From NCBI GenBank assembly GCA_945875845.1, contig CAMCMB010000041.1:1-60599 (forward strand): a stretch of 60,599 bases of DNA. Direction: 5' to 3'. Position numbers and translations under genes: made by a program. The notes beneath the pieces were generated by a model. The model saw nothing but the letters and a program-made list of their open reading frames with translations, was not told the DNA's origin and did no database searches. This DNA comes from Pirellula staleyi DSM 6068 (GTDB taxonomy: Bacteria; Planctomycetota; Planctomycetia; Pirellulales; Pirellulaceae). This document shows, in pieces, positions 1-60,599 of this stretch (position 1 is the stretch's first letter; each line of letters begins with the position of its first letter).

Positions 1-440
1 CTATGCAACTTGTTTTGCCGCAGCTCGCTTCTCTTGACGTTGTTTGCGTGCTGCTTCTAGCTTGCGATCGCGTTCTTCCCCGATCACTTCGCTTAGCCCT
101 GCGAGGCAATCCGCAGGGGTAACGTAGCCGATGGCGCTGTGCAAACGAACCGTATTGTAGTAACGCACATACTTCGCAATTCGCTTCTCGGCTTCGTCCT
201 TTGTCGCAGGGCAGCTAGGACGAATGCACTCGCTCTTGAGTGAGCCATGCCAGCGTTCCAGCTTACCGTTGCTTTGCGGGTAGTAAGGGCTCGTGAGGCC
301 CACTTCAGCAGGTCTTTGCATAGAATGTCCGATCGCTCGGTCCAGTACTTCATGTAGTCGAAAAACTTGTCGCGAATATCGTGGGGGACCCAAACGCCTT
401 CTAAAGGTCCCCATTGGCTTTTTTTGCCCGAACGTTCTCC
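1..440 (-). pseudogene. IS3-type orfB (DDE integrase core), central deletion
   Basis: The N-terminal part lies in the -1 frame relative to orfA (GVWVPHDIRDKFFDYMKYW, typical of IS3 OrfB). Around 290-310 the similarity jumps directly to the C-terminal integrase core (SPYYPQSNGKLERWHGSLK, then YYNTVRLHSAIGYVTPAD), which follows in another frame. The first two acidic residues of the DDE triad should lie in the missing middle, so the protein cannot be an active transposase. The frame ends with TAG at 1-3. Confidence 0.75.
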
Positions 441-739
441 TTCATGAGCTCTGCGATACCTTCGTTTTTGTGGATAAGCTTCTCTTGCAGCCGACGGATT
501 TGCTGCTCCTTGAGTGCGTTGATTTTGGCTTCGGCCAACTTGCTGGCCGTATCCGATTTGGCGGTCTTCTCGAAAGCCTTCTCTGCCTACTCCATCACCA
601 CAGCAACCCACTGATGGATTTGCGTTGGCTGAATCGACAGCTCTTCGGCTATCGTGGCAATCGACACTTTTCCTTTTAGGTGCCGCCGAACGATGGCAGC
701 TTTTTGTTCCGCTGTGAATTTTCTACGTGAATGGGTCAT
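401..739 (-). pseudogene. IS3-type orfA (helix-turn-helix protein), nonsense mutation
   Basis: Starting at the ATG at 739, the frame reads MTHSRRKFTAEQKAAIVRR, a typical start of an IS3-family OrfA helix-turn-helix protein, which binds the element ends. It continues through SIQPTQIHQWVAVVME and then meets an in-frame TAG at 587-589. After it the same frame resumes as a coiled-coil-like stretch (AEKAFEKTAKSD, then LQEKLIHKNEGIAELMKEN) and stops at 401-403. Because protein-like sequence continues on both sides of the stop, this is a nonsense mutation of an otherwise complete orfA, not a short real gene. Confidence 0.75.
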
Positions 740-794
740 GGAAATTTCTCCGGTAAAAAGGTTATGTTAACCTATTCAACGGAAATTCCACTTC

Positions 795-1050
795 CTACTG
801 GAGCAAGCGTCCTGACCTGTGGATCAAACAGTGGTGGGAACTGCACGCCAAAGGAGATGTAATTGTGATCCGCTATGGGGACGATGTCGTAATGGGTTTC
901 TCTGAGCGTATCAACGCGGAGAGATGCTTAGCGTCTCTTCGGGAACGCTTTGCCAAGTTCGGTCTCACGTTGCATCCGGAAAAGACTCGTCTGATTGAGT
1001 TCGGACGATTTGCTTCGGAGCGTAGGCGAGAGCGCGTGGTTACGACTTCG
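795..1050 (+). pseudogene. Group II intron reverse transcriptase/maturase fragment
   Basis: The frame reads WIKQWWELHAKGDVIVIRYGDD and then LRERFAKFGLTLHPEKTRL and IEFGRFASERRR, which is the palm region of group II intron RTs around the catalytic YxDD box. The box here is YGDD where bacterial group II RTs usually have YADD. Sequence upstream of the palm (fingers) and downstream (thumb, maturase) is missing, and the frame after about residue RRRER is unlike an RT. The fragment is too short to function. Confidence 0.75.
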
Positions 1051-1133
1051 GCCGCATCTTCGCTGGCACCTCCCTCGCCCAAAGATACTCCATCCTTATC
1101 CGGAAGTGCGTTTTCTCGATCGACTCGAGGCAA

Positions 1134-1166
1134 GAGCCGTATGAGGTAATTCTTCACGTATGGCTC
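1134..1166 (+). ncRNA. Group II intron domain V hairpin
   Basis: A 33-nt hairpin that starts GAGCCGTATGAGG and ends CACGTATGGCTC. The two arms pair with each other, leaving a small loop and an internal bulge, and the 5' strand carries the AGC triad expected at the catalytic base of domain V. The downstream GTGCGGGG and the short inverted repeat at 1176-1195 fit the joiner and domain VI. It is a relic, because the rest of the intron RNA is not present. Confidence 0.65.
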
Positions 1167-1352
1167 CGTGCGGGGATGGCCAAAAATGGCCATTCCTAAA
1201 ATCGCACCATTATTCGCATCCAGTGGCACATGATATGCTGTGGTTATGGAAATCGCGAGCTAATATCGCGCATCACTGCCAAAAGAACAGACTAAACCCA
1301 ATGATGGAGCACCTGTGATTTGGTTCGGCGATCTACCAATCAGGAGAAACCC

Positions 1353-2300
1353 ATGTTGAAACATCCCACAGCAATCACACTGAGTTTTTTATTTGCAACC
1401 CTTTTCGGCACTGCCCTCGCCGCCGCCGGAACGGGCGGTGTTCGAGACAGTGGTGACTTTTTTTCGGAAGCAGCCATCAAGGAAGCGACCCGTACAATCT
1501 CCGAAATCGAGACGCAGTTCAAGAAAGACCTAGTGGTCGAGACTTTCCCGGATATTCCAGAAGAGACAAAACGGGGTGTGGACCTTTCGGACAAACGCGA
1601 CGTGAACAGGATGTTCGAGCAATGGACGGTGAAAGAGGCCAAGCAATCCAGAGTCAACGGGATCTACATCCTCATTTCGAAAGAGCCTGCCCATCTTCAA
1701 ATCGTCGTGGGTAACGATACACAAAACAAAGCATTTACCTTGAAGGATCGCGAAAACCTTGCGAACCTCATGCTGAGTAAGCTTCGCGCGAAGAAGAACG
1801 ATGAGGCATTATTGGAATGCGTCCAGTACGTTTCCACGACCATGGCAGGCCATTTGCAGCCAAGCAAAAGAGCCAACAACGTTGCCTCTCCATCGGTTGT
1901 TAGTTCAAGAGCTTTGCAGACGGAACACGCGACGCCTTGGGGCTGGATTATCACGGCAGTCCTCGGGATCGGTGCGGTCTGGCTGATCGTCGGAGTGCTT
2001 CGTTCGTTCATGGGCCGTGGTGCAACAGGAGGCCAAGGAATGATGCCAAGCGCCGGTGGGGGCGGTATGTTCAACTCGCTCCTTGGTGGAATGTTTGGCG
2101 CGGCAGCAGGTATGTGGCTTTATGACCAATTCTCAGGAAGTCACGGCAATGCATGGGGAGGCGACCACGATAACCGCAGTTCTGACTCGACGGGATTTTC
2201 GGGGCAAGATACCGACTACTCAGGAACAGGTGGCGACTTTGGCGATGACTATAGTGGTGGTGACTGGGGTGGCGGCGATGGCGGTGGCGGCGATTTCTGA
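1353..2300 (+). CDS. TPM-domain secreted/membrane protein with Gly-rich tail
   Basis: A 315-residue protein with an N-terminal signal peptide (hydrophobic LSFLFATLFGTALA), then a TPM-type domain at about residues 30-170 (QFKKDLVVETFPDIP, GIYILISKEPAHLQIVVG), one membrane helix near 196-216 (GWIITAVLGIGAVWLIVGVL) and a Gly/Asp/Ser-rich tail ending in repeated GGGD-type residues. TPM proteins (YgcG/TPM_phosphatase group) are exported and anchored at the envelope; some have acid-phosphatase activity or help photosystem repair in plants, but here no function can be assigned. The start at 1353 was chosen over an upstream in-frame codon because AGGAGA (1342-1347) precedes it at good spacing and the signal peptide begins there. 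It stands alone, with mobile-element debris upstream. Confidence 0.8.
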   Translation: MLKHPTAITLSFLFATLFGTALAAAGTGGVRDSGDFFSEAAIKEATRTISEIETQFKKDLVVETFPDIPEETKRGVDLSDKRDVNRMFEQWTVKEAKQSRVNGIYILISKEPAHLQIVVGNDTQNKAFTLKDRENLANLMLSKLRAKKNDEALLECVQYVSTTMAGHLQPSKRANNVASPSVVSSRALQTEHATPWGWIITAVLGIGAVWLIVGVLRSFMGRGATGGQGMMPSAGGGGMFNSLLGGMFGAAAGMWLYDQFSGSHGNAWGGDHDNRSSDSTGFSGQDTDYSGTGGDFGDDYSGGDWGGGDGGGGDF

Positions 2301-2462
2301 TCGGTGAGTTTACTCGCGATGGGCAAAACATAGTCGCCTTTTGCTCCGCAAAGGCAGCGGACTTAACGCTACTTTCGCGGATAGTCTGTGAATTTATCCT
2401 GGTTGGCTCACCGGACGACTCGCGCCGTTCCGCTACCAGATGTTAGCGGCAGGGCGCCAGCC

Positions 2463-2595
2463 AAATGGCACTCACTTTGTAGCGGAACAGCGCAAGCTGT
2501 CCGGTGTCCGTAGTCAAATCACTTGGATATTCACCGGGCGGCTCTCGCCGCTCCGCTACGAAAACATTGGTTCGAACCGAAAGTGAGTGCCATTG
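2463..2595. mobile_element. 133-bp MITE with IS4-type ends
   Basis: Non-autonomous miniature element. The left end reads AAATGGCACTCACTTT and the right end, inverted, CAATGGCACTCACTTT: 15 of 16 positions agree. It is flanked by a 10-bp duplication, GGCGCCAGCC at 2453-2462 and GGCGCGAGCC at 2596-2605 (one mismatch). The same ends and the same target, in inverted orientation, bound the IS4-type remnant at 38954-39737, so that IS family is the likely source of transposase. The interior is mostly an 81-bp palindrome (2479-2559). Confidence 0.75.
2479..2559. repeat. Family B palindromic repeat, copy 1 (81 bp)
   Basis: Begins GTAGCGGAACAGCGC and ends GCCGCTCCGCTAC, with CCGGTG and CACCGG flanking a central 24-bp spacer that includes CAAATCACTT. 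The second copy at 13897-13977 is also 81 bp and is inverted relative to this one. The arms are imperfectly self-complementary, so the RNA or single-stranded DNA would fold into a long hairpin. Confidence 0.75.
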
Positions 2596-2741
2596 GGCGC
2601 GAGCCTTCCGGTGATGACCCAAGCATTTTTCACAGCCTAGGAGCGAAAGGCAGGGCGAGGGAGGCGAGGAGATAATAACATTTCATAGGGTGCGATTTTG
2701 CGTTGGTTTTGAAAACTTCTTGGTTTGAATGACCGTTGGTG

Positions 2742-3986
2742 TTACTCGCGCCCGTGGAACTGTTCTTCCTTCGGTAACGCGATGACTTTCCACGTGGCGG
2801 GATAGAATCGCACGATGCGGCGCGGGCGATAGCCTTCCAGCATCATGTCGCACTTCACTCGGATCTGTACGCCGCTGCTGCCGGGTTCGATAGGGATTTT
2901 CTTAATGTCAAGAATGTTGCCTCCTTTGCGATCGTTAACGGGGTCGTAGGTCATGAGACTTTCGCGAGCGACCGCAATGGTGCCTTTCGGCGCGGACGGA
3001 TTCTCGGGCTCCTTGAAGAGCGGCCAGCCGATCTTGTCGCTGTTCGTGAGAGCGAGTTCGTCCAACAGTTTCGAATCCACTCCGTCGAAGAAGGTTATGG
3101 TGACGATCTGTGCATCGTCATCGACGGCGTTTACCCAGCCGGGCAATCCTCGCTCGCGAATGTGGTTGCGATGCCGTTCGAGTTGATTCGCGGTAACCAG
3201 CGCGCGGGACGCTTCGTCAAGCCACACGTCGGTGATGCGACCAGGACCGTAAAGCGTGCCCCAAGTGAGGTTGAAGAGCATGGACTGTCCCGGTTGGATA
3301 GCCTTGAGATCTGCGATGGAGCTGCCCATGAACACACGGGTGCTGGTGAGCAGATCGAAGAGCTTCGGCTTTCCGTTGGGCTGACCGTTGTCCTGAAGAG
3401 TGGCGGTGAGCTTTTTTGCGTCGAGATCCAGGCTGTCGATCTTCCAGAGCTGCTTCTGCCGCGCATGGAACGTAAAATCATCCTCAATGCGGAAGCAACG
3501 ACGAAACTCCCACTCGGGCGTCTTGCGATTATTTGCGGTGTCCGGCAGTGGCGTCTTGTCGTTGGGATCGCTCAGGTAAAATAAACCGTGGAGGTGCGTG
3601 CCGAGCGGTATGTCCTGCAACGCAGCGGGCGCTCCCTGATACCAAATCGAACCATACGGCAGCATCGTCGCATCCAGCGGCAAGTCCCAAACGCCGCGAT
3701 CTTGGCTGTCATTGCGGTCTACACGAATTTGGAAGCGCCGCTCCAGGTGATCGAGTTGGATGATTTCACCCGTGACCGCGTGCGCCGAACCCTGCGGCGG
3801 GAATTGACCTTCGACAAGTTGGAACCAGTCCGGTTTGTCATCGGGCTTTTTGTCTTTGGGGTTCTTGCGCTTCTCACTCGCCTTGACAGGGCCGTCCGCA
3901 TCGGTGCGAAACTTGGGCGGCTCGGCAAAGAGAAGTGCCGATGAGAGGAAAAGGCCATTGAGGCAAATTCCGATGATAAATCGCAT
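2742..3986 (-). CDS. Secreted protein of DUF1592-DUF1552 operon, copy 1 (unknown)
   Basis: A 414-residue protein with a signal peptide (MRFIIGICLNGLFLSSALLF) and no recognised domain. It is clearly related to the product at 32461-33693: both share MLPYG, RGAP/QGAP followed by L(Q/R)DIPLGT, SSGIQI/SSGVQIRV and GxRPxRxVR near the C-terminus. Three segments of about 100 residues, beginning near GEIIQLDHLERRFQIRV, IDSLDLDAKKLTATL and GWVNAVDDDAQIVTI, look like repeats of a small beta-barrel; this is inference. It is last in a minus-strand operon after a DUF1592-type protein and a DUF1552 protein. A TTG at 4019, two bases from the DUF1552 stop, would add 11 residues; the ATG at 3986 is preferred because the signal peptide starts there. 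The function is not known, but the conserved operon position suggests work with the exported cytochrome-like complex. Confidence 0.8.
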   Translation of the reverse strand: MRFIIGICLNGLFLSSALLFAEPPKFRTDADGPVKASEKRKNPKDKKPDDKPDWFQLVEGQFPPQGSAHAVTGEIIQLDHLERRFQIRVDRNDSQDRGVWDLPLDATMLPYGSIWYQGAPAALQDIPLGTHLHGLFYLSDPNDKTPLPDTANNRKTPEWEFRRCFRIEDDFTFHARQKQLWKIDSLDLDAKKLTATLQDNGQPNGKPKLFDLLTSTRVFMGSSIADLKAIQPGQSMLFNLTWGTLYGPGRITDVWLDEASRALVTANQLERHRNHIRERGLPGWVNAVDDDAQIVTITFFDGVDSKLLDELALTNSDKIGWPLFKEPENPSAPKGTIAVARESLMTYDPVNDRKGGNILDIKKIPIEPGSSGVQIRVKCDMMLEGYRPRRIVRFYPATWKVIALPKEEQFHGRE

Positions 3987-4021
3987 GCGAAGTCCCGTGA
4001 TGAAGGGTGCGGTGTTCAAGT

Positions 4022-5398
4022 CTATACCCGAATCTGAGAGATGACTCCCACGCTGTCCTGAAACGCGTCCACCTTTACATCCACGCTTTGCAGCATGGTG
4101 AGCAGCAGGTTGCTGACGCGGGCGTCGCTGTCGACGGGGCGGCTACAAATCTTGTAATGCGCGTTGGCGTCGGAGACGTCATAATGGCCGATTGTGGGCA
4201 GATTGAAATCGACGTGCGTGCCGTGCTTGTAACCAAGAGCTTTGCCGCCCGCGAGGATGGTGGGAAGGTTGGCGTTTCCGTGACTGTGTCCATAGGCCAT
4301 GCCGCTGCCCCAGAGGACTTGCGTGGTGTCGAGCAGTGGTGTGTCGCCTTCCTTGTGCTCCTTGAGCTTGTCGAGGAAGTAGCTGAGCTGGCCGACGAGA
4401 AAGGTGTCTGTCTCAGTGAGTCGACGAAGCTGCTCGGGGTCGCCGTTGTGATGGCTGAGGCCGTGCCTTGTTTGCAGGATGCCGATTTCAGGAATGCCGC
4501 TGGTATTGCCCTCGCTGCCGATGCCGCAGGTGATGACTCGCGTGGAATCGGTGCGCAGCGCCATGACCATGAGATCATAAAACAGGCGGTAATACTCGCC
4601 TGCCTCGGCCATGCTGAGCTTGCGCTGAAGACGAGCGGCTTCACTCGCAGGCATGGCGGGCTTGGGCACGTTAAGCCATTCGTCAGCGCGGCGGGTGCGT
4701 TCTTCGACCTGACGCACGGCGGTGAGGTATTCGTCTAGCTTGGTGCGATCCTCGCTGCCTAGATTGTTCGTCACGCGTTTCGCATCGTCTGCCACAAGAT
4801 CGAGTATGCTGCCGCGTCGGCTGAGACGGCGGCGAATGGTCTCTTTGCTGTCCTTTTCGACGCCGAAGAGCTCATTGAATATCTGCTGTGTGTTGCGCTC
4901 CGCTGGAATCTGGATGCCATCCTTAGACCAAGCCAGCGACGTACCCTCGATGGCCATCTCCAGCGAGGAAAAACGCGTTGCATTGCCTTGCACCTCAGCC
5001 ATGAGCTGATCGGCGGACACTGTGTTGCGGAAGGCACCTCCATCGCCGGGAACGTTCGCGCCCGTGAGCCAGACCTTCTCGCAGTTGTGATGCTTGCCGA
5101 TGACCATCGGGTGATGCAAGCCACTGATTGGAGTGATGTCCGCACGATGTTTTTCGAGCGACATGAGCGGTTTGGTAAACGCATAGTCCGCGCCGGCTTT
5201 CTCGATCTGCCACGTCAGCGTGTTGACACCGTTCGGGATGTAAAGAAACACGCTGCGCTTTGGCTTGGCAGGCTCCTCGGCAGCACGCGAATTGGCGGGC
5301 AGCATGGCGTTCAGGAGTGGCAGCGAAACGGTGGCACCCATTCCGCGCAGGACCTCGCGGCGGCCCATTTTCCAGCGATTCAAGTTCAGGTTGCTCAT
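4022..5398 (-). CDS. DUF1552 family protein, Tat-exported, copy 1
   Basis: A 458-residue DUF1552 protein. The N-terminus has a twin-arginine signal ([18 protein letters not shown], Arg13-Arg14), so export in folded form is likely. Family-typical stretches include [34 protein letters not shown] and [25 protein letters not shown]1552 proteins are common in planctomycetes and Verrucomicrobia, usually beside DUF1592/DUF1588/DUF1585 proteins; no reaction has been established that can be read from sequence. The many His residues (HHNC, SHHNGD, GHSHGN) could bind metal, which is inference. It follows the DUF1592 gene by 28 bases and precedes the unknown secreted protein, so the three are probably one transcript. 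Confidence 0.9.
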
Positions 5399-5426
5399 GG
5401 TTTGTTTCTGGTTTGAGTTGTACGAA

Positions 5427-7880
5427 TTAACGTTTCTGGAAAAGATCGGAGGTAACGAGTGCGGTGACGATGTCGACTAGCCGGTAGTCATTGGTCTTGC
5501 TGGCGACGGCGATGGCATTCAGGTCATCGCGGTCGTCAAAGGACAAGCTGCGGCGTAGGGCGTAAGTGGCTAGCTTCTCGATGAAGGTATGATTGAAGGC
5601 GTCAAGGTCCGCAAAGAGTAGCTTTTTGAATTCATCTGCCGTTTCATAGGCTCGGCCGTCCGGCAGTGAGCCGGCAGCGTTGACGATCGGGTTGTCGCCG
5701 ACGCCGTCGGTGACTTCCTCGGTGCGCCATCGGCCGATGGCGTCATAGTTCTCAAACGCTAGGCCGAGGGGATCGATCTTCGCATGGCAGACAGCGCAGT
5801 TGGGGTCGTGAACATGCGCTTCGAGCTTCTGGCGCAACGTGGCTTTCGGGCCGGTCGGGTTCGTCGGAATAGGATTTACGTTTGCGGGTGGTGGCGGTGG
5901 CGATTTGCCGAAGATGACTTCGCTCAGCCATACGCCGCGATGCACGGGACGATGTCGCACGCCATCGCTGGTGAGGGAAAGGATGGACGCCTGCGTGAGT
6001 AAGCCTCCGCGATGGCTGTTGGCGGGCAAGGAAATGCGTTGGAACTCGACGCCGCTTAGGTTTGCCTCGGGCAGGCAGTAAAACTGCGCGAGTAGCGGGT
6101 TCATCATGCTCCAGTCCGAGTGGAGGAACTCACGCAGCGTAAGGCCGCTGGTGAGCACTTCTCTAAAAAACGCTTTTGTCTCGCCGATCATGCTGTTTTC
6201 CAGCGTCTTGTCGTAATCGGGATAGAGCATCTTATCCGGCTGGAACATGCCGACTTTTCTCAATCGCAGCCACTGCGTGGCAAAGGAGTCCGCGAAGCGG
6301 TGCGAACGCGCATCGGCCAGCAGACGAGCGGCCTGTTGCGCGAGCACGGCCTTATCGCGGAGCTTGCCTTGCTCGGCGAGTGCGAACAACTCGGCATCCG
6401 GCATCGTGTTCCAGAGTAGGTAGGAAATGCGCGACGCGATCTCCCAATCATTGAGCGTAGGACGCGATGCGTTCTCATCCCCCTCGGCGATGAAAAGGAA
6501 GCTTTTCGAGTTGAGGATAGCGAGCATCCCGGCTTTCACTGCATTGCGAAAGCTCTCCTTCGCATCGAGTTCGCTCTGCACGATGCGCATGGTTTGGCTG
6601 ATCTCCTCGTCGGTGACTGGACGGCGAAAAGCGCGTTGAGCGAGTGTGGCGAGACAGGCACGTGCCTGCTCCATGTTTCCCTCTTCACGCGGCATATAGT
6701 CGTCTCGGAGTTGCTGCTCGAAATCCTCGATGATCGGCCCTTTCCACGAGATAGAGTCCAGGATGAGAAAGGGATAGCGAGGCTTACCATCTTCATCGGT
6801 GAGCTTCATCTGCCATGGGATGCGGCCGACCTTCGTGCTGATGAACGGCACCTCGCCATGACGTCCCGAACGCGGATTATTCGATGGACCGGGCACATCG
6901 TTAAACACCTCGATGTTCGGCCTTCCTTTGGGCAGGTGCGTACGAAAGCTCACGGTGACGGGCTTGTCCTCGGGAGCAACGATGTCCTGCTCAAACAAAA
7001 CGCGGTCCAGCTTTGACTCATACACTTTGAGTCGGGGCGCACGACCTTTCTCAGGCTTCAGGCCGCTGAGCGTGTAGCTGATCTCATAGATGCCCGACTG
7101 GGGTAGCGGATCCTTCAGCAGCGAATACCGGAAGATGTCGCCAGGCCACATCTCGTATCGCACCTTGTCGAGCAGACCCAACTCGCGTAGCCGCTCTCGG
7201 TGTTGCTCTCGGATTTGTTCTTCGTAGAGCACGGGTTTAGAGCCACCGAAAGGGGGCGCGGGTTTCGCGTTCTTCGGCAGCGGATCAGGATACGCTTCGT
7301 TGAGAATGGTTTCTGCTGCCGTGAGATACTTCTCGATGTTCGAGGGCGAGAGCGTCAGCACGGAGCCGATGCGTTCAAAGCCGTTCCATTCGGGGTCATC
7401 GAGCAGCGCGCCGGGGTCCTTCGCATCGTATTGCACGCCGATCAAATCGCGAATCGTTTGAACGTATTCATCGCGCGTCAATCGGTTGTACGAAACGCGA
7501 CCACGTGCCGCCATGCGCGATGATTCTCCTTCCTTCAGTCGGGCCGCAATCCAATCGACGATCGCAGCCCGCTGATCGGTCGTGGGCAAGTTTATTTCTT
7601 CCTTGGGGGGCATTTCGCCAGAGTTAATGCGTTCCATGACTTCAACCCATTGTGGGTTGTCCTCGAGTCCAACTTTGACGGAAAGACTGTCGATGCGGAA
7701 ATCACCTTCTCTTTTTTCGGCGTTGTGGCATTTATTGCAGTGGGATTTCAAAAAGGGTTGAAGGTCGGTTTCGTATTTCGGAGCATCGGCAAAAGTTAGG
7801 TTAGGAGCATCGATCGCCAGTGCGATCAGCACACACATCCGCATCAGTACGCCTATCGATTGCCGGGGCTGGTTTAGCAT
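5427..7880 (-). CDS. DUF1587/1592/1588/1585 dihaem cytochrome-like protein, copy 1
   Basis: An 817-residue planctomycete-type exported protein. After a signal sequence it has a PSCyt1-like haem domain with CNKCH (Cys48, Cys51, His52) and the typical INSGEMPP motif, then the DUF1587, DUF1595, DUF1592, DUF1588 and DUF1585 modules in their usual order. DUF1592/1588 marks are [30 protein letters not shown] and [14 protein letters not shown] second haem site, CAVCH, lies near residue 700 in the sequence [15 protein letters not shown]. Two c-type haems outside the cytoplasm suggest electron transfer, perhaps linked to polymer breakdown, but the reaction is unknown. It leads the three-gene operon and is transcribed away from thrS. 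It lacks the REP-encoded insertion of the paralogue at 36159-38708. Confidence 0.9.
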
Positions 7881-7960
7881 TGTTGCCTTTCGTTCTTTGT
7901 CGTCCGCAAATATTTCATTCTAGTGCAATGAGCGCGATGCCGCTCCATTCAAACCTGCAG

Positions 7961-8130
7961 CGCCCTTCAACGCAACTTTTGCGGATAGGCTTTGGATTTA
8001 TTCTTTTCGACTCACCGGACGGCTCGCGCCGTTCCGCTACCAAGCTCGCGCCGTTCCGCTACCAAATATGAGCGGCAGGGCGCAAGCCCTCCGGTGATGA
8101 CCCGAGAATTTTTTCACAACCTAGGAGCAA
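7961..8130. repeat. Family A palindrome without insertion
   Basis: Uninterrupted copy of the family A repeat. It runs from GCAGCG and GCGGATAGGC through GGATTTATTC, CTCACCGGACGGCTCGCGCC, the loop AAATATGAGCGGCAGGGCGC and CCCTCCGGTGATGA to TTTTTTCACAACCTAGGAGC. The outer arms are inverted repeats of each other. Inside, a 20-bp piece, GCTCGCGCCGTTCCGCTACC, is tandemly duplicated. This copy shows the empty target site GGCGC(A)AGCC into which elements have inserted in the other two copies. Confidence 0.75.
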
Positions 8131-8594
8131 AAGGGGACTAGCGGAGGCTGGTGATCTCAGGCGGTATCGCCTTGCCCCCCGCCGACACGTCCACGTCCTT
8201 GGGGGTCTTGTCAATCACACCCACTCGTCGGATCGAGACGACCTGCGGTCCGGCAACCGCACCATTTTACCAGGGTTTTGGGAAGAAGAGGCAGATTTTG
8301 GTCGTAAAGCGTATTTAGTGGTGCCGTAAGCGACGCAATTACCCATATTCCCCCTAGAGCAACGCGTTGACGCGCTCCGCGACTCCGATGCTGAAATTTG
8401 TGATAGCAAAGAAATTCCCTGGGCAGTTTTGGGGGTGGTTTTGAGACTGTTACGTTCGTCGACGCCTCGATCTTGAATCCCACGAAAAACCTCAGCGGGA
8501 CCATCTTCCTGCTTGCGACAGAGGGTAGAATTCCGTCCCCACGTTAACAACAAATCCTCATCGCAATATCCAACAAACCTCCGCAACAATTTTT
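8131..8594. other. Intergenic region upstream of thrS
   Basis: Spacer between the family A repeat and thrS. It was scanned for a T-box leader and for a gene on either strand. No specifier-loop/antiterminator pattern, terminator or convincing coding frame was seen. A run of inverted GC-rich segments around 8180-8260 has no clear role. Promoters for thrS and for the divergent operon should lie somewhere in 7881-8594, but none stands out. Confidence 0.4.
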
Positions 8595-10550
8595 ATGAAC
8601 GATCGCAAGACCCTTGAAGAACGCGGCCAGATGTCCGATCTGGATCGCCTCCGTCATTCCTGTGCCCACGTTATGGCGACTGCCATTTTGCGTATTTGGC
8701 CGGATGCCCAATTTGCCTACGGTCCGCCTGGCGAGTACGGCTTCTATTACGACTTCGACATGAAGCATCGCGTCACGACGGGAGACTTTCCTGCCATCGA
8801 AGCGGAGATGAAGAAGATAGCCAAAGAGAATCAGAAATTTGAACGGAAAGTGATCAGCCGCGAGGAAGCCAAACGGATGGCAGAAAGTGGTCGGCTGGGT
8901 GGTTTAGCCGAACGTCCTGGGAATGTCAGCCGATTCAAGCTTGACCTCATCGACAAGATCCCAGAGGGGGAAGAAATCTCTTGTTTTCAGAACGGTGAAT
9001 TCATTGACCTCTGCGCGGGTCCGCATGTCAACTACACCAGCAAGTGCAAAAACGTGCGACTGACCAGCGTGTCTGCTTCGTTCTACATGGGGGATGAATC
9101 CAAGGGTCAGCTCCAAAGGCTCTACGGCACCGCGTTCCCGACGTCCGAGGAACTGGAACAGCACTTTGTCGCTCTTGAGGAAGCCAAGAATCGCGACCAC
9201 CGAAAGATCGGAAAGGAACTTCAGCTATTTCACATTGATGATGACGTCGGCCAGGGGCTCATCCTTTGGACCCCCAACGGCTCAGTAATACGTCAGGAAC
9301 TGCAAAACTTTATTAGTGAGGAACTGCGTAAACAGGGATATAGCCAAGTCTTTACGCCTCACATTGGCAAGCTCACGCTTTACAAAACCAGCGGACATTT
9401 TCCTTACTACAAAGAAAGTCAGTTCGGAGCAATTGTCGAGAACGACGCGTTTCAAAAATGCGCCGCCGAAGGCTGTACCTGCGCCGAGATCATGCAACGA
9501 CTGGATGGAGTCAGCAAGCGTCTGGCGGATGGCATCAATGAACGGGCTGGCAAGGAAGTTATTCCTCTAGATCGCGTTCTTGCGGATGATCAGATTGTGG
9601 ATGGGTTTATGCTCAAGCCGATGAATTGCCCGCACCACATCAAAATTTATGACAGTCAGCCGCGAAGCTACCGAGATCTTCCTGTTAGGCTTGCGGAGTT
9701 CGGAACGGTTTACCGTTGGGAGCAGAGTGGCGAACTCAACGGCTTGACGCGCGTCAGGGGCTTTACTCAGGATGACGCACATCTTTTTTGTACGGAGGAC
9801 CAGATCGCCGAAGAGTTGCTTGGTTGCTTAAGCCTTGTCAAGAAGGTTCTGACCACGCTTGGAATGTCGGACTACCGAGTCCGCGTTGGTTTGCGAGATC
9901 CTGATAGCAGCAAATTCACTGGAGACCCTGCGCAGTGGGACAAAGCCGAAGATGCTTGCCGAGCCGCTGCGGAAACCTTGGGTGTTCCGTTCACCGAAGA
10001 GCCCGGCGAAGCAGCTTTCTATGGCCCGAAGATCGACTTCGTCGTGAAAGACGTGATCGGTCGCGAATGGCAATTAGGGACGGTGCAAGTGGACTATGTT
10101 TTGCCGGTCCGTTTCGATCTGAATTATGTCGGTGCAGACAATGCAAAGCACCGACCCGTCATGATCCACCGCGCACCGTTCGGCAGCATGGAACGATTCT
10201 GTGGAGTCTTGATCGAGCATTTTGCCGGCCATTTCCCAGCTTGGCTCGCACCGGAGCAGGTGCGTGTTCTAACCATTAGCGAAAAGAGCACGGAATTTGC
10301 AACCCAAGCGCTCTCGAGGTTGAAGGCTGCGGGCCTGCGCACAACACTGGACAATGCAGCCGAAAAAATAGGTGCGAAGATTCGCAACGCTCAGCTGCAA
10401 AAGATTCCGTATATGTTGGTGATCGGCGAAAAAGAAGCAGCGGCAGAAAGCGTCAGTGTACGTCATGCAAAAAAGGGGGACCTAGGAGTAAAACCACTAA
10501 CTGAGTTTCTTGGAGACATTGCCTTGGAAGTATCCGAGCGACGGTTGTAA
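8595..10550 (+). CDS. thrS: Threonyl-tRNA synthetase without TGS domain
   Basis: A 651-residue class II synthetase that charges tRNA-Thr in the cytoplasm. The N2 editing domain is present (HSCAHVMATA at about 21-30, CAGPHVNYTS), as are class II motifs (MNCPHHIKIYDSQPRSYRDL, GELNGLTRVRGFTQDDAH, the AFYGPKIDF stretch and HRAPFGSMERF) and the anticodon-binding domain at the C-terminus. Two features are odd. The editing domain begins at residue 21, so the usual N-terminal TGS domain (about 60 residues) is missing. An insertion of roughly 60 residues (about 278-340) lies before motif 2 and carries a Cys cluster, KCAAEGCTC (Cys289, Cys294, Cys296). The zinc-site Cys sits in MNCPHH, where MNCPGH is usual. 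Start 8595 lacks a clear ribosome site; the ATG at 8631 is an alternative. The downstream gene is convergent. Confidence 0.95.
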   Translation: MNDRKTLEERGQMSDLDRLRHSCAHVMATAILRIWPDAQFAYGPPGEYGFYYDFDMKHRVTTGDFPAIEAEMKKIAKENQKFERKVISREEAKRMAESGRLGGLAERPGNVSRFKLDLIDKIPEGEEISCFQNGEFIDLCAGPHVNYTSKCKNVRLTSVSASFYMGDESKGQLQRLYGTAFPTSEELEQHFVALEEAKNRDHRKIGKELQLFHIDDDVGQGLILWTPNGSVIRQELQNFISEELRKQGYSQVFTPHIGKLTLYKTSGHFPYYKESQFGAIVENDAFQKCAAEGCTCAEIMQRLDGVSKRLADGINERAGKEVIPLDRVLADDQIVDGFMLKPMNCPHHIKIYDSQPRSYRDLPVRLAEFGTVYRWEQSGELNGLTRVRGFTQDDAHLFCTEDQIAEELLGCLSLVKKVLTTLGMSDYRVRVGLRDPDSSKFTGDPAQWDKAEDACRAAAETLGVPFTEEPGEAAFYGPKIDFVVKDVIGREWQLGTVQVDYVLPVRFDLNYVGADNAKHRPVMIHRAPFGSMERFCGVLIEHFAGHFPAWLAPEQVRVLTISEKSTEFATQALSRLKAAGLRTTLDNAAEKIGAKIRNAQLQKIPYMLVIGEKEAAAESVSVRHAKKGDLGVKPLTEFLGDIALEVSERRL

Positions 10551-10652
10551 AGCTGTCGAACTGAAAATTGTCCAACTACCCGATCAGCAGATTCAGGTGG
10601 TGTCCCGCGAGGGTTTGGCAATGCGAAATCTCGTTGTTCGAAATTTTTCGTT

Positions 10653-11942
10653 TTACACGATTTTCCAGGGTTCGCGAACTTCGCGCGACAAGTGCTTGTT
10701 CGCATCCGAATCGTTAACAAATTTCTCCGTCCCAGGATCCCAACTCAGTTCGCGACGCAAACGATAACCGATATTGGCTAAGTGACAAATGGATGCTGAG
10801 CGATGACCGACTTCGGCCGAGCATATCGTGCTGGCACCAGCTTGGATCGCTTCGAGCCAATTGAGATGATGGTTGTTGGATGGCATAACATGTTTGTCGT
10901 TCTCGTTGAGCGGTTGCTCAAGAATGCTCGACGGACGGCTGGAAATGCCTCCTCGGCTCACGAGGATCATGCCCTCAGTTCCTTCAAAGACACAATCGGC
11001 CTTGATATCTCCTTCGAAGGAATTGTGGATCATTTCGACGCCGTTTTTATAAACAAATCGTAGTCCCTTCTCTGCGGTCTTGTCGTCGGGGGGGATGATC
11101 TTGGCCGGTCCGCTCGTATCCATTTTGAGTGCCCATTGTGCGATATCGAAGTGATGGGCTCCCATATCCGCTAAAGCGCCGCCTGCGAACTCTTGATAGG
11201 AACGCCATAGGGGGAAATGGTTGTGAACCCCCTTCGGGCAGAGTATCTCGTTGTAACCGCGCAACGGAGCAGGGCCAACCCAAAAGTCCCAATCCGTACC
11301 GGTTGGTACTTCTTCGGTCGGCAGGTCGCAAGGTTTGGCTGGCCCGCCGACTCCAATTCGTATTCGTTTCACTTCACCGATTCGGCCGTTCCAAATATAC
11401 TCGACAGCTTTTCGAAAATGCCCCCCGAACTCGCTTCGTTGTTGACTCCCGGTCTGAAAGACAATCTTGGCTTGGGCGACTTCATCGACTAGCTTGCGAC
11501 CCTCCGCAATGTTGTGCGTCAATGGCTTTTCGCAATAGATGTGTTTGCCTGCGCGTGCAGCCAGGATACAAGGGATCGTGTGCCAATGATCGGGCGTCGC
11601 GATCACTACCGCATCGATCTCTTTCATGGCCAAAAGATCTCGGAAGTCATCGAATGTCTTGACGCCACGATACTCACCGCTTTTTGCACTCGCGCCGTAG
11701 CGTTTCTCGACCATCGTTTTCGCATGGTCGAGCCGCTCTTTGACAACGTCGCAGACCGCAACCACTCGTACCTGTTCGTTGCCCAGGAATTTTCCGAGGT
11801 GACCGCCACCCATTTTGCCGACGCCGATGAACCCGATGTTCAGGCGATCCGAGGGGGCAATGGCGTTTGCTACGCTGGTCCGGATGAGCGGAAGCGCGGC
11901 AAGACAAGAAGTGGTCTGCAAAAACGAGCGGCGATTGGACAT
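10653..11942 (-). CDS. Gfo/Idh/MocA family oxidoreductase, Tat-exported
   Basis: A 429-residue NAD(P)-dependent oxidoreductase of the Gfo/Idh/MocA family. It has a twin-arginine signal (SNRRSFLQTTSCLAALPL), then a Rossmann fold with IGFIGVGKMGGGHLG and VAVCDV, the family motif CEKPLTHN and the C-terminal alpha/beta domain. Such exported members are abundant in planctomycetes and are thought to act on sugars or sugar derivatives; the cofactor would have to be exported bound to the protein. The start at 11942 (MSNRRS) is preferred over a further upstream codon because the Tat motif begins there. It is convergent with thrS and divergent from the DUF1080-esterase gene, a glycan-related neighbour. 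Confidence 0.9.
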   Translation of the reverse strand: MSNRRSFLQTTSCLAALPLIRTSVANAIAPSDRLNIGFIGVGKMGGGHLGKFLGNEQVRVVAVCDVVKERLDHAKTMVEKRYGASAKSGEYRGVKTFDDFRDLLAMKEIDAVVIATPDHWHTIPCILAARAGKHIYCEKPLTHNIAEGRKLVDEVAQAKIVFQTGSQQRSEFGGHFRKAVEYIWNGRIGEVKRIRIGVGGPAKPCDLPTEEVPTGTDWDFWVGPAPLRGYNEILCPKGVHNHFPLWRSYQEFAGGALADMGAHHFDIAQWALKMDTSGPAKIIPPDDKTAEKGLRFVYKNGVEMIHNSFEGDIKADCVFEGTEGMILVSRGGISSRPSSILEQPLNENDKHVMPSNNHHLNWLEAIQAGASTICSAEVGHRSASICHLANIGYRLRRELSWDPGTEKFVNDSDANKHLSREVREPWKIV

Positions 11943-12244
11943 GAGAGGACCTCGTAGAGAAATAGAAGGAAGGATCAATGTTGAACTGCCGGCAAATGTT
12001 TCACCGCCTGCAAGGGACTGGAATTAAGCAGGCGGGTCAATATCATAACATGCATCAAACCGCTGCGCGGGTTAAACATTTGCATCCAATACCAACGCCG
12101 GTTATCCATCGATTATTGCGTTCCCGTTCGAGCCTCGGGCGATTGTCTGGCGCTCTGCGACCAAGCCTCCTTCTAGGCGTTGCTGCAAGCTACAATAGTT
12201 GCTTGATACTGTGTACCGGACGTCAAACCATCGTGGAGATGAAA
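11943..12244. other. Divergent intergenic region
   Basis: A 302-bp spacer between the oxidoreductase (minus) and the DUF1080-esterase gene (plus). It must hold both promoters. A TACAAT hexamer at 12190-12195 could be a -10 box for the plus-strand gene, but no good -35 sequence was found at proper spacing. An in-frame upstream extension of the plus-strand gene covers this region but reads unlike protein. Confidence 0.4.
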
Positions 12245-13855
12245 ATGAAACAGTTCCTCGGCCTTCTGTGGTCGCTCGCTTTTGTAGTGGTGCCGTTGGC
12301 AAATGCCAGTTCCGACGAGCCGACCCCCCCCAAGGGCTTTCGCACGCTTTTCAATGGCAGCGATCTGACGGGGTGGTATGGTTGGAATCCGCACGCTTCG
12401 GAAAAACTCACGGGCGACAAAAAGGAAGCCAACCTCAAACAACAACGCGAGGATTTTTCGAAACACTGGACGGTCGACAACCATGAGCTCGTCAATAATG
12501 GCACTGGGCCCTATGCGACAAGCGAGGAAGAGTTTGGCGACATCGAATTGCTCATTGAATACAAGACCGTTGCCAAGGCGGACAGCGGAATCTACTTGAG
12601 AGGATCACCCCAAGTACAGATCTGGGACATCACGCAGATATTCGATCCCAAGAATCCCAATCGCAAGCCGCACCAGGGATCCGGCGGTCTCTTCAACAAC
12701 ACACCGAACACACTTGGTCGCGACCCGATCATGGTTGCCGACAAACCGTTTGGTGAATGGAACGCCCTGCGCATTCGACAAATGAACGCCCGTACCTGGG
12801 TGACTCTAAACAAGAAGCTCGTGGTCGACGGGGCCGACATGGAGAATTATTGGGATCGCTCCAAGCCATTGCCTGCAAAGGGCCCGATCATGCTGCAAAC
12901 GCACGGCGGCGAGATCCGATGGCGAAACATCTTTGTCCGCGAGATTGCGGAGGGCGAAGCAAAACGCGCTTTAGCGAAAGAAGCCGTTTTGCCGAATCCC
13001 ACTTACTACGATGTAGCATACGGTCCGCATCCCAAGCAAGTGCTTCATTTTTGGAAAGCGGAGTCCGAAAAGCCAACGCCGCTTCTTTTGTTCATTCATG
13101 GGGGTGGCTGGCAAGGCGGAGGACGACTCAGCGGCTTGACCGCGATGCTCCCGGCCATGCTCAAAGAAGGCATCTCGGTCGCATCGGTCGAGTATCGCTT
13201 TATCGCAGAAGCAACGGCAGATGGTGTCATACCGCCAGTGAAAGGACCGCTGCACGACGCTGCTCGGGCGCTTCAGTTTGTTCGTAGCAAGGCCAGCGAA
13301 TGGAATATCGACAAGCAACGCATCGGCGCAAGTGGTGGTTCCGCAGGTGCATGCTCGTCTCTTTGGTTGGCTTTCCATTCCGATCTTGCGGATCCGAATA
13401 GCAACGACCCAGTAGCCAGGGAATCGACGCGTCTTTTGTGCGCGGCAGTCACCGGTGCGCAGACCACACTCGATCCAAAACAGATGCGAGAGTGGACACC
13501 CAACAGCAAGTACGGCGGCCATGCCTTTGGGTTTCAGGGGGACCCATCGCAAAAACTATCGCAATTCGATGAGTTCTATTCGAAACGCGAAACGATATTG
13601 CCTTGGATTGCAGAGTTTTCCCCTTATGCGCTTGTCACCTCAGATGACCCACCTGTTTACCTCTTTTATGCTGCCGCTCCTGCTCTTGGGGAGAACCAAA
13701 AAGACCCAACGCACACATCCAATTTCGGCGTAAAACTGCAAGAGCAATGCAAAGCGGCAGGGGTAAGCTGCGAACTTCACTATCCCGGTGCGTCCGATGC
13801 AAAGCACACGACTGTCCTGAGTTATCTTTTGGAGAAACTCAATGCGGGAAATTAG
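12245..13855 (+). CDS. DUF1080 (3-keto-disaccharide hydrolase-like) fused to alpha/beta esterase
   Basis: A 536-residue exported fusion. A signal peptide (QFLGLLWSLAFVVVPLANA) is followed by a DUF1080 concanavalin-like domain at about 20-240 (GFRTLFNGSDLTGWYGWN, DSGIYLRGSPQVQIWD, GPIMLQTHGGEIRWRNIFV). From about 255 to the end comes an alpha/beta hydrolase of the BD-FAE/acetyl-esterase type: oxyanion motif FIHGGGWQGG near 283, nucleophile in GASGGSAG near 362, and a likely catalytic His in DAKHTTV near 520. DUF1080 proteins include 3-keto-glycoside hydrolases; the esterase part might remove acyl groups from the same glycan, which is inference. The start at 12245 is chosen because GGAG at 12235-12238 lies six bases upstream; ATG 12239 is too close to it. 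Confidence 0.85.
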   Translation: MKQFLGLLWSLAFVVVPLANASSDEPTPPKGFRTLFNGSDLTGWYGWNPHASEKLTGDKKEANLKQQREDFSKHWTVDNHELVNNGTGPYATSEEEFGDIELLIEYKTVAKADSGIYLRGSPQVQIWDITQIFDPKNPNRKPHQGSGGLFNNTPNTLGRDPIMVADKPFGEWNALRIRQMNARTWVTLNKKLVVDGADMENYWDRSKPLPAKGPIMLQTHGGEIRWRNIFVREIAEGEAKRALAKEAVLPNPTYYDVAYGPHPKQVLHFWKAESEKPTPLLLFIHGGGWQGGGRLSGLTAMLPAMLKEGISVASVEYRFIAEATADGVIPPVKGPLHDAARALQFVRSKASEWNIDKQRIGASGGSAGACSSLWLAFHSDLADPNSNDPVARESTRLLCAAVTGAQTTLDPKQMREWTPNSKYGGHAFGFQGDPSQKLSQFDEFYSKRETILPWIAEFSPYALVTSDDPPVYLFYAAAPALGENQKDPTHTSNFGVKLQEQCKAAGVSCELHYPGASDAKHTTVLSYLLEKLNAGN

Positions 13856-13896
13856 GAATTCGGAACGGTGAATTTTGTGCCCAATCCAAGGTTCTT

Positions 13897-13977
13897 GTAG
13901 CGGAGCGGCGCGAGCCGCCCGGTGAATACCTAAGTGATTTGCGAGATGTCACCGGACAGCTTGCGCTGTTCCGCTAC
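13897..13977. repeat. Family B palindromic repeat, copy 2 (81 bp)
   Basis: An 81-bp palindrome starting GTAGCGGAGCGGCGCGAGC and ending GCTTGCGCTGTTCCGCTAC. Inverted, it matches the core of the MITE at 2479-2559, including the central AAATCACTT. It sits 13 bases before the chosen start of hpt and would fold into a strong hairpin in the hpt mRNA leader if transcribed from upstream. Confidence 0.75.
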
Positions 13978-13990
13978 AAAGCGACTCGAC

Positions 13991-14620
13991 ATGAGCCGTT
14001 ATCGGCTCTACATTGTTGGCCAACCTGGCAGCGATTTTTTGCTTGGAAGGAATCGTATTTCGGAAACCCAGCCCTCGGTAGAAATCTTGAAAATCCTCCT
14101 CAATGAAACGCAAATTGGACTTGGAATCGATCGCTTGGCTGCTCAGCTCAAGGAGCATTACAAGGACCAGCCGTTGACCATCGTTTCCATCATGACGGGA
14201 AGTCTCGTGATGCTTGCAGACCTGATTCGTCGCCTGGAAATGCCGGTTCGTATTAGCTTGATTCAAGCCACCTCGTACCGCGGTGGGACCAAGTCGGGTG
14301 ACTTGATCATTCATGACAATATGATGCTCGATATCAGAGACCGTGATGTCTTGCTCATCGATGATATTTTTGATACCGGCAAGACACTGGTTCAGGTCAC
14401 GCAAAGGCTGAAAGAGATGGGCCCAAAGTCGATAAAAACGGCTGTGTTTTTGAACAAACTGGGTCAAAGCATTGTGACTGCAGTTCCTGACTATGTTGTG
14501 TTTGAGATACCCAATGAATTTGTTGTGGGCTACGGATTGGACTATGAGGATTTGTACCGCAACATGCCGTACGTCGGAATCCTTGAGGAGACCGATTTGA
14601 AGAATCACGTTGCCACATAA
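13991..14620 (+). CDS. hpt: Hypoxanthine phosphoribosyltransferase
   Basis: Purine salvage enzyme that joins hypoxanthine (or guanine) to PRPP to give IMP or GMP. About 209 residues from ATG 13991. The PRPP-binding loop reads VLLIDDIFDTGKTL, preceded by the active-site loop SYRGGTKSG; the C-terminal VGYGLDYEDLYRNMPYVGIL is diagnostic of HPRT. The first 30 or so residues (SRYRLYIVGQPGSDFLLG) are not usual for the family, so a TTG start near 14086 (LKILLNETQIG) is possible. A family B palindrome lies directly upstream. The next gene begins 14 bases after the stop, suggesting co-transcription with the glycosyltransferases. Confidence 0.9.
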   Translation: MSRYRLYIVGQPGSDFLLGRNRISETQPSVEILKILLNETQIGLGIDRLAAQLKEHYKDQPLTIVSIMTGSLVMLADLIRRLEMPVRISLIQATSYRGGTKSGDLIIHDNMMLDIRDRDVLLIDDIFDTGKTLVQVTQRLKEMGPKSIKTAVFLNKLGQSIVTAVPDYVVFEIPNEFVVGYGLDYEDLYRNMPYVGILEETDLKNHVAT

Positions 14621-14634
14621 CGGGCGACGCGACT

Positions 14635-15801
14635 ATGCACGTTCCCAAAATACTTGTCGTCGCTCGCAGGTTTTGGCCATTCACGGATGACTCCTGCCAA
14701 CGCCTAATGCACCACTGCGCGGCTCTGAAACGCTATGGAGCCGACGTAACACTCTTGACAGCGCGTTGGCATCCTAGTTGGCCCGAATTCGCATTGTGCC
14801 GAGAAGTGGCTGTCCATCGATTATTGCCAGCTCCGTCGACCAATTGGAACGAGAACCATTTTCAAAAAAACGTCGTCCATTGGATTTCCAAATCGATATC
14901 CAAGTTTGATTGTATCTATGTTGACCGTGCTGACGGGTTGCTCTCCACATTGCAAGGCAAATCGGCCAAGTGGAACAAGCCGATCATTGCAAGATTTTCA
15001 CCGGATGATTCAGGATTCGGCTTGTCCAACAGTCAAAAGATAAGTCAGCTTGCAATGGCAGAAGCGTGCCGCCGTTGTTTTCGCATTGTATGCCCAACGC
15101 CCCATGCGCATCGGTTGTTGATTTCGCATGGTGTGAGCGAATCGCAAATTGTTAGGATCGCTGACATCGCTTGGGCTGGAGTGACTCGGTCTGAAGAATC
15201 CAAGGCATCGGCAGCGCATGCATTGTTTGAAACATGCAGTGACTTTGTCATCCCTGGTCGAACAGACATCCTCGTTCACTTGGGTCTGTCTGAGCCGAAA
15301 CCTCTTCGAGCCGTTCTTCAATCGGTTTGTGACCAGCTAGATGCCGGAGCCATGCTTCGAATGTGGGTGATCGGGAGCGGAATTCCGCCCAACACGTTGT
15401 ATGACTTATTGAAGTCGCGAGGTTGGCATCGAGAAATCCTGTTGTTTGACGGTTTCGATGACCTTCAAGAGTTGATTCGCGTTGCGGACTTGGCAATCGC
15501 CTCGAATTCGAGGGAAACGATACAATACTCTTTGCAGATGCTAGCGTTAGCCGGTGTACCGACGATCGTGGCGGACACCCCAGACTGCCGAGCGTGGCTC
15601 CCCGATTCCAACTCCTTTCAGCTCTATTCGACCAATCCAATTTTCGACTTAAAACTTCAAGACTGGCTAACCAACCGAGAGCGATGGACTTCGATGGCGA
15701 GTTTGCTGCGTCAAAATTTGCGTCGCAACAAATTCACTGACGATTGTGCTCAGCAATGGTTAACCTTGTTTCGTGACTCTAGCAGCGAACGAACCGTATG
15801 A
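14635..15801 (+). CDS. Glycosyltransferase, GT4-like
   Basis: A 388-residue protein resembling GT-B-fold glycosyltransferases of family 4. The N-terminal domain begins KILVVARRFWPFTDDSCQRL with a long first loop, and the C-terminal domain has IVCPTPHAHRLLISHGVSES followed by a nucleotide-sugar-binding half (DILVHLGLSEPKPLRAVLQS, MWVIGSGIPP, DLAIASNSRETIQYSLQMLA, GVPTIVADTPD). The classical GT4 glutamate motif is weak, so the donor and activity are uncertain. Its stop overlaps the start of a second glycosyltransferase by four bases, so the two are probably translated together and act in one glycan pathway. Confidence 0.7.
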   Translation: MHVPKILVVARRFWPFTDDSCQRLMHHCAALKRYGADVTLLTARWHPSWPEFALCREVAVHRLLPAPSTNWNENHFQKNVVHWISKSISKFDCIYVDRADGLLSTLQGKSAKWNKPIIARFSPDDSGFGLSNSQKISQLAMAEACRRCFRIVCPTPHAHRLLISHGVSESQIVRIADIAWAGVTRSEESKASAAHALFETCSDFVIPGRTDILVHLGLSEPKPLRAVLQSVCDQLDAGAMLRMWVIGSGIPPNTLYDLLKSRGWHREILLFDGFDDLQELIRVADLAIASNSRETIQYSLQMLALAGVPTIVADTPDCRAWLPDSNSFQLYSTNPIFDLKLQDWLTNRERWTSMASLLRQNLRRNKFTDDCAQQWLTLFRDSSSERTV

Positions 15802-16904
15802 AATTGAGAGTCTGTTTGGTCATCCCGACGTTGGACCAAGGTGGAGCGGAAAAACAACTGACTCTTTTGGCTCGCGGCTTAAAGCGTCATGAGATTGAAC
15901 CCATTGTGGTAGTGCTGACGCGAACGGGTCCTCGGGAGCGCGAACTGGTGGACAACGGAATTGAGGTGCACCATGTCAACAAGCGACTCAAGCTAGATCC
16001 GTTCGCATGGTTGCGATTGAGAGGCCTTCTCAAGAAACTGAAGCCGGACTTGGTGCATACTTGGATTTTTGCGGCCAACGCATACGGACGTACCGCCGCA
16101 TGGTCTGCCGGAGTGCCCGTCATCATGGGTTCCGAACGATCTGTTGACCCATGGAAAAACGGCCTGCAATTTTGGCTAGACCGATTCTTGGCAAAGCGAA
16201 CTCAAGGTCTAACAGCCAACAGCCAAGGCACCATTGATTTTTATGCGAAGCACGGGATCGACGTCAACCGCTTTCACTTGATCCCGAACGGAATCGAACC
16301 ATTGCAGTCGAGCACACTTTCTCGCGAACAAGCCTATGAGAGAATGGGCATTCCGCTCAACAACAAAATCTTGATTTCGATAGGTCGATTGTGGCCACAA
16401 AAGGGATACAAAGAATTGATATGGTCGGCCGAGTTGTTGCGAATTGCACGCCAGGATCTTTGTTATGTTATCATTGGAGACGGCCCCGAGCGGCAACGGC
16501 TCGAGCAGTTTCGAGACAATATTAAAGGAGCAGAACACGTAAAATTCTTGGGTGAGCGATCGGACGTTGGCGAGTTATTACCCCATTGCAATGTACTTTG
16601 GAACGGTAGCCTATACGAAGGGCAGTCCAATGTCATTTTGGAAGCGATGCAATCGGGGATACCAGTTGTCGCGTCGGATATCCCAGGAAATCGAGAGCTG
16701 ATTGAGCACGGTCGCACTGGCATGTTGGTTGGTGTCGGCGAAGTCGATCAGTTGACCCGCATAACCAATCAGTTGCTAAATGACGACAATCAGCGAAAAT
16801 TACTGGTATCGAATGCCCAGTTGCATGTGCTTCAAACGCATTCCGTTGAAAATATGGTCGCACGACATGCGAATCTCTATCGCGAAAAGGTGAAGGATCG
16901 ATGA
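15798..16904 (+). CDS. Glycosyltransferase family 4 protein
   Basis: A 368-residue retaining GT4 glycosyltransferase, probably cytoplasmic. The N-terminal half has LVIPTLDQGGAEKQLTLLA with the typical glycine loop. The C-terminal half has ISIGRLWPQKGYKELIWS, VIIGDGPERQRLEQF, KFLGERSDVGELL and the donor-binding glutamate motif SLYEGQSNVILEAMQSGIPV, followed by ASDIPGNRELI. Acceptor and sugar cannot be told; the neighbours suggest a surface glycan or a glycolipid. It overlaps both the preceding glycosyltransferase and the following LarA-like gene by four bases (ATGA), a strong sign of a single operon. Confidence 0.9.
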   Translation: MKLRVCLVIPTLDQGGAEKQLTLLARGLKRHEIEPIVVVLTRTGPRERELVDNGIEVHHVNKRLKLDPFAWLRLRGLLKKLKPDLVHTWIFAANAYGRTAAWSAGVPVIMGSERSVDPWKNGLQFWLDRFLAKRTQGLTANSQGTIDFYAKHGIDVNRFHLIPNGIEPLQSSTLSREQAYERMGIPLNNKILISIGRLWPQKGYKELIWSAELLRIARQDLCYVIIGDGPERQRLEQFRDNIKGAEHVKFLGERSDVGELLPHCNVLWNGSLYEGQSNVILEAMQSGIPVVASDIPGNRELIEHGRTGMLVGVGEVDQLTRITNQLLNDDNQRKLLVSNAQLHVLQTHSVENMVARHANLYREKVKDR

Positions 16905-18094
16905 AACAAACCACTTGCTTTGAACCGAAGATCGGCGCCCGAAAACTGAGCTTGCAGCTCCCGGACTTCGCAGCGGAAGTGCGTGTGGGCGGCGTGCCAA
17001 CGGACCAGTCGATAGACGAGATGGTTTCATCGGCGCTGGATGAACCGATTGAATTCCCTCCCTTGCCACTTGCCCTCATCGACGATGATAATATCGCCAT
17101 CGCGATCGAAGATGGAGTGCCGGAGGCAAACTCGATTGCGTGTGCGTTGGTCCGTTATCTGGTCCAACATGGGACACGACAAGAAAGGATCACGATCGTG
17201 CTTGGCTCGGACAATCAAGCCTGGCGAGATCGACTTGTGGAAGAGCTCGTGGGGCAGGAGTTCTGCGATATCAAAGTGGTTACGCATGAGCCGACCAACC
17301 AGGAATCGCACGGATATGTAGGAGCGAGTGAAACGGCCGATCCGATCTACATTCAACGAAACTTATTCGAAGCGGAAGTGGTATTGCCTATTTATTGCGT
17401 TCGAACTCCCGAGTCGCCCAGTGCGAGCGACAAGTATGGAATGTCACCGAGTTTCGCGAATGCAGCCACGCAACATCGCTGGAATTTGGCATGGCTTGAA
17501 GACAACACGCATCATATGCATCGGCAAGAAAAACTAAGCCACGAAGCGGGTTGGCTGCTGGGTGTCCAATTTGCAATCGCCGTTGTACCTGCTTGTGATG
17601 GTTCCATCGCGAATATTCTTGGCGGTAGCCCAGATTCTGTTTTTCGCAAGGCAGCTGAAATGGTTCGAACCGAAGGCGAAGGAACGACGGATGCCAAGGG
17701 CTTGGTGATCGCTTTTGTGGAAGGTGACTGGACGCAGCAGTCCTGGATGAATATCGCTCGGGCGGCGGCGCATGCCGATATGCAACTCGATACCGAAGGC
17801 AGTATTGTGATCTGTTCGGATATCAAGCAAGTTTCGAAGGGTATTCTGCAACTTGGAACCGACGAGCAAGATGATAAGCTGCAGCGAAGATTGCTCAACA
17901 GCGACTTAGAAGATGCGTTCGCTGCCTCGGTTCTGAGCGATATCAAGAGCCGGAGAAGTATCTACTTGATGTCTCAATTGACCTCGCATCAAGTGGAAAA
18001 CCTTGGCCTAGCGTACATCGATAGTCCTGTCGATATCGAAAAGCTCTGCCAATCCGCAAGCTCGGTTTGTGTCATGCGATCGGCTCAGTTTTAG
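16901..18094 (+). CDS. LarA-like (lactate racemase N-terminal domain) protein
   Basis: A 397-residue protein with layout resembling LarA/DUF2088: an N-terminal beta strand region, then LPLALIDDDNIAIAIEDGVP and RITIVLGSDNQAW, followed by a LarA-like second half (LLGVQFAIAVVPACDG, KGLVIAFVEGDWTQQSW). The sites where LarA carries its catalytic histidines and nickel-pincer lysine do not show the usual residues: the DHTRP motif appears as EDGVP. If it is a homologue it is probably not a classical lactate racemase. It is translationally coupled to the glycosyltransferase before it and followed 56 bases later by a PQQ-propeller gene. The assignment is moderate; planctomycetes have many such divergent paralogues. 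Confidence 0.55.
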   Translation: MKQTTCFEPKIGARKLSLQLPDFAAEVRVGGVPTDQSIDEMVSSALDEPIEFPPLPLALIDDDNIAIAIEDGVPEANSIACALVRYLVQHGTRQERITIVLGSDNQAWRDRLVEELVGQEFCDIKVVTHEPTNQESHGYVGASETADPIYIQRNLFEAEVVLPIYCVRTPESPSASDKYGMSPSFANAATQHRWNLAWLEDNTHHMHRQEKLSHEAGWLLGVQFAIAVVPACDGSIANILGGSPDSVFRKAAEMVRTEGEGTTDAKGLVIAFVEGDWTQQSWMNIARAAAHADMQLDTEGSIVICSDIKQVSKGILQLGTDEQDDKLQRRLLNSDLEDAFAASVLSDIKSRRSIYLMSQLTSHQVENLGLAYIDSPVDIEKLCQSASSVCVMRSAQF

Positions 18095-18150
18095 TGTTCG
18101 CTCTATCTCTTGCCCCCAAAATACCTTTGTCTCCCACCTGGAACGATTTC

Positions 18151-19476
18151 ATGCTTTCTCAATCCATTTGTTCTCACTCCAAAGTTGTCCGTTCAAAATG
18201 CGTTTTTCACAACATGTGGATGGCAACGATTTTTATCGCATTGTTTTGCTCCACAGTGGAAGCCGCAGAGCCTGTCAAGGTAAACGATGGATTCAAGATT
18301 TCATCCAAGGATTGGCCTTGGTGGCGCGGTCCCGATCGGAACGGTGAAGCCTCGACCGATCAGTCCCCTCCGCTGACTTGGAACGAGAAAAAGAATGTGG
18401 TTTGGAAAGTAGCGATTTCCGGACGTGGCTATGGCTCGTTGTGCATCTTGGGCGATCAAATCTTTACGCAAACGTCGGACGAGGCAAGCGGAGCGCAGTT
18501 CGTCGTTTGTTTCCAAAGGGAGTCCGGCAAAGAACTTTGGAAGAAAACCGTTCATGCGTCAGGTGGTATGCGCAAGAATGAGAAATCAACGTCAGCGTCG
18601 AGCACCCCCGCTTGTGATGGCGAAAGTATCTTTGTGAACTTCCCAAATCAAGGCGCACTCGTGACGACTTGCCTCGATCTCAACGGGAACCAAAAATGGC
18701 AGGCCAAGATTTCGGAGTATGTTGAACATCAGGGTTACGGTGCTTCGCCAGCACTTTATCAATCGCTGGTCATTGTGTCATCCGACAACAAATCAGGCGG
18801 AGCCATCGTGGCATTGGATCGTAAGTCCGGTAGCGTCGTATGGACTCGCGAGCGCCCCAAACAACCAAACTACCCATCGCCCATTATCTTGCATGCAGCC
18901 AACCAAGATCAATTGATCATGACAGGTTGCGACAAGGTCTCAAGCTTTGATCCAATGACGGGCTCAACGCTATGGGAGATCGAGGGAGCGACGACCGAAT
19001 GCGTTACGTCGACCGTCACGGATGGCCGGCGGGTTTTTACCAGCGGCGGCTATCCTCGCAATCATATGTCCGCTGTGCTTGCCGATGGTACTGGCAAAGT
19101 GGAGTGGGAAAACGGGACCAGGTTGTACGTACCCTCGTTGCTTATACGCGACGGGTATCTCTTTGGAGTGCTCGACGCTGGGATTGCCATGTGCTGGAAA
19201 TCGGATACGGGTAAAGAGGTTTGGAAGGAACGATTGGGAGGAACGTTTTCCGCATCACCCGTCTTGGTGGGTGACAAGATCTTTGCGACCAACGAGAGTG
19301 GGGACACCTTTGTGTTCCGCGCCGATCCGAACCAATACGAGGAGTTGGCCAAGAATCATCTCGGTGACGAAGTGTTGTCGACCCCTGTCATCTGCAACAG
19401 CAGAATCTACTATCGTGCTTCCAACTCAGTCGATGGCCAGCGAACCGAATATCTCTACTGTTTGGGAAGCGAATAG
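18151..19476 (+). CDS. PQQ-binding-like beta-propeller protein, exported
   Basis: A 441-residue exported propeller with repeated tryptophan-docking motifs (WPWWRGPDRNGEA, KNVVWKVAISGRGYGSL, GKELWKKT, GSVVWTRERP, GSTLWEIEGA, GKEVWKERLGG). The opening WWRGPxRNG sequence is very common in planctomycete PQQ-like/BamB-like proteins. No catalytic dehydrogenase residues are seen, so it is more likely a binding or scaffold protein. The signal segment is MWMATIFIALFCSTVEA; the start could be 18214 (just before it) or 18151, which adds a basic stretch and has a weak GGAA upstream. It is last of the hpt-glycosyltransferase run and ends before a tandem repeat array. Confidence 0.8.
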   Translation: MLSQSICSHSKVVRSKCVFHNMWMATIFIALFCSTVEAAEPVKVNDGFKISSKDWPWWRGPDRNGEASTDQSPPLTWNEKKNVVWKVAISGRGYGSLCILGDQIFTQTSDEASGAQFVVCFQRESGKELWKKTVHASGGMRKNEKSTSASSTPACDGESIFVNFPNQGALVTTCLDLNGNQKWQAKISEYVEHQGYGASPALYQSLVIVSSDNKSGGAIVALDRKSGSVVWTRERPKQPNYPSPIILHAANQDQLIMTGCDKVSSFDPMTGSTLWEIEGATTECVTSTVTDGRRVFTSGGYPRNHMSAVLADGTGKVEWENGTRLYVPSLLIRDGYLFGVLDAGIAMCWKSDTGKEVWKERLGGTFSASPVLVGDKIFATNESGDTFVFRADPNQYEELAKNHLGDEVLSTPVICNSRIYYRASNSVDGQRTEYLYCLGSE

Positions 19477-19789
19477 GGGACGGTCGCAATCGCCACCGGG
19501 CAACGTCGGAGTTCATTTGCTGGATACTCCCATCGACGTACAAGGCCTTGCCCCACGCGGTCGCATCCAAGGCTTCCGTCCCATCCAACAGTCTGAAGTC
19601 CCAAGTTCGCGAAGCCAAGGCCGTCGGCCACCGTGTCGACGCACATCTTTTGATCTTGCTCCCCTCGCCCTGGTCTCGGGGCGAGGCGGAGAAAACGCGC
19701 TGGGATTACGCAAATCCATAGGGATTTCGAGCCTGGTGTGCTGCGAAATGTGGGTAAAGTTGAGGGCTCACGCCCATGGGTACAGACGC
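19477..19789. other. Non-coding spacer before repeat array
   Basis: Long reading frames on both strands cross this region but none looks like protein, and the plus-strand frame is an out-of-frame extension of the propeller gene. No element was recognised. Confidence 0.4.
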
Positions 19790-20335
19790 ATTCCATCTGG
19801 CTTTATGCCAGTGGTGGTTTGATCTTCGCCCTAGCGTGAAGGCAACGATCCCCTGGGGTAAACCCAGGGGCATTCGATGCATGCCATCTGGCTTTATGCC
19901 GGTGGTGGCTTGACCCTCGCCCTAGCGTGAAGGTAACGATCCCCTGGGATAAACCCAAGGGCATTCAATGCATGCCATCTGGCTTTATGCCAGTGGTAGT
20001 TTGACCTTCGCCCTAGCGTGAAGGTAACGATCCCCTGGGGTAAACCCAGGGGCATTCAATGCATGCCATCTGGCTTTACGCCAGTGGTGGTTTGACCTTC
20101 GCCCTAGCAGGAAGGCAACGATCCCCTGGGATAAACCCAGGGGCATTCAATGCATGCCATCTGGCTTTACGCCGGTGGTGGTTTGACCTTCGCCCTAGCA
20201 GGAAGGTAACGATCCCCTGGGATAAACCCAGGGGCATTTGATGCATGCCATCTGGCTTTATGCCGGTGGTGGTTTGACCTTCGCCCTAGCAGGAAGGCAT
20301 CAATCCCCTGGGGTAAACCGGCGCGAGCTCATGGT
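19790..20335. repeat. Tandem array of six 91-bp units
   Basis: Six head-to-tail copies with an exact 91-bp period: the marker CCCCTGG falls at 19850, 19941, 20032, 20123, 20214 and 20305. Each unit can form three hairpins: TGGCTTTATGCCA, CTTCGCCCTAGCGTGAAGG and CCCCTGGGGTAAACCCAGGG. Copies differ by a few bases, some of them compensatory or loop changes (TTTATGCC to TTTACGCC). 91 is not a multiple of three, so no repeated peptide is encoded. The array fills the gap between two convergent genes and ends just short of the DUF1501 stop codon. A single diverged unit lies at 50788-50876. Confidence 0.9.
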
Positions 20336-20339
20336 CGGC

Positions 20340-21818
20340 CTAGGCGATAATGTCGTGCACGACGTTTCCGTGTACGTCGGTGAGCCGGAAGTCTCGACCT
20401 GCATAACGATAGGTTAGCTTCGTGTGGTCGAAGCCCAGCAAGTGAAGCATCGTTGCGTGCAAATCATGCACATGCACCTTGTTCTCGACCGCTTGGAATC
20501 CGAATTCGTCGGTTGCTCCGTGAACATGTCCTCCCTTGACTCCGCCGCCCGCAAGCCACATCGAGAAACCATAGTGATTGTGGTCACGGCCACTCGTTGT
20601 TCCGGCGTTTGCCCCTGGCTTGGGCAATTCGACCGTGGGCGTCCGACCAAACTCGCCTCCCCAAACAACCAGCGTGCTATCGAGAAGCCCGCGTTGCTTC
20701 AGATCCTTGAGCAAAGCACCGATAGCCTGCGAGCATTCACCTGCAAGTTTACGATGGTTCTCTTCGATTTTGTCGTGACTGTCCCACGGTTGCCCAGCTC
20801 CGTGCCAAAGTTGAATGTATCGCACGCCCCGTTCGACAAGCCGCCTCGCAATCAAAATCTGCTTTGCCTGAACCGTATCGCCATACATTTCTTGAATCGA
20901 TTTGGGTTCCTGACTGATATCGAACGCTTCGCTTGCATCCATCTGCATGCGGTAGGCTAACTCGAAACTCTGCAATCGCGATTCCAGTTCTGCATCCTGT
21001 TGCCTTGCCTCTTCATGTCGGCGATTAATGGCTTGCAATAAATCGAGTTGTCGCCGTTGATCCGATTGGCTGATACCCGAAGCATTGCGAATGTTAGCAA
21101 TCAATTTTTCGATATCTTGGTTCTTGGTGTTAACGTAAGTCCCTTGATAGGCGCCGGGCAAGAAGCCGGATTGCCAATTCTCGGACCCCTTGATCGGGTA
21201 GCCGCTTGGGCACATTGCGATGAATCCGGGTAAGTTTTGATTGATACTGCCCAACCCGTAAGTGACCCACGAGCCGACCGCTGGCCGAACCAATGTCGCA
21301 TCTCCACAATTCATCAACATCAGCGACGGTTCGTGATTCGGTACGTTGGCATGCATCGAACGAACCACACAAACGTCGTCGATCATTTCGCCAACGTGCG
21401 AGAACAATTCGCTGACCTCGATACCGCTCTCTCCATACTTCTTAAATTTGAACGGCGAGCGATACGCTGCTCCGGTCTCCCGCTCTGTTCGCAAGTTGTT
21501 CGGTAGCGCCTGTCCGTGATATTTGTCGAGAGCGGGCTTGGGATCAAACGTGTCCACCTGCGATGGACCGCCGTTCATGAAAAGATGAATGACCGCCTTG
21601 GCCTTCGGAGCAAAGTGCGGTTGTTTAGGAGACATTGGATTGAGACTGTTATGCCCAGCCGATGCCGAGTCGCCAAATGCTCGACCGGGCTCCCCTGCCA
21701 ACAAACCAGCCATCGCAATCGAGCCAAAGCCAACACCGCTTCGCTGCAAAAACTCGCGGCGACTGGACGGCATTGCATTCATCGATCGAAGAATCGAAAG
21801 GGGATCGGGTTGTTTCAT
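20340..21818 (-). CDS. DUF1501 family protein, Tat-exported, copy 1
   Basis: A 492-residue DUF1501 protein, an alkaline-phosphatase/sulfatase-superfamily relative exported by Tat (SSRREFLQRSGVGFGSIAM). Marks are KAVIHLFMNGGPSQVDTFDP near 65-85, VVRSMHANVPNHEPSL, LVVWGGEFGRTPTVE, GRDHNHYGFSMWLAGGG and the C-terminal YAGRDFRLTDVHGNVVHDI. DUF1501 genes nearly always accompany a DUF1549/DUF1553 cytochrome in planctomycetes, as here. The substrate is unknown. The start at 21818 (MKQPDP) is preferred; a TTG at 21845 is possible. Short 13-15-bp direct repeats fill the gap to the cytochrome gene. The 91-bp array lies immediately downstream. Confidence 0.9.
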   Translation of the reverse strand: MKQPDPLSILRSMNAMPSSRREFLQRSGVGFGSIAMAGLLAGEPGRAFGDSASAGHNSLNPMSPKQPHFAPKAKAVIHLFMNGGPSQVDTFDPKPALDKYHGQALPNNLRTERETGAAYRSPFKFKKYGESGIEVSELFSHVGEMIDDVCVVRSMHANVPNHEPSLMLMNCGDATLVRPAVGSWVTYGLGSINQNLPGFIAMCPSGYPIKGSENWQSGFLPGAYQGTYVNTKNQDIEKLIANIRNASGISQSDQRRQLDLLQAINRRHEEARQQDAELESRLQSFELAYRMQMDASEAFDISQEPKSIQEMYGDTVQAKQILIARRLVERGVRYIQLWHGAGQPWDSHDKIEENHRKLAGECSQAIGALLKDLKQRGLLDSTLVVWGGEFGRTPTVELPKPGANAGTTSGRDHNHYGFSMWLAGGGVKGGHVHGATDEFGFQAVENKVHVHDLHATMLHLLGFDHTKLTYRYAGRDFRLTDVHGNVVHDIIA

Positions 21819-21842
21819 TTCGTACTCAGTTCTTCTCTTCGG

Positions 21843-21928
21843 CAAAATGTTTTCGGCAAATGTTTTCGGGCAAAGTGGTCCGGCAAAGTTGTTTCCGGCA
21901 ATGTTGTTTCCGGCAATGTTGTTTCCGG
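21843..21928. repeat. Short tandem repeats (13-15 bp) between coupled genes
   Basis: A chain of related units between the DUF1549/1553 stop and the DUF1501 start. It begins with CGGCAAAATGTTTT, CGGCAAATGTTTT and CGGGCAAAGTGGTC and passes into repeated GTTGTTTCCGGCAAT (15 bp). The unit count could vary by slippage and would change the spacing between the two genes. On the minus strand it lies in the presumed translation initiation leader of DUF1501. Confidence 0.8.
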
Positions 21929-24900
21929 TCAGTCAACGAATGCGAACTCGTTGCTTAAAAACAATACCTGCGCTAACTGCACCCAGGCATCCGTCGTGGG
22001 AGTAGGCAAAAGGTTCGCCGACGACTTATCAAATTCTTTGGAAGCATTCCACACGAAGTTGGCTTTTACGTCTGTGCTCGTTGAGCTAATCACGCGAACG
22101 CGGGGCCTCCATTGATAACTGTCATGATCCTGGGAAGCCCTGCAATCGATCACAAAATCAATCGTGTCGCCCATTGCGACATCAACGGTAGTCACCGAAG
22201 TTGCAACCTTGTTGTTCTTGGCCGCCCATTTTCCAAGAACGCCTGACTTGCTAGAAACGACTCGAGCTTGGACTCCATCCCCTTTATCGCTTTCATGTTT
22301 GATCTCACCTTCGATCGACACGGTTCCGGCAAACGGAGACACCCACCGAAGAATAGTGCATTGAGTAGGACCATTTCCAGGATGCCCGCCCGAGGCATTC
22401 AGGCTCGTGTAGGCTAGCGCGGGATCGGGGAACTGTTGGGAGCCTTGCCATGCTTTACCGGTGAAATGGGGAAGTGGAGTGAAGCTGATGGCGTTGGAGT
22501 CCGCAGCGTACGAACCATATCCGTATCGCCACACTGGTAGTGCCACTGTGGGCTGAGTAGCAGCCGCACTTGCCGCTTTTGCAGCTGCAATGAACTCTTT
22601 CGCCATGCGCAGCTCTTGTTCATCGGGGTCACGAGCAAGCGTGATTCGATAGAGCGCTTTCAATCGCTCGTCCGCAGAGTCGATCGCGGATGACTTGGCA
22701 GCAAGCTGTTCTGCTTGTCCAATCACGAACTTCGCATTGATCAAGAACAGGGCTTGTTGGGGCACGGTCGTTCGAGCGCGCGTCGCCTGGCTCGCGTCCG
22801 GGCTTGGCAGATCGAAGCTGGCCAATAAGCCTGGAATATCTTCCCGGTCGACGTAAGCATAAAGTCCGCGTCGCGTCGCGTCCTCATGGATCATGACCGA
22901 TCGACCGCCGATGCGCCGGTCGAGTTTGTCGGTTGCAGTCAATAGCCGGTCACGCAATGGCTCAAACTCCAAACGACGCCGAGGCATGTGCCATAGAAGC
23001 CTGTTCTCGGGATCCAGCGCTTCGCCCTGGCGGTGCACTTCGCTCGATTGTTGCCAAGTCGCAGAAAGCATGATCCGTTTTTGCAATCGCTTAATCGACC
23101 AACCCTCCTTCATGAATTCGCTGGCTAGGTAGTCCAGCAATTCAGGGTGCGAAGGCTTGTCGCCGCGAGATCCAAAATCGCTGGCGGTCGGCACCAGCCC
23201 AACCCCAAAATGATGCTGCCAAATTCGATTGACGAGGATGCGTGAGGTGAGCGGGTTGTCCTTGTTGGCAATCGCTTGCGCTAGTTCTAAACGACCGCTT
23301 CCTTTCGTAAATGGCTTGCCACCATCCACATGGGCCAACAACTGCAAAAAGCGTCGAGGAACACTGTCGCCCGCATTGCCGGGCTGTCCTCGCTTGAAAA
23401 TAACTGGATCGTGGGGAGTGGGTTTGTCGTTGATCACCATGCCGCGAGGGGGTGAGCCATGATGCGATGCCTCCACACCCTTGATCTTTCCGAGTTGTTG
23501 ATTGTATTCATTGCGCTCCGCTTGATCCAACAGCGCAATCATCAGTTCCGCGTTCAGTACAGTCGGATTGTCGGCAGCAAACAGAGCGGCGCGGATCGCT
23601 TCGTCGTTGTCGTTGGGGAGACGGGTTGCTGAGGCGTCCTTTTTGCGAAGCTCCTTCCAGTTGGTGAAGATGTCTTCTAGTTTCTTTCCAACCGTGTGAG
23701 CGACATCCACGACGGATTCGGGTGCCGATTCTCGAAGCGCTTCGACGAGGCTTGGATTCAAGCTCGATAGTGATTCCGGAGTTCCTTGAAGGAGGCTCTT
23801 GAACTCCTCTTGAAATGTGCTCTGAGGCAAGGCTGCAAAGCGATTCAAGAAACCCCAAACGGGGTGGCTCTGCGTTGTCGGGCTCTTCATGAACTCTTGC
23901 CAACTCGCGACCGCCCGAGGTCGCAATGGACCGCGATCGCCCATCTTCTTGACACTCTTGGGGTTACCGTCACTCTTTAGCTTCGCCAGGTGAATGAGAT
24001 AGTCCGCAATACGGGACCGCAGCTCCTCTTCTGTGGAGACTCGTTTTTTGTCAAGCCAGCCGTCGACTTCCTTTTGCTTTTCGGCGGTGGCTGCCAAGAA
24101 CTCGTCGTAACCAGGAGTGGTGGACGGCTCACCTAGGAGCGGCAGGTCTGCAGGTTCTTGGCAGCTTGCAAAAACTCCGTAGAGCGAATAGTAATCTGCG
24201 GTCGGAATCGGATCGTATTTGTGATCGTGGCAGCGTGCGCATGCGACGCTTGTCCCCAGGAACGCGCGCGTCACGACATCGATTCGATCGTCGATGATCT
24301 CGTGTGGGTTCCCCATAAATTTCCTGCCTACAGTCAGGAAGCCCAAGGCAGCTAGTTTGGGACGATTTGCGTCGTTGAGTTCGAGTTGGTCGGCAGCCAA
24401 CTGTTCGATGATGAACTCATTATATGGTTTGTCCTCATTGAACGCGTTGATAACATAGTCGCGATAGGTATATGCGTAGGGATAACGCGTGTCGCGACTT
24501 CCGGCTTGGTAGCCCGTGGTCTCCGCGAAGCGAGCCAAGTCGAGCCAGTGCCGTGCCCATCGTTCACCGTAGTGCTTGCTCTCCAGCAATCGATCGATGA
24601 GTTTTTCGTATGCGTCCGGTGATGTGTCTGCCTCAAACGCGTTGACCTCATCGTAGCTTGGCGGTAATCCCGTCAACGTAAAGCATGCACGCAGGATGAG
24701 CGTTCTTCGGTCGGTTGGGTTGTTGGGAGCGAGTCCTTTGGATTCCAACGCGGAAAGAATAAATCGGTCGATCGGTTGTTTGGGCCATGAAGTATTCTTG
24801 ACCTCTGGAGGAGCCACCTCCTTGATGGGTTGGTAAGACCAATGCGACTCGCGAATCTGATCGATCCGTTGAGCCGGTGGAAGCAATTCGTTGGCGGAAG

Positions 24901-25330
24901 GCTCTTTGTCTTTAGGCCAATAGGCGCCAGTCCGGACCCATTCGTCGAGGATGGCAATTTCATCAACGCCGAGTTTCCCTTTTGGAGGCATTTGAAACTT
25001 GGGATCGTTATAATGAATCGCGCGAAGGATGAGGCTTTTTTCTAGGTCGCCTGGAATTACGGCCGGGCCTAAACTTCCCCCTTTTGTGACTGCGGTTTGG
25101 TTGTCCAGTCGCAATTCACCGGACTGATCTGCGGGCCCGTGGCATTCGACGCAGTGCTTGGTCAGAAGTGGGCGGACTTTTGTTTCAAAGAATGCCTCTT
25201 TTTTCGCAAGTGTTTCGGCGTCCAGCTTGGCTTCACCGAGTTTGTCGTCCGCTAGGGAAATCGTGTTTCCGAGCAAAACGAGGGCATAAATCGAACTTGC
25301 AATTCGAACCATCGACCAAACGAAATTCAT
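21929..25330 (-). CDS. PSCyt1-DUF1549-DUF1553 cytochrome-like protein, long form
   Basis: A 1133-residue exported protein. After the signal (SMVRIASSIYALVLLGNTIS) comes a PSCyt1 haem domain with CVECH (Cys60, Cys63, His64) and QMPPKGKL, then DUF1549 (IDRFILSALESKGLAPN, ERWARHWLDLARFAET, ACARCHDHKYDPIPTADYYS with a second CxxCH) and DUF1553 (LVNRIWQHHFGVGLVPT, DFGSRGDKPSHPELLDYLAS, RRRLEFEPLRDRLL). The C-terminal 200 residues (WRYGYGSY onward, KWAAKNNKVATSVTTVDV, DTIDFVIDCR) form an extra beta-rich domain that the plus-strand paralogue at 41669-44236 lacks; it resembles a carbohydrate-binding type fold, which is inference. The start at 25330 is one of three possible (25351, 25363). Likely co-transcribed with DUF1501. 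Confidence 0.9.
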   Translation of the reverse strand: MNFVWSMVRIASSIYALVLLGNTISLADDKLGEAKLDAETLAKKEAFFETKVRPLLTKHCVECHGPADQSGELRLDNQTAVTKGGSLGPAVIPGDLEKSLILRAIHYNDPKFQMPPKGKLGVDEIAILDEWVRTGAYWPKDKEPSANELLPPAQRIDQIRESHWSYQPIKEVAPPEVKNTSWPKQPIDRFILSALESKGLAPNNPTDRRTLILRACFTLTGLPPSYDEVNAFEADTSPDAYEKLIDRLLESKHYGERWARHWLDLARFAETTGYQAGSRDTRYPYAYTYRDYVINAFNEDKPYNEFIIEQLAADQLELNDANRPKLAALGFLTVGRKFMGNPHEIIDDRIDVVTRAFLGTSVACARCHDHKYDPIPTADYYSLYGVFASCQEPADLPLLGEPSTTPGYDEFLAATAEKQKEVDGWLDKKRVSTEEELRSRIADYLIHLAKLKSDGNPKSVKKMGDRGPLRPRAVASWQEFMKSPTTQSHPVWGFLNRFAALPQSTFQEEFKSLLQGTPESLSSLNPSLVEALRESAPESVVDVAHTVGKKLEDIFTNWKELRKKDASATRLPNDNDEAIRAALFAADNPTVLNAELMIALLDQAERNEYNQQLGKIKGVEASHHGSPPRGMVINDKPTPHDPVIFKRGQPGNAGDSVPRRFLQLLAHVDGGKPFTKGSGRLELAQAIANKDNPLTSRILVNRIWQHHFGVGLVPTASDFGSRGDKPSHPELLDYLASEFMKEGWSIKRLQKRIMLSATWQQSSEVHRQGEALDPENRLLWHMPRRRLEFEPLRDRLLTATDKLDRRIGGRSVMIHEDATRRGLYAYVDREDIPGLLASFDLPSPDASQATRARTTVPQQALFLINAKFVIGQAEQLAAKSSAIDSADERLKALYRITLARDPDEQELRMAKEFIAAAKAASAAATQPTVALPVWRYGYGSYAADSNAISFTPLPHFTGKAWQGSQQFPDPALAYTSLNASGGHPGNGPTQCTILRWVSPFAGTVSIEGEIKHESDKGDGVQARVVSSKSGVLGKWAAKNNKVATSVTTVDVAMGDTIDFVIDCRASQDHDSYQWRPRVRVISSTSTDVKANFVWNASKEFDKSSANLLPTPTTDAWVQLAQVLFLSNEFAFVD

Positions 25331-25764
25331 AGAAATCTTGGAAAAAGGCATTGGAACAAGCACAGATGCTTTCCTTGGGCAGGATTGCGGATTGCGGACT
25401 TGGTGGAATTTGGCGAACTTCGCCTAGGTGGGATAGTATACAGGCTAATCAATTGGTCAAAAAATAGCAACGAAACCAGGGCTTTGGGCCTTCGGCGCGG
25501 GGGCGCTGGTAACATGCCAAGCATTTGCGAAGTAGCGGGGCAAGCCCGCATTTCGCCCCGGTCAATGCGGTCGCCCCGTTCGACGCAGTCGGTCCGATTG
25601 CCCCGTTCGACGCGGCGGCCTCGGTTTCGCGAACTTGGGCCTTGAGCCCAATGTTCGCATCACGCTTGGTGTGCTAAGAATGGCGACCGAGGGCCTTGGG
25701 CCTCATCTTTACCCTTATTTCAGGGCACGCTGAGCAAATGAACAGCACGGCGACAAGCGACCGA
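25331..25764. other. Intergenic region with GC-rich repeats
   Basis: A 434-bp spacer containing two copies of GCCCCGTTCGACGC about 30 bases apart (25574 and 25604 area) and an inverted repeat GCGAAC-TTGGGC...GCCCAA-GTTCGC near 25629-25658. No gene was recognised on either strand. Confidence 0.5.
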
Positions 25765-28700
25765 TCACTCGCTGAGATCCACGCGTTGGCTTGTTGGAAC
25801 GATCAAATGGACATTTGTTTCTCCCGAACTGCTCAATACTTCGCGACTTGAAACCGATCTGTTCGCAGTATCGTTCCAGGTCGCTCTCAATCTAACGGAA
25901 CCGCGTGGCAGATTCCGCATAACAAATTGACCGGATTTGTCGGATTTTACGAAGCTCGATTCGGACTGGCCAATCCAGAGTCGCTCCCCATTCCCTAGGA
26001 TGAAAACGTTCGCGCCAGCCATGGGTTCTCCTTTAAGATTACAAACGGTGCCTGTGATGGATTCGGTCCCCCGTTCATATCGAAACTCGGGAACTTCCAT
26101 TTCGTTTTCCGTTTGACGTATTAGCTTATGGGTGGATCCGTTGGGAGAACTATCTTGCGGCAAACTGCTGACTTGAATTTCATAGTCATGATCCCTTGGC
26201 ATGATAAACTCATACTCGCCCAATTGATTCGTGGTCATACGACAGTGCAAAACACTTTCGGGCCTAAGTGTTTCGCCTTTTGGTGATACATTCCGTATGG
26301 CGTGAACCCACGCACCCGGGAGCGGTTGTCCATCCAACGATACGCGACCGCGAATCAACCATTCTGGCTTTAGACGCACCAACAATTTCCCAGCTGACAA
26401 TGGATCAACGCCCACAATGCCCAGGTAAGGAATGTTCTCATGTAGCAGTCGGACTTCGACGGACGCAAGCTTGCTCGGGATTCCAATCGGTAGAATAGTA
26501 GCCAATCCATTGCTATCGATGAATGTGTTCATCGATAGGAAACTTTTTCTGAAGTACGTGTTGCGATCCTCTTTAGAAATATCGATGTCGGTGAGAATGG
26601 CTGTTGCGTTGGTCGCCGGTGATCCATCCGGCAATTGAGCAACAATATGGATAGGCTCGGTCTTTTGGACGACTATGGTCGGAATCTCGATGTCGTTGCC
26701 GCTGGTTGCATCGATGTCAATGCATTTCCAATTTTGGGGCGTCTCAGAAGTGAATCTGTACAGCTTACGAACCTGTTCGACACTCGGAACTCGATAACTT
26801 CCCTGCGACCCGCTTAGAACCAGGCGACATTTCTTCTTTGGCACTGTAATTTCGAAATCTCCTTCTTTGTTTACGGTACTGTATTGTCCCATTTGCGTTG
26901 ACTCCAAAATGAAGACACCTGGAGCACTGGAACCCTTCTCAGTAATAACCTTACCCCGTACCCGAGTCCCTTTTTCCACAATGATGTCAATTGACTTGGA
27001 CTCCGTGATTGAATCCCACCGGACCTTCTTTTCCGTTCCCAAGTAAGGCGAGGCATTCTCAAAACTTATGAATATCCGAGTCTCTTGATTCGCTGCAATG
27101 CTCGCGACTCTCGCATCAGCGTATTTGGGATGAACTGTCCAAAGGATCATTCCTTGAGGATCCGTTTCCTGATTCAGTCCTTCTCCAAAAAGTTTCGCAC
27201 CAGAAATAGGTTCTCCTTTTGTATTGATGACACGTACCTGGATCTGGATTGGCTGTTTAAGCTTCAACAGAGCGGGCCCTGACTGAAGTTGCATTCCTGG
27301 TGGAAGGGCAATCCGTTCCAAATCGGTCGCATTCGAGCCTTGTTTTGTTGAGATACGAAGCCTTAAGTTGTCGATGCCGCTACTCCCTGAGGCGGAAATA
27401 CTGGCTATCGCATTTCCTGGCAAATGGAAGAATTGGAATCGACCATTTGAATCTGTTAAAGTGTTGACATGAAGTGCACCGCATAGGAAGAGGCCAGAAC
27501 TACGATGATCAGCGTACCCCAATCCAGAAACGACTACCTTTGTTTCATTCGCCGGGGTTCCATCCGGATTGAGACACTGCCCTTCAATGGAATTTATCTC
27601 ATACAAACGGATATTGAGTACTCGCGTGATTCGCCGTTCACGCACGGAGCCAAACGTTTCCCAACCAATTCCTAGCTTACCGTCACCGGCGATAAGGTTA
27701 CCGGTCCATTCGCTCAGATCAGCATTATCTGGCGAATCTTTTGAGACAAAGATGTTGGCAATCCTGAATCTGCCTTCTTCGTCGGTCTTGGTTCGCGCCA
27801 ATAGGCTCTGAAGTCGAATATCGCCGTCATCTTGCTTCTCAAGTCCGCGTATCATTTTAATACGTTGCCCCATGTTCAGGTGGCTTAGTACGACGGTGCA
27901 GCCGCGGACAGGCTCTCCGTTTGGCGCGAGGACCACTCCCGATAGATTCAATTCGATTCCGTCCTGAGTGCTGGCGTTGCTCGTAATGGGAGCATTCTGA
28001 ATCAAGTCGAGAAAATCGTTTTTAGGTGATGGATTTGAATCGGTTACTTCGCCAGACGATGGCTGGGCTTGGCTGAGACTTGCTTTGGGTTGGTTTGGTT
28101 CGCTTATTGTATCGGATGAATCATCCGATACAGGTGTCTGGCTGAGCGTTGGCACCGCCTGTAACCTGACCATCGAAAAGCACAAAAAGAGAACGAGACA
28201 AATGATCCAAATCGATCTGCGTGCGAAATCCATTTTTATTTCTCCTCGAAGGATTGAGTTGATTCGAACTTCCATATCGCCATAAGCCGACATTGCAATC
28301 GAAGGAATGCTATTTCGGCGTTTTTTACCACGTATGCGTTCGCGTTCCAGGATTTGTACAAGGCAACTTGCGTATTCCTGCGGCGAAAAACCGGTTGCGA
28401 TCACGCGGTGATCGGTTGCTCCCTCACGAGCGGCTCGTACCTGCTTGGCAATCCAGTGACTGGCTGGATGAAGCCAATACAGCGCTTGCATGCTGCGCAC
28501 CAAAAGTTCTCCAAGCACATCGCGCCGCGCGATGTGAGAAAACTCATGCAATGCGACTGCCTGCTGTTCAAGCGTTGTCCATTCTTCAAAATCGACTGGC
28601 AAAAGAACGACCGGGTGCGTGACACCAAACGTGAGTGGCATCGCTACCTCAGTCGATCGCAAGACGAGGACGCGGCTCGATATCTTCAGGCGATGCCGAC

Positions 28701-29289
28701 ACTCCTCGACCAAGCGACTCGATCGATCACCAAGTGTTAGGCCTCGCTGCGCTGCCGTTCGCAATCGTTGCCAGCCTCGTGCGATTCGGATCAGTTGAGA
28801 CAAGACGACGATCGCGTAAATCGAAATCGCGATTTGCAAAATTGACCATGAGTTTGTTGGCGGACTGAAGTCAGATAGGGTCGCTCCGTTCGAGACGGCT
28901 ATCGCTTCATCGAACGAAAATTCCTGCTCAGCTACAGGAAGTGGTTCATGAGGTATTGGAAACGAGTTCAGAGTGGCTTGCTGGATGGCGAAATGATCCA
29001 GCAGGTCGGAGGTTTTCGTGACTGCGGCCGACGGTTCATGCTGGATCCTTGGAATGGAGTAGGCCCACCCCGAGCGAGCAAGATGCAAAGGCAATAGCAG
29101 CATCGCAGCAAAGACGCCTGCGAGGCAAACAACATATACCCAGCTCGAATCTTGCTTATGACACCATCTCAAGACGAATATCCCTATCGCGATCCCGACG
29201 ATTTGCAAGACACTAACCAGTATTGAGCTCAGCTCAGGGAAAGCGAGCAACATCTGTATTGCTAGTTCGCTCCATTGAGAGTTGTTCAT
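25765..29289 (-). CDS. M56 (BlaR1-like) sensor with carboxypeptidase-regulatory-like repeats
   Basis: A 1174-residue membrane protein. The first 370 residues are an M56 peptidase module of BlaR1/MecR1 type: four membrane helices (around 10-40, 45-65, 150-175, and SIWIICLVLFLCFSMV) and the zinc-protease motif HEFSHIARRD near 250, with the downstream LYWLHPASHWI typical of the family. Instead of the penicillin-binding sensor of BlaR1, the rest is a series of beta-sandwich repeats like the carboxypeptidase regulatory domain, recognised by GTVCNLKGEPMAGANVFIL, GRVSLDGQPLPGAWVHAI and GVVLAPNGEPVRGCTVVLS; I see about six. It probably senses an envelope signal and triggers cleavage of the BlaI-type repressor encoded just upstream (one-base gap). 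The signal is unknown. Confidence 0.85.
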   Translation of the reverse strand: MNNSQWSELAIQMLLAFPELSSILVSVLQIVGIAIGIFVLRWCHKQDSSWVYVVCLAGVFAAMLLLPLHLARSGWAYSIPRIQHEPSAAVTKTSDLLDHFAIQQATLNSFPIPHEPLPVAEQEFSFDEAIAVSNGATLSDFSPPTNSWSILQIAISIYAIVVLSQLIRIARGWQRLRTAAQRGLTLGDRSSRLVEECRHRLKISSRVLVLRSTEVAMPLTFGVTHPVVLLPVDFEEWTTLEQQAVALHEFSHIARRDVLGELLVRSMQALYWLHPASHWIAKQVRAAREGATDHRVIATGFSPQEYASCLVQILERERIRGKKRRNSIPSIAMSAYGDMEVRINSILRGEIKMDFARRSIWIICLVLFLCFSMVRLQAVPTLSQTPVSDDSSDTISEPNQPKASLSQAQPSSGEVTDSNPSPKNDFLDLIQNAPITSNASTQDGIELNLSGVVLAPNGEPVRGCTVVLSHLNMGQRIKMIRGLEKQDDGDIRLQSLLARTKTDEEGRFRIANIFVSKDSPDNADLSEWTGNLIAGDGKLGIGWETFGSVRERRITRVLNIRLYEINSIEGQCLNPDGTPANETKVVVSGLGYADHRSSGLFLCGALHVNTLTDSNGRFQFFHLPGNAIASISASGSSGIDNLRLRISTKQGSNATDLERIALPPGMQLQSGPALLKLKQPIQIQVRVINTKGEPISGAKLFGEGLNQETDPQGMILWTVHPKYADARVASIAANQETRIFISFENASPYLGTEKKVRWDSITESKSIDIIVEKGTRVRGKVITEKGSSAPGVFILESTQMGQYSTVNKEGDFEITVPKKKCRLVLSGSQGSYRVPSVEQVRKLYRFTSETPQNWKCIDIDATSGNDIEIPTIVVQKTEPIHIVAQLPDGSPATNATAILTDIDISKEDRNTYFRKSFLSMNTFIDSNGLATILPIGIPSKLASVEVRLLHENIPYLGIVGVDPLSAGKLLVRLKPEWLIRGRVSLDGQPLPGAWVHAIRNVSPKGETLRPESVLHCRMTTNQLGEYEFIMPRDHDYEIQVSSLPQDSSPNGSTHKLIRQTENEMEVPEFRYERGTESITGTVCNLKGEPMAGANVFILGNGERLWIGQSESSFVKSDKSGQFVMRNLPRGSVRLRATWNDTANRSVSSREVLSSSGETNVHLIVPTSQRVDLSE

Positions 29290-29290
29290 C

Positions 29291-29674
29291 CTAGCGATCC
29301 TCCTTGGCTTTTGAATGTTCATCGATCAAAGTTCTTAGCCGCTCTAATTGATCCGAACTGAGTTTCGATTTTGGATCGGCCAGGTGAGTGGCAACAGCGT
29401 CTTCGATGGATCCCCCAAAGAAGACATTCAATACGGAACGAAGGGCGGTTTTGGCAGCATTTTTTTTTGGCTTTATAGCCCGATAAAGAAACTTTTTACC
29501 CTCGCGGCGGTAAGTAACGGCCCCTTTCTCTTCGAGAAATCGCAGTTGCGTTCGAACCGTTGCGTTGGCCAGCTCGTCTGGCATTGCCTCAACGATTTCG
29601 CTGGCGCTCGCTTCTTCGAGCCTATACAGTACATCGAGAATCTGTCGTTCACGTCGGGTCAAGTCTTCACGCAT
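29291..29674 (-). CDS. BlaI/MecI/CopY-type transcriptional repressor
   Basis: A 127-residue winged-helix repressor of the BlaI/MecI family. LTRRERQILDVLYRLEEASA and IVEAMPDELANATVRTQLRF are the DNA-binding region; LEEKGAVTYRREGKKFLYRA is the wing; the C-terminal half (SVLNVFFGGSIEDAVATHL) is the dimer domain. Such repressors are inactivated by proteolysis after their M56 partner senses a signal, and that partner follows here with one base between. A good ribosome site, AGGAG, precedes the ATG at 29674. Two similar sequences in the upstream region (29697-29757) may be its operators, which would make the pair self-regulated. Confidence 0.9.
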   Translation of the reverse strand: MREDLTRRERQILDVLYRLEEASASEIVEAMPDELANATVRTQLRFLEEKGAVTYRREGKKFLYRAIKPKKNAAKTALRSVLNVFFGGSIEDAVATHLADPKSKLSSDQLERLRTLIDEHSKAKEDR

Positions 29675-29696
29675 TCCTCAATCTCCTAATTGCGAT

Positions 29697-29757
29697 AAAA
29701 TTAACACTTGGCGAGTTTCGCGTAAAGGCCTTTTTGTTATTTTATTAACATTTGTTT
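29697..29757. promoter_or_regulatory. Possible BlaI-type operator region
   Basis: Upstream of the repressor gene there are two similar sequences in direct orientation, AAAATTAACACTTGG and TTTATTAACATTTGT, about 46 bases apart in AT-rich DNA. Repressors of this family bind repeated short sites over their own promoter. This is only a candidate: neither copy is an obvious dyad. Confidence 0.3.
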
Positions 29758-29897
29758 CCGATGGACGAACTCCTGCTTCTGCAACCCGGCATCAAAAAAA
29801 GGTTGTTATTAGCGGTTTCCAGGATTCCCTCCCGGAGGGGAGCGGTTGGACGCAGCGACTCTTCATTGTTTCTTAGGCCCATGGGTCCGTTGGTTTG

Positions 29898-31046
29898 TCA
29901 CTCCAAACGATCGATCACCCAGCGTCGCAACTGGATTGCTGCCTCGTGCATGGGGTCGCACCATTGGATGTGGTGCAACGGGAATTCAGCGACATCTCGG
30001 ACGCCAGGTAACCGAGCCGAGGTGACAGCGACTGCACCGTCGCCACATCCTTGAGTCAATTCGTCACATCGAAGCAACTGTTCGCCTTTATCGAGCAGCC
30101 ATTCAATCTCTGCTGAATCGGTACGGTATTGCGACCGGAGGGTTCCCAGTGCAAAACCTGCGAGGAGTCGCTGCGAGGGAGAAATGGGGCCTGCCGTTCC
30201 GACCGCAATCGAGTACCGAACGGTTTTCGGGATGGAATTCCCATTCAACGTTTGCAGTAAGGTGGAGCCTGGGATCAAATCATCGCAAGCCTCACCAACT
30301 CCGTCATGAACAAGACAATCCATGATCGATGTTAACGGAGAGGCGTTGGAGGAGAGCCTGTCAAGCAAGTCCGGTAATTCGAGAACATCAGCATACTGTG
30401 CCAGTAGAGACCCGCGATTCGGGGGAAAGATCATCACCAATCGATCAACGCTGCAGTGTTGTCTAGGCTCTGGCCGGACTTCCTCCAAAGCGTATCGAGC
30501 TATGAGTCCGCCCATCGAGTGAGCCACAATCGTGACGTGGGTTGTCGGAGATTTTCGATACAATTCCTGTAAGTACTCTCGAAAAACCTTAGCAGACTCC
30601 GTGATAGGGCCATCGTTCGGATACTCGAAAACAGCGTAGACCCTCGAAGCAGCATGCGGCGATTGTGAGATGATCTGTTCGGCAAATTGCAGTGCCGTAC
30701 TGCGGTTTGTATGGAGACCCGTCAAAACCACTACGAGGCGATCGGGAAAGTCATCAAAAGAAAAGGGTTTTTCTTGGACGTCCCTGGAGCCTCTTAGGAT
30801 TGCGAAAGAATATTTGGGCGCTCGTATGGGTTCAACAAGAAAACGGATATCGTTCTTCAGTTGGTGCCAAACACTCGATCCCTGGAGGGTAGTCGTTTGG
30901 CGATTGCGTTCCCCAATCGATTGGCTTCGCGCGGTCGATACGTCGGAAATAAAAATTAGGACGAGGTAAAGTATTGCGAACGGAGGCGATCTAAATCGGA
31001 GCCTCGGATCAGTCCACGTTCGGATGGTGAGGAGCTTCTTTGACAT
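29898..31046 (-). CDS. Exported alpha/beta hydrolase (lipase/PGAP1-like)
   Basis: A 382-residue protein with an N-terminal hydrophobic signal or anchor (FAILYLVLIFISDVSTA) and an alpha/beta-hydrolase fold. The nucleophile motif is VAHSMGGLIARYAL, preceded by LVVVLTGLHTNRSTALQFAE; the acid is likely in the CGDGAVAVTSARLPG loop and the histidine in EFPLHHIQWCD, an arrangement known from lipase and GPI-deacylase-like (PGAP1/LipA) families. The substrate is probably a lipid or ester outside the cytoplasm. The start at 31046 (MSKKLL) is preferred over a codon at 31196 that would add 50 very basic residues. It stands alone. Confidence 0.75.
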   Translation of the reverse strand: MSKKLLTIRTWTDPRLRFRSPPFAILYLVLIFISDVSTARSQSIGERNRQTTTLQGSSVWHQLKNDIRFLVEPIRAPKYSFAILRGSRDVQEKPFSFDDFPDRLVVVLTGLHTNRSTALQFAEQIISQSPHAASRVYAVFEYPNDGPITESAKVFREYLQELYRKSPTTHVTIVAHSMGGLIARYALEEVRPEPRQHCSVDRLVMIFPPNRGSLLAQYADVLELPDLLDRLSSNASPLTSIMDCLVHDGVGEACDDLIPGSTLLQTLNGNSIPKTVRYSIAVGTAGPISPSQRLLAGFALGTLRSQYRTDSAEIEWLLDKGEQLLRCDELTQGCGDGAVAVTSARLPGVRDVAEFPLHHIQWCDPMHEAAIQLRRWVIDRLE

Positions 31047-31189
31047 GATAGAGTCCACTGGATTGTCTCTCGAATTGGTTGGATTGCCACGCGAAAGATT
31101 ATAGCGGTATGTCTCGTACGGTGAGTCTCGTCGATTCTGTCTTTGATCGTGTCGCCGTTTTGGTTGCTCGCGAGCCAATGTTAGCCTTG

Positions 31190-31405
31190 TTTCCAACCTC
31201 GCTTGGAGTCGATATCTTAAACATGGAGATTGAGAGCTTCTTGGAGTCTGAGTCCCAAGGAGTAGACGACCGTGAAGAAGCAGAACATGGAAGGCTTTTC
31301 GATCAGCTTGAGAAGCGTGTGAACTTCGCTGATTGAAATCACGACGGGTAACTTGAGTTCGCCGCGTGCTCTGACGAGCTTAAGAGTGGCCCAAGTTTGC
31401 GTGCC
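31190..31405 (-). pseudogene. Tyrosine recombinase (phage integrase family) fragment
   Basis: On the minus strand the translation reads TWATLKLVRARGELKLPVVI, then SISEVHTLLKLIEKPSMFCF and TVVYSLGLRLQEALNLHV, followed by a TAA and DIDSKRG. This matches the start of the catalytic domain of XerD/integrase-type recombinases (LPVVLS-EEV...LGLRLSE-L-L-V-DIDS), including the catalytic Arg context GLRLQE. The in-frame stop splits the motif and no further catalytic residues (HxxR, Tyr) follow, so it is a dead fragment. Confidence 0.65.
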
Positions 31406-31475
31406 TAGCCCAACGAGGCGTTGTGATGACTAAGCACATCGGTATGAGTCTTCGAGTGAAAGAAACTGATAGCCA

Positions 31476-31538
31476 TTGGGCGATAGCCCCGGTTCTCGAC
31501 GAATGTCGAGCAATTGGAAAACCGGGGCTATCGCCCAA
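31476..31538. repeat. Long inverted repeat (63 bp)
   Basis: Perfect 19-bp arms, TTGGGCGATAGCCCCGGTT and its complement, enclose a 25-bp centre that itself holds a small hairpin CTCGAC-GAAT-GTCGAG. It could fold as a cruciform or as a transcription terminator-like hairpin without a T tail. Confidence 0.85.
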
Positions 31539-31601
31539 CGGCTCATTGGTATGAAAAACATATGCGGATGTGCTTAGTAATGGTTTGTCCAGTGCGTGGC
31601 T

Positions 31602-31659
31602 CCTCATCCCCCAACCCCTTCTCCTCGGTACTCCGAGGAGAAGGGGTTGGGGGTTGAGG
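31602..31659. repeat. Near-perfect palindrome (58 bp)
   Basis: Arms of about 27 bp: CCTCA, a one-base mismatch, then CCCCCAACCCCTTCTCCTCGG, enclosing the four-base loop TACT, with the full complement on the other side. It is an extremely stable hairpin with no run of T after it. Confidence 0.85.
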
Positions 31660-31788
31660 AGGTTCGATCACTGCAATGGACAGGCTAGAGTTCACGCGAA
31701 AATTGCCCATGATTGCAGGCGGACGATAGCACTCGTACAATCCGGGATGACAGGGTTCGTAACCCTGATATTGGAAACGCTGGGTGAG

Positions 31789-31825
31789 AAAAAAGGGATC
31801 AGGCCTCGACCTGACCCCTTTTTGC
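31789..31825. terminator. Hairpin with A- and T-rich flanks
   Basis: AAAAAAGGGATCAGG, loop CCTCGA, then CCTGACCCCTTTTTG. The A-run and T-run flank the stem on both sides, so it could act as a bidirectional intrinsic terminator just upstream of the kinase-family gene, or it may be another dispersed repeat. Confidence 0.5.
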
Positions 31826-31848
31826 TTCACTTAAAAAAAGGAGATTCA

Positions 31849-32445
31849 ATGAAACGAGTCCGCGTCATTAAACTCGGCGGCAGCCTGCTGACGATGCCCA
31901 ACCTGAAACACAAGTTTCACAAATGGTGTCATGAAAACCCACACCCTTTGACCCTAATCCTAGTCGGCGGCGGACCCGTGGTGGATGCGGTTCGCCAAGT
32001 CCATCGAGCCAACCCGCTTTCGGACGAGTTTGCGCACTGGGTTTGCATCGATCTGTTGCAACACACCGCCCGCATCGCCCATCAAATCCTCGGCAATGCC
32101 GATCTAGTTGAAACGAGGGCCGACCTGGAGCAGCTGTTTTCCGGTTCTCAGGTCAACTCGACCACGCCCATCATCGCCATTGTTCAGGTGGCGATTTGTT
32201 TCGCCAGGGTGTACCCCAATATGGGACTTCCGGAAAGCTGGGATGTGACCTCCGATTCACTCGCAGCGGCGTTTAGCACTAGTTATGCCGCAGAAGAATT
32301 GGTGGTACTGAAGTCATGCGACGCACCGAACGACGGATCGGATCTCGAATCGCTTGCCGACTTCGGATTCGTCGATCCCTATTTTGCGGATCTTGCTGCG
32401 GACATTGATCAAGTGCGTTTCGTGAATTTGCAGAAGTACGAATAA
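31849..32445 (+). CDS. Amino-acid-kinase-family protein (MfnE-like)
   Basis: A 198-residue member of the amino acid kinase (AAK) superfamily. It has VIKLGGSLLTMP at the N-terminus (phosphate-binding Lys and Gly-Gly loop) and LILVGGGPVVDAVRQ, with a later DVTSDSLAAAFS that fits the nucleotide-binding half. It is shorter than aspartate or uridylate kinases. Small kinases of this shape include MfnE of methanofuran synthesis and homologues in the tetrahydromethanopterin-linked C1 gene sets of planctomycetes and methylotrophs, which is the best guess; no other C1 gene is in the window. A strong ribosome site (AAGGAG at 31838) fixes the start. A reading frame extends upstream to 31570 but runs through the palindromes. 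Confidence 0.7.
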   Translation: MKRVRVIKLGGSLLTMPNLKHKFHKWCHENPHPLTLILVGGGPVVDAVRQVHRANPLSDEFAHWVCIDLLQHTARIAHQILGNADLVETRADLEQLFSGSQVNSTTPIIAIVQVAICFARVYPNMGLPESWDVTSDSLAAAFSTSYAAEELVVLKSCDAPNDGSDLESLADFGFVDPYFADLAADIDQVRFVNLQKYE

Positions 32446-32460
32446 ACGGTGTAACGACGG

Positions 32461-33693
32461 TTAGTACTTGGGAAAGATGGCTGGAGACGGGAAGCGGTCT
32501 TCGGGGCTGAAGGACCCATCGCCGAGAATTTCCTGCCGAGGCAATCCGCCCGTGTCGGGCCAGAGCGTAGGGCGGACGCGGACGACTCGCCCAGGGCGTA
32601 TCCCTTCAATGATGAGGTCCGTCTCAAAATGAATTTGGATGCCGCTGCTCCCGAGCGGAACCTCTGAGGTCGCATGCGTGACGTCGACGAGGGAGCCACG
32701 TGAGGCCATATGAGAAGGCCCATAATTACCACCCACATGCTTCAACGTATTCTCGGCCCCATTCATGTGTGCCTGGCTACCTTTCTGGAAATCGGCATAG
32801 AGGGATGGATCCATGCCGCCGAACAAGGTCGCGGTCACTGTCGCGCGGCCGAACTTGCCGTACTCGACGGCATCCACCCAGGCGGGCATCCAGCGGCTTC
32901 GAATGAGCTCTTTGTGAACCTCGGTCTGATTGCGGGAGGCACGCTGCATCGCAGTCTCATCGAGCCAGATATCCGAGATGTGGAATCGATTCCAGACCGC
33001 GCCCGGGGTGGGCTTCCAGGCGAGCCCGATCAGGACGGCTTGGCCACCGAGGGATTTCTTTCCGCCGGCGGGCCAGCCCCCCTCGGCGATCAAGTCTTCG
33101 AGCCCGAGGCATTCACGGCCGCGCCAAAAGCGGGTTGCCGCATCGAGGGACATCTTTTGCTCGATGGCGTTGGTGTCTACGCCTTCCTTCGATTCGAAAC
33201 TGGCAACGATCATCTGCTGGTTTTTCTGAATGTCCACCTCCTTCAACTTCCAAACTTTGCCCTCACGCAGGCAGTAGCTGGGCTCGTCCTCGAGCAGGAG
33301 GGCGTGGTTCTCGGCGGGCTGCGAGGGGGTTCCTTTCGGGACAACCGGCACGGAGGATGTGTTCGGGTCCGGCGGGAGAAAGGCCCGGACGTTCATAACG
33401 GTGCCGAGTGGGATGTCCCTGAGATCCGCCGGTGCGCCGCGATAGCGGACTAGGCCGTAGGGGAGCATGGCGAAGGGATGCGGTTTGTTTCTGAAGTATT
33501 CACTGTCATCCGGCACACGCAGGCTGCCGCGGCGGTTGGCATGGTCCACGAACACCAGTTCGCCCTTGTACGACTTGGCCTTGTTCAATGGCGGAAATTT
33601 CCCTGCTTCGGGCCGAAACGGCTCGTCCGCAAACGACGTGTCCGTTGCGATCAATGTGACGATCAGGCACAGTGCAAAGCGAAATTTTGACAT
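32461..33693 (-). CDS. Secreted protein of DUF1592-DUF1552 operon, copy 2 (unknown)
   Basis: A 410-residue paralogue of the protein at 2742-3986. It has a signal peptide (MSKFRFALCLIVTLIATDTS) and the same internal plan: GELVFVDHANRRGSLRV, MLPYGLVRYRGAPADLRDIP, a Trp-rich middle (VWKLKEVDIQKNQQMIVAS), WVDAVEYGKFGRATVTATLF and SSGIQIHFETDLIIEGIRPG near the end. No catalytic motif was recognised. The sharing of the operon position in both copies implies a fixed partnership with the DUF1552 and DUF1592 proteins. ATG 33693 is chosen since the signal peptide starts there; 33714 is an alternative. A single REP element lies in the 5' spacer (33770-33842). Confidence 0.8.
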   Translation of the reverse strand: MSKFRFALCLIVTLIATDTSFADEPFRPEAGKFPPLNKAKSYKGELVFVDHANRRGSLRVPDDSEYFRNKPHPFAMLPYGLVRYRGAPADLRDIPLGTVMNVRAFLPPDPNTSSVPVVPKGTPSQPAENHALLLEDEPSYCLREGKVWKLKEVDIQKNQQMIVASFESKEGVDTNAIEQKMSLDAATRFWRGRECLGLEDLIAEGGWPAGGKKSLGGQAVLIGLAWKPTPGAVWNRFHISDIWLDETAMQRASRNQTEVHKELIRSRWMPAWVDAVEYGKFGRATVTATLFGGMDPSLYADFQKGSQAHMNGAENTLKHVGGNYGPSHMASRGSLVDVTHATSEVPLGSSGIQIHFETDLIIEGIRPGRVVRVRPTLWPDTGGLPRQEILGDGSFSPEDRFPSPAIFPKY

Positions 33694-33769
33694 TGGCGTT
33701 CTCTGGGAGGTCATATTTGCAAGCGGTTCATTATTTATTAGGTATGCAGCAGCCAGAGATTAATCCGCT

Positions 33770-33842
33770 GTACGACGGACATCTTGTCCGTCGTGCATTT
33801 TCGACGTGCATTTTCGACGGGCTGGAAGTCCGAGGTTCCTGT
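33770..33842. repeat. REP-type repeat, degraded copy
   Basis: Begins GTACGACGGACATCTTGTCC, matching the first arm of the REPs around the RAYT gene, and ends TCGACGGGCTGGAAGTCC, matching the second arm with one change. Between them a 14-bp piece (TTTTCGACGTGCAT-type) is duplicated. It lies between the DUF1552 gene and the next gene of the operon. Confidence 0.75.
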
Positions 33843-33869
33843 CCGTGGTACTTTCGCGAAAACGAACAG

Positions 33870-35225
33870 CTACAGTTCGATCACCCTGTTGCTGTCGCCA
33901 AACTGGTCGGTTTCGACCCCCATGCGCTGAGCCATCATGAGCAGAAGGTTACTCATGTGGGCGTCCGGGTTTGCGGGGCGGCTGCAGAGCCCGTAGTGTT
34001 CGCCGGGTTTGTCGAGCTGGTAGCCGCCGAAGTGGCCCTGGTTGAAGTCGAGGTGGCTTCCGTGCTTCAAGCCAAGCTCCGAGCCACCAGCAAGCACGAG
34101 CGGCAGGTTGGCATTGCCATGGCTGTGGCCGTAGGACATGCCGCTGCCGAAGAGTGCCATCGTTGAGTCCAGGAGCGGCTTGCCGGTGAGGTCCTTGGTC
34201 TCTGCGAGCCGGCTGAGAAAGTAGCTGAACTGCTCGACTGCGAAGGTGTCATACTTCGTGAGTTTCTCCATGGTGCCTGGATCCCCGCCATGGTGGCTGA
34301 GCTGATGACGCGACTCGGTGATGCCGATTTCAGGAATGGCAATGGCCTGGCCTTCGCCCCCCATGCTGAAGGTAGCCACACGCGTCACATCCGTCTGAAA
34401 GGCGAGCACCATAAGGTCATAGACCGTGCGGAAATAGTCGCCTGCCATGGTTTCGGCGATATCGCGGTTGGTACGATTGCGGTCAGCGTCGGAGACGGCG
34501 GGCAGTGGCGTATCGAGCCACGCGTCCGCGCGCCGCGTGCGGATCTCCGCCTCTCGGACGGAGGTAAGGTATTGATTGAGGCGTCCTTTGTCCTCCGTTC
34601 CCATTTTTTGCTCAAGACGGCGCACTTCCGCTAGGTTGGCGTCGAGGACGCTGGCTTTGCGACGGAATTCCTTTCGCTGGTCTGCGATGCCCCCTTTCGG
34701 TGCTTGAAACATGGACGCGAAGATCTCGCTGCAACGACGCATCGGTGGGAGCTTGATGCCGTCCGCAGTCCAGGCGAGGGAGTCCTGCGTGATAGCCACC
34801 TCCATCGACGCGACGCGGGTGTGCTGAGCTGTGACTTCGGCCATCTTCTGGTCCAACGAGATGGTGTTGCGGTCCGTAGGGCCGAGTTTTCCGCCGGTCA
34901 GCCAAATGCTGATGCAGTTGTGATGATGGCTGAGGCTTCCCGGGTGATGCAGACCGCTGATGGGCGTGATGACTTGCCGGTGCTTCTCCAGAGGCTTCAG
35001 CGACCGGGAAAACTGGTAGTCCTTGCCCGGCGTCGTGATCTGGTAGTTCAGCGAATGAACGCCGTTCGCTAGGTAGATAAAGGCGCTGCGACGCGGAGAC
35101 GAGGTTGGTTCTGACGCCCGAAGCGGAATCATGCATTCCAGCATGGGCAGCGATATGCAAGTGCCCATAGCGCGGAGGGCGTGCCGCCGGTCGATCAGCC
35201 AGGATTGGGATAGGTAGTTGCTCAT
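33870..35225 (-). CDS. DUF1552 family protein, Tat-exported, copy 2
   Basis: A 451-residue DUF1552 protein, paralogue of 4022-5398. The Tat signal reads [19 protein letters not shown] (Arg13-Arg14). Conserved stretches are [52 protein letters not shown] and NLPLVLAGG. Upstream, where copy 1 has only 28 bases to the DUF1592 gene, copy 2 has 933 bases holding a heptamer array, two REPs and a RAYT gene; transcription from the DUF1592 promoter may therefore be reduced or need a new promoter here. Confidence 0.9.
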
Positions 35226-35238
35226 GGGGATTTAGGGG

Positions 35239-35329
35239 TTCGTAGTTCGTAGTTCGTAGTTCGTAGTTCGTAGTTCGTGGTTCGTGGTTCGTGGTTCGTG
35301 AGTAGTGAGTAGTGAGTAGTGAGTAGTGG
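35239..35329. repeat. Heptanucleotide tandem array (13 units)
   Basis: Thirteen 7-bp units: TTCGTAG five times, TTCGTGG three times, one TTCGTGA, then GTAGTGA three times and GTAGTGG once. The unit drifts by point changes that are themselves copied, typical of slippage. It lies 14-104 bases before the DUF1552 start codon (on the minus strand) and directly touches the REP at 35329. A three-unit TAAGAAC heptamer occurs near 45763-45783. Confidence 0.9.
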
Positions 35330-35383
35330 TACGACGGACATCTTGTCTGTCGCACGATTCGACGGACTGGAAGTCCGTCGTAC
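35329..35383. repeat. REP element at the 3' side of the RAYT gene
   Basis: A 55-bp element of two imperfect hairpins: first arm GTACGACGGACATCTTGTCT, second arm GACGGACTGGAAGTCCGTC ending GTAC. It is in the same orientation as the copy at 36094-36148 on the other side of the RAYT gene. Confidence 0.85.
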
Positions 35384-35387
35384 AGTT

Positions 35388-36071
35388 CTAATCATCGATG
35401 AAATCCCAGCCGGCGGCTTGCCAATCTGGATGAATCCACCTCACCCATGAATCAACAGTCAGTCCTGCTTTCTCTGGGTTCTTTCCGATGTATTGGACGA
35501 CGTTCCATAAATGTTCTTCGTCACGAACGATGCGGTCGTAGCTCTCTTCCTCCCATAACATTCCTTCTCGTCCGAGTGTCCTGTTCACCCGCAATGCGAC
35601 GTATTGTTTGATCCGTTGAAGGCAGTCCTCCAACTCGTGGTCATTGATCGGTTGTATGATTGCATGAACGTGATTCGGCATCACCACGAAACAAGAAGTG
35701 AAGTGACGTTGATCCTGAAAGTGCACTAACGAATCAACCATCAGTTGAGAAAACCGAGAATCGCGAAGCACGCACGAACCATAGCCTTCATCCATCCACC
35801 GCTCGGTCTTGTTTGTGATTTCCTGAGCGAATCGCTTCCACTCTATTTCGTTACGCGGCTCCGGATGTTGCGATTCCCAGACAGCTCGCCAGCGTATGAG
35901 TGCCTGAAGTTGCTCCTGCGGAATGGAATCGGCCTGACGAAAAGTGGCAGCGTAAGTCGCACCCTCCTGCCTCCAGTGCGGCAGATGACGAAAATACATC
36001 CGAATGGGAAGATCCGGATGAAGTCCCCGAAAACGCGGAGGGGCAGGCTTATTGAATGTCGATGTGGTCAT
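35388..36071 (-). CDS. REP-associated tyrosine transposase (RAYT, Y1/IS200-like)
   Basis: A 227-residue HUH-type Y1 transposase of the RAYT kind. The HUH motif is in FVVMPNHVHAIIQP (about 130-143), and the region after it, QYVALRVNRTLGREGMLWEE then SYDRIVRDEEHLWNVVQYIG, contains the family Trp-Glu and the tyrosines near the expected nucleophile position, closing with KNPEKAGL. RAYTs cut and join single-stranded REP hairpins and are thought to spread or maintain REPs. The gene has a REP 5 bases past its stop and another 23 bases upstream of its start, forming a compact REP-RAYT-REP unit. It lies inside an operon that in its paralogue has no insertion, so it arrived by insertion. Confidence 0.9.
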   Translation of the reverse strand: MTTSTFNKPAPPRFRGLHPDLPIRMYFRHLPHWRQEGATYAATFRQADSIPQEQLQALIRWRAVWESQHPEPRNEIEWKRFAQEITNKTERWMDEGYGSCVLRDSRFSQLMVDSLVHFQDQRHFTSCFVVMPNHVHAIIQPINDHELEDCLQRIKQYVALRVNRTLGREGMLWEEESYDRIVRDEEHLWNVVQYIGKNPEKAGLTVDSWVRWIHPDWQAAGWDFIDD

Positions 36072-36093
36072 GTGATTCTCTAGACTGCTTTTT

Positions 36094-36148
36094 GCACGAC
36101 GGACATCCTGTCCGTCGGGCGTTTCGACGGACTGGAAGTCCGTCGTAC
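36094..36148. repeat. REP element at the 5' side of the RAYT gene
   Basis: A 55-bp element reading GCACGACGGACATCCTGTCC, then GACGGACTGGAAGTCCGTC and GTAC. Its loops and arms match the copy at 35329-35383, with compensatory change in the first stem (TTGTCTGTC versus CTGTCCGTC). Confidence 0.85.
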
Positions 36149-36158
36149 GGGATAGCTC

Positions 36159-38708
36159 TCATCGCTTCCTCATCAATTTTGACAAAGCGACCGCTCGCAC
36201 GATATCTCGAACGCCGTATTGGTTTTTCTTCGATTCTTCGACGATCGATTGGACGTCTTCCGCGTCGTCGACGGTGAGTACGCGGCGCAAGGCGTACGTA
36301 CCAAGGTGTTCAATAAAGGCTCGCAAAAACTTGTCCCGATCTTCGAGCAACAACTGTTTGAACTGGTGCGAGTCGGTGAATGGACGACCGTCGGGCATGA
36401 CTCCGGAGGAATCGATCAAGGGATCCTCACCGGTGCCGAGTTCAACGCGTTCATGTGTTCGCCACTGGCCAATTGCGTCGTACTGGTCGAAGGCGAATCC
36501 CAGCGGATCGATCCCTCGATGACAGGCTGCACAACTCGCGTTCTGGGCATGCGCTGCGAGCTTCTGGCGAATGGTTGCCTTGGGGCTCGTCGGCGGATTG
36601 GGCTCGATGGCACTCACGTTGGCCGGGGGTGGCGGCGGTGTCTTGTTGAAGATCGTTTCGCTGACCCAAACGCCTCGGTGCACTGGTCGATGGCGGGTTC
36701 CGTCCGAAGTCAGCCCGAGCGCCGCACCCATCGTCAGCAGGCCGCCGCGATGATCCCCGGGATTGAGCGAGACTCGCTGGAATTCGCCCGTCTTCGGCTC
36801 CGGCAGTCCGTAGAAATCACAGAGCCGGGCATTGGCCATGGTCCAGTCGGAATCGAGGAAGACATCGAATGTCATGTTCTTCGCGAGCATCTCGCGGAAA
36901 AACTCTACCGGCTCGGCCCGCATGCTCGTCTCGAGCCAAGCGTCGTATCGGGGGTAGAGCTTCTTGTCGGGCGGAAACATCCCCACGCGGTGCAGTTGCA
37001 GCCACTGCCGCGAGAAGTCGTCGATGAAGCGGTTGATCCGGCTGTCCGCCAGCATTCGGTCCACTTCTTGCGATAGTACGACGGACATCTCTGTCCGTCG
37101 CGATTCGGATACGACGGACGGGATGTCCGTCGTACAAAGGGCGCCCGCTTTGGCCGCAGCGAAAAGGTTGTCGTCCGGCATCGAGCTCCACAGAAAATAC
37201 GAGAGCCGCGAGGCGAGTTCCCAGTCCGTGAGCCGTTCGCGGGCAACAGGCTCGCCCTCGACGAGGTAAAGGAAATTTCTCGAGTTCAGTATACCCAGCA
37301 TGGCCACACGATAGGCATCGGCGTTCTTTTCGCCCGCATCGCGTTCGACGCGGTAGGATTGCCGATACTCTTCCAACTCCTCCCTCATGACTGGACGCCG
37401 CCAGGCGCGTTCGGCAAAGCGTTGGAGTTGCTCCGCGACCACTTCGGATGTCGCGCCATCCGAGGGCAACAAGTCCTTGCGCCGGGACTTTTCTAACTCC
37501 GTCTCCAGCGGTCCCTCCCATTCTATCCAATCGAGAAGCACAGAGGAAAAGAGTCCGTTCCCTTTATCATCGAACATCTGCGGAGCGCTAGGATTCAGAA
37601 GCAGTGTCTCGCTGCTGTGCGTGAAGATATAAAAGGGGTGAGCTAGCGAGTTACGGAACGCCGCGCCGCCTCGTCTGTCAATACCTTCGGTCGCCACTAC
37701 GCTGAAGTGTAGCGTCGTCGGCATCTCAAGGAATACCTCGAACTCATGAACTTGCGGACGGTCCTCCGGTGCAGTTATGTCAAATTCGATGAGGCCAGAG
37801 ACGGTCTCCTCACTCGTCTCTTTGCCGATGCTAAGGTGGGCTGGCTGGCCGCCAGGTGGGCGAATTCCGCTGGCCATGATTCGGACTTTGTAGAGCCCAC
37901 TGTATTCCGGACCGGTTTTACCGAGCCAACCTGGCGAGAGCGCGTGCTCGACGCGACCGGGGAAGAGGAGGTAACGCAGCGGCCGCTTGATACCGAACCG
38001 GTCCAACGCCTCTTGCTGCGACTTGCCGCCGTTGTAACGCAACTCGGCCGCAGTTTTTCGCACTTTGCGAGCTTCTCCGGACACGGTAGGAAAGGCGCGG
38101 TCGAGCACCAGCTGGGCAGCGCGGTAATAGCGATCGATGTGCGAGGGCGAAAGCGACAGCTCCGATCCGATGCGCTCAAACCCATGCCACAGGGAGTCTT
38201 CATTCAAGGCGCCAGGCTGCGTGGGATCGTATCGCACGCCGAGAAGATCATAGACCGTGTTTTGATACTCTTTTCGGCTGAGTCGGTAATGTGCCACCGA
38301 CGGCCTCGCTGCCATCCGCACCGCCCTGCCTTCCTTGAGCAGTGAGTCGAGCTTTGTAACGAACGCTGCGATCTCCTCCCGCGTCGGTCGCGGCTCACTC
38401 TCCGGAGGCATCTCGCCAGAATTGATCCGTTCGACGACCTCTGCCCAGTGATGGGTGTCCAAGTCCGATTTGAAATCCCGAGAGAGCTGGTCGATGCGCA
38501 GTTCCGCCTTCTCCTTCTCTCCTTCTCGGGGCGATGGCAATTTCTCAGGGCCATGGCAATTGATACAGTGCTTCGTAAGGAAGGCTTCAAACGGTTCGGA
38601 GACGTCCCTCGGCTCGTTTGCAGGGACGGCACTGGCAAGGCAAAAGCTGGCGACGATGTTGGCGATGATGGCTCGCGCCCAGAAGGCATTTGGATGTGCA
38701 GTGTGCAT
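36159..38708 (-). CDS. DUF1587/1592/1588/1585 dihaem cytochrome-like protein, copy 2
   Basis: An 849-residue paralogue of 5427-7880. Signal peptide ([18 protein letters not shown]), PSCyt1 haem site CINCH (Cys48, Cys51, His52), INSGEMPP, then DUF1587, 1595, 1592 ([17 protein letters not shown]), 1588 ([13 protein letters not shown], second haem site CAACH in [16 protein letters not shown]) and DUF1585 at the C-terminus. About residues 525-545, between AAKAGAL and [13 protein letters not shown], are coded by a REP element and read [20 protein letters not shown]; copy 1 has only RDKAV there. The frame is preserved. Start ATG 38708; a TTG at 38723 is possible. It is the first gene of the second operon, cut off from its partners by the RAYT unit. 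Confidence 0.9.
37076..37135. repeat. REP element inside a coding sequence
   Basis: A 60-bp REP-like palindrome starting GTACGACGGACATCTCTGTC and ending GGATGTCCGTCGTAC, within the DUF1592 gene. The length, 60 bp, is a multiple of three, so reading continues. It matches the arms of the REPs that flank the RAYT gene about 930 bases away. Confidence 0.85.
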
Positions 38709-38898
38709 GGGCGTCTGACTCAAGTGAGGTGGGTGAGACGATTACTTTGTCCGGCGATGACGCAGCGCTTTCAAGACAAAGAGCACTTTCTCTTGGGGCG
38801 GATTGGCCTTGGAGGCACAACCCCTCCACCTTATCTGACAATTCAACCGTCGTCAAGAATGCAGCGGAATCGATGCGATTCATGGTGCCGAGAGTCGC

Positions 38899-38953
38899 CT
38901 TTCGCTCCTAGGCTGTGAATTTATTCTGATTGACTCACCGGACGGCTGGCGCC
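38899..38953. repeat. Family A palindrome, left half
   Basis: CTTTCGCTCCTAGGCTGTG, AATTTATTCTGATTGACTC and ACCGGACGGCTGGCGCC, cut at its centre by the IS4-type element. The last ten bases, GGCTGGCGCC (38944-38953), are the left copy of the target duplication. Confidence 0.8.
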
Positions 38954-39737
38954 CAATGATACTCACTTTAGCGGTTTTTCGTCTGTTTCACTAGGTTTTT
39001 CTTTCCATTTGCGCTTTTGAAAGTGAGTCGTTTTGGGTCGACGCGTATAAGCCTCTCGAGGAAAACTGCGGCCTGGCCTGTTGGGCAGCTTTTGTTTTGA
39101 TGCGCGATCAAGCGCTATCTTGAACTGTTCCTGCCATTGTTCGACGTTGGTGATCGTCTTGGATTGGATGTGTTCGCGATAAACTGTCCACACTCCTGTA
39201 AAGCTGAGTTCTCGCGGTGTGCATTTGGCAAGGAACGATGCTTGTTGTCGCAATTGGCTCTTGAGGTTGTAGGCCACCATGGCCATACCAAGTTCTTTTC
39301 GAAACATTTCAACCGATTTGCATTTCAGCGATTCCGTGTCAAAAACCACTTTAATGTTGCGTATGTCGACCTCAATATGGTTACGTTGAAAGTACAAGTC
39401 CTTGAACGCCTTAGGGGATGCTGTTAGGTCCGTGACGATGTACAGCCATTGGTCTCCGTTGAGACGTTGGAAAAGCATAAGCCAAAAAACAACACTGGTT
39501 TTGTAGACAGCAGCATTTCCGAGGGGCTGGATTGCGTCAGACTCTTCAATATCGATCCATTGCTTGAGTAGTTCGAGTGCTGCGCTGAGTTGGCTTGGGT
39601 TACCTGAATCATCTTGATTTGGCACGATTGGCTCCTTATTGGCAGTTAGGAAAAGCCAATTCACATGCGCAATCACCGTGCCGAACGAAGGTTTATCCCG
39701 AAGCTAACTCTAAAGAATTCAAAAATGAGTACCATTT
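38954..39737. mobile_element. IS4-type insertion sequence, internally deleted (784 bp)
   Basis: Left end CAATGATACTCACTTT, right end (inverted) AAATGGTACTCATTTT; the pair agrees at most positions. Flanked by GGCTGGCGCC (38944-38953) and GGCTAGCGCC (39738-39747), a 10-bp duplication with one change. It has cut a family A palindrome in two. Full IS4-type elements are about 1.3-1.6 kb; this one has lost the middle of its transposase gene. The same ends define the 133-bp MITE at 2463-2595. Confidence 0.8.
38963..39676 (-). pseudogene. IS4-family transposase, in-frame internal deletion
   Basis: A 237-residue open frame joining the N-terminal part of an IS4 transposase (LSAALELLKQWIDIEE, AVYKTSVVFWLMLFQRLNGD) directly to its C-terminal part. 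The latter holds the family YREK signature, YFQRNHIEVDIRNIK (Tyr, Arg, Glu, Lys at the expected spacing), and AYNLKSQLRQQASF. The stretch with the first two DDE aspartates, about 200 residues, is missing, so it cannot catalyse transposition alone. The stop codon overlaps the left inverted repeat. The frame has stayed open, which could mean a recent deletion or a role as a regulator. Confidence 0.8.
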
Positions 39738-39830
39738 GGCTAGCGCCCTGCCGCTAACATTTCGTAGCGGAACGGCGCGAGCCGTCCGGTGAGTCAATCA
39801 GAATAAATTCACAGCCTGGGAGCAAAAAAT
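39738..39830. repeat. Family A palindrome, right half
   Basis: Starts with the right copy of the target duplication, GGCTAGCGCC, then CTGCCGCTAACATTTCGTAG, CGGAACGGCGCGAGCCGTCC, GGTGAGTCAATCAGAATAAA and TTCACAGCCTGGGAGC. Together with the left half it restores a complete family A repeat once the IS is removed. Confidence 0.8.
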
Positions 39831-39849
39831 GCCTTTCATGCCCAACAGG

Positions 39850-41217
39850 TCACTTCCGTTGATCGTTCGCGATGAAGGGTGCGAGTGCAGTCGCCTCATG
39901 CTTGGGCCATGGCAGATGACGTGCCAAATACCGACCCATCTCGGAGTTTTGCGTGGAAACCTGCGATTCGTCTCCGCGGGGCAACTTGTTTCGCTCAGAG
40001 GTGGATAGCAGCCAATCCGAGACTGTTTTCAGAGGTATGCGGGTGCTGCTCCCAATAATCGCACTTTGATCGACGATCATGGCTATGTTGTTCGGCCAAC
40101 CTGGATCCGTCGGTCGTATTTTCCCTTCTAACTTGAGTCCGTTAGGGGCAAGTTCGAACTGAACCGCTAAGCGGTCAATTCGGGCGGTTTTGTTGTCCAG
40201 TTTCCATAGACTCTGCTGGGCTGGCAAACCAAAGGCATCTCTCGTTCGAAGGACCCATTCCGTTTCCGCCGTTCCATTCCCATTGGTACCGCTCAAATCG
40301 AGCGAACCTTTGGCTAGGAGCAACCGGTCGTCTGCAATGAAGGCTTGGTCGATGAGTAGATTTGCAATTCCATGGATCGGAGAGCCGATTGGGGCGGTCA
40401 CAATTCCTAAGTCAACGGACTCAAAGAGGCCAGCGATGTTTGCGTCCCAGTTTTGGTCATTTTGTGTCCAAGCCATTGTGCCGCGAAAACTAGCATCATT
40501 GCCTAACTCGTGAAGCGTTGGAAATCGCTTCGCCAATAGTCGGCAGGGGATTGAAATATCGTTCGAGATGAGTTCCAAATGGGTCGTCGGAGAAGCCAAT
40601 GCGTGGTGTCGCTTGATGACGAGAGTGCTGGCTTCCGAGAAGTTCTGACCGGCAATGGAGAACTTGAGATAGAGAGTGGAGGTTGTTTCGGTCGGCTGAA
40701 GCCCAACCTCAACATTTTGAAACTTGGTGTTTTCCGCCCCATCGAAAACGAGGATTTCCGGTACCGACAACCTGAGCAGGCTCGCCGACTTCTGCGGGCG
40801 GCAAAGAAACCAATCGTGGATCACTTGCATTGCGCCTTGAATCTGCGGTCCGTTGAGCTCTGGGGAGACAAGATCCACCGTCCACCCCGAGCGATCCATG
40901 GCCGCATTGATTTTGTCTACCTTCAAAATTTGTTTGCCCGTTTCTGGATGCAAACAAACAAAATTGTGGGCTCGGAAGCGTTCGGGACTAGGAAACTCGA
41001 TCGAGGAAAAACGAACGTCAACACCCAAGTTGTCGCTTATCCTCTGTTGCCAGAGTTCCTTTTGATAGCTTTGATACCCAGGCGTGATTCGAACAAGGCT
41101 ATAGCAAGTGACGACGACAAGCGGAATCAACGCAAGAAAAAGGAAAAGGATTCGGCACAACTCGCGCTGCGTCGATTCATGGATTCGGATTCGTTTTCTC
41201 CAAGGTTTAGCGGGCAT
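39850..41217 (-). CDS. Membrane-anchored exported protein, AsmA-like layout
   Basis: A 455-residue protein with a basic N-terminus, one membrane helix at about 22-42 (ILFLFLALIPLVVVTCYSLV) and a long beta-rich outer part. LGVDVRFSSIEFPSPERFRA and VDKINAAMDRSGWTVDLVS resemble the start of AsmA/YhdP-type envelope proteins, in which repeated beta strands form a lipid-carrying groove; the likeness is general and no motif proves it. No partner gene is adjacent: an IS remnant follows and a divergent DUF1549/1553 gene lies upstream. It could equally be a lineage-specific protein of unknown role. Confidence 0.6.
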   Translation of the reverse strand: MPAKPWRKRIRIHESTQRELCRILFLFLALIPLVVVTCYSLVRITPGYQSYQKELWQQRISDNLGVDVRFSSIEFPSPERFRAHNFVCLHPETGKQILKVDKINAAMDRSGWTVDLVSPELNGPQIQGAMQVIHDWFLCRPQKSASLLRLSVPEILVFDGAENTKFQNVEVGLQPTETTSTLYLKFSIAGQNFSEASTLVIKRHHALASPTTHLELISNDISIPCRLLAKRFPTLHELGNDASFRGTMAWTQNDQNWDANIAGLFESVDLGIVTAPIGSPIHGIANLLIDQAFIADDRLLLAKGSLDLSGTNGNGTAETEWVLRTRDAFGLPAQQSLWKLDNKTARIDRLAVQFELAPNGLKLEGKIRPTDPGWPNNIAMIVDQSAIIGSSTRIPLKTVSDWLLSTSERNKLPRGDESQVSTQNSEMGRYLARHLPWPKHEATALAPFIANDQRK

Positions 41218-41668
41218 CCGCGGAAGTCGATGGCTCGAGGGTAAAAGCGGGATTGGGCGTCAACCTGTTGATTAGCAAAACGGGATATGATTAGCAAGAT
41301 TGAAAAGGAACCCAAGAATGCCCTTGCTCCACCCTGTAAACACGTTTTCATATTCTCTGTCTTTGTCTACCCAATTCCTTGCTTGGGAGGGTGAGGCCAC
41401 CCCTCTGTAAACATGTTTTCCCCGACTTTGCCCAATCCATTCCTTGCTTGGGAGGGTGAGGCTCCTGCCGAACCATTGCGTTGTAAGCTCGGCAGGAGCC
41501 TCGCTCTCCCATTGATTTTGAATCCATTGGACATTGCACAGTTGTAGTCAGAGGTGGAGAGTCTGCTGCCGGACGAAGTCCAAATGGGCATGGAGGAGCA
41601 ACTTTCTGCCGGAATCAAGCTGCATTTCGAGTGCTACCCGGATACGATAGATTTCCGGATACGATAGA
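41218..41668. other. Intergenic region with direct and inverted repeats
   Basis: A 451-bp divergent spacer. Two diverged direct repeats of about 69 bp (41333-41401 and 41402-41470) share CTGTAAACA(C/T)GTTTTC and CCTTGCTTGGGAGGGTGAGG. The second leads into an inverted repeat (41450-41510). Near the gene start CCGGATACGATAGATT occurs twice in tandem (from 41638). Promoters for both flanking genes must be here but none is clear. Confidence 0.6.
41450..41510. repeat. Inverted repeat (61 bp)
   Basis: GGGAGGGTGAGGCTCCTGCC pairs with GGCAGGAGCCTCGCTCTCCC, with a 21-base centre. Two mismatches lie in the stem. It could be a terminator-like hairpin or another palindromic repeat family. Confidence 0.75.
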
Positions 41669-44236
41669 TTGAATGTTAAGTCTCCCCCCGCCACGTCTAA
41701 CCCGCCTGCTACCTTGCGATCGACCCTGATTTTCACTATTCGATTCTTCCTTTGGCTCGCCATTGCGACACCCGTATTGAATCAAATCGTTCGGGCCGAG
41801 GACGAGTCGGGTGGCGATGGTGTTGCCTATTACGAAAAAAACATCCGTCCGTTGCTGGCGCGGCACTGCTACCAATGCCATTCCAAGCGGGCCAAAGAGC
41901 TTCAAGGAGAACTGCTGCTTGATTCGCGCGATGGTTGGATGACGAGCGGTCAGAACGGGCCAAGCGTGATGACGGTGGAGCCTGAATCCAGTTCGTTGCT
42001 CCGGGCTGTCCGATACAACGATCCGGACCTGCAGATGCCGCCCATCGCACCGCTCGCGGCCGAAGATATTGCAAAGCTTGAACATTGGGTACGGATCGGG
42101 GCGCCAGGGCCAAGTGACGACGCCGTTATTGCGATGGTCGAAGCGTCGGATCCCATTGCGGGCAAGAGTCATTGGGCTTTTCAGCCGCTGAGCAGCGATC
42201 CGCTTCCGATCGCCCAATCCGAATGGCCACGATCCAGCATTGATCGGTATGTCGTCGCGGAACTGGAAAGCAAGGGGCTGCATCCGGTTTCCGACGCGGA
42301 CGCGGTGGATCTCGCGAGACGCATTTTCTTTCAACTCATTGGTCTCCCGCCTACGCAGCAAGAAATCAACGAATTTATTTCGGACGAACCATCCCAAGCG
42401 CTTCCGAGGTTGGTCGACCGTTTGCTCGCATCGCCGGAATTTGGAAAACGCTGGGGGCGGCATTGGCTCGATCTTGCCAGGTACTCCGATTCGAATGGAC
42501 TCGACGAGAACTTTCTATTCCGCGAGGCGTGGCGATATCGCAATTGGGTCATCGATGCACTCAACACCGATCTGCCGTTTGATCGGTTTGTCATGGAGCA
42601 ACTTGCTGGCGATCTCCTCCCTTTCGATTCGGTCGATCAACGCGATCAGCAGCGTATTGCGGCCGGATTCCTGGTGATTGGTCCCAAGGTGCTCTTGGGA
42701 AACAACGCCGTCAATCAGCGTATGGAGGTTGCAGACGAGCAGCTCGACACGATCGGAAAGGCGCTTCTGGGTCAAACGCTTGGCTGCGCCCGTTGTCACG
42801 ATCACAAGTTCGATCCTATTCCCACCGCCGACTATTACTCCATGGCGGGAATCTTTGCGTCGACAAGCGTGATGAAGTCTCGCTACATGCTCGGGGAGCA
42901 GCGAGTGATGGAACGGCTAATCGGACTAGGTCCTGACGGCAAGGAGTCGAATGAGGCGTACGAGTTGTACTGGCGCACCCAACCGAAGTTGAAGGAACAA
43001 AAGAAGGATGCGGAATCGGTGCTGCAAGCGCTTCAAGAGAACAAAGAGGATGTATTTGCTGGGCTTCTTGAGAAAAAGCCTAACGCAATCGCCGAAGGGG
43101 CAAAGGAGATAGGGAAAACTCGCGAAGCGCGAATCGCTGCCCAAGAGGAATGGATTCGAGGTTTGACGGCCTCGATTTCCAATCCGCCCAAGATCCCGCC
43201 GCGCGCTATGATTCCAGAAGATGTAGAACAGCCAGCCGACGAACACATTCGATTGGCTGGGCAGTTTGATCGGTTGGGTGAGCAAGTCCCGCGAGGATAC
43301 TTAAAGGTGCTCATCGACGACGAACCAATCGCGATGCCAGTCAAGCAGAGCGGCCGCATCGAGCTGAGCAAATGGTTGGTCGATCCGAAGAATCGAGCGG
43401 GTCAATTGGTCGCGCGCGTTCAAGCCAATCGTGTTTGGCGCCATCTGATGGGAGTCGGCCTTGTGCGAACGGTCGATAATTTCGGACGAACGGGTGAACA
43501 ACCAACCCATCCGGAATTGCTCGATCACCTAGCAAACTTGTTGATCGAATCGGGCTGGTCAGTCAAAGCCTTGGTGCGTGAAATCGTTTTGAGCCGAACC
43601 TTTGCACTCAGCAGTCAGCACGACACAGCCAACGCCGCCATCGACCCCGACAATCGATCGTACTGGCGATCGCACCGTCGACGATTGGATCCGGAGTCTC
43701 TTCGCGACGCGATGTTGTTTGCCGCAAATCAGCTCGACTTGCGGGGGATGGAGTCGTCGGTTTATTACTTAGGCGATCAAGCGACTGCAGTAGGTGAAAA
43801 CAAGGTTCGAAGGCGGATCGATTTTCCTTGCCGAAGCGTATACTTGCCGGTTATCCGAAATGACTTGCCGGAGCTGTTCAGTGTCTTCGATTTCGCCAAC
43901 CCGCATGAAACCACGGGAGCGCGGACCAGCACCATCGTTCCGACGCAATCGCTGTTTCTGCTCAATGATGAAACGGTGATGGAGGCAGCAAACTTGACAG
44001 CCCGACGTATTGCTCGGGAAATCGAATCTAAGGACAATCGGGCAAGAGTCGAACGAATGTTCGAATGGATTCTGAATAGAAACGTTAGCGAGAATGAGCA
44101 GAAGGCACTTCAAGCCTTTTTGATCCAAACCGAGACGCGTTTGATTTCGGAAAAAGTGGAAGAGCCTGAGCTAAGGGCATTGGCAATCGTTTGTCATGCC
44201 TTGTTCGCTTCGAGTCGGTTTCAATTCCTGGAGTGA
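41669..44236 (+). CDS. PSCyt1-DUF1549-DUF1553 cytochrome-like protein, short form
   Basis: An 855-residue exported protein. Signal segment FTIRFFLWLAIATPVLNQIV, PSCyt1 haem site CYQCH (Cys67, Cys70, His71) and LQMPPIAPL, DUF1549 with RWGRHWLDLARYSDSNGLDE and CARCHDHKFDPIPTADYYSM (second CxxCH), and DUF1553 with VQANRVWRHLMGVGLVRTVD and SHRRRLDPESLRDAML. It differs from the minus-strand paralogue in having no C-terminal beta domain. The start is TTG at 41669; a TTG at 41714 would still leave a signal peptide. The DUF1501 gene begins ten bases after its stop, so the pair is one operon, with gene order like the other copy. Confidence 0.9.
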   Translation: MNVKSPPATSNPPATLRSTLIFTIRFFLWLAIATPVLNQIVRAEDESGGDGVAYYEKNIRPLLARHCYQCHSKRAKELQGELLLDSRDGWMTSGQNGPSVMTVEPESSSLLRAVRYNDPDLQMPPIAPLAAEDIAKLEHWVRIGAPGPSDDAVIAMVEASDPIAGKSHWAFQPLSSDPLPIAQSEWPRSSIDRYVVAELESKGLHPVSDADAVDLARRIFFQLIGLPPTQQEINEFISDEPSQALPRLVDRLLASPEFGKRWGRHWLDLARYSDSNGLDENFLFREAWRYRNWVIDALNTDLPFDRFVMEQLAGDLLPFDSVDQRDQQRIAAGFLVIGPKVLLGNNAVNQRMEVADEQLDTIGKALLGQTLGCARCHDHKFDPIPTADYYSMAGIFASTSVMKSRYMLGEQRVMERLIGLGPDGKESNEAYELYWRTQPKLKEQKKDAESVLQALQENKEDVFAGLLEKKPNAIAEGAKEIGKTREARIAAQEEWIRGLTASISNPPKIPPRAMIPEDVEQPADEHIRLAGQFDRLGEQVPRGYLKVLIDDEPIAMPVKQSGRIELSKWLVDPKNRAGQLVARVQANRVWRHLMGVGLVRTVDNFGRTGEQPTHPELLDHLANLLIESGWSVKALVREIVLSRTFALSSQHDTANAAIDPDNRSYWRSHRRRLDPESLRDAMLFAANQLDLRGMESSVYYLGDQATAVGENKVRRRIDFPCRSVYLPVIRNDLPELFSVFDFANPHETTGARTSTIVPTQSLFLLNDETVMEAANLTARRIAREIESKDNRARVERMFEWILNRNVSENEQKALQAFLIQTETRLISEKVEEPELRALAIVCHALFASSRFQFLE

Positions 44237-44245
44237 GTTTCAAGT

Positions 44246-45664
44246 ATGGCCTGTTTCCAATTTGAACCGCAATCCACGCGACGAGCGTTGCTCAAGTCCA
44301 GCGCCTGTGGTTTTGGATATCTCGCGATGAGCGGTCTACTAGCAAACCACTCGTCGGTCCTTGCAACCGAGGATGCCGACCGGCTCGGCCCCAAGTTGCC
44401 GCACTTTCGTCCCAAGGCCAAACGGGTAATCTTCCTGTTCATGTGGGGCGGTCCAAGTCATGTCGATCTATTTGATCCCAAGCCGCAACTCATCAAGGAG
44501 GATGGCAAAGCGCTTTCTCCTGAGTTGGTAGGGAGCAATAAAAGTGCACTAGGCAACCTGTTAGCGTCCCCATTTCACTTTTCGCAGCATGGCGATGGCG
44601 GCGTATGGATGAGCGAGCTGCTGCCCAATCTCTCCAGGCATGCGGACAAAATGTGCGTGATTCGATCCATGCACACAGAGGGGAGTGCACACGGAGAAGC
44701 CCTATTGCGTCTGCACACTGGGCAAGCGAATTTAGTGCGACCCAGTGTTGGGGCGTGGGTTAGTTATGGATTGGGATGCGAAAACGAGAACTTGCCCGCC
44801 TTCATTACGATTTCGCCGCCGCGCGGACATGGAGGGGTCCAAAATTATGGCAACGCATTTTTGCCGGCGAGCCATCAGGGTACAGCCATTGGATCGGCCG
44901 AGTTGCCTGTGGCCAAGGCTCGCGTTTCGAACTTAGGCAACGCTCGAATCGATAGTCGACTGCAACGCGAGCAGTTGGATCTTATTCAGATGCTCAACAG
45001 AGATCATTTGAACAGCGCTAATTCCGACCAAGGAATCGAAGGCCTCATCGCCAATTATGAGCTTGCATTTAAGATGCAATCCAGTATCCCAACCGTAATG
45101 AATATCGACGACGAGACACAGGAGACGAAAGACCTGTACGGAATCGGCAGTGCGCCCACGGACAATTTCGGGAGGCAGTGTTTGCTGGCTAGAAAATTTG
45201 CGGAATCGGGAGTGCGATATATCCAAGTTTCAACTGACTACACTTGGGATCACCACAAACAATTAAAAAGTGGAATCGTTGCCGAGTCCGCGAAAGTGGA
45301 TCGCCCCATTGCAGGCTTGCTCGAAGATCTGGCGAGACGTGGGTTGCTCGAAGATACGCTTGTCCTGTGGGGGGCGGAGTTTGGCCGAACCCCGACGGCG
45401 GAAAACAAGGATGGACGCAACCATCATCCTCAAGCGTTTACGATGTGGATGGCGGGTGGGGGAGTCCAAGGCGGTTTGACCTACGGAGCAACAGACGACT
45501 TTGGATTTCGACCGGTCGAAAAGCCGGTCCACATGCATGATTTGCATGCAACACTTCTGTACGGCTTAGGCATTGACCACAAGCGATTGACATACCCCTA
45601 TGCAGGTCGCGACTTTCGATTAACCGATGTGCATGGAAATGTTGTCCATGAAATCTGGGCGTAG
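44246..45664 (+). CDS. DUF1501 family protein, Tat-exported, copy 2
   Basis: A 472-residue DUF1501 protein. The Tat signal is STRRALLKSSACGFGYLAM (Arg12-Arg13). Conserved: RVIFLFMWGGPSHVDLFDPK, VIRSMHTEGSAHGEALL, LVLWGAEFGRTPTAE, GRNHHPQAFTMWMAGGG and YAGRDFRLTDVHGNVVHEI. It is a relative of the protein at 20340-21818 and likewise travels with a DUF1549/1553 cytochrome. Members are placed in the alkaline phosphatase/sulfatase superfamily; the enzymatic reaction is unknown. Confidence 0.9.
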   Translation: MACFQFEPQSTRRALLKSSACGFGYLAMSGLLANHSSVLATEDADRLGPKLPHFRPKAKRVIFLFMWGGPSHVDLFDPKPQLIKEDGKALSPELVGSNKSALGNLLASPFHFSQHGDGGVWMSELLPNLSRHADKMCVIRSMHTEGSAHGEALLRLHTGQANLVRPSVGAWVSYGLGCENENLPAFITISPPRGHGGVQNYGNAFLPASHQGTAIGSAELPVAKARVSNLGNARIDSRLQREQLDLIQMLNRDHLNSANSDQGIEGLIANYELAFKMQSSIPTVMNIDDETQETKDLYGIGSAPTDNFGRQCLLARKFAESGVRYIQVSTDYTWDHHKQLKSGIVAESAKVDRPIAGLLEDLARRGLLEDTLVLWGAEFGRTPTAENKDGRNHHPQAFTMWMAGGGVQGGLTYGATDDFGFRPVEKPVHMHDLHATLLYGLGIDHKRLTYPYAGRDFRLTDVHGNVVHEIWA

Positions 45665-45762
45665 TCGCTGGGCATCGAAAACTGCCTGCTGCCCAAGAAC
45701 GAACGCGAGCGGCAGATTGGAAACTACCAAAGGTAGATTGGGACCAATGTCCCGATCCGTTA

Positions 45763-45784
45763 AGAACTAAGAACTAAGAACTAC
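45763..45784. repeat. Heptamer repeat, three units
   Basis: TAAGAAC repeated three times with one extra partial unit. It overlaps the end of the small membrane protein gene on the minus strand (stop codon at 45774-45776), so the repeat supplies the last bases of that frame. Confidence 0.75.
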
Positions 45785-46223
45785 TCTTTCCAGACGGCTG
45801 ACCGAAGAAAAAACGGATCAGGTCGAGGAAGAAATCCAAAATGCCGCTTCCCCAAATGGCTGCAATTGCCCCGAACCCCGCAAGCCCCAGGGAGCTGAGG
45901 AGAAACGTTTTGCCTTGGGGCCGGAAAGCGAAACTCACAACGACCAAAGGAAGCAAAAGCCATCTGGGCAAATCGTGTTTTTCAAAAAACTCCAGAAGCT
46001 TTTCGTACGTAACCCAAGGCGTAGATGGAGTTTCCTTCCAAAGGTAAACCAACGTAAGCAGGAATAACATCAACCCAATCAGGGCGATCGTTGGCCACAT
46101 AAACGACTCCGTGTTCACTAATTCGTCTGAAATCTGGCTGGCAGCTTCGGGGTTCAACAGAAAAAAGGGAGACTTTCCTGCCGGCTTTGCACGCTTTCGA
46201 GTAAATAAGTTAGGAGCGGACAA
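45774..46223 (-). CDS. Small membrane protein, unknown
   Basis: A 149-residue protein with hydrophobic segments near 43-62 (WPTIALIGLMLFLLTLVYLW), 88-102 (WLLLPLVVVSFAF) and 108-126 (FLLSSLGLAGFGAIAAIWG), and a short Phe-rich segment near the C-terminus. No family was recognised. The start is TTG at 46223; ATG at 46100 would keep only the membrane part. It lies alone, divergent from the sigma-factor operon. It could be lineage-specific. Confidence 0.55.
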   Translation of the reverse strand: MSAPNLFTRKRAKPAGKSPFFLLNPEAASQISDELVNTESFMWPTIALIGLMLFLLTLVYLWKETPSTPWVTYEKLLEFFEKHDLPRWLLLPLVVVSFAFRPQGKTFLLSSLGLAGFGAIAAIWGSGILDFFLDLIRFFFGQPSGKSSS

Positions 46224-46314
46224 TCCAGCATGGTTCTACACACTAAAATGACCGGTAGCAACTACTTTTAGGTGCAATGATTTAGGGATTCCCGCCTAGA
46301 AAAGTCAAATCAAC

Positions 46315-46851
46315 GTGGTTACTTTAGCGGAGTTTTCAATTGAGTGGGAGCGGCTCTTTGGGGTTCTTGTTCGGAAGGCGAAGTCGTTCGGGCTCGATCA
46401 GTCGACGGCAGAAGACATCGTCCAGGACGTTGCCATCGAAGCGATTGCCAAACTATCCACTTTTGAGGATCAAGAGCATTTGATGCGATGGGCACAAAAG
46501 GTAGTTCGATTTCGCTCGTTGGACCAGTTGGCCGGCATGCCTCTTTTTTTAGGTGACGGTTCTGATTTGGTGTCGAGAGATGATTTGGTGTCGAAAGATT
46601 CAGAGAACGAGTTCGTTGAGAGCCCATTGAACCAGGTTAGCCCATTGAACCAGGTTATTCGTGATGCGGTGGAGCAATTGCCTACGCGACAACGCGAGGT
46701 GCTCGAACGTTTTAGTGCCGGCGAGACTTCGGCAAACATTGCAAAGGCTTTGAGTATCATGCCGACGACCGTGAGGAGTTTAAAGCGATTTGCTTTGGCG
46801 GTCATCGAGGCAAAGGTTTTGGAATACGAAGACAGGAGTGGAATAGAATGA
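46315..46851 (+). CDS. ECF-type RNA polymerase sigma factor
   Basis: A 178-residue sigma-70-family protein of extracytoplasmic function type. Region 2 reads LVRKAKSFGLDQSTAEDIVQ then DVAIEAIAKL, and region 4 reads DAVEQLPTRQREVLERFSAG with ANIAKALSIMPTTVRSLKR as helix-turn-helix. The linker between regions 2 and 4 has two 18-bp tandem duplications: GATTTGGTGTCGAGAGAT (46564, 46582) and AGCCCATTGAACCAGGTT (46621, 46639), coding DLVSRDDLVSKD and SPLNQVSPLNQV. The start is GTG at 46315. It overlaps the next gene, a membrane protein, by four bases, an arrangement typical of sigma/anti-sigma pairs. Confidence 0.85.
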   Translation: MVTLAEFSIEWERLFGVLVRKAKSFGLDQSTAEDIVQDVAIEAIAKLSTFEDQEHLMRWAQKVVRFRSLDQLAGMPLFLGDGSDLVSRDDLVSKDSENEFVESPLNQVSPLNQVIRDAVEQLPTRQREVLERFSAGETSANIAKALSIMPTTVRSLKRFALAVIEAKVLEYEDRSGIE

Positions 46852-47396
46852 GTACGCTTACCGCAGAAGAGTCTTTGAGAATTGCGATGCATGTGAACAG
46901 CGGCAGAAGCACTGCCACGGTTCTGCTTCATCGATTGAGAACGGTCGCCCTGATTTTCACCGTCTCTGCGGCTCTGATGGTCGTTTGCGTCTATCTCCTC
47001 TGGGCGAATAGGGTCGTGGGAGACGCAGCACGAGCCATTCTGTCGCTGAGCGTTCTGAGCATGCTAACCATGGTTGCCAGCATTTATTCGATGGGTGGAA
47101 TTGCTTGGAACGCCTATTGGATGGAGCGCGCGAAGAGGATTGAATCGGAATCGGAGTTGTACGAGGTGCTTTCCAACACCTCGCAGATCGTAATCAAGGC
47201 CATGTGCCAGCTCCCCGATCAAAAGCAGTTTGGCGAGGTGGTTGCCAGTTGTGACCGTCAAATGGAAGTGGCGGGAGATGTTTCCCTAGGAGCACGTGAA
47301 AAATTCGCTGCGAAACTGATCCGGGATCTAGCCTTAAGTGGTTTGGTTTCGCAAGAACTCATTCGTCAGATTCAAGCATCCGTTGCGGCGCAATGA
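46848..47396 (+). CDS. Membrane protein, possible partner of the ECF sigma factor
   Basis: A 182-residue protein with two membrane helices (VALIFTVSAALMVVCVYLLW and ILSLSVLSMLTMVASIYSMG) and a C-terminal cytoplasmic or periplasmic helical part. The N-terminal 30 residues before the first helix (ESLRIAMHVNSGRSTATV) are where an anti-sigma domain would lie, but no zinc-binding HxxxCxxC motif is present. Overlap with the sigma gene suggests a functional pair. It may be a new class of anti-sigma factor or simply a co-regulated protein. Confidence 0.6.
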   Translation: MSTLTAEESLRIAMHVNSGRSTATVLLHRLRTVALIFTVSAALMVVCVYLLWANRVVGDAARAILSLSVLSMLTMVASIYSMGGIAWNAYWMERAKRIESESELYEVLSNTSQIVIKAMCQLPDQKQFGEVVASCDRQMEVAGDVSLGAREKFAAKLIRDLALSGLVSQELIRQIQASVAAQ

Positions 47397-47438
47397 AGCA
47401 ACAAGCTCGTCAAGGCTTGAGGATTGCTTGATCCATTC

Positions 47439-47495
47439 GTGGGATAGGCTTCCAGCCTGTCAATCTGAAAACGACAGGCTGGAAGCCTATCCCAC
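47439..47495. repeat. Perfect inverted repeat (57 bp)
   Basis: Two perfectly complementary 23-bp arms beginning GTGGGATAGGCTTCC and an 11-base loop AATCTGAAAAC. It lies downstream of the sigma operon and upstream of the next gene. It could serve as a terminator-like barrier, though no T-run follows. Confidence 0.9.
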
Positions 47496-47582
47496 GGTCG
47501 ATTGCGTACGCCCGGCGGATAACGCGTTGTTGTACAATACGGCAAGAGGGCAAGTACGTCGCTGAACGAAAGGAAATGTGGA

Positions 47583-49277
47583 ATGGCTGATCACGAATTG
47601 GAAGAGTTGCCGGTTGTTGTCGTTATCTTGGACAAGCGTAGCTGTCGCTTAGGGGCCAGTGTGGATGCGGATTCGGCGGTCACTTTGATGGCGGTCGCAT
47701 CAGAGGATCCAGCTTCCTGGGATGAGATTGTTTCCTATTGGCCAAGGTATAATACACCAGAGATAAGTGAATTCGCGGACGGGTTGCCGTTGCGGCTAGT
47801 TGATCGGGCGACTGCATTCGACGCCATCGACGCCATCGACGCAAAGGAAAGCTGGTGTGTCATTGATTTGGTTCAGAAGCGAATTTGTACCGGTCGTAGC
47901 GTCATGAAAGTCGATCGCGATGCCGTCTTTGCAATGGTGACGGACGAGAAGGGCGATCAGCATTGTCTGGTGAGCCTGCATTTGCCGCCTTGGTGGGAAC
48001 TCCAGGAGAATGTCGAATCGATTGTGGTTCAGCAACCGCGACTTACTCCGCTCGTGGTTCCTCGAACGAATCGGGAAGTGCTGTATGGATCGGCCATGAT
48101 AGAGGATCTCGCTTCGCGGATGATCAGCATTGCTGGAGAAGGACTATTACCGCGGGATGGGTCATCGTCTCCGGAAGTGGATGATCCTGAGTTAAGTGAA
48201 GCATTGTATCCTTTGACGGTCAAAATTCACCGCGATTGGTTGATGACTCCGCGACAGGATTTGCAAGGACGCACCCCGCGAGTTTTGCTATTCGGCGCAC
48301 ATGGTTGGAGCGACCGCGTGATTGATGGGCAGCGATTGCGATTTGAAGATGGAGCGCCGATGGTCGCGGCGCCAGATGACGTTGAGGGATATGAAGATGC
48401 ACCCATGGGGGGCGAAGAAATGATCCTTTACTTTGATCTTTGTCGGGAAGTGATTCGGCGTGGATGGTTTTGGTGTCAGAATGAAGTCCATGCCGCCCGA
48501 TTGTTATTGAGCCATGAACGACCCAAACTGGTTTCGGAGCTTGGTGCATTTTTATCAAGGGTACGAGATGATTGGTTGCAACAACCCTTTGAAGGCGGTT
48601 CGCCACCAAGCTTTATCATCGAATGCAGTCGCCGCCGTGTTCCGCACGGAGACGGTGTGACCATCGAAGGCATGAGTGGGCAAGAACCGATGGAACACGT
48701 CCAGGATTGCGATTGTCCGCTGTGCAATATGATGGAATCGGGGATGTTCGGCGTGGGGTTTGATATTTTGGATGGGCATCATCTCGAGCTCGATGGAGAG
48801 TTTGCGTTTTCAAAATGCGAATCGTACGAGGAGTGGCAAGAGGAGCAAGGGGAGTGGACGGAGATGTCCATGGAAATGGATTGCGAGTTGGAGGGGTGTG
48901 AATCTCGCGAGGCGGACGGCGAAGCGGAGCAAGACGAGTTCGCATCGGCTTGGTCGAGTCCCATGACGGATGGCCCACTGCCTGGCGATCGATTCGGTCA
49001 AATGAAGTTAGCGTTTCGGTTGACCGAGATCATTTCGGATTTGGAGTCCGCTTCCGCACCGCGCGAACTGATCAAGAACCTGAACGTGTCATTCCGAGAA
49101 TACTATCAAAGCGAATCATCGCAGCGTGAGGTTGCAAAACGACGTTTCAGCAGTCACTTAGATGCGACTGGCCAGCGTTATCCCATGTTGGTTCCGAAGG
49201 TTGCCGATTTTCAGAGTCAAGTCGATGAATTCGAGCGGGCGATTGCTGGTGGAGTAGCAGGAGATGAAAAATCATGA
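47583..49277 (+). CDS. Unknown acidic protein with CxCxxC motif
   Basis: A 564-residue, presumably cytoplasmic protein of no recognised family. Visible features: an N-terminal part with LPVVVVILDKRSCRLGASV; a three-residue repeat DAIDAIDA near 81-88 from a 9-bp tandem repeat; a DCDCPLCNM cluster near 380-388 that might bind a metal; a strongly acidic Glu/Met-rich stretch at about 418-460 (EEWQEEQGEWTEMSMEMDCE); and a helical C-terminus. The ribosome site AAGGAA precedes the ATG. It overlaps the downstream lactonase gene by four bases, so the two are co-translated, although a functional link is not evident. Confidence 0.6.
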   Translation: MADHELEELPVVVVILDKRSCRLGASVDADSAVTLMAVASEDPASWDEIVSYWPRYNTPEISEFADGLPLRLVDRATAFDAIDAIDAKESWCVIDLVQKRICTGRSVMKVDRDAVFAMVTDEKGDQHCLVSLHLPPWWELQENVESIVVQQPRLTPLVVPRTNREVLYGSAMIEDLASRMISIAGEGLLPRDGSSSPEVDDPELSEALYPLTVKIHRDWLMTPRQDLQGRTPRVLLFGAHGWSDRVIDGQRLRFEDGAPMVAAPDDVEGYEDAPMGGEEMILYFDLCREVIRRGWFWCQNEVHAARLLLSHERPKLVSELGAFLSRVRDDWLQQPFEGGSPPSFIIECSRRRVPHGDGVTIEGMSGQEPMEHVQDCDCPLCNMMESGMFGVGFDILDGHHLELDGEFAFSKCESYEEWQEEQGEWTEMSMEMDCELEGCESREADGEAEQDEFASAWSSPMTDGPLPGDRFGQMKLAFRLTEIISDLESASAPRELIKNLNVSFREYYQSESSQREVAKRRFSSHLDATGQRYPMLVPKVADFQSQVDEFERAIAGGVAGDEKS

Positions 49278-50536
49278 TGAATCTTAATGGGTCCAGACGA
49301 TCGTTTATCGCGAATGCGTTAGGTTGCGTTGGGACAGCCTCGCTGCTACATGGTTCGCTTCAAGCGCAAGGAAAACAGGCCGGCGGTCCGCTCATGGCTT
49401 ATGTCGGAACATTCAGTTCTCCGCTGAGAGACATGTTGCCAACGCAAGTGGATCTACCTCCCGGGAATGGACGCGGCATCCACCTTTTCCAGGTCGACCG
49501 GGCTAGCGGAGCCATGTCGGCGGCAGGTGTTTTCGAAATGGGTACGAGTCCTAGCTGCTTGGCGATCAACGCATCCGGCACCATTCTCTATTCTGCCAAC
49601 GAAACAGATAGGGTCGGTGAGAACAAGGAAGGAACCGTCAGTGCCTTTGCGATCGATCGATCGGATGGGCATTTGACGTTGCGGAACACGGTAAAAGCCG
49701 GCGGAGCTGGTCCTACGTATATCAGCATTCATCCGTCGGGGCGTTTTTTGTTGGTCGCCAACTATTTCGGCGGTTCGGTGGCAGTGCTGCCTATCCTGTC
49801 CGATGGACGTTTAGGTGACGCAACAGACATCCGAAACGATGCGGGCAAACTTGGTCCAACGAAAGCGACCAACGCGCCACCTGGCAGCTTTGCGTTCAGC
49901 GGTCACGATCGAACGCACGCGCATATGATTCAAGCCGATCCAACGGGACGGTTCGTGCTGCATGTCGACTTGGGCTTGGATCAGATCTTTGTTTGGAAGT
50001 TCGACGAAAACAAGGGCGTGCTAACCCCGAACGATCCTTTTTCCGTCTCGTTACCTGCCGGAGATGGTCCGCGTCATTTTCATTTTCATCCTACCGGTCG
50101 CTGGTTCTATTCGATTCAGGAAGAGGGGTCGACGATTGTATTGTTTGATTACGATAGCGCGACTGGGCGGTTAGTTTCCCGCCAGACGATCTCGACTCTC
50201 CCTCCCGGTTTTGCGGGCAGCAATTTCTGTTCGGAGATCTTGGTTTCGAGCGATGGCAAATTTGTATATGCGGGGAATCGGTTGCACGACAGCATTGGGA
50301 TTTTTGCTGTTGGTCCCAATGGCGAGCTGACCTTTTTGGGAGAGGAGTGGACACGCGGGAATTACCCGCGCAGCTTCGACTTCGACCCGACGGGGAGGTT
50401 CTTGTATTGTTGCAACCAACGAGCCGATAACATTGCCATCTTCGAAGTGAATCGAGGAACCGGCGGTCTCAAATTCACAGGTAATTACGCACCGGTCGGT
50501 AACCCATCCTGCATAGTCTTCCTCGACCTCAAGTAG
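49274..50536 (+). CDS. Lactonase-family seven-bladed propeller protein, Tat-exported
   Basis: A 420-residue protein of the lactonase (6-phosphogluconolactonase-type, PF10282) propeller family. Tat signal: NGSRRSFIANALGCVGTASL (Arg8-Arg9). Typical repeats: MAYVGTFSS, GIHLFQVDRASGAM, PSCLAINASGTILYSANE, PTYISIHPSGRFLLVANYFG, HFHFHPTGRWFYSIQEEGS, RSFDFDPTGRFLYCCNQRAD. Export argues against the cytoplasmic pentose-phosphate lactonase (Pgl) role; it more likely acts on a sugar lactone or binds a ligand outside the cytoplasm. Four-base overlap with the unknown gene before it. Confidence 0.85.
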   Translation: MMNLNGSRRSFIANALGCVGTASLLHGSLQAQGKQAGGPLMAYVGTFSSPLRDMLPTQVDLPPGNGRGIHLFQVDRASGAMSAAGVFEMGTSPSCLAINASGTILYSANETDRVGENKEGTVSAFAIDRSDGHLTLRNTVKAGGAGPTYISIHPSGRFLLVANYFGGSVAVLPILSDGRLGDATDIRNDAGKLGPTKATNAPPGSFAFSGHDRTHAHMIQADPTGRFVLHVDLGLDQIFVWKFDENKGVLTPNDPFSVSLPAGDGPRHFHFHPTGRWFYSIQEEGSTIVLFDYDSATGRLVSRQTISTLPPGFAGSNFCSEILVSSDGKFVYAGNRLHDSIGIFAVGPNGELTFLGEEWTRGNYPRSFDFDPTGRFLYCCNQRADNIAIFEVNRGTGGLKFTGNYAPVGNPSCIVFLDLK

Positions 50537-50967
50537 TACAAGTGTTATGCAACAAGAGTACACCTACTCGGCCAAAAAAGAGAACGCGATACTCATTGGG
50601 TGAAGCCACGGCCTCAGCGTGCTTGTCGCGTTGGTGAGCAAGTTTTCGCGGGTGGCATCGAAACTTAAGCGACCCACGACACTTGCGTCGTGGGGGCTTG
50701 GTGTCCTTTGGCCAAGCGTTTAGCCGACCAAACTTGGCTTCGTATGGCACAAGGCCATGCGGAGGCCAGGGTGCCTGCTTCGTTGACCTTTGCCCTAGCG
50801 AGAAGGTAACGATCCGCTGGGATAAACCCAGCGGCATTTGATTCATGCCACTGGCTTTATGCCAGTGGTAATTGACCTACACCCTTGCGTTGGTGAATGA
50901 TCTCGACGCTGTCAACGCGAGAGTAAGCGTATGATAGAATTCACCCTCTCTGAATTTTACGCATCTC
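50537..50967. other. Intergenic region with hairpins and one 91-bp-type unit
   Basis: A 431-bp spacer. It holds a hairpin CCCACGAC-ACTT-GCGTCGTGGG near 50671-50692 and a diverged single copy of the 91-bp unit (50788-50876). No gene was recognised. Confidence 0.6.
50788..50876. repeat. Single diverged copy of the 91-bp unit
   Basis: TTGACCTTTGCCCTAGCGAG then GATCCGCTGGGATAAACCCA, GCGGCATTTG and GCCACTGGCTTTATGCCAGT. The stem CCGCTGGG...CCCAGCGG has two changes relative to the array consensus (CCCCTGGG...CCCAGGGG), one on each arm, that keep base pairing. This is compensatory change and argues that the hairpin matters. Confidence 0.8.
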
Positions 50968-53730
50968 ATGACCGCCCTAGCCAACCAACTTAGCCTAGAT
51001 CCAGGTATGCCCGAAACGGACACTCGCCTTGCTGTTTGTATTTCGCCCCAGGGGCGGTTGTTTTTGGAAATCAACGACGATCCTTTGGTGAAACCAATTG
51101 ATTCCGTGTTGGCTCAATTGTTAGTCGATGGTTTTGGAAAATCGCAGTGGTCAGGACTTACGCTTCTTGTGTGCAAGCAGTTCGATGTTTCGCTAAATCT
51201 GCCGCTCGACTTCTGGCGCCGATTCGCAGAAAGCTATTTTCAAGCCCTATGCAGGAATGCCTCTCAAAACGCCAAGCATTGGACCAGCCCTCGACCGCCA
51301 TCGGACGAGGATCTCATCGAACGCATCGATTCGGCCCCTGCGATGCGTGGACTGGAATACCTTAACGTCGAATCTCTCAAAACGATTTGGCATGAGCTCG
51401 ACAGTTACACCCTAAACGCTACCAAGTCTGCAAAAGAGGATCTGGCTAGCTATTTGCATGGACTCAATGCAGCCTGGAATCTCGTCGGGCGAGTAACGTT
51501 TCATTTGGCGGAAAATAAAAAGAATGAGCAATTTCCATTTGCCTTCCTTGCAACGTATACCGATGGCCATTCGACTACGGGGGCTTTACGTCATATTCCG
51601 TTGGCGGATGCTCTCAAGCAATCGATCATTGAAAAAGATACCGAACAATTGAACGTATTGCTGGAGCCAGTTCAGCGGGCTTCCGAAAAGTGCAAGCTGA
51701 TTCAGGAGTTGCTCGAATCGCGAGCATTGTTTTCCGCACAAGCCTGGTCGATTCAAACAGCGTATGAGTTCCTGACGGCTGTACCCGCAATGGAACATGC
51801 TGGAGTTCTAGTGCGGGTACCGAATTGGTGGAACGCGTCTCGTCCGCCGCGCCCCAGTATTCAAGTGCGCATTGGCCAAAAGAAAAAGCCTGGGGTGAGT
51901 TTGATTGACGCGCTCGATTTCAAAGTCGAGGTTGCATTCCAAGGCGAACCTCTCAGCCAAGAGGAAATCAGGCAATTGATGTCGGCCCGCGAAGACATGA
52001 CGCTTCTTCGGGGCCAATGGGTTCAAGTCGATGACCAGCGTCTGCAACAAGCCATGGACCAATGGGCCAAACTCGAACGCGAGCATGCATCAGGCATCGG
52101 ATTCCTAGAGGGGCTGCGATTGCTTTCCGGAACTCACATCGGCGGACTGGCGGTTGACGAAGAGGTTCGACAATGGTCGCGTGTCGAAGCGGGCGATTGG
52201 CTGCATGAAATACTCGATACGCTTCGCGACCCCAGCGGCGTCGTTCAAATCGATCCGCATCGAGGTTTAAATGCAACCTTGCGCAACTATCAAATCGATG
52301 GAGTCCGTTGGCTTTGGTTCACTACTCAGCTCGGCTTAGGCGCTTGTTTGGCGGATGACATGGGTTTGGGCAAAACGATTCAAGTGATATCCCTCTTGCT
52401 GCAGACAAAATCGCAACCCAACAGTCCCAAGAAGAAACAGGAAACTCATTCACCTAGTTTGCTGGTTGCCCCGACATCCTTGATCGGGAACTGGCAACGC
52501 GAAGTCGAACGATTTGCACCCAGTTTGAAAATGTTCGTTGCGCATCGTTCGCATCATGAGGCGAGCACGCTGAAACGCGTGGCGGAAAACCCGGTGGATG
52601 AACTGGCAGAATACGACTTGGTTGCTACGACCTATGGCTTAGCAAGACGCGAAGGCTGGTTGGCCGATGTTCCTTGGCGATTTTTGGTGCTAGACGAAGC
52701 GCAAGCCATCAAGAACTCGGGATCATCTCAGGCCAAGGCGATCAAGAAAATTCAGGCGGAAGGTCGCATCGTATTGACGGGAACACCCGTTGAGAATCAC
52801 TTGGGTGATTTGTGGTCGCTATTCGATTTTTGCTCGCCAGGGTTGCTGGGTACGGCGTCTCAGTTCAAAAAATTCCTCAACCGCGACGACAATCGAGGGA
52901 TCGCGTCGCTTCGCAAATTGGTTCGGCCTTACATCCTGAGGCGACTTAAGACGGATCCAGCGATTGCCCCTGACTTGCCGGACAAGACTGAGATGCGAGT
53001 GGATTGCGGTCTATCAGCGACTCAAACGGCCCTTTATCAAAAGATTGTCCTCGAGCTTGAGAAAACGCTCGACACGGCCACGGGCATTCAACGACGCGGC
53101 TTGGTGCTGTCGGTATTGATGCAATTGAAGCAGCTCTGCAATCATCCTGCGCTCTATCTGAAACAAGATAAGTTCGTTCACCAGGATTCGGGCAAGTTTA
53201 CGGAATTGCAAGCCATCTGCGAAACAATTTGCGAGAAGCAAGAAAAGGTTTTGGTCTTTACGCAATTCCAATCGATGTGCCAACCGATTTCCGATTTTCT
53301 GGCAACCCTCTTTGGTCGACCGGGTTTGATTTTGACCGGTAAAACGCTGGCCAAATCGCGCAGCAAGTTGGTGGAGGAGTTTCAGGAGGAGGCGGGACCG
53401 CCGTTCTTTGTCATCTCGGTCAAGGCGGGTGGGACCGGACTGAACTTGACGCAGGCTAGCCATGTGATCCACTTTGATCGTTGGTGGAACCCAGCGGTAG
53501 AGGATCAAGCGACCGATCGGGCTTTTCGGATTGGGCAAAAACGCAGCGTCCTGGTCCATAAGTTCGTATGTCGGGGTACATTGGAAGAGAAGATAGACCA
53601 AATGATTCGCGATAAAAAATCGATCAGCCAAGAGTTGTTCAGCGACGAAGGGGAGCTGAATTTGACGGAGATGTCCAATCAGCAGCTCATGAAATTTGTA
53701 GCCTTGGATATCAGCAAAGCTTCGACGTAG
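50968..53730 (+). CDS. SNF2-family DNA helicase/translocase
   Basis: A 920-residue SNF2/Rad54-type ATPase, expected to move along duplex DNA in the cytoplasm. The first ~430 residues are a helicase-associated region without catalytic motifs. Helicase motifs follow: Q-like RNYQIDGVRWLW, Walker A LADDMGLGKTIQ near 462, LLVAPTSLIGNWQREVERFA, the Walker B box FLVLDEAQAIKN near 574, LTGTPVENHLGDLWSLFDF, and in the second lobe KVLVFTQFQSM, SVKAGGTGLNLTQA, HFDRWWNPAVEDQATDRAFR with IGQKRSV. The gene is followed 50 bases later by a SWIM zinc-finger gene, a pair known to recur in bacteria. The role is likely in DNA repair or chromatin-like remodelling, not proven. Confidence 0.95.
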   Translation: MTALANQLSLDPGMPETDTRLAVCISPQGRLFLEINDDPLVKPIDSVLAQLLVDGFGKSQWSGLTLLVCKQFDVSLNLPLDFWRRFAESYFQALCRNASQNAKHWTSPRPPSDEDLIERIDSAPAMRGLEYLNVESLKTIWHELDSYTLNATKSAKEDLASYLHGLNAAWNLVGRVTFHLAENKKNEQFPFAFLATYTDGHSTTGALRHIPLADALKQSIIEKDTEQLNVLLEPVQRASEKCKLIQELLESRALFSAQAWSIQTAYEFLTAVPAMEHAGVLVRVPNWWNASRPPRPSIQVRIGQKKKPGVSLIDALDFKVEVAFQGEPLSQEEIRQLMSAREDMTLLRGQWVQVDDQRLQQAMDQWAKLEREHASGIGFLEGLRLLSGTHIGGLAVDEEVRQWSRVEAGDWLHEILDTLRDPSGVVQIDPHRGLNATLRNYQIDGVRWLWFTTQLGLGACLADDMGLGKTIQVISLLLQTKSQPNSPKKKQETHSPSLLVAPTSLIGNWQREVERFAPSLKMFVAHRSHHEASTLKRVAENPVDELAEYDLVATTYGLARREGWLADVPWRFLVLDEAQAIKNSGSSQAKAIKKIQAEGRIVLTGTPVENHLGDLWSLFDFCSPGLLGTASQFKKFLNRDDNRGIASLRKLVRPYILRRLKTDPAIAPDLPDKTEMRVDCGLSATQTALYQKIVLELEKTLDTATGIQRRGLVLSVLMQLKQLCNHPALYLKQDKFVHQDSGKFTELQAICETICEKQEKVLVFTQFQSMCQPISDFLATLFGRPGLILTGKTLAKSRSKLVEEFQEEAGPPFFVISVKAGGTGLNLTQASHVIHFDRWWNPAVEDQATDRAFRIGQKRSVLVHKFVCRGTLEEKIDQMIRDKKSISQELFSDEGELNLTEMSNQQLMKFVALDISKAST

Positions 53731-53780
53731 TTAGTGAGTTTTAGAACTTTTCAGCACTTTGCAAACAAAGGAATGGAACC

Positions 53781-54887
53781 ATGGGATGGGGCGGAGGCTG
53801 GGAACCTTATGTGCCTGTAGCGCAACGAAGAGCGCAAGCTGCGGCAGAGATTGCAAGGCTCGATAAAAAGAGAAATGCGAAGGGGTCAGCCCGTTGCCCC
53901 GTACGTATTGTTGGCCAAAAAATGGCGACAACGTTTTGGGGGGAAGCGTGGTGCACCAATCTTCTGAGCTATAGCGACTACTCAAATCGATTGCCGAGAG
54001 GCCGTTCTTATGCAAGGAACGGTTCGATTGTGGATTTGCAAATCGAAAAGGGGAATATCACAGCGTTGGTCAGTGGTTCGAGTTTATACAGAATTGCGAT
54101 TCAGATTAAGACTTTGGCACCCAAGCATTGGCAGTGCATTAAGTTCGACTGTTCGCAGTCCATTCATTCGATGATGGATCTATTGCGAGGCAAACTCAGC
54201 AACGCAGTCCTTCAACGATTGACGAGCCCCAAGATCGGTTTGTTTCCGCAACCCTCCGAGATTGATTTCAAGTGCAGTTGTCCCGACTCAGCTTACTTAT
54301 GCAAACACTTAGCAGCTGTCATGTACGGGATCGGAAATCGGCTGGACAATGCGCCCGAGTTACTTTTCTTGCTACGCGGCGTTGACCAGAATGAGTTGAT
54401 TCGCGAAGTGGTGACCAATCCAGCGTTCGGTGAATCGTTTTCTAGCCAACCAATATCGGAGAGTTCTCGGAAGGGGCTTGCCGAAGAGGACTTGGGCGAA
54501 CTTTTCGGGATTGATCTTGTATCGAGTCCATCCGGAGTGAATACGAAAGCCAACAAGAAAGCAGTACCGAAACCGAAGCCACTGAAACCGATTGTTTCCA
54601 AAAGCCAGGATGCCAAACCAGCTGTTGTAAAGACGGCCAAGTTACCTAATGCGAAGCGAAAAAGCGCAGAGCCTACAGTCAAGCCAACTGTGCCTGGCTT
54701 GCCTGTCTCATTAAAAGAGGCGATGGAAAAGTTGGAGGCAAGCGACCGTCAATCGCTCCAGACAAAATCGACCAAGTCGGCAAGCAGGGCGACAGCCAAA
54801 GTTGCGGTGGGTGTCGAAGAGAAATCGAAGGGAAAGAAAGCCAAATCCACTGTCTTAAACGCAAAAAAGCGAAATAGGCCTACATAA
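53781..54887 (+). CDS. SWIM zinc-finger protein with Lys/Pro/Ala-rich tail
   Basis: A 368-residue protein. Its middle holds a SWIM zinc finger, CSCPDSAYLCKH (Cys165, Cys167, Cys174, His176; CxCx6CxH), preceded by a conserved N-terminal region (GWGGGWEPYVPVAQRRAQAA, ATTFWGEAWCTNL, SYARNGSIVDLQI). From about 245 the tail is basic and low-complexity (KKAVPKPKPLKPIVSK, KKAKSTVLNAKKRNRPT), like histone H1-type or other DNA-binding tails. SWIM proteins pair with SNF2 ATPases in many bacteria, and this gene follows one at 50 bases. The zinc finger may guide the ATPase to DNA or protein; the tail could strengthen nucleic-acid binding. This is inference. Confidence 0.85.
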   Translation: MGWGGGWEPYVPVAQRRAQAAAEIARLDKKRNAKGSARCPVRIVGQKMATTFWGEAWCTNLLSYSDYSNRLPRGRSYARNGSIVDLQIEKGNITALVSGSSLYRIAIQIKTLAPKHWQCIKFDCSQSIHSMMDLLRGKLSNAVLQRLTSPKIGLFPQPSEIDFKCSCPDSAYLCKHLAAVMYGIGNRLDNAPELLFLLRGVDQNELIREVVTNPAFGESFSSQPISESSRKGLAEEDLGELFGIDLVSSPSGVNTKANKKAVPKPKPLKPIVSKSQDAKPAVVKTAKLPNAKRKSAEPTVKPTVPGLPVSLKEAMEKLEASDRQSLQTKSTKSASRATAKVAVGVEEKSKGKKAKSTVLNAKKRNRPT

Positions 54888-54929
54888 ATCCGTTGGTTAA
54901 TAGCACAACGGGCGCAATCGCTTTTCGAC

Positions 54930-55844
54930 TTATGCCGCTTTGCTCGCGGCTCGCCGCAGATGCCGTGGCTCGATGACTTCGGACGCAAGGCCGATCATTT
55001 CCAAAAATTTGATTTCGTAGTAGCTGATGTCAATTTCCCACCATCGATGTTGGAGGCAAGCGGTGGAGGGGTCTTCGTGATGATTGTTGTGCCAGCCTTC
55101 ACCGACGGTCAGAAGGGCGACAAACCAATTGTTGCGGCTATGTTCTTTGGTCTCGTAGTTTTGGTATCCGAACAAGTGGCTCAGCGAATTGACGGACCAC
55201 GTGATATGCCACACCGCGATGATGCGAACGTAGACGCCCCAGACGATCATGCTAAGTCCAAGCTGTAGAGCGCCCGCAGGTCCCCATCCGATCCATCCGG
55301 CGATCAATCCTACGAGGAAAAAGACAGGCAATTGGGCCAAGGCAATGTAAAGATGCGTCATAGGACGCTTTTCCATGTACATGTAAAATGGATCGCGGAG
55401 CAGGTCTTTTGAAAATTTTTCGATGGCTGCGAGAGAATGTGTTTCTCGATTCTTGAACATGAGCCAGCCCATATGCGACCAAAAGAAATTGACGAGCGGC
55501 GTGTGGGGATCAGGCTGATGATCGGAGTGGACATGGTGCATGCGGTGAATCGCGACCCAACGGGCAGGTGAGTCTTCGAAGCAGCAGATACCCAGGACGG
55601 CTAGGGTATGTTCAACCCAGCGAGGGGTTTTGAAACTGCGGTGGGTTAGTAGACGGTGGTAACCAATCGTTATACCCTGTCCGAAGATGTGGATGCCCGC
55701 TAGCATTGAAAAGAGGCCGATCCACGAAAAGAAATAGGGGTGGAGTGCCATCAATGCGAGCAAGTGCATCCCAACAATTGTCCCGAGGTAGAGACGGTTT
55801 AGAGTGAGCGGCTTGACGACCGCGGCTGGGATTTCTAGGGCCAT
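54930..55844 (-). CDS. Fatty acid desaturase (acyl-CoA/acyl-lipid delta-9 type)
   Basis: A 304-residue membrane di-iron desaturase. The three histidine boxes are present: YHRLLTHRSF near 62-68, IHRMHHVHSDH near 100-107 and EGWHNNHHEDP near 256-262, arranged as in delta-9 desaturases, with hydrophobic helices before and between (GTIVGMHLLALMAL, LPVFFLVGLIAGWIGWG). It would introduce a cis double bond into membrane acyl chains. It is transcribed toward the SWIM gene and away from the 16S unit; no adjacent partner was seen. Confidence 0.9.
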   Translation of the reverse strand: MALEIPAAVVKPLTLNRLYLGTIVGMHLLALMALHPYFFSWIGLFSMLAGIHIFGQGITIGYHRLLTHRSFKTPRWVEHTLAVLGICCFEDSPARWVAIHRMHHVHSDHQPDPHTPLVNFFWSHMGWLMFKNRETHSLAAIEKFSKDLLRDPFYMYMEKRPMTHLYIALAQLPVFFLVGLIAGWIGWGPAGALQLGLSMIVWGVYVRIIAVWHITWSVNSLSHLFGYQNYETKEHSRNNWFVALLTVGEGWHNNHHEDPSTACLQHRWWEIDISYYEIKFLEMIGLASEVIEPRHLRRAASKAA

Positions 55845-56712
55845 ATTGACTGAGCTCCGTGTGAGCGTTGTAAAAACTTCATTCCGATTCCGGATGATGG
55901 GTAAACCGACAAAGGGCGCCTGGCCTTAATCGGGTCTCCTTGAAAAAGGCCCAGGATTCGGCGAAAGCGTATCGATCGGATAGAACAAACCCTACATGAT
56001 TGAGAAATAATTCTCTACCGCGAAATCCAAGTATTCTTTCTCGGCGTGATCGCGAATGAAGTGGAAGTAACGGCAAAGACCGGACCTTGGGTGCTTTTTG
56101 CTGCCCGGTTGGGCATTGAGCCTAGCGGGCGTCGGTTCGCTTCCGAGAAAAAATGCGTTCGTTTCCCGCACCTTTCGCTTCTAGGCTGTGATTTGGTAAC
56201 CCGCGCCCGTGAGCGAGGGACCGTGTGTCATTCCTCGCTTAACGGCTTGTTGCTTTCATGGGCTGTGACACGGAGTATTCGAAAGTGGCATGGGCGTCTC
56301 GCCCATGGACTCACGAGCGGGACTCACGAGCGGGACGCTCGTGCCACGCTTTGGTAACAAGCCGGTACGCGTCGGGTTTTCAAACTTCCGGCAAAAAGTG
56401 CACCATCCAAAAATTCAAAACCTATCAGCCGAAACGTCCAGAGAGAGTCGAGATCATGGGTGGCAAGCCGTTCAAGACGCCATTTTTCGGTGGCCAAGTC
56501 AAGCAAATGGAATCGAAGTCCCAAGGAAAACCTTGGTTCCTGCCCGCAAAAACACAATGTTCCAAAAAAAGAACCACAATAATGGGTTTGCCCCTTGCGG
56601 GCTCGTCGAGGTGCCACTATCTTTTCGCCTCCTCGCTGAGACCAACTCCGGTTGGTTGAGTTTTCCGACTCGGCAAACAAGCCGATGCGACGAAAATAAA
56701 AGCGAACTGAAG
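55845..56712. other. Intergenic region between desaturase and 16S promoter
   Basis: Overlapping frames of 130-180 residues exist on both strands here but show no protein-like composition. An inverted, repeated segment lies at 56286-56349 (GTGGCATGGGCG...TGCCAC with two ACTCACGAGCGGG copies). No gene is supported. Confidence 0.45.
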
Positions 56713-56713
56713 C

Positions 56714-56743
56714 TTGACACGAACCGACAAACTCGGTTACACT
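56714..56743 (+). promoter_or_regulatory. Probable 16S rRNA promoter
   Basis: -35 box TTGACA (56714-56719), 18-bp spacer, -10 box TACACT (56738-56743), then a GC-rich stretch GTTGGGCCCGAC that fits the start region of growth-rate-controlled rRNA promoters. It lies about 270 bases upstream of the mature 16S. Confidence 0.6.
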
Positions 56744-56825
56744 GTTGGGCCCGACGAAACGAGTGTCAGCGAGACGAACGACTTGAAAAGGTCGTTCGGC
56801 GAGCGAAATACAAGTTGAGTCAATT

Positions 56826-56838
56826 TGATCTTTGACAA
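56826..56838 (+). promoter_or_regulatory. boxA antitermination site in 16S leader
   Basis: TGATCTTTGACAA closely matches the bacterial rRNA boxA consensus (TGCTCTTTAACAA) to which NusB/S10 bind in the leader transcript. It lies after the promoter and before the 16S. Confidence 0.65.
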
Positions 56839-57013
56839 TCTGGTGGATGAGTTTTAATGTTGATGTTTTTAGCAAACGTCAATAACTTTGAGAATTTTTG
56901 TGTAGATGAATTTCGGTGACCAATTGACCAAGGTCACCAACCGGTTTCAAAAAACCAACCAAGTTAGTTATGGTTGATGTTGAGAGCAATCTCGATGTTG
57001 GCCTAAGCATACA

Positions 57014-58543
<1,530 letters not shown>

Positions 58544-58621
58544 ATTACAGTCTATCACGGCTCTGCCGGAGGTAGGCACAATTAAGTGACCACAATTGTT
58601 CGAAGAGTAAAACTCATCTAT

Positions 58622-58646
58622 CTGACGCTGTGTCAAACAGCGTCAG
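58622..58646 (+). other. Hairpin in 16S trailer
   Basis: CTGACGCTG-TGTCAAA-CAGCGTCAG, a perfect 9-bp stem 90 bases after the 16S end. It may be a processing signal or a secondary stop. Confidence 0.6.
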
Positions 58647-58676
58647 TGAAATACACCAGATTTCAAAATAGAGAAG

Positions 58677-58711
58677 CCCGGCTTAGTGCAAACTAAGTCG
58701 GGTTTTTTTTT
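58677..58711 (+). terminator. Rho-independent terminator of the 16S unit
   Basis: Stem CCCGGCTTAG paired with CTAAGTCGGG (one G-U), loop TGCAAA, followed by nine T residues. It is a strong intrinsic terminator, which shows that the 16S transcript ends here. Confidence 0.9.
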
Positions 58712-58852
58712 GCGCTTTTCGGCAGATTTTTGCTGTCAACTATCCCCTGACTTGCTCCATTCCCATCCGACCAACGATTCCAAGGTTGGCCTAGGCAGTC
58801 CTCGCCGGATATAATCTTCATTGGTTCCATTTCCGCTTTTGAGATTCCGGTC

Positions 58853-59503
58853 ATGAGTATTGCGTTAGTAACCACTTTGGAAGATCGATTGGCAGACCTT
58901 GGCAACGTGCCGGCAGCTAGGGTTCGAAGCGAGCCCGCGCCCGGCGCTGCAACACTCGAAGATGTTGTGCGGTTCCATAACACAGAACGCCGACTCTATG
59001 AGTTGGTTGACCGCACATTGGTGGAGAAGGCGATGGGTTGGCAGGAGTCGTTTTTGGCGGGAGTTCTTTTGCAGTGGCTGAACAATTACCTGGACCAGCA
59101 TCGCATTGGCGTCGCAACTGGTCCAGATGGGATGACGCGGCTCTTTGGGGATACGGTGCGTGCTCCCGATTTGGCATTTTTTGCTTGGGCAAGAATGCCC
59201 GGAGGCCGGATCCCAAAGGAACCTGTGCCCGATATTGTGCCGAATTTTGTGATCGAAGTCTTATCCGTCGGTAATACCTACGGAGAAATGTCACGCAAGC
59301 GACGCGAGTATTTTCACGCTGGTGTCGAGTTGCTGTGGATGGTTGATCATCGATCGCGAACCGTAACTGTATTTAGAACGCCCCAGGACGCCACGGTGGT
59401 TACCGAGGGACAGAATTTAGATGGCGGAAATGTCCTGCCGGGCTGGAAAGTCGACATCGCTGATCTGCTCAGCCGACTCGATCGCAATGCTGACTCACAA
59501 TAG
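58853..59503 (+). CDS. Uma2-family (PD-(D/E)xK fold) protein
   Basis: A 216-residue protein of the Uma2/DUF820 family, a restriction-endonuclease-like fold very abundant in cyanobacteria and planctomycetes. Family marks: YELVDRTLVEKAMGW near 50-64, GDTVRAPDLAFFAWARMP near 98-115 (catalytic Asp), NFVIEVLSVGNTYGEMSRK near 130-150 (Glu of the D-ExK pair), and YFHAGVELLWMVDHRSRTVT. The biological role of the family is not settled; nuclease activity is predicted only from fold. It is downstream of the 16S terminator and stands alone. Confidence 0.85.
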   Translation: MSIALVTTLEDRLADLGNVPAARVRSEPAPGAATLEDVVRFHNTERRLYELVDRTLVEKAMGWQESFLAGVLLQWLNNYLDQHRIGVATGPDGMTRLFGDTVRAPDLAFFAWARMPGGRIPKEPVPDIVPNFVIEVLSVGNTYGEMSRKRREYFHAGVELLWMVDHRSRTVTVFRTPQDATVVTEGQNLDGGNVLPGWKVDIADLLSRLDRNADSQ

Positions 59504-60460
59504 CGTGCTTATTCATGCTTGCAGGCTAAAAATCCGTACGTATCTTTTAACAGAAGGTCGGCTAAAGCAGGGCATAAAGCCAGTGGCATCAATCAAATGC
59601 CTATGAAACGGTGCGGAGTGGCTGATTTGCTGCAAGGGCATGTATTAGGTAACCAAGTTCTTCATCGACTTCGGATATGCTGGATACGGTCGATGCGATA
59701 GAGTTCGTCGGGGTAGCATCTCGTTTTTTGGTCAGTTGATATCAAGGAATTCATTGTGTTTCCATGGGCGCCAGTCTCGCGTCCGTTTTTGACAAGTTGG
59801 ATTCACGAATCGGTGGCATCGCTAGCTTTCGATTCTTCTGCATCCCGCGTTTGACGCGTTCGCGGTCCTGATCCCAACGACCGCTTAGAATTGACGCTCG
59901 CAACACCAGGATGCGTTCCGCCAACGATGTTGGGATGGTTGAGTCGGGCGAGCAGTCGTCCCTCGCGTTCGAAACGTTCCGCAAACAAAGGTTCACGGGC
60001 CAATCGCAATGGCAGGATTTTCAATGCGACAATGCAATCGAGTTTAGGGTCAACGCCACGGCGGAGCAACTACAAAGATACATGGGAATTTGAATCCCAA
60101 AGGTTACCAGTTAACCCGGATGTCGAGCAATATTCATTTGGACTATGTAATCCTGACAGAGTCAGCAATCTCATCCGCCGCGCCGAATCGGCACATCTGC
60201 AAAGGTCACAGTTGTCTTGGTTCACCGGCAAATGGAATGTTCCGCGCTTGGCTAACGCAGTGGTAACGCATCCTGCTAAGGGATTTCGCCGCATCGTGCG
60301 GCGAAGGTTTATCGCATAAGCCAAAATCGGAATGGAAGGGAGCGGTCCTTCGAAAAGGGCCGCTCCTCATTCTGACTTTGGGCTCCACGACGCTCGGATT
60401 GCACCTCTGCAGAGCCCTATCCTTCGTGTAGCTCTCTTCGTTGTAGCTGCTTCGCTCAGG
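59504..60460. other. Terminal non-coding region with debris
   Basis: About 950 bp without a supported intact gene. It contains a short echo of the 91-bp unit (GGCATAAAGCCAGTGGCATC near 59570), a protein-kinase fragment (59920-60066), a hairpin GCCGCATCGTGCGGC near 60287, and the hairpin GAGCGGTCC-TTCGAAAA-GGGCCGCTC (60341-60366) just before the second IS3-type copy. Confidence 0.5.
59920..60066 (-). pseudogene. Serine/threonine protein kinase fragment
   Basis: The minus-strand translation holds LDCIVALKILPLRLAREPLF followed by AERFEREGRLLARLNHPNIV. This is the N-lobe of a PknB-type kinase (VALKIL with the ATP-binding Lys; the alphaC Glu; HPNIV). Upstream the glycine-rich loop is not recognisable, and after HPNIV the frame becomes unrelated sequence. 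It is an isolated piece of about 45 codons. Confidence 0.65.
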
Positions 60461-60599
60461 CTATGCAACTTGTTTTGCCGCAGCTCGCTTCTCTTGACGT
60501 TGTTTGCGTGCTGCTTCTAGCTTGCGATCGCGTTCTTCCCCGATCACTTCGCTTAGCCCTGCGAGGCAATCCGCAGGGGTAACGTAGCCGATGGCGCTG
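60461..60599 (-). mobile_element. Second copy of IS3-type orfB 3' end
   Basis: 139 bases identical to positions 1-139, in the same orientation, ending in the same stop codon (60461-60463) and cut off by the window end. It codes the C-terminal part of the IS3 integrase (VRLHSAIGYVTPADCLAG region and tail). Confidence 0.9.

Follow-up and report, generated by a model that had tools for sequence, protein, structure and literature searches.

Does a transposase that inserts on the axis of a palindromic repeat recognise the folded repeat, or a short sequence lying on that axis? The question is raised by a 784-bp IS of Pirellula staleyi DSM 6068, located in a contig stretch of 60,599 nucleotides (the window), for which a sequence-only reading had proposed specificity for a repeated hairpin of family A. 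The answer given here with good confidence is that the element is a dead member of an IS4-subgroup lineage targeting an oriented 10-bp sequence, GGCTNNCGCC, that this core lies on the axis of REP units, and that many related MITEs bear the target themselves.

The 784-bp element and the palindrome that it interrupts

The element occupies positions 38954..39737, with its transposase on the minus strand. Its 16-bp terminal repeats are CAATGATACTCACTTT (38954..38969, plus strand), adjoining the 3' end of the transposase ORF, and AAATGGTACTCATTTT (39722..39737, minus strand), upstream of that ORF. The flanking 10-bp target duplication consists of a left copy, GGCTGGCGCC (38944..38953, plus strand), and a right copy, GGCTAGCGCC (39738..39747, plus strand), identical at 9/10 positions; a longer duplication of 11-12 bp was ruled out, as bases of the two copies often differ outside the 10 bp. 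An in-frame remnant of 237 aa (38963..39676, minus strand) joins the N-terminal part of a transposase to a C-terminal part with YREK. When it is aligned with three relatives of full length (457-472 aa), an in-frame internal loss becomes apparent, with both catalytic D regions gone and YREK kept. The IS4 family model matches the C-terminal part of the remnant at 5.1e-12 and 45.5 bits, thus below the cut-off of 115. To judge from its coding sequence, the window IS is a dead, non-autonomous and internally deleted remnant. It is the sole match of a DNA search (E <= 0.001) of its own genome, a 7.0-Mb assembly of 149 contigs, and no intact transposase of the same type was found there by a protein search, whose matches were the window copy and a single other one at 32% identity. 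Among solved structures, none related to the transposase was found with support (best E 0.21).

The full-length relatives indicate the family more firmly. All three score above the NCBIfam IS4 cut-off NF033592 (141-150 bits vs 115) and carry D79D107E and YREK, within the IS4 patterns D(60-110)D(100-150)E and Y(2)R(3)E(6)K. Full-length copies measure 1487-1493 bp, with ends CAATGGCACTCACTTT / AAATGGCACTCATTTT and 10-bp repeats, and have their 16-bp ends in common with the MITEs described below. The IS4 subgroup is characterised by ends of the form -AATR--------WTW, a length of 1400-1650 bp, direct repeats of 10-13 bp, YREK and a relaxed first base, and some of its elements have a strong target-arm specificity (De Palmenaer et al. 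2008, PMC2266710, available part). The D79D107E spacing, YREK, ends, size and repeat length fit this subgroup in Table 1 of PMC2266710, and the relaxed first base is likewise shared; "pirellula" and "Rhodopirellula" are absent from the available text of that paper, where no statement of REP targeting was found for the IS4 subgroup. The window IS would accordingly be placed as an internally deleted member of an IS4-subgroup (DDE) lineage of Pirellula-type planctomycetes. At least 609 relatives at E <= 1e-30 were present among 7994 candidates scored from a large protein set, and 9/27 genus genomes, counting the own one, contain the exact end motif, which is absent from all of their controls. One of these genomes, G021, holds 45 exact ends, yet the window protein found no match there at E <= 1e-3; as this is a draft assembly, an intact copy may be missing there. 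A transposase scan of the named genomes gave three loci, all of them again in G014 and G020.

The IS interrupts one of the two inverted REP units which, with long outer arms, form a family A palindrome (38900..39827, no strand). As the sequence-only reading had claimed, removal of the IS and of one repeat restores a near-perfect palindrome: its 134 nt have arms 94% complementary over 54 nt and, folded as DNA, reach -69 kcal/mol (z -17.9, with 0/200 shuffles equally stable). The restored hairpin consists of two REP units of type GTAGCGGAACGGCGCGAGCCGTCCGGTG in opposite directions within the long complementary outer arms, and the intact partner unit lies at 39764..39791 on the minus strand, its opposite strand being GTAGCGGAACGGCGCGAGCCGTCCGGTG. 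The same reading had located the insertion at the centre of the palindrome. This is right for the axis of one REP unit (GGC-NNNN-GCC) and wrong for the whole palindrome, the axis of which lies about 18 bp away by coordinates. Its comparison copy, at 7961-8130, does contain an uninterrupted REP-A pair (8013..8096, no strand), and is less perfect than the restored palindrome (z -1.66 for the stretch 7990-8130, with 12/200 shuffles equally stable).

REP-A units have GTAG at their ends, occur in high copy (351 REP-A-like sites at <=2 mismatches in the own genome, vs 2 for a reversed-pattern control) and form inverted pairs in the window, the features by which REPs and REPINs are defined. They resemble in this respect the GTAG-tagged REPs and REPINs associated with RAYTs in the available parts of PMC2817692 and PMC3733652, the second of which names Planctomycetes among the hosts of GTAG/CGTC tagged repeats; unlike the REPINs of these papers, REP pairs are found here inside IS4-type ends as well. 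A search for a cognate RAYT, in seven stretches covering 8/19 own-genome Y1_Tnp matches, recognised no unit of REP-A or REP-B next to the Y1 transposase genes. The window itself holds a weak Y1_Tnp (HuH) match (35484-35690, E 3.6e-5, within 35388-36071, minus strand) and, at 50968-53730 on the plus strand, a 920-aa SNF2-type helicase with partial similarity to ZorD, for which the nearest model is SCO1167/SCO6262 (585.6 bits, below the cut-off of 1200).

The second target family, REP-B, is represented in the window by an uninterrupted pair held in a repeat with 10-bp inverted ends TAAGCACATC/GATGTGCTTA (31431..31576, minus strand). REP-B pairs also occur inside this separate repeat at L260-L266, L270, L250 and L251; the last two, from G014, have an exact IS-type end CAATGGCACTCACTTT where most own-genome copies have CTTCGGCTATCAGTTT or similar. 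The REP-B pair at L259 is enclosed by a different set of inverted ends, GGATTATTCA/TGAATAATCC, so the terminal shells around REP pairs appear to be of several kinds. Contig C1 holds several copies of yet another inverted repeat, GGGAGGGTGAGGCTCCTGCC..GGCAGGAGCCTCGCCC (L267, L268, L156), which is also present near one Y1-transposase locus.

The target core and the orientation of insertion

A second insertion in the window is the 133-bp element M1 (2463..2595, plus strand), whose ends are the same as those of the window IS. Its target duplication (GGCGCCAGCC at 2453..2462 and GGCGCGAGCC at 2596..2605, both on the plus strand) has copies identical at 9/10 positions and lies at the equivalent site of another copy of the palindrome, as had been proposed. 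With terminal repeats shared with the IS, the same duplication and a size too short for a transposase, M1 is a MITE. The sequence-only reading had counted the two as independent insertions; there are indeed two, but they belong to one system, because IS and MITE have their ends in common. Both duplications carry their mismatch at the N of GGCTNGCGCC. A systematic mismatch at this position was ruled out, and the difference is read as decay, because 14/31 own-genome duplications are exact.

How general is this target? A search of the own genome with M1 gave at least 44 matched stretches (among the best 40 of 154 candidates scored), and the end motif, with <=2 mismatches allowed, has 124 occurrences vs 12 for the control. 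From 71 own-genome loci (30 from the M1 search, the IS locus and 40 fetched further), 31 elements were kept, each with two ends and with flanks duplicated at 7/10 positions or more; L059 was removed as a spurious pairing, and L040, L051, L094 and L111 were added by hand. Loci were left out when a single end could be recognised, when the partner end was missing, or when the flanks matched at fewer than 7/10 positions, as in L057, L061, L118, L119 and L122, which have two ends and no flank match of at least 7/10. Of the 31 duplications, 14 are exact, while 10 agree at nine, 4 at eight and 3 at seven of the 10 positions. In relatives, 21 elements were kept of 60 loci, G021 alone supplying 35/60 loci and 14/21 kept elements; L152 (6/10) was excluded from the target-motif table. 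Among all pairs kept at 7/10, some may be due to chance (e.g. L195). Several contigs of the own assembly (L033, L034, L037, L038) end in a MITE or right next to one, so additional copies may be hidden by breaks in the assembly.

The claim of target specificity is borne out by these elements: the exact core GGCTNNCGCC is found in at least one duplicated copy at 25/31 own-genome elements, at 7/9 elements of G032 and G014 together, and at 15/21 kept elements of six genus relatives, being absent from both copies at 6/31 own and 6/21 genus elements. Across the 31 own-genome elements, positions 1-4 and 7-10 read GGCT..CGCC with 1.38-1.68 bits each, with an asymmetry that is somewhat inflated by the turning of sites to best fit GGCTAGCGCC before tabulation. 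Genome-wide, GGCN4GCC occurs 3243 times, GGCTNNCGCC 682 times and GGCTNGCGCC 319 times, vs 2436, 392 and 104 for the reversed-pattern controls. All eight full-length copies of G032 have exact 10-bp duplications, which fits an IS4-family duplication of about one helix turn.

Insertion is also oriented. Among 38 callable M1 copies, one is in conflict and 30 of the 37 unambiguous ones agree, with 7 reversed (p 1.9e-4). In 8/8 G032 copies and in the window IS, it is the CAATG end that adjoins the CGCC side; a partial G023 copy (L154) is reversed, with its CAATGG end at the AGCC side. The outermost element base, which lies outside the duplication, tracks the target side and not the element end in own-genome M1 copies (L049, L055, L060, L094, L118, L122 and others): where the M1 3' end faces the CGCC side, this base is C in 24 cases and T in 1, and where it faces the AGCC side, 4 of 6 cases have A and the other 2 have C. 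In the mechanism that we propose, the transposase joins the 16-bp ends to the 10-bp target GGCTNNCGCC and duplicates it, as the duplications show, probably by the cut-and-paste chemistry of its family, and the end behind the transposase gene usually adjoins the CGCC half.

REP preference and rival readings

Family A does not define the target. When flanks were scored with the core masked, 6 of the 31 own-genome sites fell in family A, 14 in REP family B (among them L093, which may instead be an M1-type REP), 1 in a MITE-borne REP, 2 in half units and 8 in neither. Most sites lie outside family A, the outcome that the sequence-only reading had itself named as refuting, and the supposed specificity for family A palindromes is therefore abandoned, even though the 10-bp core recurs: the specificity belongs to that core, which is common to several REP families. 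Units of at least two REP families bear it on their dyad axis, and for this reason REPs receive most insertions scored in the own genome. Strict REP flanks are found at 21/31 insertion sites vs 11/89 background GGCN4GCC sites (36 from the window and 53 from other own-genome loci; Fisher p 1.3e-8), a comparison that is rough because the background includes the finding's own REPs and loci fetched for holding repeats; against 11/29 background GGCTNNCGCC sites, the excess is modest (p 0.037). In G032 and G014, 7/10 sites are non-REP by the strict own-genome profile, and the flank score, tuned on own-genome REPs, called 1/8 G032 sites REP; by eye, L146-L149 lie in REP-B-like inverted pairs, L087 and L144 have the common context cctgcGGCTCGCGCCgcagg, and two copies (L065, L145) sit at cores outside any recognised REP. 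The element consequently falls outside type 1 of the REP-targeting ISs in the available part of PMC1525189, where all or nearly all copies lie in REPs.

Could the transposase recognise a REP hairpin or cruciform rather than ten bases? The core is the dyad axis of REP units, strong dyads exist at some non-REP sites (L051 at 16.5, L052 and L039 at 13.5, L047 at 12.0, for a background 75th percentile of 10.5), and the G032 sites L087 and L144 lie in 8-bp perfect stems. Nevertheless, complementarity beyond the core is equal at 41 insertion sites and 89 background sites (median 7.0 vs 7.0, p 0.29), and the 8 non-REP sites, at 10.75, are higher but not significantly so (p 0.13). The core is moreover asymmetric (T4, C7) and insertion oriented. 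Inverted repeats GGCTCCTGCC/GGCAGGAGCC make up 9 of roughly 100 GGCN4GCC sites listed on contig C1, and GGCTCCTGCC was used at 0/61 tabulated sites, a single-ended G014 element (L252) lying at the near match GGTTCCTGCC. Hairpin recognition was rejected as the targeting rule on the lack of excess complementarity outside the core, and with it the hairpin specificity of the sequence-only reading; we consider it improbable. Recognition of an oriented 10-bp sequence is favoured, because complementarity beyond the core shows no excess and insertion is oriented.

Two further readings were considered. If the element landed widely with little target choice, and mainly extragenic, REP-rich insertions survived, REPs would be enriched simply as extragenic sequences by definition, in which 11/29 of the background-sample GGCTNNCGCC sites are already located; extragenic survival may explain part of the REP excess. 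A 10-bp consensus in which 8 positions exceed 1.3 bits would not arise from survival alone, and the G032 copy L065 lies between two reading frames, apparently pieces of one transporter gene, and is still at CCCTCGCGCC, so that this reading is given little credence. Spread by recombination between REPs instead of transposition is the least credible of all: REPs are dispersed homologous sequence and flanks are mismatched at L057, L061, L118, L119, L122 and L152, but exact 10-bp duplications at 14/31 own and 8/8 G032 elements, and the same ends at non-REP sites, speak against it.

MITEs bearing their own target, and known systems

Under the preferred reading of an oriented 10-bp target, the interior of the MITEs deserves attention. 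That of M1 is made of two inverted REP units: REP1 (2479..2506, minus strand), with core AGCTTGCGCT, has kept its stem with GGC/GCC changed, and REP2 (2532..2559, plus strand) has core GGCTCTCGCC here and GGCTCGCGCC in the 17-copy consensus. The interior with this pair recurs at 13886..13984 on the minus strand (88.9% identity over 99 bp), where the IS-type ends are missing their outer parts. Among stretches fetched for M1-type REP2 away from listed MITEs, 0/4 (L255-L258) have two intact IS-type ends, and a fifth (L125) has both ends in degenerate form.

An exact GGCTNNCGCC core is present inside 36/51 MITE-sized elements, vs 0.001-0.011 per element after shuffling. By nine interior clusters, core-holding elements number 1/1, 24/28, 6/8, 3/3, 0/1, 0/1, 2/5, 0/3 and 0/1, the clusters without a core including the own-genome M2 type. 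As the largest cluster mixes own-genome M1 with G020 and G021 MITEs, the 36 core-holding MITEs represent related copies and not independent events. In the MITEs read, the cores are mostly within REP units: REP-A-type pairs lie inside L198, L202 and L219 (G021) and L246 and L249 (G020), a REP-B-like pair inside L230 (G003) and L254 (G002), and a single REP-B-like unit inside the G021 MITEs L199, L215 and L228; the exact core is absent from the interiors of L237 (G023) and L253 (G014). Elements nested at MITE-like cores were found at L095, L221 and L223, with weaker alignments at L053 and L093. With cores inside many MITEs, a new MITE brings new target sites, and these may drive further spread.

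REP targeting by an IS4-type element had been presented as new, a claim that falls with ISRm22 of Sinorhizobium meliloti, an IS4-family element already published, all copies of which lie in REPs and are inserted on the axis of palindromy (Tobes and Pareja 2006, PMC1525189, available part). The two elements are alike in family, in having copies in REPs and in insertion on the axis. They differ in that ISRm22 has 6-bp direct repeats (PMC1525189) and belongs to subgroup IS4Sa (PMC2266710), as given in the available parts of both papers, whereas the present element has 10-bp repeats and IS4-subgroup ends; unlike ISRm22, it also inserts outside REPs, and has target-carrying MITEs, none being mentioned for ISRm22 in the available part of PMC1525189. 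Insertion specific to REPs or palindromic units is also described there for IS1397 and ISKpn1 (IS3 family) and for IS621, ISPa11, ISPpu9 and ISPpu10 (IS110 family), whose families and chemistry differ from those of the present IS4 element. Among the literature matches listed, drawn mostly from outside subscription journals, titles and abstract openings held no description of MITEs carrying REP targets.

Taken together, the REP-directed transposons of the cited papers, as far as their available parts go, are from Proteobacteria, and the present case extends the habit to planctomycetes, with several REP families having one oriented 10-bp target in common. For this oriented landing rule, the element with eight copies in G032 offers a means of testing. 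The unusual and interesting part is the existence of MITEs that carry their own target. A self-seeding cycle, in which the transposase puts MITEs into REP axes and the REP pairs of these MITEs make new landing sites, so that REPs and DDE MITEs co-amplify across a planctomycete genus, is put forward as a tentative idea that we find somewhat less probable than its absence. The case makes it possible to ask whether transposons and repeats each increase the copy number of the other.
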